Source of the DNA: Sulfurovum sp.
GTDB lineage: Bacteria > Campylobacterota > Campylobacteria > Campylobacterales > Sulfurovaceae
Assembly: GCA_027071315.1 (NCBI GenBank)
Contig: JALSUP010000033.1
Location: 1 to 41,832, forward strand
Direction: 5' to 3'
Length of the DNA: 41,832 bases
Below, piece after piece: positions 1-41,832 of this stretch (positions within the stretch are counted from its first letter, which is position 1; each line of letters opens with the position of its first letter). A program made the translations under genes and the position numbers. The notes beneath the pieces are model-generated. The model saw only the letters and a list, made by a program, of their open reading frames with translations. It was not told the origin of the DNA and made no database searches.

Positions 1-2
1 AG

Positions 3-761
3 GCGGCAGAGAGCAAGTTCGGTGCATTGAGTACCTATCTTCCGATCTCTTCTATTCCCGGTGTGTTCAGAGAAGTTGAAAAAGGCACGGCAAAATTCGG
101 CGTGATCCCCATAGAGAACTCTTCGAATGGTATCGTGACCGATACGATCAACTGTCTGGACGAGTATGACCTGAAGATCATTGCGGAAGTCGTGATCGAT
201 GTGCATTTGTGTTTCGCTACCAAGTGTGAAGAGATCAAAGAGATCAAAAAGATCTATTCAAAAGATATCGCTTTTGGACAGTGCCGAAAATTTTTGCAGG
301 ATCTCGGACTTGATCTGATCGAACATATACCGGTCGAGTCCACTGCAAAAGCGGCGAAACTTGCCATGGAAGACAAACATGCTGCTGCCCTTTGTCCTTC
401 GATCGCTGCAAAGATGTACAATTTGCCGATATTGTTTGAAAATGTGGAAGATGATGCCAATAACAGGACACGTTTTTTTGTGGTCTCCAATTTTGAGAAT
501 CTCCCTTCGGGCAATGATAAAACATCCATTTTGGTCAAACTGGCAAATAAACCGGGTGCACTGGTGGATTTTTTGAATGATTTTGAAAAAGCGAAAGTGA
601 ACCTGACCAAGATCAAATCCCATATAGTAGGCGGAAAATCAGTTTTCTTCCTCGAATTCAACGGGCATAAAGATGACAGCTCTGTTGACGAGATCCTGCA
701 GGGACATCAGAGTGAAGTCAAAGTACTTGGCTCTTACGTCAAAGAACGGGACGATATCTAG
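3..761 (+). CDS. pheA: Prephenate dehydratase (chorismate mutase/prephenate dehydratase), 5'-truncated
   Basis: The coding frame is open from base 3, so the N-terminus (including any chorismate mutase domain) lies outside the window. The enzyme converts prephenate to phenylpyruvate in phenylalanine synthesis. Seen: the prephenate dehydratase segment GVIPIENSSNGIV, the later NRTRFFVV segment (the conserved TRF region), then a C-terminal ACT domain beginning KTSILVKLANKPGALVDF, which holds the GALV Phe-binding motif. The second ACT motif, normally ESRP, reads KSHI here, which may weaken feedback inhibition (inference). It is followed 58 bases later by hisC in the same direction, probably one operon. 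Confidence 0.92.
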   Translation, partial: AAESKFGALSTYLPISSIPGVFREVEKGTAKFGVIPIENSSNGIVTDTINCLDEYDLKIIAEVVIDVHLCFATKCEEIKEIKKIYSKDIAFGQCRKFLQDLGLDLIEHIPVESTAKAAKLAMEDKHAAALCPSIAAKMYNLPILFENVEDDANNRTRFFVVSNFENLPSGNDKTSILVKLANKPGALVDFLNDFEKAKVNLTKIKSHIVGGKSVFFLEFNGHKDDSSVDEILQGHQSEVKVLGSYVKERDDI

Positions 762-776
762 ACAGTAAAGAAATAT

Positions 777-798
777 GTAGGGTTGGCTTTAGCCGACC
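777..798 (+). repeat. Solo GTAGGG-family mini-hairpin between pheA and hisC
   Basis: A 22-base unit beginning GTAG, followed by GGTTGGCT-TT-AGCCGACC, which folds into an 8-bp stem with one G-U pair. It has the same length and the same GTAGGG start as the other hairpin units in this window. It lies just upstream of the hisC ribosome binding site (AGAGGAAAC). Confidence 0.6.
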
Positions 799-819
799 TC
801 CTGAGCAAAAAGAGGAAAC

Positions 820-1914
820 ATGAAATTCAACAAAGTATTAGAAAACATCAAAACCTATGAAGCGGGAAAACCCATAGAGTTGGTCGTACGTGAATTTGGT
901 ATTGCACCGGAAGAGGTCGTTAAACTGGCTTCCAATGAAAACCCTATAGGAACGAACCCCGCCATTGCCAAAGTCATCAGGTCCAATGCCGATATTGCGC
1001 ATCTTTACCCGGATGACAGTATGTTTGAACTCAAAGCGGCATTGGGGCAAAAATTTGATGTGACAGAGAAAAATATTATTATTGGTGCAGGGTCAGACCA
1101 GGTACTGGAGTTCATCTCCCGGGCTCTTCTAGATGAAGACTCTTCTGTGCTTATGTCTGCGGTGACCTTTGCCATGTATGAGATCTATGCAAAGCAGATG
1201 GGTGCGAAGATCGTGCGTACAGCCTCTTTTGAACACAAGTATGATGAGTTTATAGAAGCCTATGAGAAGCATAAGCCGAAAATTGTCTATATCTGTACGC
1301 CCAACAATCCTACGGGAGATGCCACAGGCAAAGGAGAGCTCATTAAGATTATTGAATCCATCGGCAATGATGCTTTAATTGTTGTCGATGGTGCCTACAT
1401 GGAGTATGCGGCTGCCAAAGATGCTGCCTATGCCATTGGCCCTGAAGATCTTATGGGCTATGAAAATGTGATCTATCTGGGGACATTTTCCAAAGCACAC
1501 GGGCTTGGCGGTATGCGTGTCGGTTATGGTATCGCGCAGGAGGCACTCATTCACGAATTGTATAAAATGAGACCACCATTCAATATTACGACACTCTCAC
1601 TTGCCGTTGCGATCGAAGCGTGCAGAGACAATACGTTTGTAGAGTCCTCTATTGCCTTACACCAGGAACAGATAAAGCGTTATGAAACCTTTGCAAATGA
1701 ACAGGGTTTTCGCTATATTGAGAGTTATACGAATTTCATTACCTATCTTTTCGAGGATACGATGGATTCAACGCAGATCGCTGATGATCTGCTCAAGAGA
1801 GGTGTGATCATCAGAAATCTGGCATCATACGGTATGAATGCTATACGTATCACTATTGGAACACAGAGACAGAACGACATTTTCTTTAAACATTTTTTAG
1901 AGGTCACTGCTTGA
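820..1914 (+). CDS. hisC: Histidinol-phosphate aminotransferase
   Basis: A 364-aa class I/II PLP-dependent aminotransferase. HisC transfers an amino group to imidazole-acetol phosphate in histidine synthesis, and related enzymes also act on aromatic keto acids. Seen: [12 protein letters not shown] near the N-terminus, [10 protein letters not shown]-like segment ([11 protein letters not shown]), and the PLP lysine segment [15 protein letters not shown] with Lys225. The ATG at 820 is preceded by AGAGGAAAC. Position directly after pheA suggests it could also serve phenylalanine/tyrosine transamination (inference). The next ORF overlaps its stop codon by four bases. Confidence 0.93.
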
Positions 1915-2123
1915 AAAAAGTAGAGGTGGTTCAGGCTTCCAAAGTAGAAGTGATACCCTTTGTCATCAGTGATTACGTGCATGCACATATAGAAGTACCA
2001 GAGGGACAGAAAGTCAGTAAAAAAGCATTAAAGCATTTGGCGAAAGAGAATGGACTCATTTACAGTGATGAGACTTTGTCTTTTGCAAAAAAACTTTTGG
2101 AAGCCTATTTGGCAAAAAGGTAA
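1911..2123 (+). CDS. Small hypothetical protein (70 aa) between hisC and dxs
   Basis: The TTG start overlaps the hisC TGA (TTGA), and the stop lies 4 bases before the dxs GTG start, so it appears translationally coupled in the pheA-hisC-dxs operon. The protein is basic at both ends, soluble, with no signal peptide, membrane segment or motif I recognise. The C-terminal half ([16 protein letters not shown] onward) looks helical. In Campylobacter, from memory, fliF-fliG-fliH occupy this position. I do not see clear FliH similarity, so no function is proposed. Confidence 0.65.
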
Positions 2124-2127
2124 GAGA

Positions 2128-3930
2128 GTGACAGATATTAAAAACTACAATACAGAAGCGTTAAATACCCTCTCAGAGGAGATCCGTGAAAAGATCCTTC
2201 AGACGGTGAGTAAAAATGGCGGGCATCTAAGTTCAACCCTGGGTGCGACCGATCTCATCGTAGCGATGCATAAAGTATTTGATGTCGAGAAAGATCCTTT
2301 TCTTTTTGATGTTTCACACCAGGCTTATGCTCATAAACTTCTCACGGGACGCTGGGATGCATTTGATACCCTGCGTCAGTTCAACGGTGTCTGCGGCTAT
2401 ACCAAACCGAGTGAATCAAAATATGACTACTATGTGGCAGGGCACTCTTCGACTTCTATCTCCCTGGCTGTAGGTGCAGCGAAAGCCATTGCACTTAAAG
2501 GGGAAGATCGTACTCCTGTGGCCTTCATCGGTGACGGCTCTATGTCTGCGGGTATGGTATATGAAGCCTTGAATGAACTGGGAGACAGAAAATACCCGGT
2601 TGTGATTATTTTAAATGATAACGAGATGAGTATCGCCAAACCGATCGGTGCCATTTCCAAGTTGCTTTCCCAGACGATGGCAGGCTCTTTTTACCAAAAA
2701 TTTAAAGGAAAAGTAGAAAAGACACTTGAGTATTTCCCCGAGGGTGCTACCTACATGGCGAAGCGTTTTGAGGAATCTTTAAAACTCATTACCCCGGGTA
2801 TTCTTTTTGAAGAGATGGGGATCGAATATATCGGTCCTGTAGACGGGCACAATATTGAAGCTCTGGTGGAAACCATGGAGGTGGCTAAAAGTTTAAGAAA
2901 ACCAGTGATCATTCATACCCAGACCACCAAAGGTAAAGGCTACGAAATTGCAGAAGGTACGAAAGAACACTGGCACGGTGTTTCTGCTTTTGATCTTGAA
3001 ACAGGTAATGCAGCCAAAAAGAGCGGTGCCAAAGCGGCAACGGCTATTTTTTCCGAAACCCTGGTGGCTTTGGCAGATGAAGATGAGAAAGTGGTAGGTG
3101 TTACTGCGGCAATGCCAAGCGGTACGGGAATGTCTGCCGTCATGGAAAAATACCCTGAACGTTTCTGGGATGTAGCTATTGCGGAGCAGCATGCCGTTGC
3201 CTCTATGGGACCTTTGGCAAAAGAGGGTTTTAAACCTTTCTGTACCATCTATTCCACTTTTTTACAACGTGGATATGACCAGGTCATTCATGACATTTGT
3301 CTCATGGATCTGCCTGTGGCATTTGCACTGGACAGAGCAGGGATCGTCGGTGAAGACGGAGAGACGCACCAGGGTGTGTTCGATATCTCTTTTTTAAGAG
3401 CCATCCCGAACATGACACTTTTTGCCCCTTACAATGAAAGTACGATGATCTCTGCTATGGCCTTTGCCAAAGCCTATGCTCACCCCTGTGCCTTTAGGTA
3501 CCCAAGAGGTGCTTTCCGTGCTGAAGACAGAGAGAGCCCTGCATTTGAGTTAGGGAGATCAGTATTGCTGAAAGAGGGTGAAGAGATATTACTCATCGGT
3601 TATGGCAATGGGGTAGGGCGTGCAGAGCAGACAGCTGCCTTTCTTGACAAAGAGGTGGCTATTTTAGACCTTCGTTTTGTGAAACCACTCGACAGAGAAA
3701 TGTTGACAAAATTGAGTCAAACATACAAAACCTGGTACGTCTTCTCTGACTCAGCAAAACAGGGTGGTGTAGGTTCTGCCATACTTGAGCTCTTGAGTGA
3801 AGAGAAGATCATGGATGTGTCATTAACCTCCTTTGAGTATGATGACGACTTCATTACCCATGGAAACACTAAGTTGGTAGAAGAGAGCCTCGGTATCTTA
3901 CCTGAACAGCTCGCAAAAAAGATATTGTAG
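2128..3930 (+). CDS. dxs: 1-deoxy-D-xylulose-5-phosphate synthase
   Basis: A 600-aa thiamine-diphosphate enzyme that condenses pyruvate and glyceraldehyde-3-phosphate, the first step of the MEP isoprenoid pathway. Seen: [10 protein letters not shown] (His64), the ThDP signature GDGSMSAG at 135-142 closing at Asn163, the transketolase pyrimidine-domain segment [15 protein letters not shown], and a C-terminal transketolase domain. An upstream ATG at 2050 is in frame, but it would overlap most of the preceding ORF. The GTG at 2128, preceded by AAGG, gives the family-typical N-terminus. Its TAG stop is the TAG of the GTAGGG repeat that starts at 3927. Confidence 0.95.
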
Positions 3931-4002
3931 GGGTGCCCCTTGTGGGTACCCAAATTATTGCATTACCATAAATCAAGGGCAACCACAAGGGATTGCCCCT
4001 AC
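3927..4002. repeat. Paired GTAGGGG/CCCCTAC palindromic element (type 1), dxs-metK gap
   Basis: The left arm (3927-3951) begins GTAGGGGTGCCCCTTGTGGG and folds on itself (GGGTGCCC with GGGTACCC). The right arm (3977-4002) ends GGGATTGCCCCTAC and also folds (GGGCAA with TTGCCC). The arms are near reverse complements, so the whole 76 bases can form one long foldback. Near-identical arms recur at 12954-13039, 39177-39253 and 21354-21422, while the centre differs each time. Confidence 0.85.
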
Positions 4003-4078
4003 GGGATTTGAAAAAGATATCATCGATATTTTTTTCAAGTTCAGTGACAGTGAACGAACAACAATAAAAGGACAAAAA

Positions 4079-5236
4079 ATGGCTAACGAATACATTTTTA
4101 CAAGTGAATCGGTAACCGAGGGTCACCCGGATAAAATGGCTGACCAGATCTCAGATGCTATACTTGACTATATCATCGCAGAAGATCCTCAGGCACGTGT
4201 GGCTTGTGAGACGTTACTGAGCAATGGTTTTTGTGTTATCGCAGGAGAACTAAAAACAACAGCGTATGCCCCAATGCAGGAGATTGCAAGAAGAGTGGTC
4301 AGAGAGATAGGATATACAGATGCAAGTTACGGATTTGACTACCGTTCTGCCGGTGTACTTAACGGTATCGGTGAACAGAGCCCGGACATTAACCAGGGTG
4401 TTGACCAGAAAGACGGTGAGATCGGTGCGGGAGACCAGGGACTGATGTTCGGGTATGCCTGTAAAGAGACACCCGAATTGATGCCTCTGCCTATTTCCCT
4501 GGCACACAAGATCACTGCAAAACTGGCAGAGGTACGCAAGAACGGTACTGTCCCGTTCTTGCGCCCCGATGGTAAAGCACAGGTTTCTGTGAAGTATGTT
4601 GACGGCAAACCGGTATCTATCGATACGATCGTTGTCTCTACACAGCACCATGATGATGTGACCCTGGCGCAGGTGCAGAAAGCAGTCCTTGAAGAGGTCA
4701 TTAAGGCCGTCATTCCTGCTGAACTCATGCATGATGATATCACCTATCACATTAACCCGACGGGGCGTTTTGTCATTGGCGGACCGCAGGGTGATGCCGG
4801 TCTGACGGGTCGTAAGATCATCGTCGATACCTATGGTGGTTCCTGTCCTCACGGCGGGGGTGCTTTCTCAGGGAAAGATCCTACGAAAGTGGATCGTTCA
4901 GCCGCCTATGCAGCACGATATGTGGCGAAGAACCTTGTCGCTGCAGGTGCCTGTGAAAAGGCAACCCTGCAAGTCGCCTATGCCATTGGTGTCGCCAAAC
5001 CCGTTTCTATTTATGTCGATACCCATGGCACAGCCAATGTCGATGAAGACAAGATCATCGCCTGTGTGAAAGATCTTTTTGACCTGACACCCAAAGGGAT
5101 CATGGAAGAGTTGGATCTTTTAAGACCTATTTACAGAAAAACAGCGGCGTATGGACACTTTGGAAGAGAAGACAAAGATTTTACCTGGGAACAGAGAACA
5201 AGAGTAGACGATATCAAAAAATACCTGAATATTTAA
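4079..5236 (+). CDS. metK: S-adenosylmethionine synthase
   Basis: A 385-aa cytosolic enzyme making S-adenosylmethionine from methionine and ATP. Seen: [18 protein letters not shown] (HPDK at 16-19), the loop and signature [14 protein letters not shown] and [12 protein letters not shown], then [20 protein letters not shown] and [19 protein letters not shown]. The length is typical of the family. The ATG is preceded by AAAGGACAAAAA, a good ribosome binding site. It stands between a type 1 repeat and a possible terminator and is probably its own unit. Confidence 0.97.
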
Positions 5237-5254
5237 ACATTAATATTCATTATC

Positions 5255-5298
5255 AAAACCGTTTAAAGCCTTCTCTGGCGGGAATGTGCGCGGTTTTT
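5255..5298 (+). terminator. Possible intrinsic terminator after metK
   Basis: AAAACCG (5255-5261) pairs with CGGTTTT (5291-5297), with a second small stem GCC-ttctct-GGC in the loop and a run of five T at the 3' edge. The loop is long for a classical terminator, so the call is moderate. Confidence 0.4.
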
Positions 5299-5350
5299 GA
5301 AAATTATGAGAAAATCTTTTTAGATTAAAGATTGTTTCAAATTTTTTTGC

Positions 5351-5356
5351 TATAGT
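5351..5356 (+). promoter_or_regulatory. Candidate -10 box for ferredoxin gene
   Basis: TATAGT preceded by TGC (extended -10 form), in a very T-rich stretch about 30 bases upstream of the ferredoxin ATG. T-rich upstream DNA instead of a clear -35 is common in Campylobacterota promoters. Confidence 0.4.
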
Positions 5357-5384
5357 TTGATTATATTTAAATAAAGGATTAAAA

Positions 5385-5660
5385 ATGGCAGTAATTATTA
5401 CAGATACTTGTATCAACTGTGCAGCTTGTATTGACGAATGTCCGGTAGAAGCAATTGTTGATGAGGATGATAACCCAACAGGTGAAGAGATCTACTACGT
5501 ATACGAAGACAAATGTGTTGAGTGTGTAGGTTACCACGATGTTCCAGCTTGTGCTGAAGCATGTCCAACCGAAGGTTGTATCGTATGGGGTGACCCAACT
5601 GACGGTATGCCGGCTTCTGAGACAAGAGGTGCTAAAGACGAGCCAGTCATCGAAGACTAA
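5385..5660 (+). CDS. 2[4Fe-4S] ferredoxin (YfhL-like)
   Basis: A 91-aa soluble electron carrier. Seen: a first cluster motif CINCAACIDECP and a second half beginning CVECVGYHDVPACAEACP, in which the insertion between the second and third cysteines (YHDVPA) is typical of YfhL/Alvin-type ferredoxins with an uneven second cluster loop. The C-terminus is acidic. ATG at 5385 follows ATAAAGGATTAAAA. It is apparently monocistronic, with a candidate promoter upstream and a GC-rich hairpin downstream. A paralogue sits at 35674-35925. Confidence 0.93.
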   Translation: MAVIITDTCINCAACIDECPVEAIVDEDDNPTGEEIYYVYEDKCVECVGYHDVPACAEACPTEGCIVWGDPTDGMPASETRGAKDEPVIED

Positions 5661-5670
5661 TTCGTTCTTT

Positions 5671-5688
5671 GTTGGGCTTTGGCCCAAC
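5671..5688 (+). terminator. GC-rich hairpin after ferredoxin gene
   Basis: GTTGGGC-TTTG-GCCCAAC is a perfect 7-bp stem eleven bases after the ferredoxin stop. No T run follows directly (CACTCTACGC comes next), so it may be a processing/stability hairpin or a decayed member of the GTAGGG hairpin family and not a true intrinsic terminator. Confidence 0.4.
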
Positions 5689-5745
5689 ACACTCTACGCT
5701 AATACTCTCTCCCTCTTTTTAATAAATCTTTAATCTTAATTTCGA

Positions 5746-5751
5746 TATAAT
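5746..5751 (+). promoter_or_regulatory. Candidate -10 box upstream of ndk
   Basis: A consensus TATAAT, in the context TTTCGATATAATCCCG, lies about 63 bases before the ndk ATG and would give a leader of roughly 55 bases. No good -35 box is visible. Confidence 0.55.
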
Positions 5752-5813
5752 CCCGCCCGAATACTTTCGCTGTCACTATGACATAAAGTAAATTATCGCT
5801 TAGGAATATAAGT

Positions 5814-6227
5814 ATGGAACAAACATTATCAATCATCAAACCAGATGCAGTAGCAAAGAACGTTGTTGGACAAATTCTTGCTAGATTTGAAGCAGCAGAC
5901 CTTAGAATTGCAGCTACAAAAAAGATCAGACTTTCAAGAGTAGATGCGGAAGCATTTTATGCGATCCACGCTGAAAGACCTTTCTTTAAAGACCTTGTTG
6001 ACTTCATGATCTCAGGACCTGTTGTTGTAACAGTACTTGAAGGTGAGAATGCAATGGCGAAAAACAGAGACCTTATGGGTGCTACCAACCCTGCAGAAGC
6101 AGAAGCCGGTACGATCAGAGCAGACTTTGCAGAGAGCATTGATGCCAATGCCGTTCACGGATCTGATTCTGTTGAAAATGCAACAAATGAAATTAATTTC
6201 TTTTTTGCACAAAGAGAGATCAACTAA
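5814..6227 (+). CDS. ndk: Nucleoside diphosphate kinase
   Basis: A 137-aa enzyme that transfers the gamma-phosphate from ATP to other nucleoside diphosphates through a phospho-histidine. Seen: N-terminal [13 protein letters not shown], the [17 protein letters not shown] segment, and the active-site motif [12 protein letters not shown] with His115. Length is normal. ATG follows TTAGGAATATAAGT. The yceD gene begins ten bases downstream, so ndk may lead the yceD-rpmF-plsX transcript. Confidence 0.97.
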
Positions 6228-6237
6228 GTTTTAAACT

Positions 6238-6612
6238 ATGAAAATAGTTTTTGATAAAGTGGGTTCCACAGCCAAACCTATAGACCTTGAAGTTCGAGGG
6301 GTAAAGCTGGAAGGAACATTGAAGAAAAGCGGTTATCATCGTGTCTCTTTAGATGCTGAAATGAACGGCTCACTTGCGTTGGATTGTGACAGATGTGGTC
6401 AAGCTTTTGACTACAAAGTTGACACACCACTCAAGTTAAAGCTAAGTGATGAAGTATCAGAAGATAAAGATGATTTGGATATAATTGAGTTTTTAGATGG
6501 CGTGATAGATATTACGTACATCCTTGAGAGCGAAATAAGTGCAATAGAAGTGGCTTATCATTATTGTGACAAGTGTGACAATAACGATGAAGACTTTGAA
6601 GTAGAATATTAA
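6238..6612 (+). CDS. DUF177 / YceD-family protein
   Basis: A 124-aa protein. In other bacteria YceD (DUF177) is encoded directly before rpmF and affects 23S rRNA accumulation. Seen: a CDRC pair (Cys50, Cys53) after a beta-rich N-terminus, an acidic middle (EDKDDLDIIEF), and a second CDKC pair at Cys110/Cys113 that could complete a metal site (inference). It is followed by rpmF 23 bases later. The conserved yceD-rpmF-plsX-fabH order supports the call more strongly than sequence alone. Confidence 0.8.
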   Translation: MKIVFDKVGSTAKPIDLEVRGVKLEGTLKKSGYHRVSLDAEMNGSLALDCDRCGQAFDYKVDTPLKLKLSDEVSEDKDDLDIIEFLDGVIDITYILESEISAIEVAYHYCDKCDNNDEDFEVEY

Positions 6613-6635
6613 AATAACAAGATAAAGGACCTACA

Positions 6636-6797
6636 ATGGCAGTACCTAAGAGACGTGTGAGTCACACGAGAGCAGCAAAAAGAAGAACACATTACAAATT
6701 GACATTACCAATGCCTGTAAAAGATGCAGACGGAACATGGAGAATGCCTCACCACATGAACATGACAACTGGTGAGTACAAAACGACTAAAGCGTAG
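6636..6797 (+). CDS. rpmF: 50S ribosomal protein L32
   Basis: A 53-aa ribosomal protein that starts [20 protein letters not shown], the standard L32 N-terminus, and ends GEYKTTKA. It has no cysteines, so this is the zinc-free form. ATG at 6636 follows AAAGGACCTACA. It lies between yceD and plsX, the usual place for rpmF. Confidence 0.95.
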
Positions 6798-6802
6798 TCT
6801 CG

Positions 6803-7792
6803 ATGATCAAAATCGCGATTGATGCAATGGGTGGGGACTTCGGTCCTGAGCCTATTATTGAAGGTGTGGTTCAAGCACTTGAAGAAAAAATTTTTATGCC
6901 TATACTCGTAGGTGATAAAACTGAAATACTTTCACTCCTCCCACAATATTACATAAGCAAAGTAGAAATTGTTGATGCTTCTGATGTGATTGCAATGTCT
7001 GATCAGGCTACCAATGCTTTGAAACGTAAAGATTCTTCTATTTATAAAGCAGTTGAACTGGTACGCAATAAAGAAGCCGATGCAGTCGTATCTGCGGGGC
7101 ATAGTGGTGCAACGATGACAGTAGCTACCTTGAGAATGGGGAGACTTCCGCATATTTCCAAACCGGCGCTTGCAACGTTAATGCCCAGTACTGCTCCTGT
7201 CAGAACTTTGGTACTTGACGTGGGTGCCGTCACTGACTGTACGCCTCAAAACCTCTATGAGTTCGGTGCCATGGGTGAAGCCTATGTGCAGAAGATCCTT
7301 GGAGTGGCTGAACCTCGTGTAGGTCTGCTCTCTAATGGGTCTGAAGACAGTAAGGGAAATGCCTTGACAAAAGAGGCTTTCACACTTCTGAAAAATCTTA
7401 AAGGGTTTGTTGGAAATGTTGAAGGAAAAGACATTTTTAACGGTAAAGTCAATGTGGTTGTCTGTGATGGATTTACGGGTAATATTTTGCTGAAAACATC
7501 AGAAGGTGTGGTCACCACAGTTTTTGATCTGATGAAGCAGCATATTCGAAAATCACTCCCAGCGAAAATTGGTGCATTGCTCATGCGTAAAAAAGTCTTT
7601 GCCAATATGAAAAAACAGATCGATAAAGATGAGTATGGCGGGGCACCACTGTTGGGTATTGACGGATGTGCCATCATTTCTCATGGTGCTTCCAATGCAA
7701 AAGCCATTAAGAATGCTATTTTTCAGGCTCTTGCCTATACGCAATCTGATGTCAATACTGTCATAGAAGAGTTACTGACAGAAACAAAATAA
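6803..7792 (+). CDS. plsX: Phosphate acyltransferase PlsX
   Basis: A 329-aa peripheral membrane enzyme that makes acyl-phosphate from acyl-ACP, the donor for PlsY (encoded at 37207-37818 in this window). Seen: N-terminal [29 protein letters not shown], and the C-terminal [12 protein letters not shown] segment, all characteristic. It starts five bases after the rpmF stop. A terminator-like hairpin follows the stop at 7796. Confidence 0.96.
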
Positions 7793-7795
7793 TAG

Positions 7796-7818
7796 AAAGG
7801 GCAAGTGCCTTTTCTCTT
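7796..7818 (+). terminator. Probable intrinsic terminator after plsX
   Basis: AAAGGGCA-AG-TGCCTTTT forms an 8-bp stem with one G-U pair, and the 3' side runs into TTTTCTCTT. It separates plsX from fabH, which has its own promoter-like sequence. Confidence 0.6.
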
Positions 7819-7888
7819 ATTAACCTCATTTCAATCCACACAATCCCCTTAAAATTTATCTCACCTTTTGAGTATTCAGAGTGCTTGT

Positions 7889-7907
7889 TATAATATTATG
7901 GTAAAAT
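7889..7907 (+). promoter_or_regulatory. Candidate promoter for fabH
   Basis: Two overlapping -10-like boxes are seen: TATAAT at 7889-7894 (after GCTTGT) and TAAAAT at 7902-7907 (after ATGG). They lie 50-70 bases upstream of the fabH ATG in an AT-rich stretch. Which one is used cannot be decided by eye. Confidence 0.4.
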
Positions 7908-7959
7908 ACCCTTACTAATTTTGGATATTTACATTTTGGTAAATGCGCTAAGGATAACG

Positions 7960-8982
7960 ATGTCACAGACCAAAGCAATTTACGCTTCATTCCGTTCTAT
8001 AGGGGCTTATGTTCCTGAAAAAATTTTAAACAATGCAGATCTTGAAAAGATGGTAGATACCACAGACGAGTGGATCGTTAAACGTACAGGGATCTCTGAA
8101 CGCCGTATTGCAGCAGATGATGAGTACACAAGCGATATGGGTGCAAAAGCAGCTAAACTGGCTATTGAACGTGCAGAGATCAACACAGATGAAATTGACC
8201 TGGTACTCTGTGCCACGGTCACCCCGGATTACTTCAATATGCCTTCTACTGCCTGTGTTATTTCTGATAAGTTGGGCATTCGAAATGTACAGGCATTTGA
8301 TATTTCTGCTGCCTGCAGTGGTTTTGTCTATGTGCTTTCTATTGCAAAAGCCTTTATTGAATCAGGTATGAAAAAGAATGTCCTCATCATCGGAGCAGAG
8401 AAATTCTCCTCTATTGTAGACTATACTGACAGAGGTACCTGTATCTTATTTGGTGACGGAGCAGGGGCAGCTGTTATTTCAGCAACACAGAACAAAGAGG
8501 AAGCATTTATTGATATTCATGCTTCTGCCGATGGTGCCTATGCAGACTTTTTGGTCACACCTGCACCGGGTTGTATTAACCCAGTGAGTCAAAAGGTGCT
8601 TGATGAAGGGTTGAACTTTGTGCAAATGAAGGGAAATGAAACCTTTAAACTGGCAGTCAAAACCTTAACCAAAGATGTCAAAGAAATTTTGGCAAAAAAT
8701 GAGATAAACTCCGATGATATCCCCCACTTTATTCCCCATCAGGCGAATTACCGTATTATCAAAGCGGTGGGAGATGCACTGAAAATGAAAGAGGAGCAGG
8801 TGGTATTGACTGTCCATAAATATGGAAATACTTCTGCGGCTTCTATTCCTATGGCCATCAATGAGATCTGGGAGTCGGGAAGACTTCAAACAGGTGAATT
8901 GATGCTGCTCGATACCTTTGGCGGCGGGCTCACCTGGGCATCTGCCTTGCTTCCTTTTGCAGGGAAAGCAAACAACGCGTAG
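7960..8982 (+). CDS. fabH: 3-oxoacyl-ACP synthase III
   Basis: A 340-aa condensing enzyme that starts fatty acid synthesis from acetyl-CoA and malonyl-ACP. Seen: RSIGAYVPEKILNNADLEKM, TDEWIVKRTGISERRIA, and the catalytic triad Cys119 (DISAACSGF), His260 (PHQAN) and Asn290 (KYGNTSAAS). The frame is open from a TTG at 7921, but the ATG at 7960 follows AAGGATAACG and gives the normal start. The TAG stop lies inside the GTAGGG hairpin at 8979-9000, so the C-terminal residues may have been set by insertion of that element. Confidence 0.96.
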   Translation: MSQTKAIYASFRSIGAYVPEKILNNADLEKMVDTTDEWIVKRTGISERRIAADDEYTSDMGAKAAKLAIERAEINTDEIDLVLCATVTPDYFNMPSTACVISDKLGIRNVQAFDISAACSGFVYVLSIAKAFIESGMKKNVLIIGAEKFSSIVDYTDRGTCILFGDGAGAAVISATQNKEEAFIDIHASADGAYADFLVTPAPGCINPVSQKVLDEGLNFVQMKGNETFKLAVKTLTKDVKEILAKNEINSDDIPHFIPHQANYRIIKAVGDALKMKEEQVVLTVHKYGNTSAASIPMAINEIWESGRLQTGELMLLDTFGGGLTWASALLPFAGKANNA

Positions 8983-9000
8983 GGTGGGATTTCCCACCAC
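8979..9000 (+). repeat. Solo GTAGGG-family mini-hairpin at fabH stop
   Basis: A 22-base unit starting GTAG. GGTGGGA-TT-TCCCACC is a perfect 7-bp stem. Bases 8980-8982 are the fabH TAG. Same size and start as the arms of the paired elements at 9830 and 34049. Confidence 0.7.
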
Positions 9001-9020
9001 ACACTTCATTAGGCACACAT

Positions 9021-9833
9021 TTGAAAATCGCATTTATCGGTGATATTGTCGGAAAACCCGGACGTTTGATGCTCAAAAAGTATTTGACCCGTCTTCAACA
9101 GGAACATTACATTGACTTTACCATTGCCAATTATGAAAATGCTTCCCACGGTTTTGGTCTGACGGAAAAAAACTGTAGAGAGTTACTGGGCTATGGCATC
9201 GATATGATGACCGGTGGTAACCACAGTTTTGACAAAAAAGAGATTCTTCAACTCTTCGATACCTATCCGCTTATTCGTCCTGTTAATTACCCAAAAGAGA
9301 CGCCGGGTAAAGGTATCTTTAAAACCACACTTCTTGGCAAAGAACTCGCCGTCATTAACTTGATGGGACACTACACTATGCCCATGGTAGATAATCCTTT
9401 TACGCTGATCCAAACACTTGTTGAAACGTTGAAAAGCGAGGGCTTTAAGCATATTGTCATTGACATGCATGCTGAAGCCACTTCTGAAAAACAGGCACTT
9501 CTGCAAATGCTGAAAGAAGATGTTTCTGCTATTTTAGGGACGCATACACACACAGGTACAGATGACCTGCAGGTGACAGAAGGGTGCTGTTATGTCACAG
9601 ATGTCGGCCTGACAGGTTGTAGAGACGGTGTGATCGGTATGTGTTCCGAAGTGCCTATTAAACGTTTTTTAACGGGAGTAGGCGGACATTTTGATGTACC
9701 GGATAAATGTCAGGCTATTTTGCAAATGATCGTCTTTGAATTGGATGACGATGGCCGTTGTGTAAGTGCAGAGAAGATCAAGATCTATGATGAGAATCCG
9801 AAGGTTGTCACAAAAGCCTGGATAGAACCGTAG
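9021..9833 (+). CDS. ymdB: YmdB-family metallophosphoesterase (TIGR00282)
   Basis: A 270-aa calcineurin-like phosphoesterase. Bacillus YmdB hydrolyses 2',3'-cyclic nucleotides and affects biofilm and motility decisions. All the metal and active-site residues known for that family are at the expected numbers: Asp8, Glu39, Asn40, Asn67, His150, His175 and His177 (segments GDIVGKPGR, ANYENASHGFG, GGNHSFDK, DMHAEATSEK, GTHTHTGTDD). The start is TTG at 9021, preceded by a weak AGG. It converges with dnaX, and its TAG stop is supplied by the repeat at 9830-9924. Confidence 0.92.
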   Translation: MKIAFIGDIVGKPGRLMLKKYLTRLQQEHYIDFTIANYENASHGFGLTEKNCRELLGYGIDMMTGGNHSFDKKEILQLFDTYPLIRPVNYPKETPGKGIFKTTLLGKELAVINLMGHYTMPMVDNPFTLIQTLVETLKSEGFKHIVIDMHAEATSEKQALLQMLKEDVSAILGTHTHTGTDDLQVTEGCCYVTDVGLTGCRDGVIGMCSEVPIKRFLTGVGGHFDVPDKCQAILQMIVFELDDDGRCVSAEKIKIYDENPKVVTKAWIEP

Positions 9834-9924
9834 GGTGCATTTCAATGCACCACAAAATCAAACTTGCATAAAATCAAAATTTTGCCGTAAGGCATAACAA
9901 AAGGTGCAATAAATTGCACCCTAC
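9830..9924. repeat. Paired GTAGGGTGCA element (type 2) between ymdB and dnaX
   Basis: Left arm 9830-9851 begins GTAGGGTGCATT and folds (GGTGCATT with AATGCACC). Right arm 9903-9924 ends AATTGCACCCTAC. A small central hairpin GCCG-TAA-GGC also occurs in the homologous copy at 34049-34142. The element provides the TAG stops of both ymdB (9831-9833) and dnaX (9921-9923, minus strand) and fills the whole intergenic space. Confidence 0.85.
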
Positions 9925-11906
9925 ACATTCTTTTTAATACGTACTTTTTTCGGGTCAAAGAGGGCGATCGCCTCTTTGATCATAGGCTCATTGAGCAGGG
10001 TAGAGGGATCTTTCTCTTTTGCCGCTTCCGTATCACCTGCTTCGGGTGCAATACAGGAACTCTTTATCTCCTCTTCAATCATTGAAGAAGTATCTGCATC
10101 CGCATGTGGTATATTCTCCTGAGGGGCAGGTTCATCCACCGTGGCTGTAGCAGCTGTATCGGCAGATAAATCTGCTTTAGCTGTCAGAGGTTCCGTTTTT
10201 TTTTTCGCTATATTGACAATTTTGGTTTCATAGCCAAAAATGTCTTTTACGAACATACCGATAAGACCCCAATGGGTAATGAGCTGTTTTTTATCTTCTC
10301 CCTCTGCAGAGGAACCCCATGTTAAGGTACCTTCTGTAAAACTTTCAAATTCAATATTGCGTTTAAAACATTCACCCAGGTCAAAATTACGGTCATAAAT
10401 TCTTTTGAGGAGTTCATCGAACATTTTCGATGAGCGTTCAGCATTCAGAGTTAAAGGGTCAGGGGAAGAGGGCTGCTCTGTTGTTTCAGTCTCAGGCAGT
10501 ATTTCTTCTACTTCTTCTCGTAGGGTGGATTCATCCACCGCTGACACCGCTGCTTTTGGTGTATCTGTCATAGGCATCTCAACGATAGGTTCAGGTTGCA
10601 CTGGCATTTCTGTTGATGTTTCAGTCATACTCTCAATGATTTTTTCTGTTTTTACTTCTTCTGCATTCGGTATTGAGGTGGATGAATCCACCCTACGCGT
10701 TGTGTCATTGACCACTTCTGACGGCTGAACGCTTGCCTTGGGTAATGTCGCAATGATTTCCTCTTCCGTAATGGTAATGACTTCATTGGGTGTTGTTCTG
10801 TCCTGATCAGGTGTGGTCACCATGATCTCTGTGACTTCCACGCCCTGAAGCTCTTTTTCCAGAGATCGGATCATCATATCGATATCTTTGATCTCCAGGG
10901 CTTCCATCATTTTAAAGAGAGAGAGGGTGAGGACGAATTCCCCGTCAGAACCCAGAGCCAAAAGTGCTTTGGAGTCGGCAATGACCCTGAAAAAACGTTC
11001 AATGGTCATAGCGGTGAATTTACTGTTCTGTGTGAGCAGAAGCTCTTTGAGGTAGAGTGTCAACTCATCAAGGATCATCTCTGCTTCATAGCCTGCTGCC
11101 AGTTTAATGAAGGCAAGAATTTTACTTTTGTCTTTATGTAAAATGTCATTGAGCAGGGCTTCGAGCAAAGAGGGGTCAATAATACCTAACATACCCGTAA
11201 CTGTCGCTACATCCACATGGTTTTTGGAGTAGACAATGGCCTGGTCAAGGAGGGTCAAAGAGTCTCTGAGTGAACCTGCACCCGTACGGGCAATGATCTC
11301 CAGTGCCTCTTTTTCGTATCCGACATTTTCCATATTTAAAATATGCTCAAGCTGTTTGAGTACAAGAGGTTGAGGGATTTTTTTAAATCTAAAGTGCTGG
11401 GTACGCGAAAGAATGGTCGCCGGCAGTTTCAAAGGGTCTGTGGTCGCCAAAATGAATTTGACAAAATCAGGCGGCTCTTCCAGGGTTTTAAGCAAAGCAT
11501 TAAAAGCCTGTGGTGTCAGCATATGGACTTCATCGATGATGAAGATCTTAAAGCGTGCCGAAGAGGGTTTATATTTGGTATGTTCTATGAGGTCTTTAAT
11601 GTCATCAATACCACGGTTGGAAGCCGCATCCATCTCTATGATGTCCATGTGTCTGTTCTCTGCAGCCATGACACAGTGGGTACAGACACCGCAGGGGTGG
11701 GAAGTGCTTCCTTTTTCACACAGTAAAGCTTTGGCAAAAATACGTGCAGTGGAAGTTTTTCCGCTTCCTCTGAGTCCGGAAAAAAGGTAGGCATGGGAGA
11801 GTCTGTTGGAGTCAAGTGCAAGAGAGAGGGTTTGAGAGACAGATTCCTGACCAATGAGGTCATCAAAGGTGGCAGGACGGTATTTTCTCGCTAGGGCTAA
11901 TGACAA
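9921..11906 (-). CDS. dnaX: DNA polymerase III subunits gamma/tau
   Basis: A 661-aa clamp-loader ATPase. Seen: Walker A GLRGSGKT at 44-51, zinc cysteines Cys63, Cys72, Cys75 and Cys78, Walker B/DExH segment IIDEVHMLTPQAFNALLKTL, and the sensor region ATTDPLKLPATILSRTQHF. After about residue 360 comes an acidic Thr/Glu/Pro-rich linker, which contains two GTAGGG hairpins translated in frame (about residues 404-410 and 456-463), then a conserved-looking C-terminal domain. The start is TTG at 11904-11906, well supported by GAGGAG on the minus strand. The stop is supplied by the repeat at 9830-9924. Confidence 0.94.
   Translation of the reverse strand: MSLALARKYRPATFDDLIGQESVSQTLSLALDSNRLSHAYLFSGLRGSGKTSTARIFAKALLCEKGSTSHPCGVCTHCVMAAENRHMDIIEMDAASNRGIDDIKDLIEHTKYKPSSARFKIFIIDEVHMLTPQAFNALLKTLEEPPDFVKFILATTDPLKLPATILSRTQHFRFKKIPQPLVLKQLEHILNMENVGYEKEALEIIARTGAGSLRDSLTLLDQAIVYSKNHVDVATVTGMLGIIDPSLLEALLNDILHKDKSKILAFIKLAAGYEAEMILDELTLYLKELLLTQNSKFTAMTIERFFRVIADSKALLALGSDGEFVLTLSLFKMMEALEIKDIDMMIRSLEKELQGVEVTEIMVTTPDQDRTTPNEVITITEEEIIATLPKASVQPSEVVNDTTRRVDSSTSIPNAEEVKTEKIIESMTETSTEMPVQPEPIVEMPMTDTPKAAVSAVDESTLREEVEEILPETETTEQPSSPDPLTLNAERSSKMFDELLKRIYDRNFDLGECFKRNIEFESFTEGTLTWGSSAEGEDKKQLITHWGLIGMFVKDIFGYETKIVNIAKKKTEPLTAKADLSADTAATATVDEPAPQENIPHADADTSSMIEEEIKSSCIAPEAGDTEAAKEKDPSTLLNEPMIKEAIALFDPKKVRIKKNV
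10520..10696. repeat. Two inverted GTAGGGTGGATT hairpins inside dnaX
   Basis: GTAGGGTGGATTCATCCACC at 10520-10539 and its exact reverse complement at 10677-10696. Each unit is itself a hairpin (GGTGGAT-TC-ATCCACC). Both are read in frame by dnaX, giving VDESTLRE and TRRVDSST. The stretch between them is ordinary Glu/Thr/Pro-rich coding sequence, and the outer span is 177 bases (59 codons). Confidence 0.8.
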
Positions 11907-11973
11907 TGGAAACTCCTCGTTTTTTCTTCTGATTTTCCTTTTAGCATTGTAGTTAAATTTTACTTTTGGTTGG

Positions 11974-11979
11974 TATAAT
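11974..11979 (+). promoter_or_regulatory. Candidate -10 box for the YpfJ-like peptidase gene
   Basis: TATAAT in the context TTGGTTGGTATAATTGG, in the divergent dnaX/ypfJ gap. A second TATAAT occurs at 11989-11994. The leader would be 70-85 bases. Confidence 0.45.
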
Positions 11980-12023
11980 TGGATAACATATAATTATGAG
12001 GATACATTCAATACCGGTCCCGG

Positions 12024-12044
12024 ATCTTTACGGGTCATAAAGAT
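12024..12044 (+). other. Hairpin in the leader of the YpfJ-like gene
   Basis: ATCTTTA-CGGGTCA-TAAAGAT is a perfect 7-bp stem with a 7-base loop, ending 21 bases before the ATG at 12066 and upstream of AAAGGATCGCT. It may affect translation, but no known riboregulator is recognised. Confidence 0.35.
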
Positions 12045-12065
12045 GTACCTGACAAAGGATCGCTA

Positions 12066-12950
12066 ATGCGTATGGATGATGAACAGGAAAGTCGAAATGT
12101 AGACGACAGGCGGGCAAGTACAGGCAGAAGCGGTGGAGGCATGGATATGCGTACCATGATGATGCTATGGCCCATAGTCAAGCCCCTGTTAAAATCAAAA
12201 TTCGGGATGCTTATTATTGGTGCCGGTGTGGCTGCCTATTTCATGGGGTATAATCCTTTGTCACTCATTGGCATGGGTACTCCCTCTTCCCGGCCTGTCA
12301 ATAAAGTAGAAGATGAGAACAGAAAAGTGTTCATTTCAAAAGTCTTGAAAAGCACAGAAGATGTCTGGACGGGAATATTGCCTAAATACGGTATACGCTA
12401 CACAAAACCGACGATGGTACTCTACCGCGGCTATACCAAAAGCGGCTGCGGTGCCGCACAGTCCCAAATGGGACCGTTCTACTGCCCTGCCGATAAAAAA
12501 GTCTATCTGGATCTTGGCTTTTTTGATGAATTGGCGAACAGGCACAATGCTCCGGGAGATTTTGCACAGGCTTATGTGCTTGCACATGAGATAGGACACC
12601 ATATTCAAGACCTTGAAGGCACTTTGGACAAAGTACAGAGAGCCAAACAGAGCTGGGGCGGGAACTCTAAAAAAGCCAATGCGCTTCAGGTGCGTGTAGA
12701 GTTACAGGCAGACTGCTATGCCGGTGCCTGGGCAAACCATGCACAAAAGAAATTTAAAATACTCGAACCCGGAGACATAGAAGAAGCACTGAATGCCGCC
12801 TCCTCCATCGGTGACGATACCCTGCAGAAACAGGCAGGACAGAGAGTCAGACCTGACGGCTTTACCCATGGTTCCTCGGCACAGCGGGTGAAGTGGTTCA
12901 AACGCGGTTTTGTCTCGGGTGATCTGCGACAGTGTGATACCTTCCGGTAA
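12066..12950 (+). CDS. YpfJ-type neutral zinc metallopeptidase
   Basis: A 294-aa membrane-anchored putative peptidase. The N-terminus is hydrophilic (MRMDDEQESRNVDDRRAS), then comes one membrane segment around residues 47-65 (FGMLIIGAGVAAYFMGY). The catalytic motif is VLAHEIGHHIQ (HExxH at 174-178), followed by ELQADCYAGAWA, which supplies the third zinc ligand region in this family, and GSSAQRVKWFKRGF at the C-terminus. The substrate is unknown. Probably monocistronic, divergent from dnaX and followed by a type 1 repeat. Confidence 0.88.
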   Translation: MRMDDEQESRNVDDRRASTGRSGGGMDMRTMMMLWPIVKPLLKSKFGMLIIGAGVAAYFMGYNPLSLIGMGTPSSRPVNKVEDENRKVFISKVLKSTEDVWTGILPKYGIRYTKPTMVLYRGYTKSGCGAAQSQMGPFYCPADKKVYLDLGFFDELANRHNAPGDFAQAYVLAHEIGHHIQDLEGTLDKVQRAKQSWGGNSKKANALQVRVELQADCYAGAWANHAQKKFKILEPGDIEEALNAASSIGDDTLQKQAGQRVRPDGFTHGSSAQRVKWFKRGFVSGDLRQCDTFR

Positions 12951-12953
12951 ATC

Positions 12954-13039
12954 GTAGGGGTGCCCCTCGTGGGTACCTTTTCCCTGTGGCATAAAAACAA
13001 ACACAATAGACAAGGGCAACCACAAGGGATTGCCCCTAC
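12954..13039. repeat. Paired GTAGGGG/CCCCTAC element (type 1), ypfJ-leuS gap
   Basis: Left arm begins GTAGGGGTGCCCCTCGTGGG. Right arm ends GGGATTGCCCCTAC, identical to the copies at 3977 and 39230. The centre is about 10 bases longer than in those copies. Starts three bases after the YpfJ gene stop. Confidence 0.85.
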
Positions 13040-13106
13040 GGTAAAGAACATCAATCCAAATTATAAGGGTATCCCGACCTACAGAAGCATCTAACTCCAT
13101 CTTAGC

Positions 13107-13112
13107 TATAAT
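13107..13112 (+). promoter_or_regulatory. Candidate -10 box for leuS
   Basis: TATAAT in the context CTTAGCTATAATCC, 35 bases upstream of the leuS ATG. It lies just downstream of the type 1 repeat, which suggests leuS starts a new transcript. Confidence 0.45.
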
Positions 13113-13146
13113 CCTTCCAATAAAATAAACACAGATAAGCGAGATA

Positions 13147-15591
13147 ATGATGAGTTACAATCCAAATGAGATTGAAGCCAAATGGCAGAAAAAATGGGAT
13201 GATGAGCAGGCATTTGAGCCTTCAGATTCGTATGAGCAGAAGAAAAAATACATTTTAAGTATGTTCCCCTTCCCGAGTGGACGTTTACACATGGGACATG
13301 TGCGTAACTACGCCATCGGTGATGCTTTTGCACGTTACTACAGAAAGCAGGACTTTAATGTGCTTCACCCTATCGGCTGGGATGCCTTTGGGATGCCTGC
13401 AGAAAATGCTGCTATTAAACACGGCCGTCACCCGAAAGAGTGGACTTACTCGAACATCGACTATATGAGAAAAGAGCTCAATACTCTGGGACTCTCTTTT
13501 TCAAAAACACGTGAATTTGCTACCTGTGATGAACTCTACACCAAATGGGAGCAGGAGTTCATCATTAAAATGTTTGAGGAGAAGTTGCTTTACCGTGAAT
13601 CAACGACTGTTAACTGGTGTGAAGACTGTCATACTGTTTTGGCAAATGAACAGGTTGAAGAGGGCTGCTGCTGGCGTTGTGACAACCCTGTAGAGCTTAA
13701 AGAGATGCCCGGGTACTACCTTGACATTATGAAGTATGCCGATGAATTGCTTGATGATCTTTCACTCCTTGAAGGGAAGTGGCCAAACCAGGTTATTACC
13801 ATGCAGAACAACTGGATAGGAAAATCACAGGGGCTTGAGTTTGACTTTGAATTGTCTGAAGCTTCCAAAGCAAAACTTGGCGGGAACTTTGATACATATA
13901 CGGTTTTTACGACACGTCCGGACACGATTTACGGTGTGACCTATTCCGCTTTGGCTGCAGAACATCCGATTACAAAGTATTTGATGAAACACGGGCTTTT
14001 AGAGACAGCGGTGATCGAAAAGATCGAAAAGATCACCAATATGACGGAGATAGAGAGAGCCAAAGAGGGTAAAGAGGGATATGACCTCGGTATTACCGTG
14101 ATTCATCCACTAACGGGTGAAGAGATCCCTGTATGGACAGCAAACTTTGTGCTTGCCTCATATGGAGGTGGTGCGGTCATGGCTGTCCCTGCCCATGATG
14201 AGAGAGACTTTGAATTTGCAACCAAGTATGCTCTGCCTATTAAAAGAGTGATAGAAGGTGGGGATAGCCTTCCTTATACCGGTACGGGTGATCTGATCGA
14301 CAGTAACCGTTTCTCCTGTACGGACAGTAGTGAAGCCAAAATAGCCATTATCAACTTCATGGAAGAAGAGGGTAAAGGGAAGGGAACAACCAATTATAAG
14401 CTCAGAAACTGGGGTATTAGCCGTCAGCGTTACTGGGGTGCACCGATTCCTTTTGTCCACTGTGATGACTGTGGACTGGTAGCCGAAAAGGTAGAAAATC
14501 TCCCGATCGCCTTACCTGAAGATGTAGAGATCACCGGTGAAGGAAATCCGCTTGAAAACCACCCGACGTGGAAACATTGTGCCTGTCCGAAATGTGGAAA
14601 AGAGGCCATTCGTGAAACAGATACACTCGATACTTTTGTACAGTCAAGCTGGTATCAGTTCCGTTATGCGACCAATCCCAAAAAATGGAATACAACCGGT
14701 ATAGACAAAGACGATGCCAACTACTGGCTGGGTGTTGACCAGTATATCGGTGGTATTGAACATGCGATCCTTCACCTGCTTTATGCACGTTTCTTTACAA
14801 AAGTCTTGCGTGACCTTGGCTACCATGACATTACAGAACCGTTTGAAAACCTTTTAACACAGGGTATGGTCTTGATGGATGGGGCTAAAATGTCCAAGTC
14901 CAAAGGAAACACGGTTGACCCGGATGCTTTGGTTGAAAAATACGGTGCAGACACAGCAAGACTCTTTACACTTTTTGCTGCACCGCCGGCAAAAGAGCTG
15001 GAGTGGAATGACTCTGCTGTTGAAGGTGCGTTTAGATTTATCAAAAAACTTTATGACAGAAAAGATAAAGTATCAGGAACAACCTTGCCTGAGATCGATC
15101 AAAGTACTTTGGATAAAGAGTCCAAACTGGCACGTGTGAAAGTCTATGAAGCATTAGAGAAGTCCTCAGATGTGTATGAAAAGACTTTTGCTTTCAATAC
15201 CTTGATCGCAGCCTGCATGGAAGCGATGAATGCTTTAGACAAGCAAGAGAGTGCGGCGGTATGGACTGAGGGAATGTACATCATGCTGAATCTGCTTGAA
15301 CCTATTATTCCCCATGTGACCACAGAGTTGAGTGAAGTGCTATTTTCCCGTGAAAATCTAAGTGCGACACTGGAAGTCAAAGCAGAAGTCTTTGTGCAGG
15401 ACAGTATTATGTACGTGGTGATGATAGGTGGAAAAAAACGAACTGAAATTGAAGTAAGTCCAAGTGCGGGTCAAGAAGAAATTTTACTTGCAGCAAAAGA
15501 AGCAGGTGCCAAATGGCTTGAAGGCATGCAGATCATGAAAGAGATCGTCGTGCCGAACAAATTGGTAAACCTTGCGGTGAAACCACTATAA
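13147..15591 (+). CDS. leuS: Leucyl-tRNA synthetase
   Basis: An 814-aa class I aminoacyl-tRNA synthetase charging tRNA-Leu. Seen: the HIGH-type motif HMGH at 48-51 ([15 protein letters not shown]), [13 protein letters not shown], an editing-domain region, two CxxC pairs (CWRC and CDDCG) compatible with zinc, and the KMSKS motif at 581-585. Length is slightly short but normal. Two adjacent ATG codons (13147 and 13150) are possible starts. lptE follows 38 bases downstream. Confidence 0.97.
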
Positions 15592-15629
15592 AAAGATAGC
15601 AGTCTGGAAATTAATCCTATGGAGACAAA

Positions 15630-16145
15630 ATGAAAAAATTATTCACTATTCACTATTCACTATTCACTCTCATAGCACTGCTATTAGTTTCCTGTGGCTA
15701 CAAGCCCTCTTCACAGTACATTCAAAAAATGTTTGACGATAAAGTCTATGTGGAGGTCGTGGTAGACAGGGCAGAACCTGAAAATGCACCCTTTGTAAAA
15801 GATGAAATGAACCGTCTGGTCTATACGCGTTTTAAAGGAAGAGTGACAACCAAAGAGGAAGCGGGAAGCAGCATACGTATTGCCTACAACGGTACGACCT
15901 TTACACCGCTTGCCTATGAGAATGGGTATGTGACACGCTACAGAGTCAATGTCAGAGTGAATTTTGATATGATGACAAAACAGGGAAGGCTCAAAAAGAA
16001 TATCTCTACCGTCTTTGAATCAGATATTCATGCAAGTTCAGCTACTTCCTCTGCTTTACGAACAGAAGCCATACGTAAAGGTTTAGAGAAAGCACTGGAT
16101 GAATTCTTAGCTTATGTTTCTGCAAAGTCAGCAAACACACCCTAA
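15630..16145 (+). CDS. lptE: LPS-assembly lipoprotein LptE-like
   Basis: A 171-aa predicted outer-membrane lipoprotein that would plug LptD during lipopolysaccharide export. Seen: a signal peptide with lipobox LVSC (cleavage before the Cys of CGYKPSS), then a beta-rich domain (SIRIAYNGTTFTPLAY, YVTRYRVNVRVNFDMM) like LptE. Position directly after leuS is the usual lptE locus in proteobacteria. The signal peptide is encoded by four tandem ATTCACT heptamers (15641-15668), giving the sequence FTIHYSLFT. The stop overlaps the folC start (TAATG). Confidence 0.78.
   Translation: MKKLFTIHYSLFTLIALLLVSCGYKPSSQYIQKMFDDKVYVEVVVDRAEPENAPFVKDEMNRLVYTRFKGRVTTKEEAGSSIRIAYNGTTFTPLAYENGYVTRYRVNVRVNFDMMTKQGRLKKNISTVFESDIHASSATSSALRTEAIRKGLEKALDEFLAYVSAKSANTP
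15641..15668 (+). repeat. 4 x 7-bp tandem repeat in lptE signal sequence
   Basis: ATTCACT is repeated four times without interruption, starting 12 bases after the start of the lptE ATG. Because 7 is not a multiple of three, gain or loss of one unit shifts the reading frame. The TBatC-like gene at 24656 encodes the same IHYSLFT peptide from a diverged version of the repeat (24683-24702). Confidence 0.85.
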
Positions 16146-17314
16146 TGAATAGAACACCCGTGTCATTAGTAGACTTTTTAGCAGGAAAACCTCTTTACTA
16201 TAAAGAGATTGACCATGCCCGTGTGCATCAAGCGTATGCACAGCTAAAACCGCATATAAGACATCCTAAAACAGTCCACATTGTGGGCACGAACGGTAAA
16301 GGCTCAACGGGGAGGATGCTTGCTCACTTGGCACAGGCTTCAGGCCTGCATGTCGGGCACTACTCTTCTCCTCATATTTTGAAATTCAACGAACGTATCT
16401 GGATAGACGGGGCGGATGCTTCCGATGAACTCTTAGAGCAGGGACATCAGAAACTTTTTATGCTTTTGGGGCAAAAGATGTCCGAGGCACTCTCCTATTT
16501 TGAATATACGACACTTTTAGGGTTGCTTGTCTTTGAAAATAGTGACCTGATGGTCCTGGAAGCGGGACTTGGCGGTGAATTTGATGCCACCAGTGTCTGC
16601 GATAAAGAGCTCTCTGTCATTACTCCGATTGGCATTGATCATCAGGCTTTTTTGGGTGAGAGCATCGAAGAGATCGCTGCAACAAAGATACGCAGTATTC
16701 AGAAGAGGGTTTTGTTGGCACCGCAGGTGTATGATGAGGTGCTTGGGGTGGCAAAAGAAATTACAAATAACGTAGGGGCAGACCTACGTGTCTGCCCAGG
16801 GATCGACACACAGGTCGACCCCTACGGGTTGAAAAATATCGCCAAGAAAAAAGGCTGGCCGGAATATCTTGTAGAAAATGCAGAGGTGGCCATACAGGCA
16901 TTAAATATTTTAAATATTTCTTACGATACAAATGATTTAAAAAGCATGGAACTCTTCGGCCGTTTTTATGCCTTAAAAGATAATATCCGTATTGACGTGG
17001 GGCACAATCCTTTGGCAGCACAAGCCATTGTAAAAGCAATGGAAAAAGAGACCGTACTGATTTATAACTCTTTGGATGACAAGGATTATGAAGAGGTACT
17101 GCGTATTTTAAAGCCTCAAGTAAAACGTGTGGAAATTATTCATATTGAATCACAGCGTGCTACGGTTTTGGAAGAGATCGAAAAGGCTTTGGAAAAGGCG
17201 GGCTTGCCTTATGGTGCATTTCAAAATGAGATCGATCAAAATGAACATTATCTTGTATTCGGGTCGTTCTATGTGGTGGAAGCATTTTTGAAATGTATGA
17301 AAGTCGGTGGATAG
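16145..17314 (+). CDS. folC: Folylpolyglutamate/dihydrofolate synthase
   Basis: A 389-aa Mur-ligase-family enzyme that adds glutamate to dihydropteroate and folates. Seen: P-loop GTNGKGST at 48-55, SSPHILKFNERIWIDG, LEAGLGGEFDATS, and ITPIGIDHQAFLG. Residues 210-227 (VGADLRVCPGIDTQVDPY) are exactly the translation of a GTAGGG palindromic element, an insertion relative to the family located before the C-terminal domain. The stop TAG is in the loop of a further hairpin (17306-17321). ATG overlaps the lptE stop by one base. Reads intact, so the insert seems tolerated. Confidence 0.92.
   Translation: MNRTPVSLVDFLAGKPLYYKEIDHARVHQAYAQLKPHIRHPKTVHIVGTNGKGSTGRMLAHLAQASGLHVGHYSSPHILKFNERIWIDGADASDELLEQGHQKLFMLLGQKMSEALSYFEYTTLLGLLVFENSDLMVLEAGLGGEFDATSVCDKELSVITPIGIDHQAFLGESIEEIAATKIRSIQKRVLLAPQVYDEVLGVAKEITNNVGADLRVCPGIDTQVDPYGLKNIAKKKGWPEYLVENAEVAIQALNILNISYDTNDLKSMELFGRFYALKDNIRIDVGHNPLAAQAIVKAMEKETVLIYNSLDDKDYEEVLRILKPQVKRVEIIHIESQRATVLEEIEKALEKAGLPYGAFQNEIDQNEHYLVFGSFYVVEAFLKCMKVGG
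16772..16825. repeat. In-frame GTAGGGG...CCCCTAC element inside folC (54 bp)
   Basis: The element begins GTAGGGGCAGAC and ends GTCGACCCCTAC. Two hairpins: GGGCAGAC-CTACGT-GTCTGCCC and GGGATCGAC-ACACAG-GTCGACCC(C). Its length is exactly 18 codons, and its first base is the first base of codon 210, so it keeps the folC frame. Confidence 0.85.
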
Positions 17315-17321
17315 ATCCACC
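17306..17321 (+). repeat. GGTGGAT hairpin at folC stop codon
   Basis: GGTGGAT-AG-ATCCACC, a perfect 7-bp stem. It is the same core as the hairpins in dnaX but lacks the GTAG end. The folC TAG (17312-17314) spans its loop. Confidence 0.6.
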
Positions 17322-17346
17322 AAAAATGTAATAAAAAAGAGAAAAG

Positions 17347-20322
17347 ATGTATCAAAGTAACAGTTATGAATACCTGGAATCGCTCAAATCGGACCAACTA
17401 TTGTTGTGTAAAGATGATAAAGAAGCCATTGCACTGCGCGATGTAGCCGTCCTTCTGGGGTACGATACCTTTGTCCTGCCCGACCTGCGTGTTTCGGTAG
17501 GTGAAGATCTTCGTGCCTATGGTGACGATATTCAAACGCTTCTGAGTGAACTCTCTTCCTGTTACCGCTCGCAAAAGAAAAAAGTATTGATCTCTCCCCT
17601 GAGAACGGCACTGCTTCCCTTCCCAAAAGCAGAATACTTTGCAGAAAAGCACATTGAATTTGGTGATACACTTGATCTGAAAGCACTTAAAGATCTTTTG
17701 TACCATTGGGGGTACCATTTTGTTGACATTGCTTCGCAAAAGGGAGAAGTCTCTTTTCGTGGAGATATTATAGATATTTTCCCTATTCATGTTGAACAGC
17801 CTTACCGGATCTCTCTTTTTGATGAAGAGGTAGAGTCTATTCACAATTACGATGCCATGACGCAAAAACGCTTAGGCGACGAGTTGGAGTCTCTGGAGAT
17901 CAGACCTGCATTTTTAGCCTTGGATCAAACACAATATGAAGCACTTAAAGGACGGTGTGAACGCAGTAGCTATGACACTTTTGTCAAAGACATTGACTCT
18001 CTTGGATTTTGGCATCTGGATGAGCTTGGAGAGCGTGCATTGAGTCTTTTCGATACGGTTTTAGCCTCTTCTCTCGAGGAAGAACTGAACGAAATTTATG
18101 AACTGGGTGAAGCCCTCATAGAGAAGAAAGCGTTTGATCTACCGCGTATACCGGAGGGAAATAAATACCGTGACCTTGAAGCGGTACAGCCGAATAAACT
18201 TTTAGAATCACATAAAGACAAAAAGATCACCATCATTGCCAAAAATGAGAGTATCGTGCGTGGTTCGGAGTTAAGTTCTTTTGAAAACATAGAGTTTGTC
18301 TACCAGGAGGGGATCGTCAATCTACTCGGGGCAGACAGACTCATACTTTCACTCAATAAACCCATTAAACGTAAACGTGTCAAAAAAGCCAGCATCATCC
18401 TCGATGAGTTAAAACCCGGTGATTATGTGGTGCATGAAAATTACGGTGTGGGAATATTCAGGGGAATTGAAAAACGTGATGTTCTGGGGGCGACTTCGGA
18501 GTTTGTGGTCATGATGTATCAGGGAGAAGATGCTCTGCTTATTCCTGTCTCCAATCTTGAAGTCATAGACCGATATGTGGCTGAAGGCGGTACTTTACCC
18601 ATACTTGATAAACTGGGTAAAGCCAGTTTTAAAAAGCTCAAAGCCAAAGTCAGAGAGAAACTCTTTGCCATTGCTTCGCAGATCATCAACCTGTCGGCAC
18701 AGAGACATTTGAAAAAAGGGATCGTGCTTAAAAAAGATATGGAGGAGCATGCTATTTTCATGTCGGAAGCAGGGTTTGTCCATACAGAAGACCAGGAGCG
18801 TGCCATTAACGATATGCTCTCTGACATGGCTTCGGGTAAGATGATGGACAGACTGCTTTCTGCCGATGTCGGTTTTGGTAAGACGGAAGTGGCGATGAAC
18901 GGGATGTTCACGGCAGTCAAGAACGGTTATCAGGCGATGATGATCGCACCGACCACTTTGCTCTCTTCCCAGCACTATAAGTCATTAAAAGAGCGTTTTG
19001 ATGCACACGATATTAAAGTAGCCAAACTGGACAGATTCTCTACGGCAAAAGAGAAAACGCTGACATTAAGAGGTTTGGAAGAGGGGACCATTGATGTGGT
19101 GGTGGGTACCCATGCCCTGCTGAAAGCAAAGTTTAAAAAACTGGCTCTGGTGATCATTGATGAAGAGCATAAATTTGGTGTCAAGCAGAAAGAGGCACTC
19201 AAAGAGATCGCCATTGATGTGCATCTGCTTTCTATGTCTGCCACACCCATCCCGCGTTCCTTGAACCTGGCCATGTCCGAAGTAAAGAGCTTTTCAGAAA
19301 TTCTGACTCCTCCGACAGTACGTCAGGGGGTAAGAACATTTGTAAAATCCTATGATGACAAAGTCATTAAAGAGGCGATACTGCGAGAAATGCGTCGTGG
19401 CGGGCAGACCTTTTATGTCTTTAACTCCATTGCCGGTATTGCCGAAAAGAAGAAGCAGTTACTGAAAGTACTGCCTAAACTTCGTATTGCCGTACTGCAC
19501 TCCAAAATTTCTGCAAAAGAGACAGAAGATGAGATGATGCTCTTTGAAAATGGTGAGTATGATGTGCTACTTTCGACGTCCATAGTAGAATCGGGTATCC
19601 ACATGCCGCATGCCAATACCATGATCGTCGATGGGGCAGACAACTTTGGTATTGCCGATCTGCATCAGCTTCGCGGACGTGTGGGGCGTGGTGGAAAAGA
19701 GGGCTACTGCTACTTTATGGTGACGGACAAGGATCGTTTGACGGACAATGCCAAACGTAGACTTTTGGCATTGGAGTCCAACTCTGACCTGGGTTCAGGT
19801 GCCGTACTTGCTTTCCATGACCTTGAAATACGCGGTGGCGGTAACATCATCGGGGAAGCACAGTCAGGGCACATTAAACAGATAGGGTACTCACTCTATC
19901 TGCGTATGCTTGAAGATGCCATTAAAGAGCTTTCAGGACAGGACAAAGAGGTGGCACAGAACATTGATATGAAACTCGCTATCGATGCCTACCTCAATGA
20001 AGAGCTCATTGAAGAGGACCGTCTTCGTCTTGAACTGTACCGTCGTCTGTCCCTGTGTGAAAGCACAGGCGAAGTGTATGAAATAGAGTCCGAGATCGCC
20101 GACCGTTTTGGAAAATTGGACACTATTACCCGACAGTTCATCGATGTGATGGTCATGAAAGTCATTGCCCGGGAAAAGGGCATTTCAAAAGTCTCCTCTT
20201 ATGGTGAAAAAGTCTTCATTGAATTCCAAGATGAGAGGAAAGAGAGAGTGGTATTGAAGTCTCACTCCAAAGATGATGATGACATCATCGCGGCTGCCAT
20301 GCAGTACCTTAAAAAGCACTAG
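17347..20322 (+). CDS. mfd: Transcription-repair coupling factor
   Basis: A 991-aa DNA translocase that removes RNA polymerase stalled at lesions and recruits UvrA. Seen in order: UvrB-like N-terminal part (GEVSFRGDIIDIFPI), the RNA-polymerase-interaction region (ELKPGDYVVHENYGVGIFRG), helicase motifs with Walker A SADVGFGKTEVA (about 504-515), DEEH near 604-607, SATPIPRSLNLA, motif VI QLRGRVGRGGKEGYCY, and a C-terminal TRCF domain. Shorter than E. coli Mfd (about 1150 aa), as is usual in Campylobacterota (from memory). ATG follows AAAAGAGAAAAG. Confidence 0.97.
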   Translation: MYQSNSYEYLESLKSDQLLLCKDDKEAIALRDVAVLLGYDTFVLPDLRVSVGEDLRAYGDDIQTLLSELSSCYRSQKKKVLISPLRTALLPFPKAEYFAEKHIEFGDTLDLKALKDLLYHWGYHFVDIASQKGEVSFRGDIIDIFPIHVEQPYRISLFDEEVESIHNYDAMTQKRLGDELESLEIRPAFLALDQTQYEALKGRCERSSYDTFVKDIDSLGFWHLDELGERALSLFDTVLASSLEEELNEIYELGEALIEKKAFDLPRIPEGNKYRDLEAVQPNKLLESHKDKKITIIAKNESIVRGSELSSFENIEFVYQEGIVNLLGADRLILSLNKPIKRKRVKKASIILDELKPGDYVVHENYGVGIFRGIEKRDVLGATSEFVVMMYQGEDALLIPVSNLEVIDRYVAEGGTLPILDKLGKASFKKLKAKVREKLFAIASQIINLSAQRHLKKGIVLKKDMEEHAIFMSEAGFVHTEDQERAINDMLSDMASGKMMDRLLSADVGFGKTEVAMNGMFTAVKNGYQAMMIAPTTLLSSQHYKSLKERFDAHDIKVAKLDRFSTAKEKTLTLRGLEEGTIDVVVGTHALLKAKFKKLALVIIDEEHKFGVKQKEALKEIAIDVHLLSMSATPIPRSLNLAMSEVKSFSEILTPPTVRQGVRTFVKSYDDKVIKEAILREMRRGGQTFYVFNSIAGIAEKKKQLLKVLPKLRIAVLHSKISAKETEDEMMLFENGEYDVLLSTSIVESGIHMPHANTMIVDGADNFGIADLHQLRGRVGRGGKEGYCYFMVTDKDRLTDNAKRRLLALESNSDLGSGAVLAFHDLEIRGGGNIIGEAQSGHIKQIGYSLYLRMLEDAIKELSGQDKEVAQNIDMKLAIDAYLNEELIEEDRLRLELYRRLSLCESTGEVYEIESEIADRFGKLDTITRQFIDVMVMKVIAREKGISKVSSYGEKVFIEFQDERKERVVLKSHSKDDDDIIAAAMQYLKKH

Positions 20323-20361
20323 AAAGGGGCATGTGTTAAACTTAAGTTAACCTCACTGACT

Positions 20362-20367
20362 TATACT
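20362..20367 (+). promoter_or_regulatory. Candidate -10 box for the Bat operon
   Basis: TATACT in the context CTGACTTATACTACTC, 30 bases before the moxR start. It follows a near-palindrome GTTAAACTTAAGTTAAC at about 20335-20352 that could be an operator or part of the mfd 3' end. Low certainty. Confidence 0.35.
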
Positions 20368-20396
20368 ACTCTTAATCAAACACTGAGGAGAAAAGC

Positions 20397-21344
20397 TTGA
20401 GTCAAATTATAGAAAACATTAAAACAGAAATTGGAAAAGTTTTAGTTGGTCAGGACAAAATGGTCGAAGGCTTGCTTGCCGGACTGCTTTGTCGTGGACA
20501 CATTCTTTTAGAAGGAGTACCGGGACTGGCTAAGACAACAGCAGTTAACGCCTTGGCAAAAACGCTGGGATTGAACTTTAAAAGGGTACAGTTCACCCCT
20601 GACCTTTTACCATCGGACATCATCGGTACCGAAATTTATGACCCTTCAAACAATTCATTCAAAATTAAACAGGGACCGGTCTTTACCAACCTTTTACTGG
20701 CAGATGAGATTAACCGTGCCCCGGCAAAAGTACAGTCAGCACTTTTGGAAGTGATGCAGGAGAGACAGGTCACCATTGGTGATGAAACCTTTAAAATAGA
20801 CCTTCCTTTCCTTGTTATGGCGACACAGAACCCGGTTGAGCAGGAGGGAGCTTATGAGCTTCCGGAAGCACAGCTTGACCGTTTCATGATGAAAGTGGTC
20901 GTAGGTTACAACACCAAAGAGGAAGAGCTTGAAATTGCCAGACGTGTAGCAAATAACTCTTTTGAAACGATTCAGCAGGTAGCCAGCATCGATGACCTTG
21001 AAACCATCCGTAAAGAAGCTTTGACAGTACATATGGATGAAGAGATCGAAGAGTATATCATCGAACTGGTCGCAGCCACACGTGAACCAAAAGCCTATGG
21101 GCTTGAAGAGTTGGAAGCCTACATTGAATTTGGTGCTTCACCCCGCGCGAGTATCGATATGTACAAGGCATCCAGAGCAATTGCCTATTTGAAAGGGCAG
21201 GATTACGTTTCCCCTATTGAGATCGCCTATATTGCAAAAGAGATTTTGCGTCATAGAATCATTCTGTCTTATGAAGCACAGGCTGAAGATATCACACAGG
21301 ATTATATTATTGAAAAGATTTTAGCGGCAGTGCCGATCCCTTAG
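20397..21344 (+). CDS. MoxR-family AAA ATPase
   Basis: A 315-aa AAA+ ATPase thought to act as a chaperone together with VWA proteins encoded beside it. Seen: Walker A GVPGLAKT at 40-47, Walker B LLADEINRAP (Asp103-Glu104), sensor-1 region MATQNPVEQEGAYELPEAQLDRF, and GASPRASIDM. The start is TTG at 20397, with a strong GAGGAG eight bases before. First gene of the bat-type cluster moxR-DUF58-DUF4381-VWA-VWA-TPR-BatD-BatD. Confidence 0.94.
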   Translation: MSQIIENIKTEIGKVLVGQDKMVEGLLAGLLCRGHILLEGVPGLAKTTAVNALAKTLGLNFKRVQFTPDLLPSDIIGTEIYDPSNNSFKIKQGPVFTNLLLADEINRAPAKVQSALLEVMQERQVTIGDETFKIDLPFLVMATQNPVEQEGAYELPEAQLDRFMMKVVVGYNTKEEELEIARRVANNSFETIQQVASIDDLETIRKEALTVHMDEEIEEYIIELVAATREPKAYGLEELEAYIEFGASPRASIDMYKASRAIAYLKGQDYVSPIEIAYIAKEILRHRIILSYEAQAEDITQDYIIEKILAAVPIP

Positions 21345-21353
21345 AATATATGA

Positions 21354-21422
21354 GGGCACCCACAAGGGATGCCCCTACGAGTCATTGATGAAAAATTGTA
21401 GGGGTGCCCCTTGTGGGTACCC
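21354..21422. repeat. Type 1 arms in inside-out order, moxR-DUF58 gap
   Basis: Here the CCCCTAC-ending arm (21354-21378) comes before the GTAGGGG-starting arm (21398-21422), the reverse of the other copies. The arms are still inverted repeats of each other, separated by 19 bases. Sequence is otherwise almost the same as type 1 arms at 3927 and 39177. Confidence 0.8.
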
Positions 21423-21446
21423 AAAAAATATTTAATAGAATAAATA

Positions 21447-21468
21447 ATAGGGTGGATTTGTCCACTAT
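21447..21468 (+). repeat. Decayed GTAGGG-family hairpin before DUF58 gene
   Basis: ATAGGGTGGA-TTTG-TCCACTAT resembles the GTAGGGTGGATT hairpin in dnaX with changes at the edge and loop. The inside-out type 1 pair is 24 bases upstream. Confidence 0.5.
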
Positions 21469-21504
21469 ATAAAGAATGAATAAAAAAACAAACAAAGGAT
21501 AACA

Positions 21505-22332
21505 TTGAAAAAATCAGCAAAAAAAATTATCCTTAAAACCAAAAAACAAGTCTATGGAGATATGCTCGGAAACAATGCTTCACTCTTTCAGGGTGAAGGC
21601 TTTGAGTTTGCAGAGCTTCGTGAGTATGTCTATGGAGATGATGTCCGTAAGATAGACTGGAAGACGACGGCAAAGCTCGGTAAGCCTTTTGTCAAAGTCT
21701 ATAAAGAAGAGCGTGAACTCAATGTCGTTGTGGTGACTGTTCTGGGTGGTTCTGTCTATTTTGGAACCGTCAAACAGAAGTCGGACATTATGGCAGAGGT
21801 GGTGGCAACACTGGGCTTTTCCGCCGTCAAAAATGCAGACCTCTTTTCCCATATGGTTTTTGCAGATAAACTCTACTCTTTGAGTAAACCCAGTAAAAAA
21901 CTCTTCTCTGTGCATAAGGCAGTAGAAGAGATCATCGATTTTGAGCCTCTGGGAAAAGAGGGTGATTTCAAAGCACTTGTCGACACACTGAACAAGCGCT
22001 TGAAGAAGAAAGCCCTGCTTTTCATCATTTCAGACTTTGTCGGTGATATTGACTTGAAGCTTTTGAGTAAAAAGCATGATGTCTTTGCTGTCATGGTCAG
22101 AGACAGGTTTGAAGAGGATCCGAGTGAACTGGGCTACCTCAGACTGATAGACATGGAGACCAAGCAGAGTTTTGAAGGCAATGTCGATTCCGGCACCTTG
22201 AAGAGTTATAAAAAAGCCTTGCATGACAATGATGAAAAACTCTATAAACAGTTCAAGAAGCAGGGAATACGTTTTACAAAAGTCTATACACATGAAGAGC
22301 CTGCCTTGAAATTAATGAAGAGAATGAGATGA
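21505..22332 (+). CDS. DUF58 domain protein
   Basis: A 275-aa protein of the DUF58 family, usually encoded after moxR in bat operons. Function unproven. Seen: the family signature YVYGDDVRKIDW at 41-52 and ELREY just before it, followed by a degenerate VWA-like fold (LLFIISDFVGDIDLKLLSKKHDVFAVMVRD). No membrane segment is obvious. TTG start at 21505 is chosen because AAAGGAT lies six bases upstream. Preceded by about 160 bases that hold two repeat elements, so transcription from moxR may be modulated here (inference). Confidence 0.9.
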   Translation: MKKSAKKIILKTKKQVYGDMLGNNASLFQGEGFEFAELREYVYGDDVRKIDWKTTAKLGKPFVKVYKEERELNVVVVTVLGGSVYFGTVKQKSDIMAEVVATLGFSAVKNADLFSHMVFADKLYSLSKPSKKLFSVHKAVEEIIDFEPLGKEGDFKALVDTLNKRLKKKALLFIISDFVGDIDLKLLSKKHDVFAVMVRDRFEEDPSELGYLRLIDMETKQSFEGNVDSGTLKSYKKALHDNDEKLYKQFKKQGIRFTKVYTHEEPALKLMKRMR

Positions 22333-22342
22333 GGAGCCTACT

Positions 22343-22750
22343 ATGATGGAACAAAATTTAACAGCACAGCTTAAAGACATTAAGCCGCTGCTGGCAATTC
22401 CTGACAACAGTTTTTATTTTTACTGGGGGTTGATCGTACTGGCTGTTTTACTTACATTGGTACTGGTCTATTTTCTGGTAAAGAAATTCTGGAAACAGCG
22501 CAAGATCAATCTTGCCAAGGGATATTTGGAAAAACTCAAAGCGATCGACTGGAAAGACCCAAAGCAGTCAGCCTATGAAGCAACGCATTATGCAAGACTT
22601 TTGGCGACCGATGAGCGCAGAAAAGAGTTGTTTTCACAGCTTGAACCTCTGTTGGAGAAATTTAAATACAAAAAAAAGGTAGAAGAGATCGATCAGGATA
22701 CCCTGAACCGTTTCAACCTTTATGTGCAGGTGGCAGATGAGTCAGTTTAG
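22343..22750 (+). CDS. DUF4381-like single-pass membrane protein of the bat operon
   Basis: A 135-aa protein with one membrane segment at about 27-46 (YWGLIVLAVLLTLVLVYFLV) followed by a basic cytoplasmic-looking domain. The N-terminal LKDIKPLLAIPDNSFYFYWG matches the pattern of DUF4381 proteins (L.DI..P.... WP.. plus one TM helix), which sit at this place in other bat operons. Strong GAGGAG before two adjacent ATG codons (22343/22346). The following VWA gene overlaps its end by 14 bases. Confidence 0.7.
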   Translation: MMEQNLTAQLKDIKPLLAIPDNSFYFYWGLIVLAVLLTLVLVYFLVKKFWKQRKINLAKGYLEKLKAIDWKDPKQSAYEATHYARLLATDERRKELFSQLEPLLEKFKYKKKVEEIDQDTLNRFNLYVQVADESV

Positions 22751-23654
22751 TTTTGAATACCCGTTATTACTGTTACTGTTACTGCTTTTCATTGCATGCA
22801 GCAAGTGGTGTAAAGAGCGAAGTCGGGCTATCTTTTTCCCTCATGTCAATACTTTGATCTCGAAAGATACCGGCAAGTCGTCTGTCCTGACCTGGCTGAA
22901 ATGGGTGGGGATCGTTTCCGCGATCGTTGCTCTGGCCTCACCGATACTGACCAAAAATTATGTCAATTCGAAAAAAGAGGGACGTGATATTGTGCTGGTG
23001 ATCGACAGTTCAGACTCTATGCGCCAGATGGGTTTTGACCCCAAAGATCCCTATAAGAACAAATTTGATGTGGTGAAAGAGGTGGTCGGAGACTTTATCA
23101 AGAAGCGAAAAAATGACCGTATTGCGATGGTCACTTTTGCAGATGTCGCCTTTATTGCTTCACCCTTGACCTTTGAAAAAGAGTTTTTGAGCAATATTAC
23201 GGAAATGCAGCAACTCGGAATGGCAGGAAAAAGAACTGCCATCAATGATGCTCTGGTACAGGCCTATAACCTGCTGAGCAAGAGTAAGGCAAAGTCGAAA
23301 ATAGTCATTCTTTTGACAGACGGACGGGACAATGTGTCCAAGATACCTCTGCCAGATGTGAAGCATATGATCGAAAAAAGAGATATAAAGCTCTATACCA
23401 TCGGTATTGGCGGTGCGAGAGATTATGACGGTAAGTACCTCAGAGAGTTGGCAAAAGCCGGAAAAGGTCAAGCCTATGCAGCAAGATCAGCAGCGATGTT
23501 GAGCAATATCTATGATGAGATCAATAAACTGGAAGTGACCGTACTGGATGACAAGAAAATCGTGGCACATACCTATTTGTATATTTATCCGCTTTTCCTT
23601 GCTATCTTCAGTTTGTTACTGTTTATCTATTACAGAAATTCGAAAGGAGTGTAG
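22737..23654 (+). CDS. batA: VWA-domain membrane protein, BatA-like
   Basis: A 305-aa protein with two N-terminal membrane segments (about 7-22 and 54-72), a von Willebrand A domain and a C-terminal membrane segment (YLYIYPLFLAIFSLLLFIYY). The VWA metal site is present: DSSDS at 90-94, plus TDGRDN. The frame is open from 22722, but ATG at 22737 has AGGTGG before it and leaves the normal BatA start (FSFEYPLLLLLL). Overlap of 14 bases with the previous gene indicates coupling. The Bat system was named for aerotolerance in Bacteroides. Confidence 0.87.
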   Translation: MSQFSFEYPLLLLLLLLFIACSKWCKERSRAIFFPHVNTLISKDTGKSSVLTWLKWVGIVSAIVALASPILTKNYVNSKKEGRDIVLVIDSSDSMRQMGFDPKDPYKNKFDVVKEVVGDFIKKRKNDRIAMVTFADVAFIASPLTFEKEFLSNITEMQQLGMAGKRTAINDALVQAYNLLSKSKAKSKIVILLTDGRDNVSKIPLPDVKHMIEKRDIKLYTIGIGGARDYDGKYLRELAKAGKGQAYAARSAAMLSNIYDEINKLEVTVLDDKKIVAHTYLYIYPLFLAIFSLLLFIYYRNSKGV

Positions 23655-24659
23655 ATGGAATTTGTAAACCCCTATCTTTTTTGGATACTGCTAGTCCCTT
23701 TTGTACTCTTTGCATTTTTGATCTCAACGAACAAAGAGCGTCTTTCCCGTATTTTTGATGAGAAGGTACTGGCGCGTTTGTCTGCGAGTTCCGAGAGTAT
23801 GCCTCTGAAGTTGAGAAATGTACTGATGTTCGCAGCGATTTTTTTAATGATCGTTGCATTGGCACGCCCGGTGAAAGAGTTGGAAGACAAAGTGGTACAT
23901 GTACAGGGGCTGACCCTGCTGACGGCACTTGATATTTCCGGTTCTATGCGGAGTACGGATGTCTACCCGAACCGTTTGACTTTAGCCAAAAAGAAGATGA
24001 ACCTCTTCTTTGATGAAATGCCAAGTGATGAGATCGGTGTGGTGGCATTTGCCTACAGTCCTTTCGTACTGGCACCTTTCTCTTCAGACAAAGAGACGCT
24101 TAAAATGATGGTCGACGGTGTGGATGACTCATACATCAATATGGGTTCCACAGACTACGTGGCACTTGGGGAGTTGGCGAACAAGCTGCTTGAAAAGAAA
24201 GATCCGAAGATCATGGTACTGTTTACCGATGGTGGTGATGAAGAAGCCGTTGCCGGTTTTGCAGATGTGCTCAAAGCCAATAAAATAGACCTTTATGTGG
24301 TACTGGTCGGTACAGACAAAGGGGCGCCTGTGCTTGATGAGAAGGGAAAACCTCTCATGAAGAAAGATGGTACCATTGCCATTACACAGCGTAACGATGC
24401 CCTTGGTCTTCTTGCCAAAGAGAACAACGGAGCCTATGTGGTCGCGGGTACAGGAAAAGAAGATATTGAAGATCTTGCCGCTGTCATTAAAGGAAAATAC
24501 AAAAAGCAGCAGAAGGGTGAGATCCGGGTAAAACAGAGAGTGGAGTATTTTTACTATCCGCTTGGATTAGGACTCTTTTTACTGCTGATCGGACTGAGTT
24601 CCCTGCCCAGATCAAGAAACAAAGAACAGATAGCTGACGGTAAGGGAGGTACAAAATGA
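23655..24659 (+). CDS. batB: VWA-domain membrane protein, BatB-like
   Basis: A 334-aa paralogue of the preceding protein, with the same layout: two N-terminal membrane segments (about 7-23 and 55-70), VWA domain with DISGS at 93-97 and LFTDGGDEE, and a C-terminal membrane segment (YYPLGLGLFLLLIGLSSL). The ATG follows the batA TAG with no gap (GGAGTG is the ribosome binding site), and its TGA overlaps the next ATG. Confidence 0.88.
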   Translation: MEFVNPYLFWILLVPFVLFAFLISTNKERLSRIFDEKVLARLSASSESMPLKLRNVLMFAAIFLMIVALARPVKELEDKVVHVQGLTLLTALDISGSMRSTDVYPNRLTLAKKKMNLFFDEMPSDEIGVVAFAYSPFVLAPFSSDKETLKMMVDGVDDSYINMGSTDYVALGELANKLLEKKDPKIMVLFTDGGDEEAVAGFADVLKANKIDLYVVLVGTDKGAPVLDEKGKPLMKKDGTIAITQRNDALGLLAKENNGAYVVAGTGKEDIEDLAAVIKGKYKKQQKGEIRVKQRVEYFYYPLGLGLFLLLIGLSSLPRSRNKEQIADGKGGTK

Positions 24660-25627
24660 AAAAACTGATTTTACTCTTGACGATTCACTATTCCTTATTT
24701 ACGATGCTTAATGCAGGATTGACAGATTTTAAAACCATACAAGAGGCGGAAGATGCCTATAATGCAAAAGCATACACCAAAAGTGCGGCACTCTATAACG
24801 GTTTGGAAGTGAAATCGGGTGAGAAAGCCTATGATGTGGGAAATGCCTATTATAAGTCTAAAAACTATGATGCAGCGATTAAATACTATAAGAAAGCCAA
24901 AGGGGTAGACAAAGCCACACGTCTTCACAATGTGGGAAATGCCTATTTTCAGAAGAAAGATCTGGATAAAGCCATAAAGAGTTACAAAGAAGCCTTGAAG
25001 ATACGGGAAGACAAAGAGACCCGTTTCAACCTTGACCTTGCCAAAAAAATGAAAAAGAAGAAAGAAGAGAAAAAAAAGCAGGATCAGAAGAAGAAAGATC
25101 AAAAGAAGAAGCAAGATCAGAAGAACAAAGATCAAAAAGATCAGCAGAACAAAGGTGATCAGAAAAAGAAAGATGACCAGCAGAAGAAAAAAGACGATCA
25201 AAACAAAAAAGATGATCAAAAGAAGAAGGACGATCAGAAGAAGAAAGATGATCAAAAAAAGAAAGACGAAAATAAAAAAGGAAAGAACAAAAAAGACCAA
25301 AAAGATAAAAAAGATCAAAAAAAGAAAGATAAAGAGGGTCAGAAAAAAGACAAAAAGAGCGAACAGGACAAGAAAAAAGAGAAAGATAAAAAAGAGGGTG
25401 ACAAAGACAAGGGAGATTCCAAAAACGAGAAGAACCCCCAGGACAAAAAGGGAGATAAAGCTTCCGGTCAGCCAAAGGCTCAAAAAATGAGTAAAAAAGA
25501 GAAACTCAAACAGCAGGAGATGAAGAGACTCCTGAAAAAAATGAAGCAGAAAGGGACACCCACAATGATGTACCAGATGGGTGATAAGAAAAAATCAAAG
25601 CGGAGCGGCAATGCAAACCCATGGTAA
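24656..25627 (+). CDS. batC: TPR protein with lysine-rich tail, BatC-like
   Basis: A 323-aa exported protein. Signal peptide MKKLILLLTIHYSLFTMLNAG, then two to three tetratricopeptide units (residues about 28-125, e.g. AYDVGNAYYKSKNYDAAIKYY and HNVGNAYFQKKDLDKAIKSY). From about residue 129 to 285 the chain is almost only Lys, Asp, Gln and Glu (repeats such as KKDDQKKKDDQ), and it ends with a less biased 40-residue tail. BatC proteins commonly have TPRs and a charged tail, but this one is long. The IHYSLFT peptide is shared with LptE. ATGA overlap with batB. Confidence 0.85.
   Translation: MKKLILLLTIHYSLFTMLNAGLTDFKTIQEAEDAYNAKAYTKSAALYNGLEVKSGEKAYDVGNAYYKSKNYDAAIKYYKKAKGVDKATRLHNVGNAYFQKKDLDKAIKSYKEALKIREDKETRFNLDLAKKMKKKKEEKKKQDQKKKDQKKKQDQKNKDQKDQQNKGDQKKKDDQQKKKDDQNKKDDQKKKDDQKKKDDQKKKDENKKGKNKKDQKDKKDQKKKDKEGQKKDKKSEQDKKKEKDKKEGDKDKGDSKNEKNPQDKKGDKASGQPKAQKMSKKEKLKQQEMKRLLKKMKQKGTPTMMYQMGDKKKSKRSGNANPW
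25040..25510 (+). repeat. A-rich low-complexity coding repeat in batC
   Basis: About 470 bases of imperfect GATCARAARAAGAAA-type units encoding Lys/Asp/Gln-rich sequence. The + strand is over half adenine. Units are irregular, so the repeat has diverged but could still change length by slippage or recombination. Confidence 0.7.
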
Positions 25628-27173
25628 TAGCGGTATTTACAGATCACTGTTTATACTTTTAATACTGTGTACCTTTAGTGCTGCTTCCGAATCGGAAATG
25701 GAACACTTTTCCTTTGCCCATGAAGTGAAAGTACTCGTTTCCGATACCGAGATCGTTGCAGGGCATGTTATACGGCTAAAGATCAGAGCAACAGGTGATA
25801 AAGTCGTATTTCCTACTATTGATGAAATAGACGGGGTTAAGGTCCTGGACAGTGAGGAGAGGGTCACCAATATGTTTCACTATGTCAATGGTGTCTTGAA
25901 GAAAGAGCGTACCACACTCATTTTGACTTTTGCACCGTATCATGATATGACCATCCCTTCTTATGATATTGATATCGATGGGAAAATATATAAAAGTGAA
26001 TCTGTGAAGATCAAAGTGATGGGGGCAAATGCCAAAACGATTGAAGACGGGAATAAATTCTTTTTACATCTCGAAACAGATAAACAGTCTGTGATCGTGG
26101 GAGAACCGATCCTGGCCACTGTCAAGTTTTCTTTAAAAGTGGGCATAAGAGTGACCGAGAACCCCCAATATACCAAACCCACTTTTAAAGGTTTTTTTTC
26201 AAAAGAGGTCGGTGATGAAAAAGAGTATGCCAAAGGCAACCGTCAAATCACGGAGATGAAATACCTGTTGACCCCTCTCTCTGAAGGGACTTTTAAAATA
26301 GGACCGGCAAGAGCCAAAATTGGTCTGGCAGACAAAAACAGGCGTGATATGTTCGGAAGATTTATTGGTACGACCTGGCACCCCATTGCTTCAAACAGAG
26401 TGGAGATAAAAGTGGCAAAGAAACCACAAGAGAGTGATCTTGTAGGGACATTCAGCATAGAGCATACACTCGATAAAAAGAGTGTCAAAGCCAACAGGCC
26501 TGTCAATCTGACGGTTAAAATAACGGGCAATGGTATTTTTGAGGATTTTGAATTTCCGGACTATGAGATAGACGGTGTGACCGTTTACAGTGATGATGCC
26601 GAGATCGAATCCAAGGTAGAGAATAATGCGCTTGACAGTCGTTATGTCAAACGTTTTGTTTTTATTTCAGACAAAGATTTCAGCATACCTGCACGGCATA
26701 TTTCCGTGTTCGATATGAAAAGTCAAACGCTCAAATATTTGGATATTCCCGCCTATGATGTGCATGTAGAAAACAGACAGGCTCTGGCTTCGCCTAAACC
26801 TCAGGCAAGGATACCGGGTGCAGGGAAGGTACATAGTAACCTGGAGATCCCAAAAAGATCGATGCTTGACACAGAGGACAACAGAGGCTTGCCTCAAGTG
26901 CGGTCTGCTCCCTGGTGGCTGATAGTACTGGCCTTTCTTGCAGGGATACTTGTGATGTATCTGTTGAAGTCTCTTCTTTCTCTGCAATGGAAGAAAAAAG
27001 GCAGAACAGTGAACGAGTCTGAAGCACTTGGTATACTCTATGCCTGTGTCAATGCCTCTCCGGAAGTTGAAGAGATGGTACGGAAACTCTATGCGAAGAA
27101 AAATGGCGATACAGGTATTGTCATTGATAAAAAACAATTGAAACGCTTGGTAGAAAAATATGATAAGCAATAA
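25611..27173 (+). CDS. batD: BatD-like protein, first paralogue
   Basis: A 520-aa exported protein: signal peptide (YRSLFILLILCTFSAASES), a long beta-sandwich periplasmic part (VGEPILATVKFSLKVGIRVTENP; RDMFGRFIGTTWHPIASN), a membrane segment at about 435-455 (WWLIVLAFLAGILVMYLL) and a short cytoplasmic tail. BatD proteins scaffold the Bat VWA proteins. Start ATG at 25611 overlaps batC by 17 bases, and a purine-rich GGAG precedes it. The upstream in-frame ATG at 25581 would put a hydrophilic stretch before the signal peptide. Confidence 0.85.
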   Translation: MQTHGNSGIYRSLFILLILCTFSAASESEMEHFSFAHEVKVLVSDTEIVAGHVIRLKIRATGDKVVFPTIDEIDGVKVLDSEERVTNMFHYVNGVLKKERTTLILTFAPYHDMTIPSYDIDIDGKIYKSESVKIKVMGANAKTIEDGNKFFLHLETDKQSVIVGEPILATVKFSLKVGIRVTENPQYTKPTFKGFFSKEVGDEKEYAKGNRQITEMKYLLTPLSEGTFKIGPARAKIGLADKNRRDMFGRFIGTTWHPIASNRVEIKVAKKPQESDLVGTFSIEHTLDKKSVKANRPVNLTVKITGNGIFEDFEFPDYEIDGVTVYSDDAEIESKVENNALDSRYVKRFVFISDKDFSIPARHISVFDMKSQTLKYLDIPAYDVHVENRQALASPKPQARIPGAGKVHSNLEIPKRSMLDTEDNRGLPQVRSAPWWLIVLAFLAGILVMYLLKSLLSLQWKKKGRTVNESEALGILYACVNASPEVEEMVRKLYAKKNGDTGIVIDKKQLKRLVEKYDKQ

Positions 27174-27223
27174 TTTAGGAATAGTTACAATGAATCACAT
27201 TAAAAAAACACAAAGGAGTGAAA

Positions 27224-28756
27224 ATGAAAAAATTTGCTAAAACAGGCATTATAAAAACGTTATTCACACTGTTCATACTAGTGACAATGGTCTATGGTGC
27301 CGGTGTGAAAGCCACACTTTCAAGTACAGAGATTGTCCAGGGAAATATGGCACAGTTAAAAATCCAAGCTGTGGGAGACAGGGTCTCTTTCCCTAACATT
27401 GAAGAGATTTCCGGTGTACCGGTATTGGGGCGACATCAGAGTCAAAACAACTCCTATACCTATATTAACGGTCAAATGTCCAATGAGCACGCTACCACGC
27501 TGGTCTTGACTTTTGCGCCGCAGAAAGACATGACGATTTCCTCTTTCAATGTCGAGATAGATGGAAAAACCTATCAGACAAAGCCCTTAGCGCTTAAAGT
27601 AGTCAAAGCATCTGCACCGGACATGGGTGATCAGAAGTTTTCTCTTAAACTCAGAGCCGCTAAAAAATCTGTACTGGTAGGCGAACCCTTTTTGGCAACG
27701 GTCTATTTTTCTCTGCAGCACGGGGTAAGAATGTCAGAAAATCCCCAATACAACAAACCGGAGTTCAACGGGTTTTTTGTAGAAGAGATCGCTGATGAAA
27801 AGAGTTACAATGAAGGCAATCATCAGGTCACAGAGTTGAGATACATACTGACGCCTAAAGAGGAAGGTAATTTTACGGTAGGACCGGCCACTGCCAAAGT
27901 AGCGGTAGCAGACCGAAACAGACGTGATATGTTCGGAAGATTCTTTGGTTCGACCTGGTACCCGATCGCTTCCAATACGGTGACTGTTGAGGTTAAAAAG
28001 AAACCTAAAGATACCGATCTGATCGGTCACTTTCAGATGAAACAGAGTATTGACAATCAAAAGGTCAAAGCCAATAAGCCGCTCAACCTTCACATTGAAA
28101 TTTCAGGTGAGGGGAGTCTTGAAGGTTTTGAATTCCCTGCCTATGAAATAGACGGTGTGACCATTTACAGTGATGATGCCAAAATCAGCACCGGCCTGCA
28201 GGGGGAGAAGATCCACAGCAGCTATGTCAAAAGTTTTGCCTTTATCGCCGACCATGATTTTACGATACCCGCAAGAAAGATCTCTGTGTATGATCTTGAG
28301 AGTAAAACAGTCAAATATCTGGAGATCCCCTCTTATGATATCACTGTAGAGGGAGGTGCTTCTGTTGCCCAGACCTTAGCTCCAAAGAGTCATACACCAA
28401 GTGGTAAAGTACAGACCAATTTAAAACAGGCAGAAAAATCGATGCTTGATGACGGTACGCCAAAAAATGCTGTTGAAAAAAACAGTACAGAGTGGTGGAT
28501 GGTCATTTTGGCTTTTGTATCGGGAATGATCGTAATGGTGCTCTGGCGTGCTTTACCGAAAGGTAAAAAGAGTGGACACAGAGGAAAGTACAGCGAAGCA
28601 GAAGCACTGAAGATCCTCTACTCGCATATGAGTGAATCTCCTGAAATTGAAGCCATGGTGCGAAAACTCTATCGCAGGAAAAATGGAGACAAGAGTGTTG
28701 TCATTGACAAAAATGAATTAAATACCATGGTGGCAAATTTAGAACGTTCACGCTAG
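27224..28756 (+). CDS. BatD-like protein, second paralogue
   Basis: A 510-aa protein homologous over its whole length to the preceding BatD. Shared blocks include RDMFGRFxGxTWxPIASN, YEIDGVTxYSDDA, and a C-terminal membrane segment at about 423-444 (WWMVILAFVSGMIVMVLW) followed by a SEAxxILY...SPEIEAMVRKLY tail. Signal peptide near residues 8-27. AAAGGAG supports the ATG at 27224 over the in-frame GTG at 27218. The pair is a tandem duplication, diverged enough to be old. Last gene of the bat cluster. Confidence 0.85.
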   Translation: MKKFAKTGIIKTLFTLFILVTMVYGAGVKATLSSTEIVQGNMAQLKIQAVGDRVSFPNIEEISGVPVLGRHQSQNNSYTYINGQMSNEHATTLVLTFAPQKDMTISSFNVEIDGKTYQTKPLALKVVKASAPDMGDQKFSLKLRAAKKSVLVGEPFLATVYFSLQHGVRMSENPQYNKPEFNGFFVEEIADEKSYNEGNHQVTELRYILTPKEEGNFTVGPATAKVAVADRNRRDMFGRFFGSTWYPIASNTVTVEVKKKPKDTDLIGHFQMKQSIDNQKVKANKPLNLHIEISGEGSLEGFEFPAYEIDGVTIYSDDAKISTGLQGEKIHSSYVKSFAFIADHDFTIPARKISVYDLESKTVKYLEIPSYDITVEGGASVAQTLAPKSHTPSGKVQTNLKQAEKSMLDDGTPKNAVEKNSTEWWMVILAFVSGMIVMVLWRALPKGKKSGHRGKYSEAEALKILYSHMSESPEIEAMVRKLYRRKNGDKSVVIDKNELNTMVANLERSR

Positions 28757-28822
28757 GCATTCAAATACTCTAAGCCTAAATTGTGGTATGCTTTCTTACT
28801 CTAAACAAGGAAGTGTACCTAT

Positions 28823-30712
28823 ATGATCGTTTATATCTATTCTGAAGATGATAAAACCTTTGTTGAAAAAAACAAAGCCCTTGACATCTGGCCTTCAGAT
28901 CTGCATTATCTCTCTTTTGAGCAGCTTCACACACTTGACATAGCGACAGTAAGCCATTTTCTGGTGACAGGCTGGGTTAAAGAGATCAAGCAGCTCATGC
29001 AACTTGCCTACAGCCATGAGATCAGTTTGGGGATCATTCCTACACCCAAACAAAAAGAGCTCATGCGTACCCTTGAAATACCTGCGAAAACAGAGGAAGC
29101 CATAGCACTTGCACTCACACCTGCAGAAAAAAAAGTGGATCTTCTTTTTTGTAATGACACCATCGTGCTTCAAGAAGTGCTCATAGGTGATGCCCCGCCT
29201 CTGGACCACTTTGACACAGTACTTAAGGGTAAATCTTTTTTTGACAGAATCAAGCTTTTCTGGCATACACTGAAAAAAGTCAAACATCTCAAGCACAGTA
29301 AAATTAAAATAAAAGATGCCAAAGAGAATGAGATGAATATCTCGGCAGTAGGAATGGTAGGTATTGAATACAATAATGATACTTTTGCTGCAAACCTTTT
29401 TCGCAATAAACTGAGTGCCAGTGATGGTAAACTGCTGCTTGTGATCCTTTCACCTACATCGATCATACAATATATGGGCTATCTTTACCAGTCTTTGGTT
29501 TCTTACATCACCCCCAAATCACTGCCCCGTTCGGTTGGATATATCAGCAGTTCGGAAATGCTGATCGATTCAGATCAGTTCCTTTCTGTGCGTATTGACT
29601 CGACAGAGGGGAGTAAACTCCCTGTCACACTTAAAGTGATACCGGAGACACTTTCTCTCTCCGTGGGTGAAAAGTTTTGGGAAAAACAGAAGGGGACACA
29701 GAGTCAAAAAGACACCATCAAGATCGATCATCTGCCTTCCGACAAAGAGAATGCTGATTTTTTGAGTAAGAATATTCCACTTTTCTCTCATGCCAGTCAG
29801 GAGCAGTACACTTCACTTTTTAGCAATCTTCGTGAAGAGGGAAAACTCAATTCTGTATTTATTGTGCTTCTGATACTTTCAACCATGATCGCTACCTTTG
29901 GTTTGTTCATCAACTCTGCCTCTGTGGTCATTGGTGCGATGCTTTTAGCCCCTTTGATGCAGCCCATTGTCTCTTTGAGTATGGGGGTTTTACGGCAGGA
30001 CAGTTCCCTGGAAATCAATGGTGCCAAGAGTATTTTCTGGGGCGTTCTGGCTGTGTTGCTCACAGCAGCTATTCTTGCACTGTTTACCCCTATTGAACTT
30101 TTAACTTCAGAGATGGCAGGACGCTTGTCTCCAACGATACTGGATCTCTATATTGCCATTGTCTCAGGAGTTGCAGCGGCCTATGTGAAAAGTAACGAAA
30201 AGATCCTCTCCTCGCTTGCCGGTGTGGCGATCGCGGTGGCTTTGGTACCACCGATCGCAGTTGCAGGTATTGGGCTTGGGTGGGGTGACTGGCATATGTT
30301 TATGATGGCCTTCCTGCTCTTTATTACCAACCTGGTAGGTATTGTCATTGCGGCAAGCACTACTTTTATGGTGCTGGGGTACTCTCCGCTTCACGTGGCA
30401 AAAAAAGGTATTCTCACCTGGGCTCTGATCGTTGCTTTGGTCTCCATACCACTCTATAATGCCTTTACCCAGATAGAGGAAGACTTGAAAACACAGAAAA
30501 CCCTGAGTAATCTCTCTTTTGATCTCAAAGAGCATACGGTGAAACTGACCCATGTCAAACTGGTACATGGGAAAAAAATGGATGAGATACATACGGAAGT
30601 GATCTCATCGGGTATTTTGAGTAAAAAAGAGAAGAGAATATTAAAAGAGACTATTTTAAAGAGTCTTGACAAAGAGGCGGAAGTGATCGTGACCTTCCGT
30701 TATCAACTATAG
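28823..30712 (+). CDS. DUF389 (TIGR00341) membrane protein with N-terminal degenerate lipid-kinase-like domain
   Basis: A 629-aa protein. Residues about 341-550 are the DUF389 membrane region with several hydrophobic helices (NSASVVIGAMLLAPLMQPIV; AVALVPPIAVAGIGLGWGD), function unknown. Residues 1-300 can be aligned by eye with diacylglycerol-kinase/YegS proteins: LGIIPTPKQKELMRTLEIP matches the LGI-P-GT-NDF-...-GIP segment, ASDGKLLLVILSPTSI the INDGLLQLRIF segment, and LPVTLKVIPETLSL the C-terminal strand pair. The GGDGT nucleotide loop is replaced by VTGWVK and GTxNDF by PKQKEL, so it is unlikely to be catalytic. ATG follows AAGGAAG. Confidence 0.8.
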   Translation: MIVYIYSEDDKTFVEKNKALDIWPSDLHYLSFEQLHTLDIATVSHFLVTGWVKEIKQLMQLAYSHEISLGIIPTPKQKELMRTLEIPAKTEEAIALALTPAEKKVDLLFCNDTIVLQEVLIGDAPPLDHFDTVLKGKSFFDRIKLFWHTLKKVKHLKHSKIKIKDAKENEMNISAVGMVGIEYNNDTFAANLFRNKLSASDGKLLLVILSPTSIIQYMGYLYQSLVSYITPKSLPRSVGYISSSEMLIDSDQFLSVRIDSTEGSKLPVTLKVIPETLSLSVGEKFWEKQKGTQSQKDTIKIDHLPSDKENADFLSKNIPLFSHASQEQYTSLFSNLREEGKLNSVFIVLLILSTMIATFGLFINSASVVIGAMLLAPLMQPIVSLSMGVLRQDSSLEINGAKSIFWGVLAVLLTAAILALFTPIELLTSEMAGRLSPTILDLYIAIVSGVAAAYVKSNEKILSSLAGVAIAVALVPPIAVAGIGLGWGDWHMFMMAFLLFITNLVGIVIAASTTFMVLGYSPLHVAKKGILTWALIVALVSIPLYNAFTQIEEDLKTQKTLSNLSFDLKEHTVKLTHVKLVHGKKMDEIHTEVISSGILSKKEKRILKETILKSLDKEAEVIVTFRYQL

Positions 30713-30717
30713 CGTAC

Positions 30718-31557
30718 CTATAAGATATCGTGCAGGGTATTGGCCTCTTTCATCCAGGCATTGAGGTTCTCCCACTCTTCATTTTCGACCATTTTCTGAC
30801 ACTTTTTAAGCTCTGACTGAAATACATTGACCGCTTCAAGAAGGTTGCTTTTGTTCTGTCTGAAAATGTCTTCCCACATTTTCGGCGAAGACTTGGCAAT
30901 ACGGCTCATGTCTTTAAAACCACCACCGGCCAGGGCGACAATACTGGTGGAAGCTTCCTGTTTCATGACGGCATTTGCCAAAGAGTAACTCAGCGCATGG
31001 GGCATATGGGAGATGAAGGCGGCATGCCGGTCATGTTCGGCCGCACCCATGAACACAAGTTTCATTTTAATGTCTGAAAAGAGTTTTTTGGCAACTTCCT
31101 GCTGTACTTTTCCACTTTTTTCAAGGTCACAGAGTACCACGACTTTCTCTTCATAAAGGTCTCTCAATGCCGCGGAAGGACCAAACTTTTCTGTTCCTGT
31201 CATAGGGTGTGCCGTGACAAAATTTTCTCTTATTTCTTCAGGAATAGATGCCGATATCTTCTCTTTTGTACTACCGAAATCGATCACGGTACAGTGACTT
31301 TTTAAGCCCTTCAATGCCTTGGAAACAGCAATGATACCGTCAACAGGAATGGTCAGAATAATGATGTCGCAGTGACTGATCTCATCAATGCTCTCTACAA
31401 TTTCATCTACCAGACCCAGTGCCAGGGCTTCTTTGCAGTGGTTCTGGTTGTGGTCGAGTCCTACAAAATAGTAGGCATCGCTGCTCTCTTTGAGTGCAAG
31501 ACTGAAAGAACCGCCCATAAGTCCAAGACCAATTATGCCTATTTGTGTTTTTTTCAT
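30718..31557 (-). CDS. tyrA: Prephenate dehydrogenase
   Basis: A 279-aa NAD(P)-dependent enzyme that makes 4-hydroxyphenylpyruvate for tyrosine, the sister branch of the pheA product. Seen: Rossmann GIIGLGLMGGSFSLAL at the N-terminus, IILTIPVDGI, DFGSTKEKI, HPMTGTEKFGPSAA and HDRHAAFISHMPHALSYSLA. It has no fused chorismate mutase or ACT domain. Convergent with the DUF389 gene (5-base gap) and divergent from bamA. Confidence 0.94.
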   Translation of the reverse strand: MKKTQIGIIGLGLMGGSFSLALKESSDAYYFVGLDHNQNHCKEALALGLVDEIVESIDEISHCDIIILTIPVDGIIAVSKALKGLKSHCTVIDFGSTKEKISASIPEEIRENFVTAHPMTGTEKFGPSAALRDLYEEKVVVLCDLEKSGKVQQEVAKKLFSDIKMKLVFMGAAEHDRHAAFISHMPHALSYSLANAVMKQEASTSIVALAGGGFKDMSRIAKSSPKMWEDIFRQNKSNLLEAVNVFQSELKKCQKMVENEEWENLNAWMKEANTLHDIL

Positions 31558-31583
31558 ACTAAGTCAATCCACGTTTTTGGGTG

Positions 31584-31589
31584 ATTATA
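31584..31589 (-). promoter_or_regulatory. Candidate extended -10 box for tyrA
   Basis: On the minus strand TGTTATAAT precedes the tyrA ATG by about 27 bases, in the tyrA/bamA divergent gap. Confidence 0.5.
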
Positions 31590-31671
31590 ACAGATTTTTT
31601 TCTAACTTATGACCCTCTTATTGAAATAAAGATAAAATAAGAGCCAAATATACACAAAACAAGGTTCTCGT

Positions 31672-34041
31672 ATGATAAAGAAAATTCTGCTTTCCTGGAT
31701 AATGCTGGCTTCACTGTTGCTTGCTCAGAAGGTAACACACATTCAGTTCGTAGGTCTGGCACACCTTTCCCCTTCTATGGCCAAAGAGGTAGCCGGTGTC
31801 CATGTGGGTGACCAGATAGATGCTGAACTTATTGATGATTCGATCAAAAATTTCTTTGAACAGGGATATTTCAAAGACGTCTGGGTTGAAACAAAGGGCG
31901 GTACATTGATCTATCACTTCGATGAAAAACCTGCTATTGCCAATGTAGAGATCAAAGGCTACGGCTCGGGCGACGATGCGAAGAAACTTTTAGAAGGTAT
32001 CGGGCTCAAAAAAGGCGACCTTTACGATGAATCCAAAGTGGAACGTGCAAAAAAAGCCCTGAATAGCAAACTCGAAGCCAAGGGAAATTACGATTCGGTC
32101 GTAGAAGTGACGGTCAAAAAAATCGGTCAGAATGCAAGATCAGTTGTCTTTGAAGTGAACAAAGGCGAAAAGATCAAGATCAAAAAACTGAACTTTATCG
32201 GTGCGGAAGCCTTGAGCCAGAGTGAACTTGAAACAGGTATCGTCAACCAGGAAGAGGATCTTCTTGGATTCATTCCTTTCTACTTTCATTCGGGTGAAGT
32301 CAAAGTAGACCAGCTTGAATACGATGCTTACCGTGTCAAAGAGACATACATGAAACATGGGTACCTCGATGCACAGGTCTCCAAGCCTTTAATGCGTGTC
32401 GATTACAGTTCCTACTCAGCAGAGATCGATTATCAGATCAAAGAGGGACCACAGTATAGAGTTTCACAGGTTTCCGTCTCCCAAAGTGTACCTGGCCTTG
32501 ACACTGCCGAATTGACAGACGAGCTCTCTTTAAAAAGCGGACGTATCTTCAGTATCTCTAAAATGCGTAAAGATATGAAAATGCTTGAAGAGGCAGCAGG
32601 TAACCTGGGGTATGCCTATGCCAAAGCATCTCCGAATATGCATAAAGACCCGGAAAAGAAAACAGTCTCTGTGCAGTATCAGTTAAAAGCAGGTTCCCCG
32701 GTCACCATTAATGATGTGTTGATCTCAGGGAATGACACTACGAAAGACAGAGTCATCCGTCGCTACATTTACCTTGCTCCGGGAGACAAGTTTAATGCCA
32801 CTGACCTGAAAGACTCAAAGAGTGCCTTAGGTAGAACAGGGTTCTTTGAAGCAGTCGATATTCAGCAGCAAAGGGTTTCAGATGACAAGATCAACCTTCT
32901 TGTCAAAGTAAAAGAGACCAGTACCGGTACCATTTCTGCCGGTGGTGGATACGGTTCCTATGAAGGACTTATGGTCAATGCTTCCATTTCTGACAAAAAC
33001 CTTTTCGGTACAGGACTGAACTCCACACTCGGATTCGAGATCTCAAAGATCTCCAAGAACTATAACCTCTCTTTTGTCAATCCGAGAGTGTGGGACAGTA
33101 TGTACAGTCTGGGTCTCTCTTTCTATAAAAGAGAGTATGATTACAATTACGATACAACGGATGGCTATACCGTCGATACTCTGGGAGGATCACTCAATGC
33201 CGGTAGAGAATTCATGAGACACTTTTACGGATCTATCGGAGTAGGGTATCTTGACAATGAATCCGTCTACAGTGACAGTTACCTTGACTCGGTCAGTAAT
33301 CTCTCGAACTTCTATAATGACCAGTACCAAAAAGCTTCGGGTTTTGCTTCTTTGAAATTTGACAATACAGATGATTTCTATTTGCCAAGAGAAGGTTTTA
33401 TCGCTGCGGTGAATGCTGAATTTGCACAGATGGACGGAGAACTTACCGATGAGAATATTCAGAGAGGATATACCTCTTTTGATACCTTTACCAAAGTGAA
33501 TGCAAGATTCGGTGCCTACTACGGTATCAATGACTGGGTAGACTATGATGCGATCTTCAGATTCAAAGCAAGATACACGAAGATCATTTCCCAGGATGAC
33601 CAGTACATCCCGATCGCGGAAAGACTCTTTATGGGTGGTATCGGTTCGGTCAGAGGATTCAATCCTTACTCTCTTTCTCCTACCGTAAGAGATACAGGAA
33701 CAGGCTTTGATTCCCGTATTGGTGGTACGGAACGTGCTTCAGCAACAGTTGAAGCAAGTATCCCGCTTTCGGAAGCAGCAAAAATGCGTTTGGCATTCTT
33801 TTATGACTATGGTGTCATTAAAACGGATCCTGTACGTAATGCAGCAGGTACCGGATTTGTAGATTTTTCCAATCCGAATGTTTCGATCACCGGTGATAAT
33901 CTGACAAGATCTTCGACAGGTGTGGTGGTCGAGTGGCAGTCAGCCTTCGGTCCGATCAACCTGGTCTTTGCCTACCCGATCGACATAGAAGATTACGATC
34001 AGAAAGCAACCTTTGAATTCTCTATGGGTTCAAAGTTCTAA
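31672..34041 (+). CDS. bamA: Outer-membrane protein assembly factor BamA
   Basis: A 789-aa Omp85 protein that inserts beta-barrel proteins into the outer membrane. Signal peptide KKILLSWIMLASLLLAQ, then POTRA repeats over roughly residues 20-410 (e.g. IANVEIKGYGSGDDAKKLLE; PVTINDVLISGNDTTKDRVI), then the 16-strand barrel. The conserved loop motif VRGFNPYS is present, and the chain ends FEFSMGSKF with the C-terminal Phe that marks outer-membrane barrels. ATG follows AAGGTTCTCGT. Convergent with gppA through a type 2 repeat. Confidence 0.95.
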   Translation: MIKKILLSWIMLASLLLAQKVTHIQFVGLAHLSPSMAKEVAGVHVGDQIDAELIDDSIKNFFEQGYFKDVWVETKGGTLIYHFDEKPAIANVEIKGYGSGDDAKKLLEGIGLKKGDLYDESKVERAKKALNSKLEAKGNYDSVVEVTVKKIGQNARSVVFEVNKGEKIKIKKLNFIGAEALSQSELETGIVNQEEDLLGFIPFYFHSGEVKVDQLEYDAYRVKETYMKHGYLDAQVSKPLMRVDYSSYSAEIDYQIKEGPQYRVSQVSVSQSVPGLDTAELTDELSLKSGRIFSISKMRKDMKMLEEAAGNLGYAYAKASPNMHKDPEKKTVSVQYQLKAGSPVTINDVLISGNDTTKDRVIRRYIYLAPGDKFNATDLKDSKSALGRTGFFEAVDIQQQRVSDDKINLLVKVKETSTGTISAGGGYGSYEGLMVNASISDKNLFGTGLNSTLGFEISKISKNYNLSFVNPRVWDSMYSLGLSFYKREYDYNYDTTDGYTVDTLGGSLNAGREFMRHFYGSIGVGYLDNESVYSDSYLDSVSNLSNFYNDQYQKASGFASLKFDNTDDFYLPREGFIAAVNAEFAQMDGELTDENIQRGYTSFDTFTKVNARFGAYYGINDWVDYDAIFRFKARYTKIISQDDQYIPIAERLFMGGIGSVRGFNPYSLSPTVRDTGTGFDSRIGGTERASATVEASIPLSEAAKMRLAFFYDYGVIKTDPVRNAAGTGFVDFSNPNVSITGDNLTRSSTGVVVEWQSAFGPINLVFAYPIDIEDYDQKATFEFSMGSKF

Positions 34042-34048
34042 GTATCGC

Positions 34049-34142
34049 GTAGGGTGCATTCCAATGCACCACATATACAATTTTCATACAAAAATATATG
34101 TGCCGAAAGGCTCTATAAAAGGTGCATTTAAATGCACCCTAC
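34049..34142. repeat. Paired GTAGGGTGCA element (type 2) between bamA and gppA
   Basis: Left arm begins GTAGGGTGCATTCC and right arm ends TTAAATGCACCCTAC. The centre holds TGCCGAAAGGC, matching TGCCGTAAGGC in the copy at 9830-9924. The TAG stop of gppA (34139-34141 on the minus strand) is part of the element. It fills nearly all of the gap between the two convergent genes. Confidence 0.85.
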
Positions 34143-35665
34143 ACAATCCCCAACATTTTATTCTTCGGCAACTTCTCTTCATCATTCAGTATGATCGCAA
34201 AAGGAATAGGTTTTTCCAGACTTTTAATATTTTCACGCGCAAGATAGAGTGTTTTATCGGAAGTAATAGTGAGGGTCTGCTCTGTGTATTCAAAGCTGAT
34301 ACTGGCCCCATTGGAAGCTTCTGCAATGAAAATTGTCAGTGTGTAAATAAAACTGAGCCAGAGCAGGGTCTCTTTGGGGGGAAGAAGCGGTTTGAAGCTC
34401 TCAAACAGGGGTTTGTGCAGAAGTGACTTTCCGTGCATACGCAGGAGCATGGAGATCAGCAACATCTCTCTGTGGGTAAAGCCATAATTCAACTCCTGCA
34501 TCGCAATGTAAAATGCAGTCTGGTGTGCTTTATAGATGGTGAGAGTATTACCGATACTGGAGAGTTTGAGTGCTGAAAGAAGTTCATTTTCAAAGCGGAA
34601 GTCATCTTTTATCTCGACTTGAAGTGCGGCATAGAGAGAGTCTGCTATGTGAAGTGTGTGTTGTTTTCTGGACTCCACCGTAACATAGGGTTTAAAACGA
34701 TCTAAAATAGAGACAATACTTGGATTAATATCGTTTGGAAAGGTGAGGTTTTCTTCTTTTAGTGCCTGCTCAAGGTAAACACCTTCTCTCACTCCCACAC
34801 CGGAAGTAATGACCTCTTTTGCTCCAATGGTATGAAGTATCTCAGCAAAGATGAGTGCACCCTCTCTAATGGTATCGAAACGGTTTTTCTTCAAAGTGAA
34901 TTTTTTCAAACCTTTGGCAGAGGAGAGAGGGATCATTTTAAAATATGCTTTCTGCTCTTCAACATTATAAGTAAAGGCATGCAGTTTATCCAGGGGATGC
35001 GCTGTACGCTTCATAATACTTTTGCCAAGGCTTCTCGCCGTACCTCCGATACCTATGGCTACAGGATGTCTAAAATGTACAGGAAGCTTTCTGAGTTCCC
35101 GCTCTATGTACGCTTGTGAGTATTTGACAATCTCTTTACGTGAGAGCGCCTGGTCTGAAAAGAGCTCTTTGAGTCGGACAGTTCCCAGGTCTAAGGAGTA
35201 GGTATCGACAATATGACCGTGTTGTATGAGGGAGATATCGGAGGATCCTCCCCCGATATCTATGGTAATGCCGTCTTCCAAAGGAAGGAGATTCTTAGCG
35301 GCTATGGCACCGTAAGTGGCCTCCCTGTTCCCGTCGATGACTTTGATAGAGAGATCCAACTCTTTTTGTATCCATGCTACAAAGGTCGGACCGTTAGGTG
35401 CATCTCTCAATGCAGAGGTTGCCACACAAATGGTTTTATGTGCCTGATACTTCTCAATGGTATGGGAAAAGGATTGGAGGGTTAAAAATGCACGTTTGAT
35501 CGCAACGGGTTGAAGGGACCCGCCTTTGTCATAAGCACCTTCACCAATGCGCACTTTTGATTTCTGTTCGCAGATAAGATGAAAGCCGTAGTGACTTGTC
35601 TTTTCAAATATAACAAGTCTGGCTGAGTTTGAACCGATATCGATGATCGCGGTTCGTTTCGCCAT
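34139..35665 (-). CDS. Ppx/GppA exopolyphosphatase / guanosine pentaphosphatase
   Basis: A 508-aa ASKHA-fold phosphatase acting on polyphosphate and/or pppGpp. Seen: AIIDIGSNSARLVIFE at residues 6-21, VATSALRDAPNG, the likely catalytic Glu115 in DGNREATYGA, the second phosphate loop IDIGGGSSDISLI at 135-147, and GIGGTARSLGK. The C-terminal 200 residues form the long helical domain of full-length Ppx/GppA. Ppx versus GppA cannot be decided by eye. Ferredoxin gene 8 bases upstream; from memory the gene order with the next four genes is the same in Campylobacter jejuni. Confidence 0.9.
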   Translation of the reverse strand: MAKRTAIIDIGSNSARLVIFEKTSHYGFHLICEQKSKVRIGEGAYDKGGSLQPVAIKRAFLTLQSFSHTIEKYQAHKTICVATSALRDAPNGPTFVAWIQKELDLSIKVIDGNREATYGAIAAKNLLPLEDGITIDIGGGSSDISLIQHGHIVDTYSLDLGTVRLKELFSDQALSRKEIVKYSQAYIERELRKLPVHFRHPVAIGIGGTARSLGKSIMKRTAHPLDKLHAFTYNVEEQKAYFKMIPLSSAKGLKKFTLKKNRFDTIREGALIFAEILHTIGAKEVITSGVGVREGVYLEQALKEENLTFPNDINPSIVSILDRFKPYVTVESRKQHTLHIADSLYAALQVEIKDDFRFENELLSALKLSSIGNTLTIYKAHQTAFYIAMQELNYGFTHREMLLISMLLRMHGKSLLHKPLFESFKPLLPPKETLLWLSFIYTLTIFIAEASNGASISFEYTEQTLTITSDKTLYLARENIKSLEKPIPFAIILNDEEKLPKNKMLGIV

Positions 35666-35673
35666 GGGAAAAG

Positions 35674-35925
35674 TTACTCTTCCTCTTGAAGCTTGTCAAA
35701 TTTGAATTTGAGCTCTTCAATATTTTCAACATTGTCCGGATCGGAGATAATACAGTCAACAGGACAGACCGCAATACACTGGGGCTCATCAAAATGTCCG
35801 ACACACTCCGTACATCTGTCCGAGTCTATAATATAGATCGGATCATTCTCTTCAATTGCTTCATTTGGACACTCTTCTCTACAAGCGTCACAGGCTATAC
35901 ATTCATCAGTTATTAATAGGGCCAT
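35674..35925 (-). CDS. 2[4Fe-4S] ferredoxin (YfhL/FdxB-like)
   Basis: An 83-aa ferredoxin, paralogous to the one at 5385-5660. First cluster CIACDACREECP, second CTECVGHFDEPQCIAVCP, with the same 8-residue insertion between the second and third cysteines, then an acidic C-terminal helix (ENIEELKFKFDKLQEEE). GAGGAAAC precedes the ATG on the minus strand. Likely co-transcribed with gppA. Confidence 0.93.
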   Translation of the reverse strand: MALLITDECIACDACREECPNEAIEENDPIYIIDSDRCTECVGHFDEPQCIAVCPVDCIISDPDNVENIEELKFKFDKLQEEE

Positions 35926-35963
35926 AGTTTCCTCTGTGTGAGCATTTTGCTCTTAAATTCTTA

Positions 35964-35969
35964 TTTATA
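35964..35969 (-). promoter_or_regulatory. Candidate -10 box for ferredoxin-gppA
   Basis: TATAAA on the minus strand in the context CGGTATAAATAAG, about 40 bases upstream of the ferredoxin ATG. Confidence 0.35.
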
Positions 35970-36047
35970 CCGAGTTATAACGGAAGAAAGCTTATGCTTT
36001 AGTTAAAACAGAGTGAAATTATTTTTAATGAGAGTTTTTAGGAGGAT

Positions 36048-36070
36048 CTGGAAGTATTTTACGCTTCCAG
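36048..36070. other. Hairpin downstream of hsrA
   Basis: CTGGAAG-TATTTTACG-CTTCCAG, a 7-bp perfect stem 35 bases beyond the hsrA stop. No T run follows on the minus strand, so it is only a weak terminator candidate. The rest of 35926-36104 shows no gene. Confidence 0.35.
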
Positions 36071-36104
36071 CCTAGCTAAAGATGAGAAGTTTTACGACTG
36101 AAGC

Positions 36105-36779
36105 TTATGAAATCTCTTTAGGGAAACAGAATCTGTATCCGCGTCTTCTGACTGTTTCAATCGTGGTGATCTGTAATGGTTTGTCCATTTTTTGACGGAT
36201 CTGGTTGATCGCGACTTCAATAACATTCGGTGTGACCAGCTCAGGCTCTTCCCAAATGGCATCAAGAAGCTGTTCTTTGGAGACGATCTGGTCTTTATGC
36301 ATCGCAAGGTGCGTGAGTACTTCAAAAGGCTTCCCTTTCAGCTCGATCTCTTCTCCCTTATAAATGATCTTTTCCTCTTCAGGATTAATAATAAGGTCTT
36401 CAATTTCTATAATATTGGAAGCACCGAAACGCAGTTTTGCTTCAATACGCACAAAGAGAATGTCATAATCCAATGGCTTGCGAATAAAGTCGTCGGCACC
36501 TGAACGCAGTGCTTCTATCTCACTCTCCTTGTCTTCTCGTTCAGAGAGTACAATAACGGACGTTTTATGCGCATTTTTTTTAATGTCAGCAATGATATCA
36601 ATGCCGTTCCCTCCGGATTTCATCCAGCCTAAGAGAACAAGGTCATAATTACGGATATCAAGATAATATTTGGCATCACCCAGATTTTCTGCGATATCAG
36701 CCTGATATCCCTCAACGATCAACTTGTCGAACAGGGTTTTGCTTAAGGTGGCTTCATCTTCAATTATCAATACTCTCAT
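36105..36779 (-). CDS. hsrA: Atypical orphan response regulator, HsrA (HP1043)/CosR-like
   Basis: A 224-aa OmpR/PhoB-type regulator. The C-terminal DNA-binding domain (KGKPFEVLTHLAMHKDQIVS; QLLDAIWEEPELVTPNVIEV; QKMDKPLQITTIETVRRRGY) matches my memory of Helicobacter HP1043 and Campylobacter CosR very closely. These are essential, phosphorylation-independent regulators of redox and energy metabolism. In the receiver domain the phospho-acceptor Asp is Gly51 (DLVLLGWMKSGG), while the acidic pair (Asp8/Glu9), Ser80 and Lys102 are retained. No histidine kinase gene is nearby. Conserved neighbours: ferredoxin, gppA, folB, plsY. Confidence 0.93.
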   Translation of the reverse strand: MRVLIIEDEATLSKTLFDKLIVEGYQADIAENLGDAKYYLDIRNYDLVLLGWMKSGGNGIDIIADIKKNAHKTSVIVLSEREDKESEIEALRSGADDFIRKPLDYDILFVRIEAKLRFGASNIIEIEDLIINPEEEKIIYKGEEIELKGKPFEVLTHLAMHKDQIVSKEQLLDAIWEEPELVTPNVIEVAINQIRQKMDKPLQITTIETVRRRGYRFCFPKEIS

Positions 36780-36809
36780 CTTCGAACCTTTCTCTTTAAG
36801 ATTTCTTTA

Positions 36810-36815
36810 ATTATA
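36810..36815 (-). promoter_or_regulatory. Candidate -10 box for hsrA
   Basis: On the minus strand TATGCTATAATTAAAG gives a consensus TATAAT about 30 bases upstream of the hsrA ATG, with an A/T-rich tract behind it. It lies in the 100-base gap after folB. Confidence 0.5.
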
Positions 36816-36879
36816 GCATAAAAAGAGGGTTTTCTGAAAGTTTTTTTAAATTATTGTGTTGTCGGCAGGCAGGAGAGAA

Positions 36880-37206
36880 TCAAAATTCCCAGGAATGACT
36901 GAGTGCAACAGTACATTCCGGTAAAATATCCGGTTTTGAGATCTTGAGAGAGAGGGTTTGAAGTTGCGGGTAAGTACTGTAAAGTCTTGTCTTGATGCCC
37001 AGAAGTGCTTCTTCAAGCAGTTTATACTTTTTCTCCTGCAGTTCTGTCTGGATCAAAAAAACCATATCGGCATAGTCAATAAAGTTTTCATCGGCATAGT
37101 CATATTGGGCATTCAGATCAACAATGACGCGTTGAGGCCGGTCACGCTCAAAGTCAAGCAGACCGATGATGACTTCAAAAGTCAATGCCTCAATGTGGAT
37201 CTTCAT
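36880..37206 (-). CDS. folB: Dihydroneopterin aldolase
   Basis: A 108-aa folate-pathway enzyme splitting dihydroneopterin to hydroxymethyl-dihydropterin and glycolaldehyde. Seen: GLLDFERDRPQRVIVDL (family GxxxxERxxPQ), YKLLEEALLGI (the YxLLE substrate-binding segment) and the ISKPDIL lysine near the C-terminus. Short but normal. The ATG directly follows the plsY stop (TAAATG), showing coupling. Its product feeds the same pathway as folC at 16145. Confidence 0.88.
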   Translation of the reverse strand: MKIHIEALTFEVIIGLLDFERDRPQRVIVDLNAQYDYADENFIDYADMVFLIQTELQEKKYKLLEEALLGIKTRLYSTYPQLQTLSLKISKPDILPECTVALSHSWEF

Positions 37207-37818
37207 TTAGACTTTTGCCTCTTCTTTCTTGAGTAGTCTCATAATATTGGGAATATGTTTGTAGAAGATAATAAAAGCAATAATCCAGATAGGGGCATGT
37301 GATCCAATACCGGGTACTTCAGGGTAAAGTACATAAGAGGCTATGATGAAGGCAGCCAGACCGATAAGAGAAGAGAGAGAAGAGATCTTCAAACCTTTAC
37401 TTGCTCCCAGCCATACGGCAATGGCGATGAGTGCCGGGATCGGCATCATGACCAATAAAACACCAAAACCGGTAGCCACTCCTTTTCCTCCTTCAAAATA
37501 GAGAAAAGCAGAGAAGCAATGTCCCACAACAGCAAGGACTGCAATGGTCCATTGTACAGATTCTGGTGCACCCAGCATTTTGGCAACAAGAATGACCAGT
37601 ATGCCTTTAATAGCGTCTAAAAAGAGTGTGGCAGCCCCCAGTTTTTTTGCAAGCTTAGGGTCTTGCTCTTTGACCACACGCAGGACATTGGTCGCCCCGA
37701 TGTTCCCTGAGCCTTCATTTTTAATGTCGACACCGGCAAATTTTTTGGCTAAAAGGTATCCGAAAGGAATACCGGCTATCAGATAGGCTGCGAGGTAAAG
37801 GGCAATGTTTATGTTCAT
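37207..37818 (-). CDS. plsY: Glycerol-3-phosphate acyltransferase PlsY
   Basis: A 203-aa integral membrane enzyme that acylates glycerol-3-phosphate with the acyl-phosphate made by PlsX. About five hydrophobic helices. Signature motifs: SGNIGATNVLR near residues 37-47, and FEGGKGVATGFG, and the C-terminal HIPNIMRLLKKEE. Start ATG at 37816-37818 follows GGAACAATT on the minus strand. It leads the plsY-folB pair. Confidence 0.95.
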   Translation of the reverse strand: MNINIALYLAAYLIAGIPFGYLLAKKFAGVDIKNEGSGNIGATNVLRVVKEQDPKLAKKLGAATLFLDAIKGILVILVAKMLGAPESVQWTIAVLAVVGHCFSAFLYFEGGKGVATGFGVLLVMMPIPALIAIAVWLGASKGLKISSLSSLIGLAAFIIASYVLYPEVPGIGSHAPIWIIAFIIFYKHIPNIMRLLKKEEAKV

Positions 37819-37839
37819 AATTGTTCCATGATTTTATTT

Positions 37840-38109
37840 GTTACCGAACCAATTAAACATCTTAACTTTTGAGAGAATGAGACAAGGTAAGATGTGCGTA
37901 AAAAAATATGAAGGACTGGCCGTAGTCAATTCAAGTATTTTTGTGCGTGCAGATTGCCTTGTCTCATTCTCCCCGAAGGGTGCAGCACTTTCGCCCATAC
38001 TCTGCGTTAGATTTTTTCGAATTCGCTAAGGCGAGTCCTTCAAAAACCTGTCTTGATAATGAACGAAATTGCTGCATCAAAAATTAAGATGTTTAATTGG
38101 TGCGGTAAC
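37840..38109. repeat. 270-bp MITE-like palindromic element between plsY and nadA
   Basis: The 349-base gap 37819-38167 has no convincing gene. Instead 33-base terminal inverted repeats (37840-37872 and 38077-38109) match with only two differences, starting GTTACCG. Inside are two interlocked inverted pairs: 37873-37890 with 37954-37971 (17 of 18), and 37910-37942 with 38011-38041 (imperfect, ending GAGTCCTTC). An ORF of 63 codons crosses it, but has no ribosome binding site or recognisable product. No clear target-site duplication is visible. It could be a non-autonomous transposon or a structured RNA gene. Confidence 0.7.
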
Positions 38110-38136
38110 TATGATGCAATTTTAACCGAATTTAGC

Positions 38137-38142
38137 TAAAAT
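38137..38142 (+). promoter_or_regulatory. Candidate -10 box for nadA
   Basis: TAAAAT in the context TTTAGCTAAAATTGC, about 26 bases before the nadA ATG. A TAGAAT at 38146-38151 also fits but is very close to the ribosome binding site AAAGGAT. Confidence 0.35.
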
Positions 38143-38167
38143 TGCTAGAATTATCGAAAGGATATCT

Positions 38168-39172
38168 ATGAGTATTGATTTTAAAGCTGAAATAGAGAGA
38201 CTGAAAAAAGCATTGGATGTGACAGTAGTGGCACACTATTATCAGCGTGATGAAGTCTTTGAAATGGCAGACATCACGGGTGATTCTCTGGAGTTGGCAC
38301 GTAGATGTAAAGCAGACAAGAACCCCTGGGTCGTCTTTTGCGGTGTAGGTTTCATGGGACAGAGTGTGAAAGTGATCGCCCCGGAAAAACGTGTACTCAT
38401 GCCCAAGATCGCCTGTTGTGCCATGGCACGTATGATCGACGGTTCCTATTTTGATGACTCTGTGAATTATATGGTAGAAAGAGGCATTGCCAAAGAAGAC
38501 ATTCTGCCTATTACCTACATTAACTCAGATGCAACGGTCAAGGCTAAAGTAGGGGAGATGGGCGGCTATGTCTGTACCTCTTCCAATGCTTTTAAGATCA
38601 TTGAAAAAGGTTTGGAGACAGGAAAGAAGATCCTTTTTGTACCGGACAGATGTCTTGGTCAGAATTTTGCCATACAGATGGGACTGAAGTCCTGTGTGAT
38701 CGGTGCAGAAGGGCAGGAAGAGTGTGACCCCAAAGAGGCAGATGTCATCTGTTTTAACGGTTTCTGCTCTGTCCACCAGCTCTTTACTGTCGATGATATT
38801 GCGTTTTACAGAAACAAATATCCGGATATTAAAATTGCCGTACACCCAGAGTGTGACCCTAAAATTGTTGCAGCGGCAGATTTTTCAGGTTCAACGTCAC
38901 AGCTTATTAAATATGTGGCAGACCTTGACCCTGAACAGAAAGTGGCGATCGGTACAGAGTATAACCTTGTGAACCGTATGAGACAGAAAAACACTTATGT
39001 GCTCTCTTCTACCAAACCGGAGTGCCCAACGATGAACGAAACGACGCTTGAAGACCTGTACAATACGTTAAAGTCTATAGAAGACGGCAAGCCGATCAAC
39101 GAGATCGAGATCGATGACCATACTGTCAAGTATGCCAATCTGGCACTTGAAAGAATGCTAGCCATCAAATAA
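38168..39172 (+). CDS. nadA: Quinolinate synthase
   Basis: A 334-aa [4Fe-4S] enzyme condensing iminoaspartate with dihydroxyacetone phosphate to quinolinate, in NAD synthesis. Seen: AHYYQRDEVFEMADITGDSL (His23), and three cysteines in the expected cluster positions: Cys84 (ACCAMA), Cys200 (NGFCSVHQLF) and Cys286 (KPECPTMNETT). It is the shorter form found in thermophiles and Campylobacterota. ATG follows AAAGGATATCT. nadC follows after a type 1 repeat. Confidence 0.96.
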   Translation: MSIDFKAEIERLKKALDVTVVAHYYQRDEVFEMADITGDSLELARRCKADKNPWVVFCGVGFMGQSVKVIAPEKRVLMPKIACCAMARMIDGSYFDDSVNYMVERGIAKEDILPITYINSDATVKAKVGEMGGYVCTSSNAFKIIEKGLETGKKILFVPDRCLGQNFAIQMGLKSCVIGAEGQEECDPKEADVICFNGFCSVHQLFTVDDIAFYRNKYPDIKIAVHPECDPKIVAAADFSGSTSQLIKYVADLDPEQKVAIGTEYNLVNRMRQKNTYVLSSTKPECPTMNETTLEDLYNTLKSIEDGKPINEIEIDDHTVKYANLALERMLAIK

Positions 39173-39176
39173 ACAC

Positions 39177-39253
39177 GTAGGGGTGCCCCTTGTGGGTACC
39201 TTTATCATGGATGAAAAAATAGTATCAGGGCAACCACAAGGGATTGCCCCTAC
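39177..39253. repeat. Paired GTAGGGG/CCCCTAC element (type 1), nadA-nadC gap
   Basis: Left arm begins GTAGGGGTGCCCCTTGTGGG, right arm ends GGGATTGCCCCTAC. Total 77 bases, nearly the same length and arm sequence as 3927-4002. It starts four bases after the nadA stop and lies within a gene pair that is normally co-transcribed. Confidence 0.85.
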
Positions 39254-39298
39254 AGGTATAAATATCATCCAATATTATAGATTCAATACGGAGCCAGA

Positions 39299-40120
39299 AT
39301 GTTAAAAAAAAGATTTATTGAAACCCTCATTGCCGAAGACATCGGTCGCGGTGACCTCTTCTCCCGTATTTCTGAAAGTAAAGAGATACGTGCCTACATT
39401 ATTGCCAAGAGTGACGGTGTCTTTGCCGGGCGTGAATACATCGATGTGATGGCAAAGATGTATGACCTTTCACTGATGTGGGAGATCAAAGACGGAGAAA
39501 CCTTCAAAAAAGGCAAGAAACTTCTTTTTGTCAGCGGTGATTCCAAAAAGATACTCTCACTTGAACGTTCTATTTTAGATATTGCCCTGCATGCTTCTTC
39601 TGTTGCAAGTCTGACTTCCGCTTATGTTGAGGCTATCGCCCACACGGGGGTTAAACTGCTTGATACACGAAAAACAAGACCGCTTTTGCGTGAGTTTGAA
39701 AAGTACGCAGTCCGTTGCGGCGGCGGTATTAACCACCGTATGGGTCTCGATGACTGTCTGATGCTGAAAGACACACATCTGCAAACCATTGATGACCTGG
39801 ATATGTTTATGCAGGAGGTGAAAACAAAGATCCCTTTTACCTCTAAAATAGAAATAGAGTGTGAAGACCTTGCTATGGTCAAACGAGCAATGAAAGCAGG
39901 TGCAGACATTGTCATGTGTGACAATATGTCTTTGGAAAAGATGAAAGAGGTGGTCGCCTACAGAAATGACAATTACCCGCATATTTTACTTGAAGCATCA
40001 GGGAATGTGACGCTGGAGACCATTGAAGCCATTGCCCAAACGGGTGTTGATGCCATCTCTTCGGGAGCCATTATCCATCAGGCGAACTGGATCGATCTTT
40101 CTATGAAAGTGGAGGCTTAA
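39299..40120 (+). CDS. nadC: Nicotinate-nucleotide pyrophosphorylase (carboxylating)
   Basis: A 273-aa enzyme converting quinolinate and PRPP to nicotinate mononucleotide, the step after NadA. Seen: EDIGRGDLFS near the N-terminus, the signature LDTRKTRPLLREFEKYAVRC followed by GGGINHRMGLDDCLMLKDTH, EIECEDLAM, CDNMSLEKM, and LEASGNVTLETI. Length is typical. GGAG precedes the ATG. The DHH gene begins immediately after its TAA. Confidence 0.96.
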   Translation: MLKKRFIETLIAEDIGRGDLFSRISESKEIRAYIIAKSDGVFAGREYIDVMAKMYDLSLMWEIKDGETFKKGKKLLFVSGDSKKILSLERSILDIALHASSVASLTSAYVEAIAHTGVKLLDTRKTRPLLREFEKYAVRCGGGINHRMGLDDCLMLKDTHLQTIDDLDMFMQEVKTKIPFTSKIEIECEDLAMVKRAMKAGADIVMCDNMSLEKMKEVVAYRNDNYPHILLEASGNVTLETIEAIAQTGVDAISSGAIIHQANWIDLSMKVEA

Positions 40121-41092
40121 ATGCCTGACAGCCGGCTGCAGGTAGCTGCAGTCAGAGAGAAACTGGCAGAGGCTCGCAACATCAGCATTCTGACCCACAT
40201 CAATCCGGATGCCGATACAGTCGGTACGGGTCTGGGTATTTATGCTCTCCTGACAAAAGACAGAACGAAAAGGGTTGAGATCGTCAATGCTTCCGATATG
40301 CTTCCCCGGCATTTGGATTTCCTGCCCAACTTCAGCAAAATAAAACATACGATGGATTTTGAAGAGAGTCTGATCATCTCCTGTGACTGCGGAAGTATTG
40401 ACCGTCTGGGTTTCGATCTTGAAGGCAGAGACATACTCAATATCGATCACCATGCCGGCAATGCAGAGTATGGAAGTCTCAATGTGGTTCTTTCTGAATA
40501 TGCTTCTGCTTCCCAGGTCGCCTATGCACTCTTTAAAGAGATATTTCCCATAGACAAAAGTGCTGCAAGCTGTTTTTATACGGCACTGCTTTCCGATACC
40601 CAATACTTTACCACCTCTTCTGTGGACAAAGCGGTTTTTGAAACAGCAGGTACCCTGGTCGCGCTCGGTGCGGACCCTGTAGAGACCGCCTATCATTTGA
40701 CACAGCGGAGATCGCTTGCTTCTTTACGTATTTTGCACAGAGCACTGGGAACGCTGACTTTGCATCAGGATGCGCAGGTGGCAACACTTTTTGTGACCAA
40801 CGATGATCTGGAAGCCACAGGTGCGACAATGCCGGATATGGATGGCATTGTTGATTATGCGAAGTCATTGGCAACGGTGGAAATTGGTATTTTTGCACTG
40901 GAGCAGAAAGATATCATACGTGTGTCACTTCGCAGTAAAAGTGTCAATGTCTCAGCGCTTGCAGCCCATTTTGGCGGCGGTGGGCATAAAGTGGCGGCAG
41001 GATTTACAGTGAGTCAAAGCAATTTGCATGAAATACTCGATATAATTTTAAAAAGAATAGAAAAATCAGGATTGATACATGGCAAAAAATAA
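40121..41092 (+). CDS. DHH-family phosphoesterase (NrnA-like)
   Basis: A 323-aa predicted exonuclease for short oligoribonucleotides and/or pAp phosphatase. Seen: HINPDADTVGTGLGIYALL (DHH motif I, DAD), SCDCGSIDRLG, the DHH motif itself in NIDHHAGNAEYGSLN, and the C-terminal DHHA1 GGGGHKVAAGF. All metal-binding motifs are intact. ATG follows the nadC stop without a gap, and the next gene overlaps by 14 bases, so nadC, this gene and the next appear coupled. Confidence 0.9.
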   Translation: MPDSRLQVAAVREKLAEARNISILTHINPDADTVGTGLGIYALLTKDRTKRVEIVNASDMLPRHLDFLPNFSKIKHTMDFEESLIISCDCGSIDRLGFDLEGRDILNIDHHAGNAEYGSLNVVLSEYASASQVAYALFKEIFPIDKSAASCFYTALLSDTQYFTTSSVDKAVFETAGTLVALGADPVETAYHLTQRRSLASLRILHRALGTLTLHQDAQVATLFVTNDDLEATGATMPDMDGIVDYAKSLATVEIGIFALEQKDIIRVSLRSKSVNVSALAAHFGGGGHKVAAGFTVSQSNLHEILDIILKRIEKSGLIHGKK

Positions 41093-41832
41093 ACAGAAAA
41101 AAAGTGGCTCTATTGCAGGGAAAATTATTGGTACTTTACTGGTAGGTGGTATTGCTGCGGGTGCATGGTTCGTCTATACGGCACCGGAATTCGAGAGGGA
41201 AAAACCACAAATCGAAGCGCCAGACGAACTTTTCTGGAATCGTACAGACCCTCTGGATATCAATATTACAGACAATGTGGCGCTGAAAGACTATCAAATT
41301 ACGCTCAGTGACGGTAAGAATCAGATCATCATCGATCAGGCACCTTTTGAGAAGCAGAGTAGCAAAGAAACACTGCATGTCAAATACCCGAAAACCAAAG
41401 AGCTGGATGCCAAAGCAAAACATTTGACCCTTACCGTGACCGTCAGCGATAAGAGTTTCTGGAATATGATGGCAGGGAATACGGCCACCAAGAAAATTGA
41501 ACTCTATATCGATTACAAGCGTCCGAATGTCAACATCGTCGCCAATTCTCGTATGATCAATCAGGGAGGATCGGCCCTGGTCGTTTTCCAGGCAGATGAT
41601 GAGAATATGGATAAACTCTATATTGAAGCAGACGGAAATAAATTTAAACCGCAGCCTTACAAAAAAGAGGGTTACTATGCATCTCTGCTCGCCTGGCCTT
41701 TTAAAATAGATACCTTTTCCGCAAAGATCATTGCCATTGACAAAGCAGGCAATAAGCGTGTGACAGAGATACCTTTTTATCATAAAAACCCAAGGTACAA
41801 AACATCCTATATTAAAGCAACAGACAAGTTCA
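41079..41832 (+). CDS. Membrane-anchored periplasmic protein, probable M23 peptidase N-terminal part (3'-truncated)
   Basis: The open frame runs off the window end after 251 codons. A basic N-terminus (MAKNKQKKSG) and one membrane segment at about 13-33 (GKIIGTLLVGGIAAGAWFVY) are followed by a Tyr/Asp-rich beta-sandwich region (DNVALKDYQITLSDG; MDKLYIEADGNKFKPQPY; IIAIDKAGNKRVTEIPFYH) resembling bacterial Ig-like domains. In Campylobacterota such regions precede an M23 endopeptidase domain, but that domain would lie beyond base 41832, so the peptidase call rests on architecture and memory. ATG overlaps the DHH gene end by 14 bases. Confidence 0.6.
   Translation, partial: MAKNKQKKSGSIAGKIIGTLLVGGIAAGAWFVYTAPEFEREKPQIEAPDELFWNRTDPLDINITDNVALKDYQITLSDGKNQIIIDQAPFEKQSSKETLHVKYPKTKELDAKAKHLTLTVTVSDKSFWNMMAGNTATKKIELYIDYKRPNVNIVANSRMINQGGSALVVFQADDENMDKLYIEADGNKFKPQPYKKEGYYASLLAWPFKIDTFSAKIIAIDKAGNKRVTEIPFYHKNPRYKTSYIKATDKF

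Follow-up and report, generated by a model that had tools for sequence, protein, structure and literature searches.

A translated GTAG REP doublet stands in for a native strand-loop segment, at the same length, in a repeatedly occupied part of Sulfurovum FolC

The conversion of selfish DNA into protein sequence has mostly been discussed on the basis of single insertions. The folC gene of a Sulfurovum sp. contig (JALSUP010000033.1; the window, a stretch of 41,832 nucleotides that was analysed whole) raises the question of how a palindromic repeat comes to be translated within an enzyme and what becomes of the sequence that was there before. The window FolC scored 270.7 bits against the NCBIfam folC model TIGR01499 (cut-off 162.65), and its modelled fold is that of a folylpolyglutamate synthase, matching the H. 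pylori enzyme 6k8c with a Z of 41.1 and an rmsd of 2.6 over 366 residues. The first-pass annotation of this DNA had reported a 54-bp palindrome starting at an exact codon boundary while the rest of FolC stayed readable; both points were confirmed, with codon 210 (GTA) at 16772, codon 227 ending in TAC and the ORF intact (Table 1).

Table 1. Features of the window discussed in the text
Feature	Position	Strand	Remarks
folC (folylpolyglutamate synthase) ORF	16145..17314	+	389 aa, intact; NCBIfam TIGR01499; fold match 6k8c
FolC variable segment (about residues 205-238)	16757..16858	+	several palindrome families here in relatives
54-bp GTAG REP doublet (REPIN-like)	16772..16825	+	in frame, residues 210-227, VGADLRVCPGIDTQVDPY
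REP unit 1: GTAG and hairpin GGGCAGAC/GTCTGCCC	16772..16797	+	codes for VGADLRVC and the start of codon P218
REP unit 2, inverted, GTAGGGGTCGACCTGTGTGTCGATCCC	16799..16825	-	codes for the loop ..IDTQVDPY
Translated REP doublet, GTAGGGTGGATTCATCCACC arms, in the dnaX linker	10520..10696		dnaX at 9921-11906, minus strand

The element consists of two GTAG REP hairpins placed head to head in inverted orientation. Its 54 nt fold into two adjacent hairpins (z of -4.5 as DNA and -4.9 as RNA), none of 200 shuffles folded equally well, and the RNA hairpins reach -28.8 kcal/mol. In an alignment of eight 54-nt copies, which is the whole basis of the covariation figures, the first hairpin is 98% paired and helix 2 (unit 2) has 87.5% of its cells paired, with three pairs showing compensatory change. 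The element starts with GTAG, not CGTC, and continues with a short GC-rich hairpin, as GTAG REPs do; two inverted REPs form one unit, as in REPINs, which are inverted REP doublets associated with RAYT genes (Bertels and Rainey, 2011; PMC3116915). The folC element shares the doublet structure, and a RAYT association in so far as RAYT-like genes of relatives carry its unit. REPINs are, however, extragenic and numerous, whereas this copy sits within folC and its own genome holds three units; because it lies inside the gene we class it as a GTAG REP doublet only, despite its REPIN anatomy. A parallel with Rickettsia palindromic elements had also been proposed, and this stands in so far as a palindrome is likewise translated inside likely functional proteins. 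It does not extend to the kind of repeat: here two GTAG REPs form the doublet and related RAYT genes exist, whereas RPE-4 and RPE-6 are assigned to the CGTC class in PMC3733652, a contrast drawn by class description.

Within the window, GTAGGGG occurs 11 times against 2.1 expected (0/100 shuffles), and the folC element is the sole exact match to GTAGGGG-N(10-40)-CCCCTAC in the 2.59-Mb genome to which it belongs. Two further copies of its left unit are present in that genome, three in total, which is low for a REP family; up to 13 copies occur in relatives, and the unit is thus repeated within genomes as GTAG REPs are. Scanning 78 genus genomes for the left unit gave 115 matches in 25 genomes, and a reversed-pattern control over the same 78 gave zero; this census was built from pattern searches and retrieved sequence stretches, and the named relatives are MAGs. 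The whole 54-bp doublet was also found away from long ORFs in L136, L160, L162, L170 and L217, so the FolC element represents the entire unit rather than a piece of one. Doublets of the VGADL-unit family in FolC are 54, 72 or 93 nt long; multiples of three were not favoured among doublets away from long ORFs (remainder 0/1/2 = 15/10/17). The first-pass annotation had linked the element with a family of intergenic repeats; the same 54-bp form is extragenic in relatives, and the remaining window repeats belong to other REP families (GTAGGGGTGCCCC, GTAGGGTGCA).

The element had been taken to add 18 residues to FolC, which is wrong as a net change. The window FolC aligns without gaps across the element region to the FolC of element-free L027. 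Counted from LLAPQ to the W of KGW, six of the nine carriers measured have 43 aa, and the median for 38 FolCs lacking any recognised element is 42 aa. AlphaFold models of the window and L027 proteins (mean pLDDT 80.2 and 83.2 respectively) both have a beta-strand at 213-216, which is DLRV, from the element, in the former and the native KLFL in the latter; the helix after the loop begins at 229 and 224 respectively. In the window model the pLDDT of the element region is about 68-79, falling below 50 at residues 220-222. As modelled, the first half of the element is a beta-strand and only the second half is loop, whereas a surface loop had originally been expected.

Loss of the native strand depends on which element is present. 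All 13 tested elements starting GTAGGGGCA share one common start codon and lack the native GAxL strand, whereas each of the six elements of other sequence retains the native strand upstream (displacement in 13/13 versus 0/6; Fisher p about 4e-5, calculated by hand and after the data had been seen). This pattern can mean short-homology conversion at the native GGGGCA/GGTGCA, or that only a strand-like peptide permits the strand to be lost. A possible scar is seen in L090, which reads GTAGGGGCAG where relatives read AAAGGTGCAG. The element would persist for two reasons: it keeps the reading phase and contains no stop, and its GTA GGG GCA GAC CTx reads VGADL, which resembles the beginning of the native strand, KGAxL, so that the native segment could disappear with the length unchanged. 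A more specific idea, which we offer tentatively, is that the selfish REP peptide mimics the native beta-strand (VGADLxV for KGAxLxV) and shares GGGGCA with its target, giving in-register replacement, and that this site in FolC lies permanently open to entry by several families.

The element in the window is not a one-off, as unrelated palindromes occupy the same site in relatives. The VGADL doublet peptide was found in 10/67 genus FolCs (G000, G008, G033, G035, G046, G047, G055, G056, G057 and G067), in agreement with the initial expectation that it would be absent from most; given this distribution and the pairing of the first hairpin, family-wide conservation of the peptide without a palindromic coding sequence was not what we saw. 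At least six repeat families occupy the loop across the 67 genus genomes with FolC, the others including GTAGGGGCATCCCTTGTGG (VGASL), GTAGGGGACAACC, GTAGGGTGTTGTC, GTAGGGTCGATG and GTAGGAGTAGG, together with an CTTCGACAGGCTCAG repeat and an CATTCCGG..CCGGAAT repeat, with families and start points assigned by eye and by fixed patterns. Hairpins in FolC coding sequences are concentrated here (41/46 matches fall within the loop, overlapping matches counted). No other part of FolC varies as much as the loop, as would suit a palindrome that arose by chance under weak constraint and resembles repeats by coincidence; we rejected this reading as next to impossible in view of that hairpin clustering, near-identical 26-mers elsewhere in the genus, a fold z below -4.5 and the recurrence of the whole 54-bp doublet outside genes. 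The strength of the RNA hairpins and the compensatory pairs in unit 2 would be in keeping with a selected RNA or DNA role of the hairpin in folC (translation pausing or mRNA decay), the peptide being merely tolerated. However, most FolCs have no hairpin in the loop and different families are found at the same site, so no fixed hairpin is needed, and we regard such a role as very unlikely.

A FolC tree from which the loop had been left out required at least 24 changes of element type, 18 for any element versus none and seven for VGADL; forcing the nine placed VGADL carriers into one clade was rejected (p-AU 6.9e-5). Three different repeats are carried by L069, L076 and L077, whose flanking DNA is 87-92% identical. 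Carriers share identical codons at a rate of 0.89 in unit 1 and 0.51 elsewhere in FolC, unit 1 being the more alike in every one of the 45 pairs, which indicates that the element is younger than the divergence of the gene or has been kept alike at the DNA level; hairpin constraint could be an alternative source of this identity, and exchange of folC alleles between species could mean fewer independent insertions. The identical start codon of all VGADL and VGASL elements and their nearly identical unit 1 codons could also be explained by a single ancient insertion that was inherited vertically and homogenised by gene conversion with further copies in the genome as donors, the remaining families arriving later. 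We consider this improbable, as the carriers are scattered over the tree and do not form one clade, and as elements of the other families leave the native strand intact upstream of them and so did not overwrite a VGADL element.

RAYT (Y1/HUH) transposases are thought to move such REP doublets as single-stranded DNA. The genome containing the window has seven Y1_Tnp matches, and of the three tested, L005 and L007 exceeded the NCBIfam RAYT cut-off while L003 reached 72.7 bits against 80. Loci L005, L006 and L007 adjoin GTAGGGTG-type REPs, and L003 sits among arrayed GTAGGGGTGCCCC and GTAGGGGCAATCCC units, the family to which most intergenic repeats of the window belong. In the relatives L183, L212 and L218, RAYT-like genes contain units of the folC family (the L218 RAYT has 59 bits to NF047646, under the 80-bit cut-off). 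This RAYT clade and the folC-family unit co-occur (8/9 versus 17/69 genomes; Fisher p 3e-4, with groups defined after the data had been seen). RAYTs of the clade carry in-frame REP doublets just past the HUH motif, of families that differ between genomes; the ORFs concerned are L218:708-1343, L292:1378-2100, L294:1275-2021 and L293:1501-2103, in each of which the transposase gene seems to contain its own substrate.

We consider it likely, with good confidence, that a REPIN-like GTAG doublet came into the folC strand-loop segment and replaced the native segment at the same length, and that this segment has often been re-colonised. A complete REPIN-like doublet, possibly moved by a RAYT, would have landed in the segment of folC that codes for a short beta-strand and the following loop; replacement may have taken place by insertion beside the native GGGGCA/GGTGCA and subsequent deletion, or by short-homology conversion from another copy, and several repeat families would re-colonise the segment often. 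FolC presumably still works. The presence of only three unit copies in its own genome, and of arrays of other families at its own RAYTs, counts against this explanation; because those arrays belong to other families, the folC copy is probably a relic there.

Among literature on intragenic REPINs, Rickettsia palindromic elements and Sulfurovum REPs, one close paper was found (Di Nocera et al., 2013; PMC3733652); RepRanger (PMC12306157) leaves intragenic REPs aside. The former describes GTAG palindromes in frame in housekeeping and repair genes, dimers coding for 20-30 aa, and RAYT genes; names Sulfurovum sp. NBC37-1 as a carrier of GTAG and CGTC repeats; and reports that recB of two Xanthomonas species contains different REPs at roughly the same position. 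REPs inside genes, repair genes included, and a same-site pair are thus already known, and the folC element resembles those GTAG repeats in its in-frame palindromes and RAYT genes. It differs in that several families occupy a single loop throughout a genus, with occupation counted on a tree and the native strand replaced at the same length. The main text of that paper does not mention folC, priA, mutY or recG, and neither occupation of FolC by REPs nor tree-based counts were found in the open-access literature; recurrent occupation with same-length strand replacement looks new. One enzyme segment here supplies many replicate natural experiments, since close relatives differ in the repeat they carry, retain remnants or lack an element, and FolC itself thus allows tolerance, register and mechanism to be compared and tested; the gene is a natural test of how selfish DNA turns into protein.

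Other proteins carry the signature too, for which the first-pass annotation had suggested a search: the folC-element unit is read in frame within priA (five genomes), mutY, recG, dnaX, lnt, anmK, hisH and RAYT genes. The priA doublets of this family lie in about the same PriA linker (L142, L165, L186, L192 and L213), and relative G008 has one in dnaX. The published impression that intragenic REPs are found preferentially in genes for replication and repair gains PriA, MutY, DnaX and RecG as further cases. A MutY segment of 15 residues is lengthened to 22-37 in about 30 genomes, and in most of these a REP unit can be recognised; one mutY loop holds a single, reverse-oriented unit (GQTHGSAPT and variants) in about 30 genomes of the genus (L224-L290), including that of the window (L215/L224). 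Unlike FolC, the MutY case is a real insertion. Elsewhere in the window, a Lys/Asp/Gln-rich repeat array (25034-25430) lies within ORF 24656-25627, and two similar neighbouring ORFs of 530 and 512 aa (25581-28756), whose DNA has blocks 71-76% identical at a spacing of about 1580 bp, are likely a tandem duplication.
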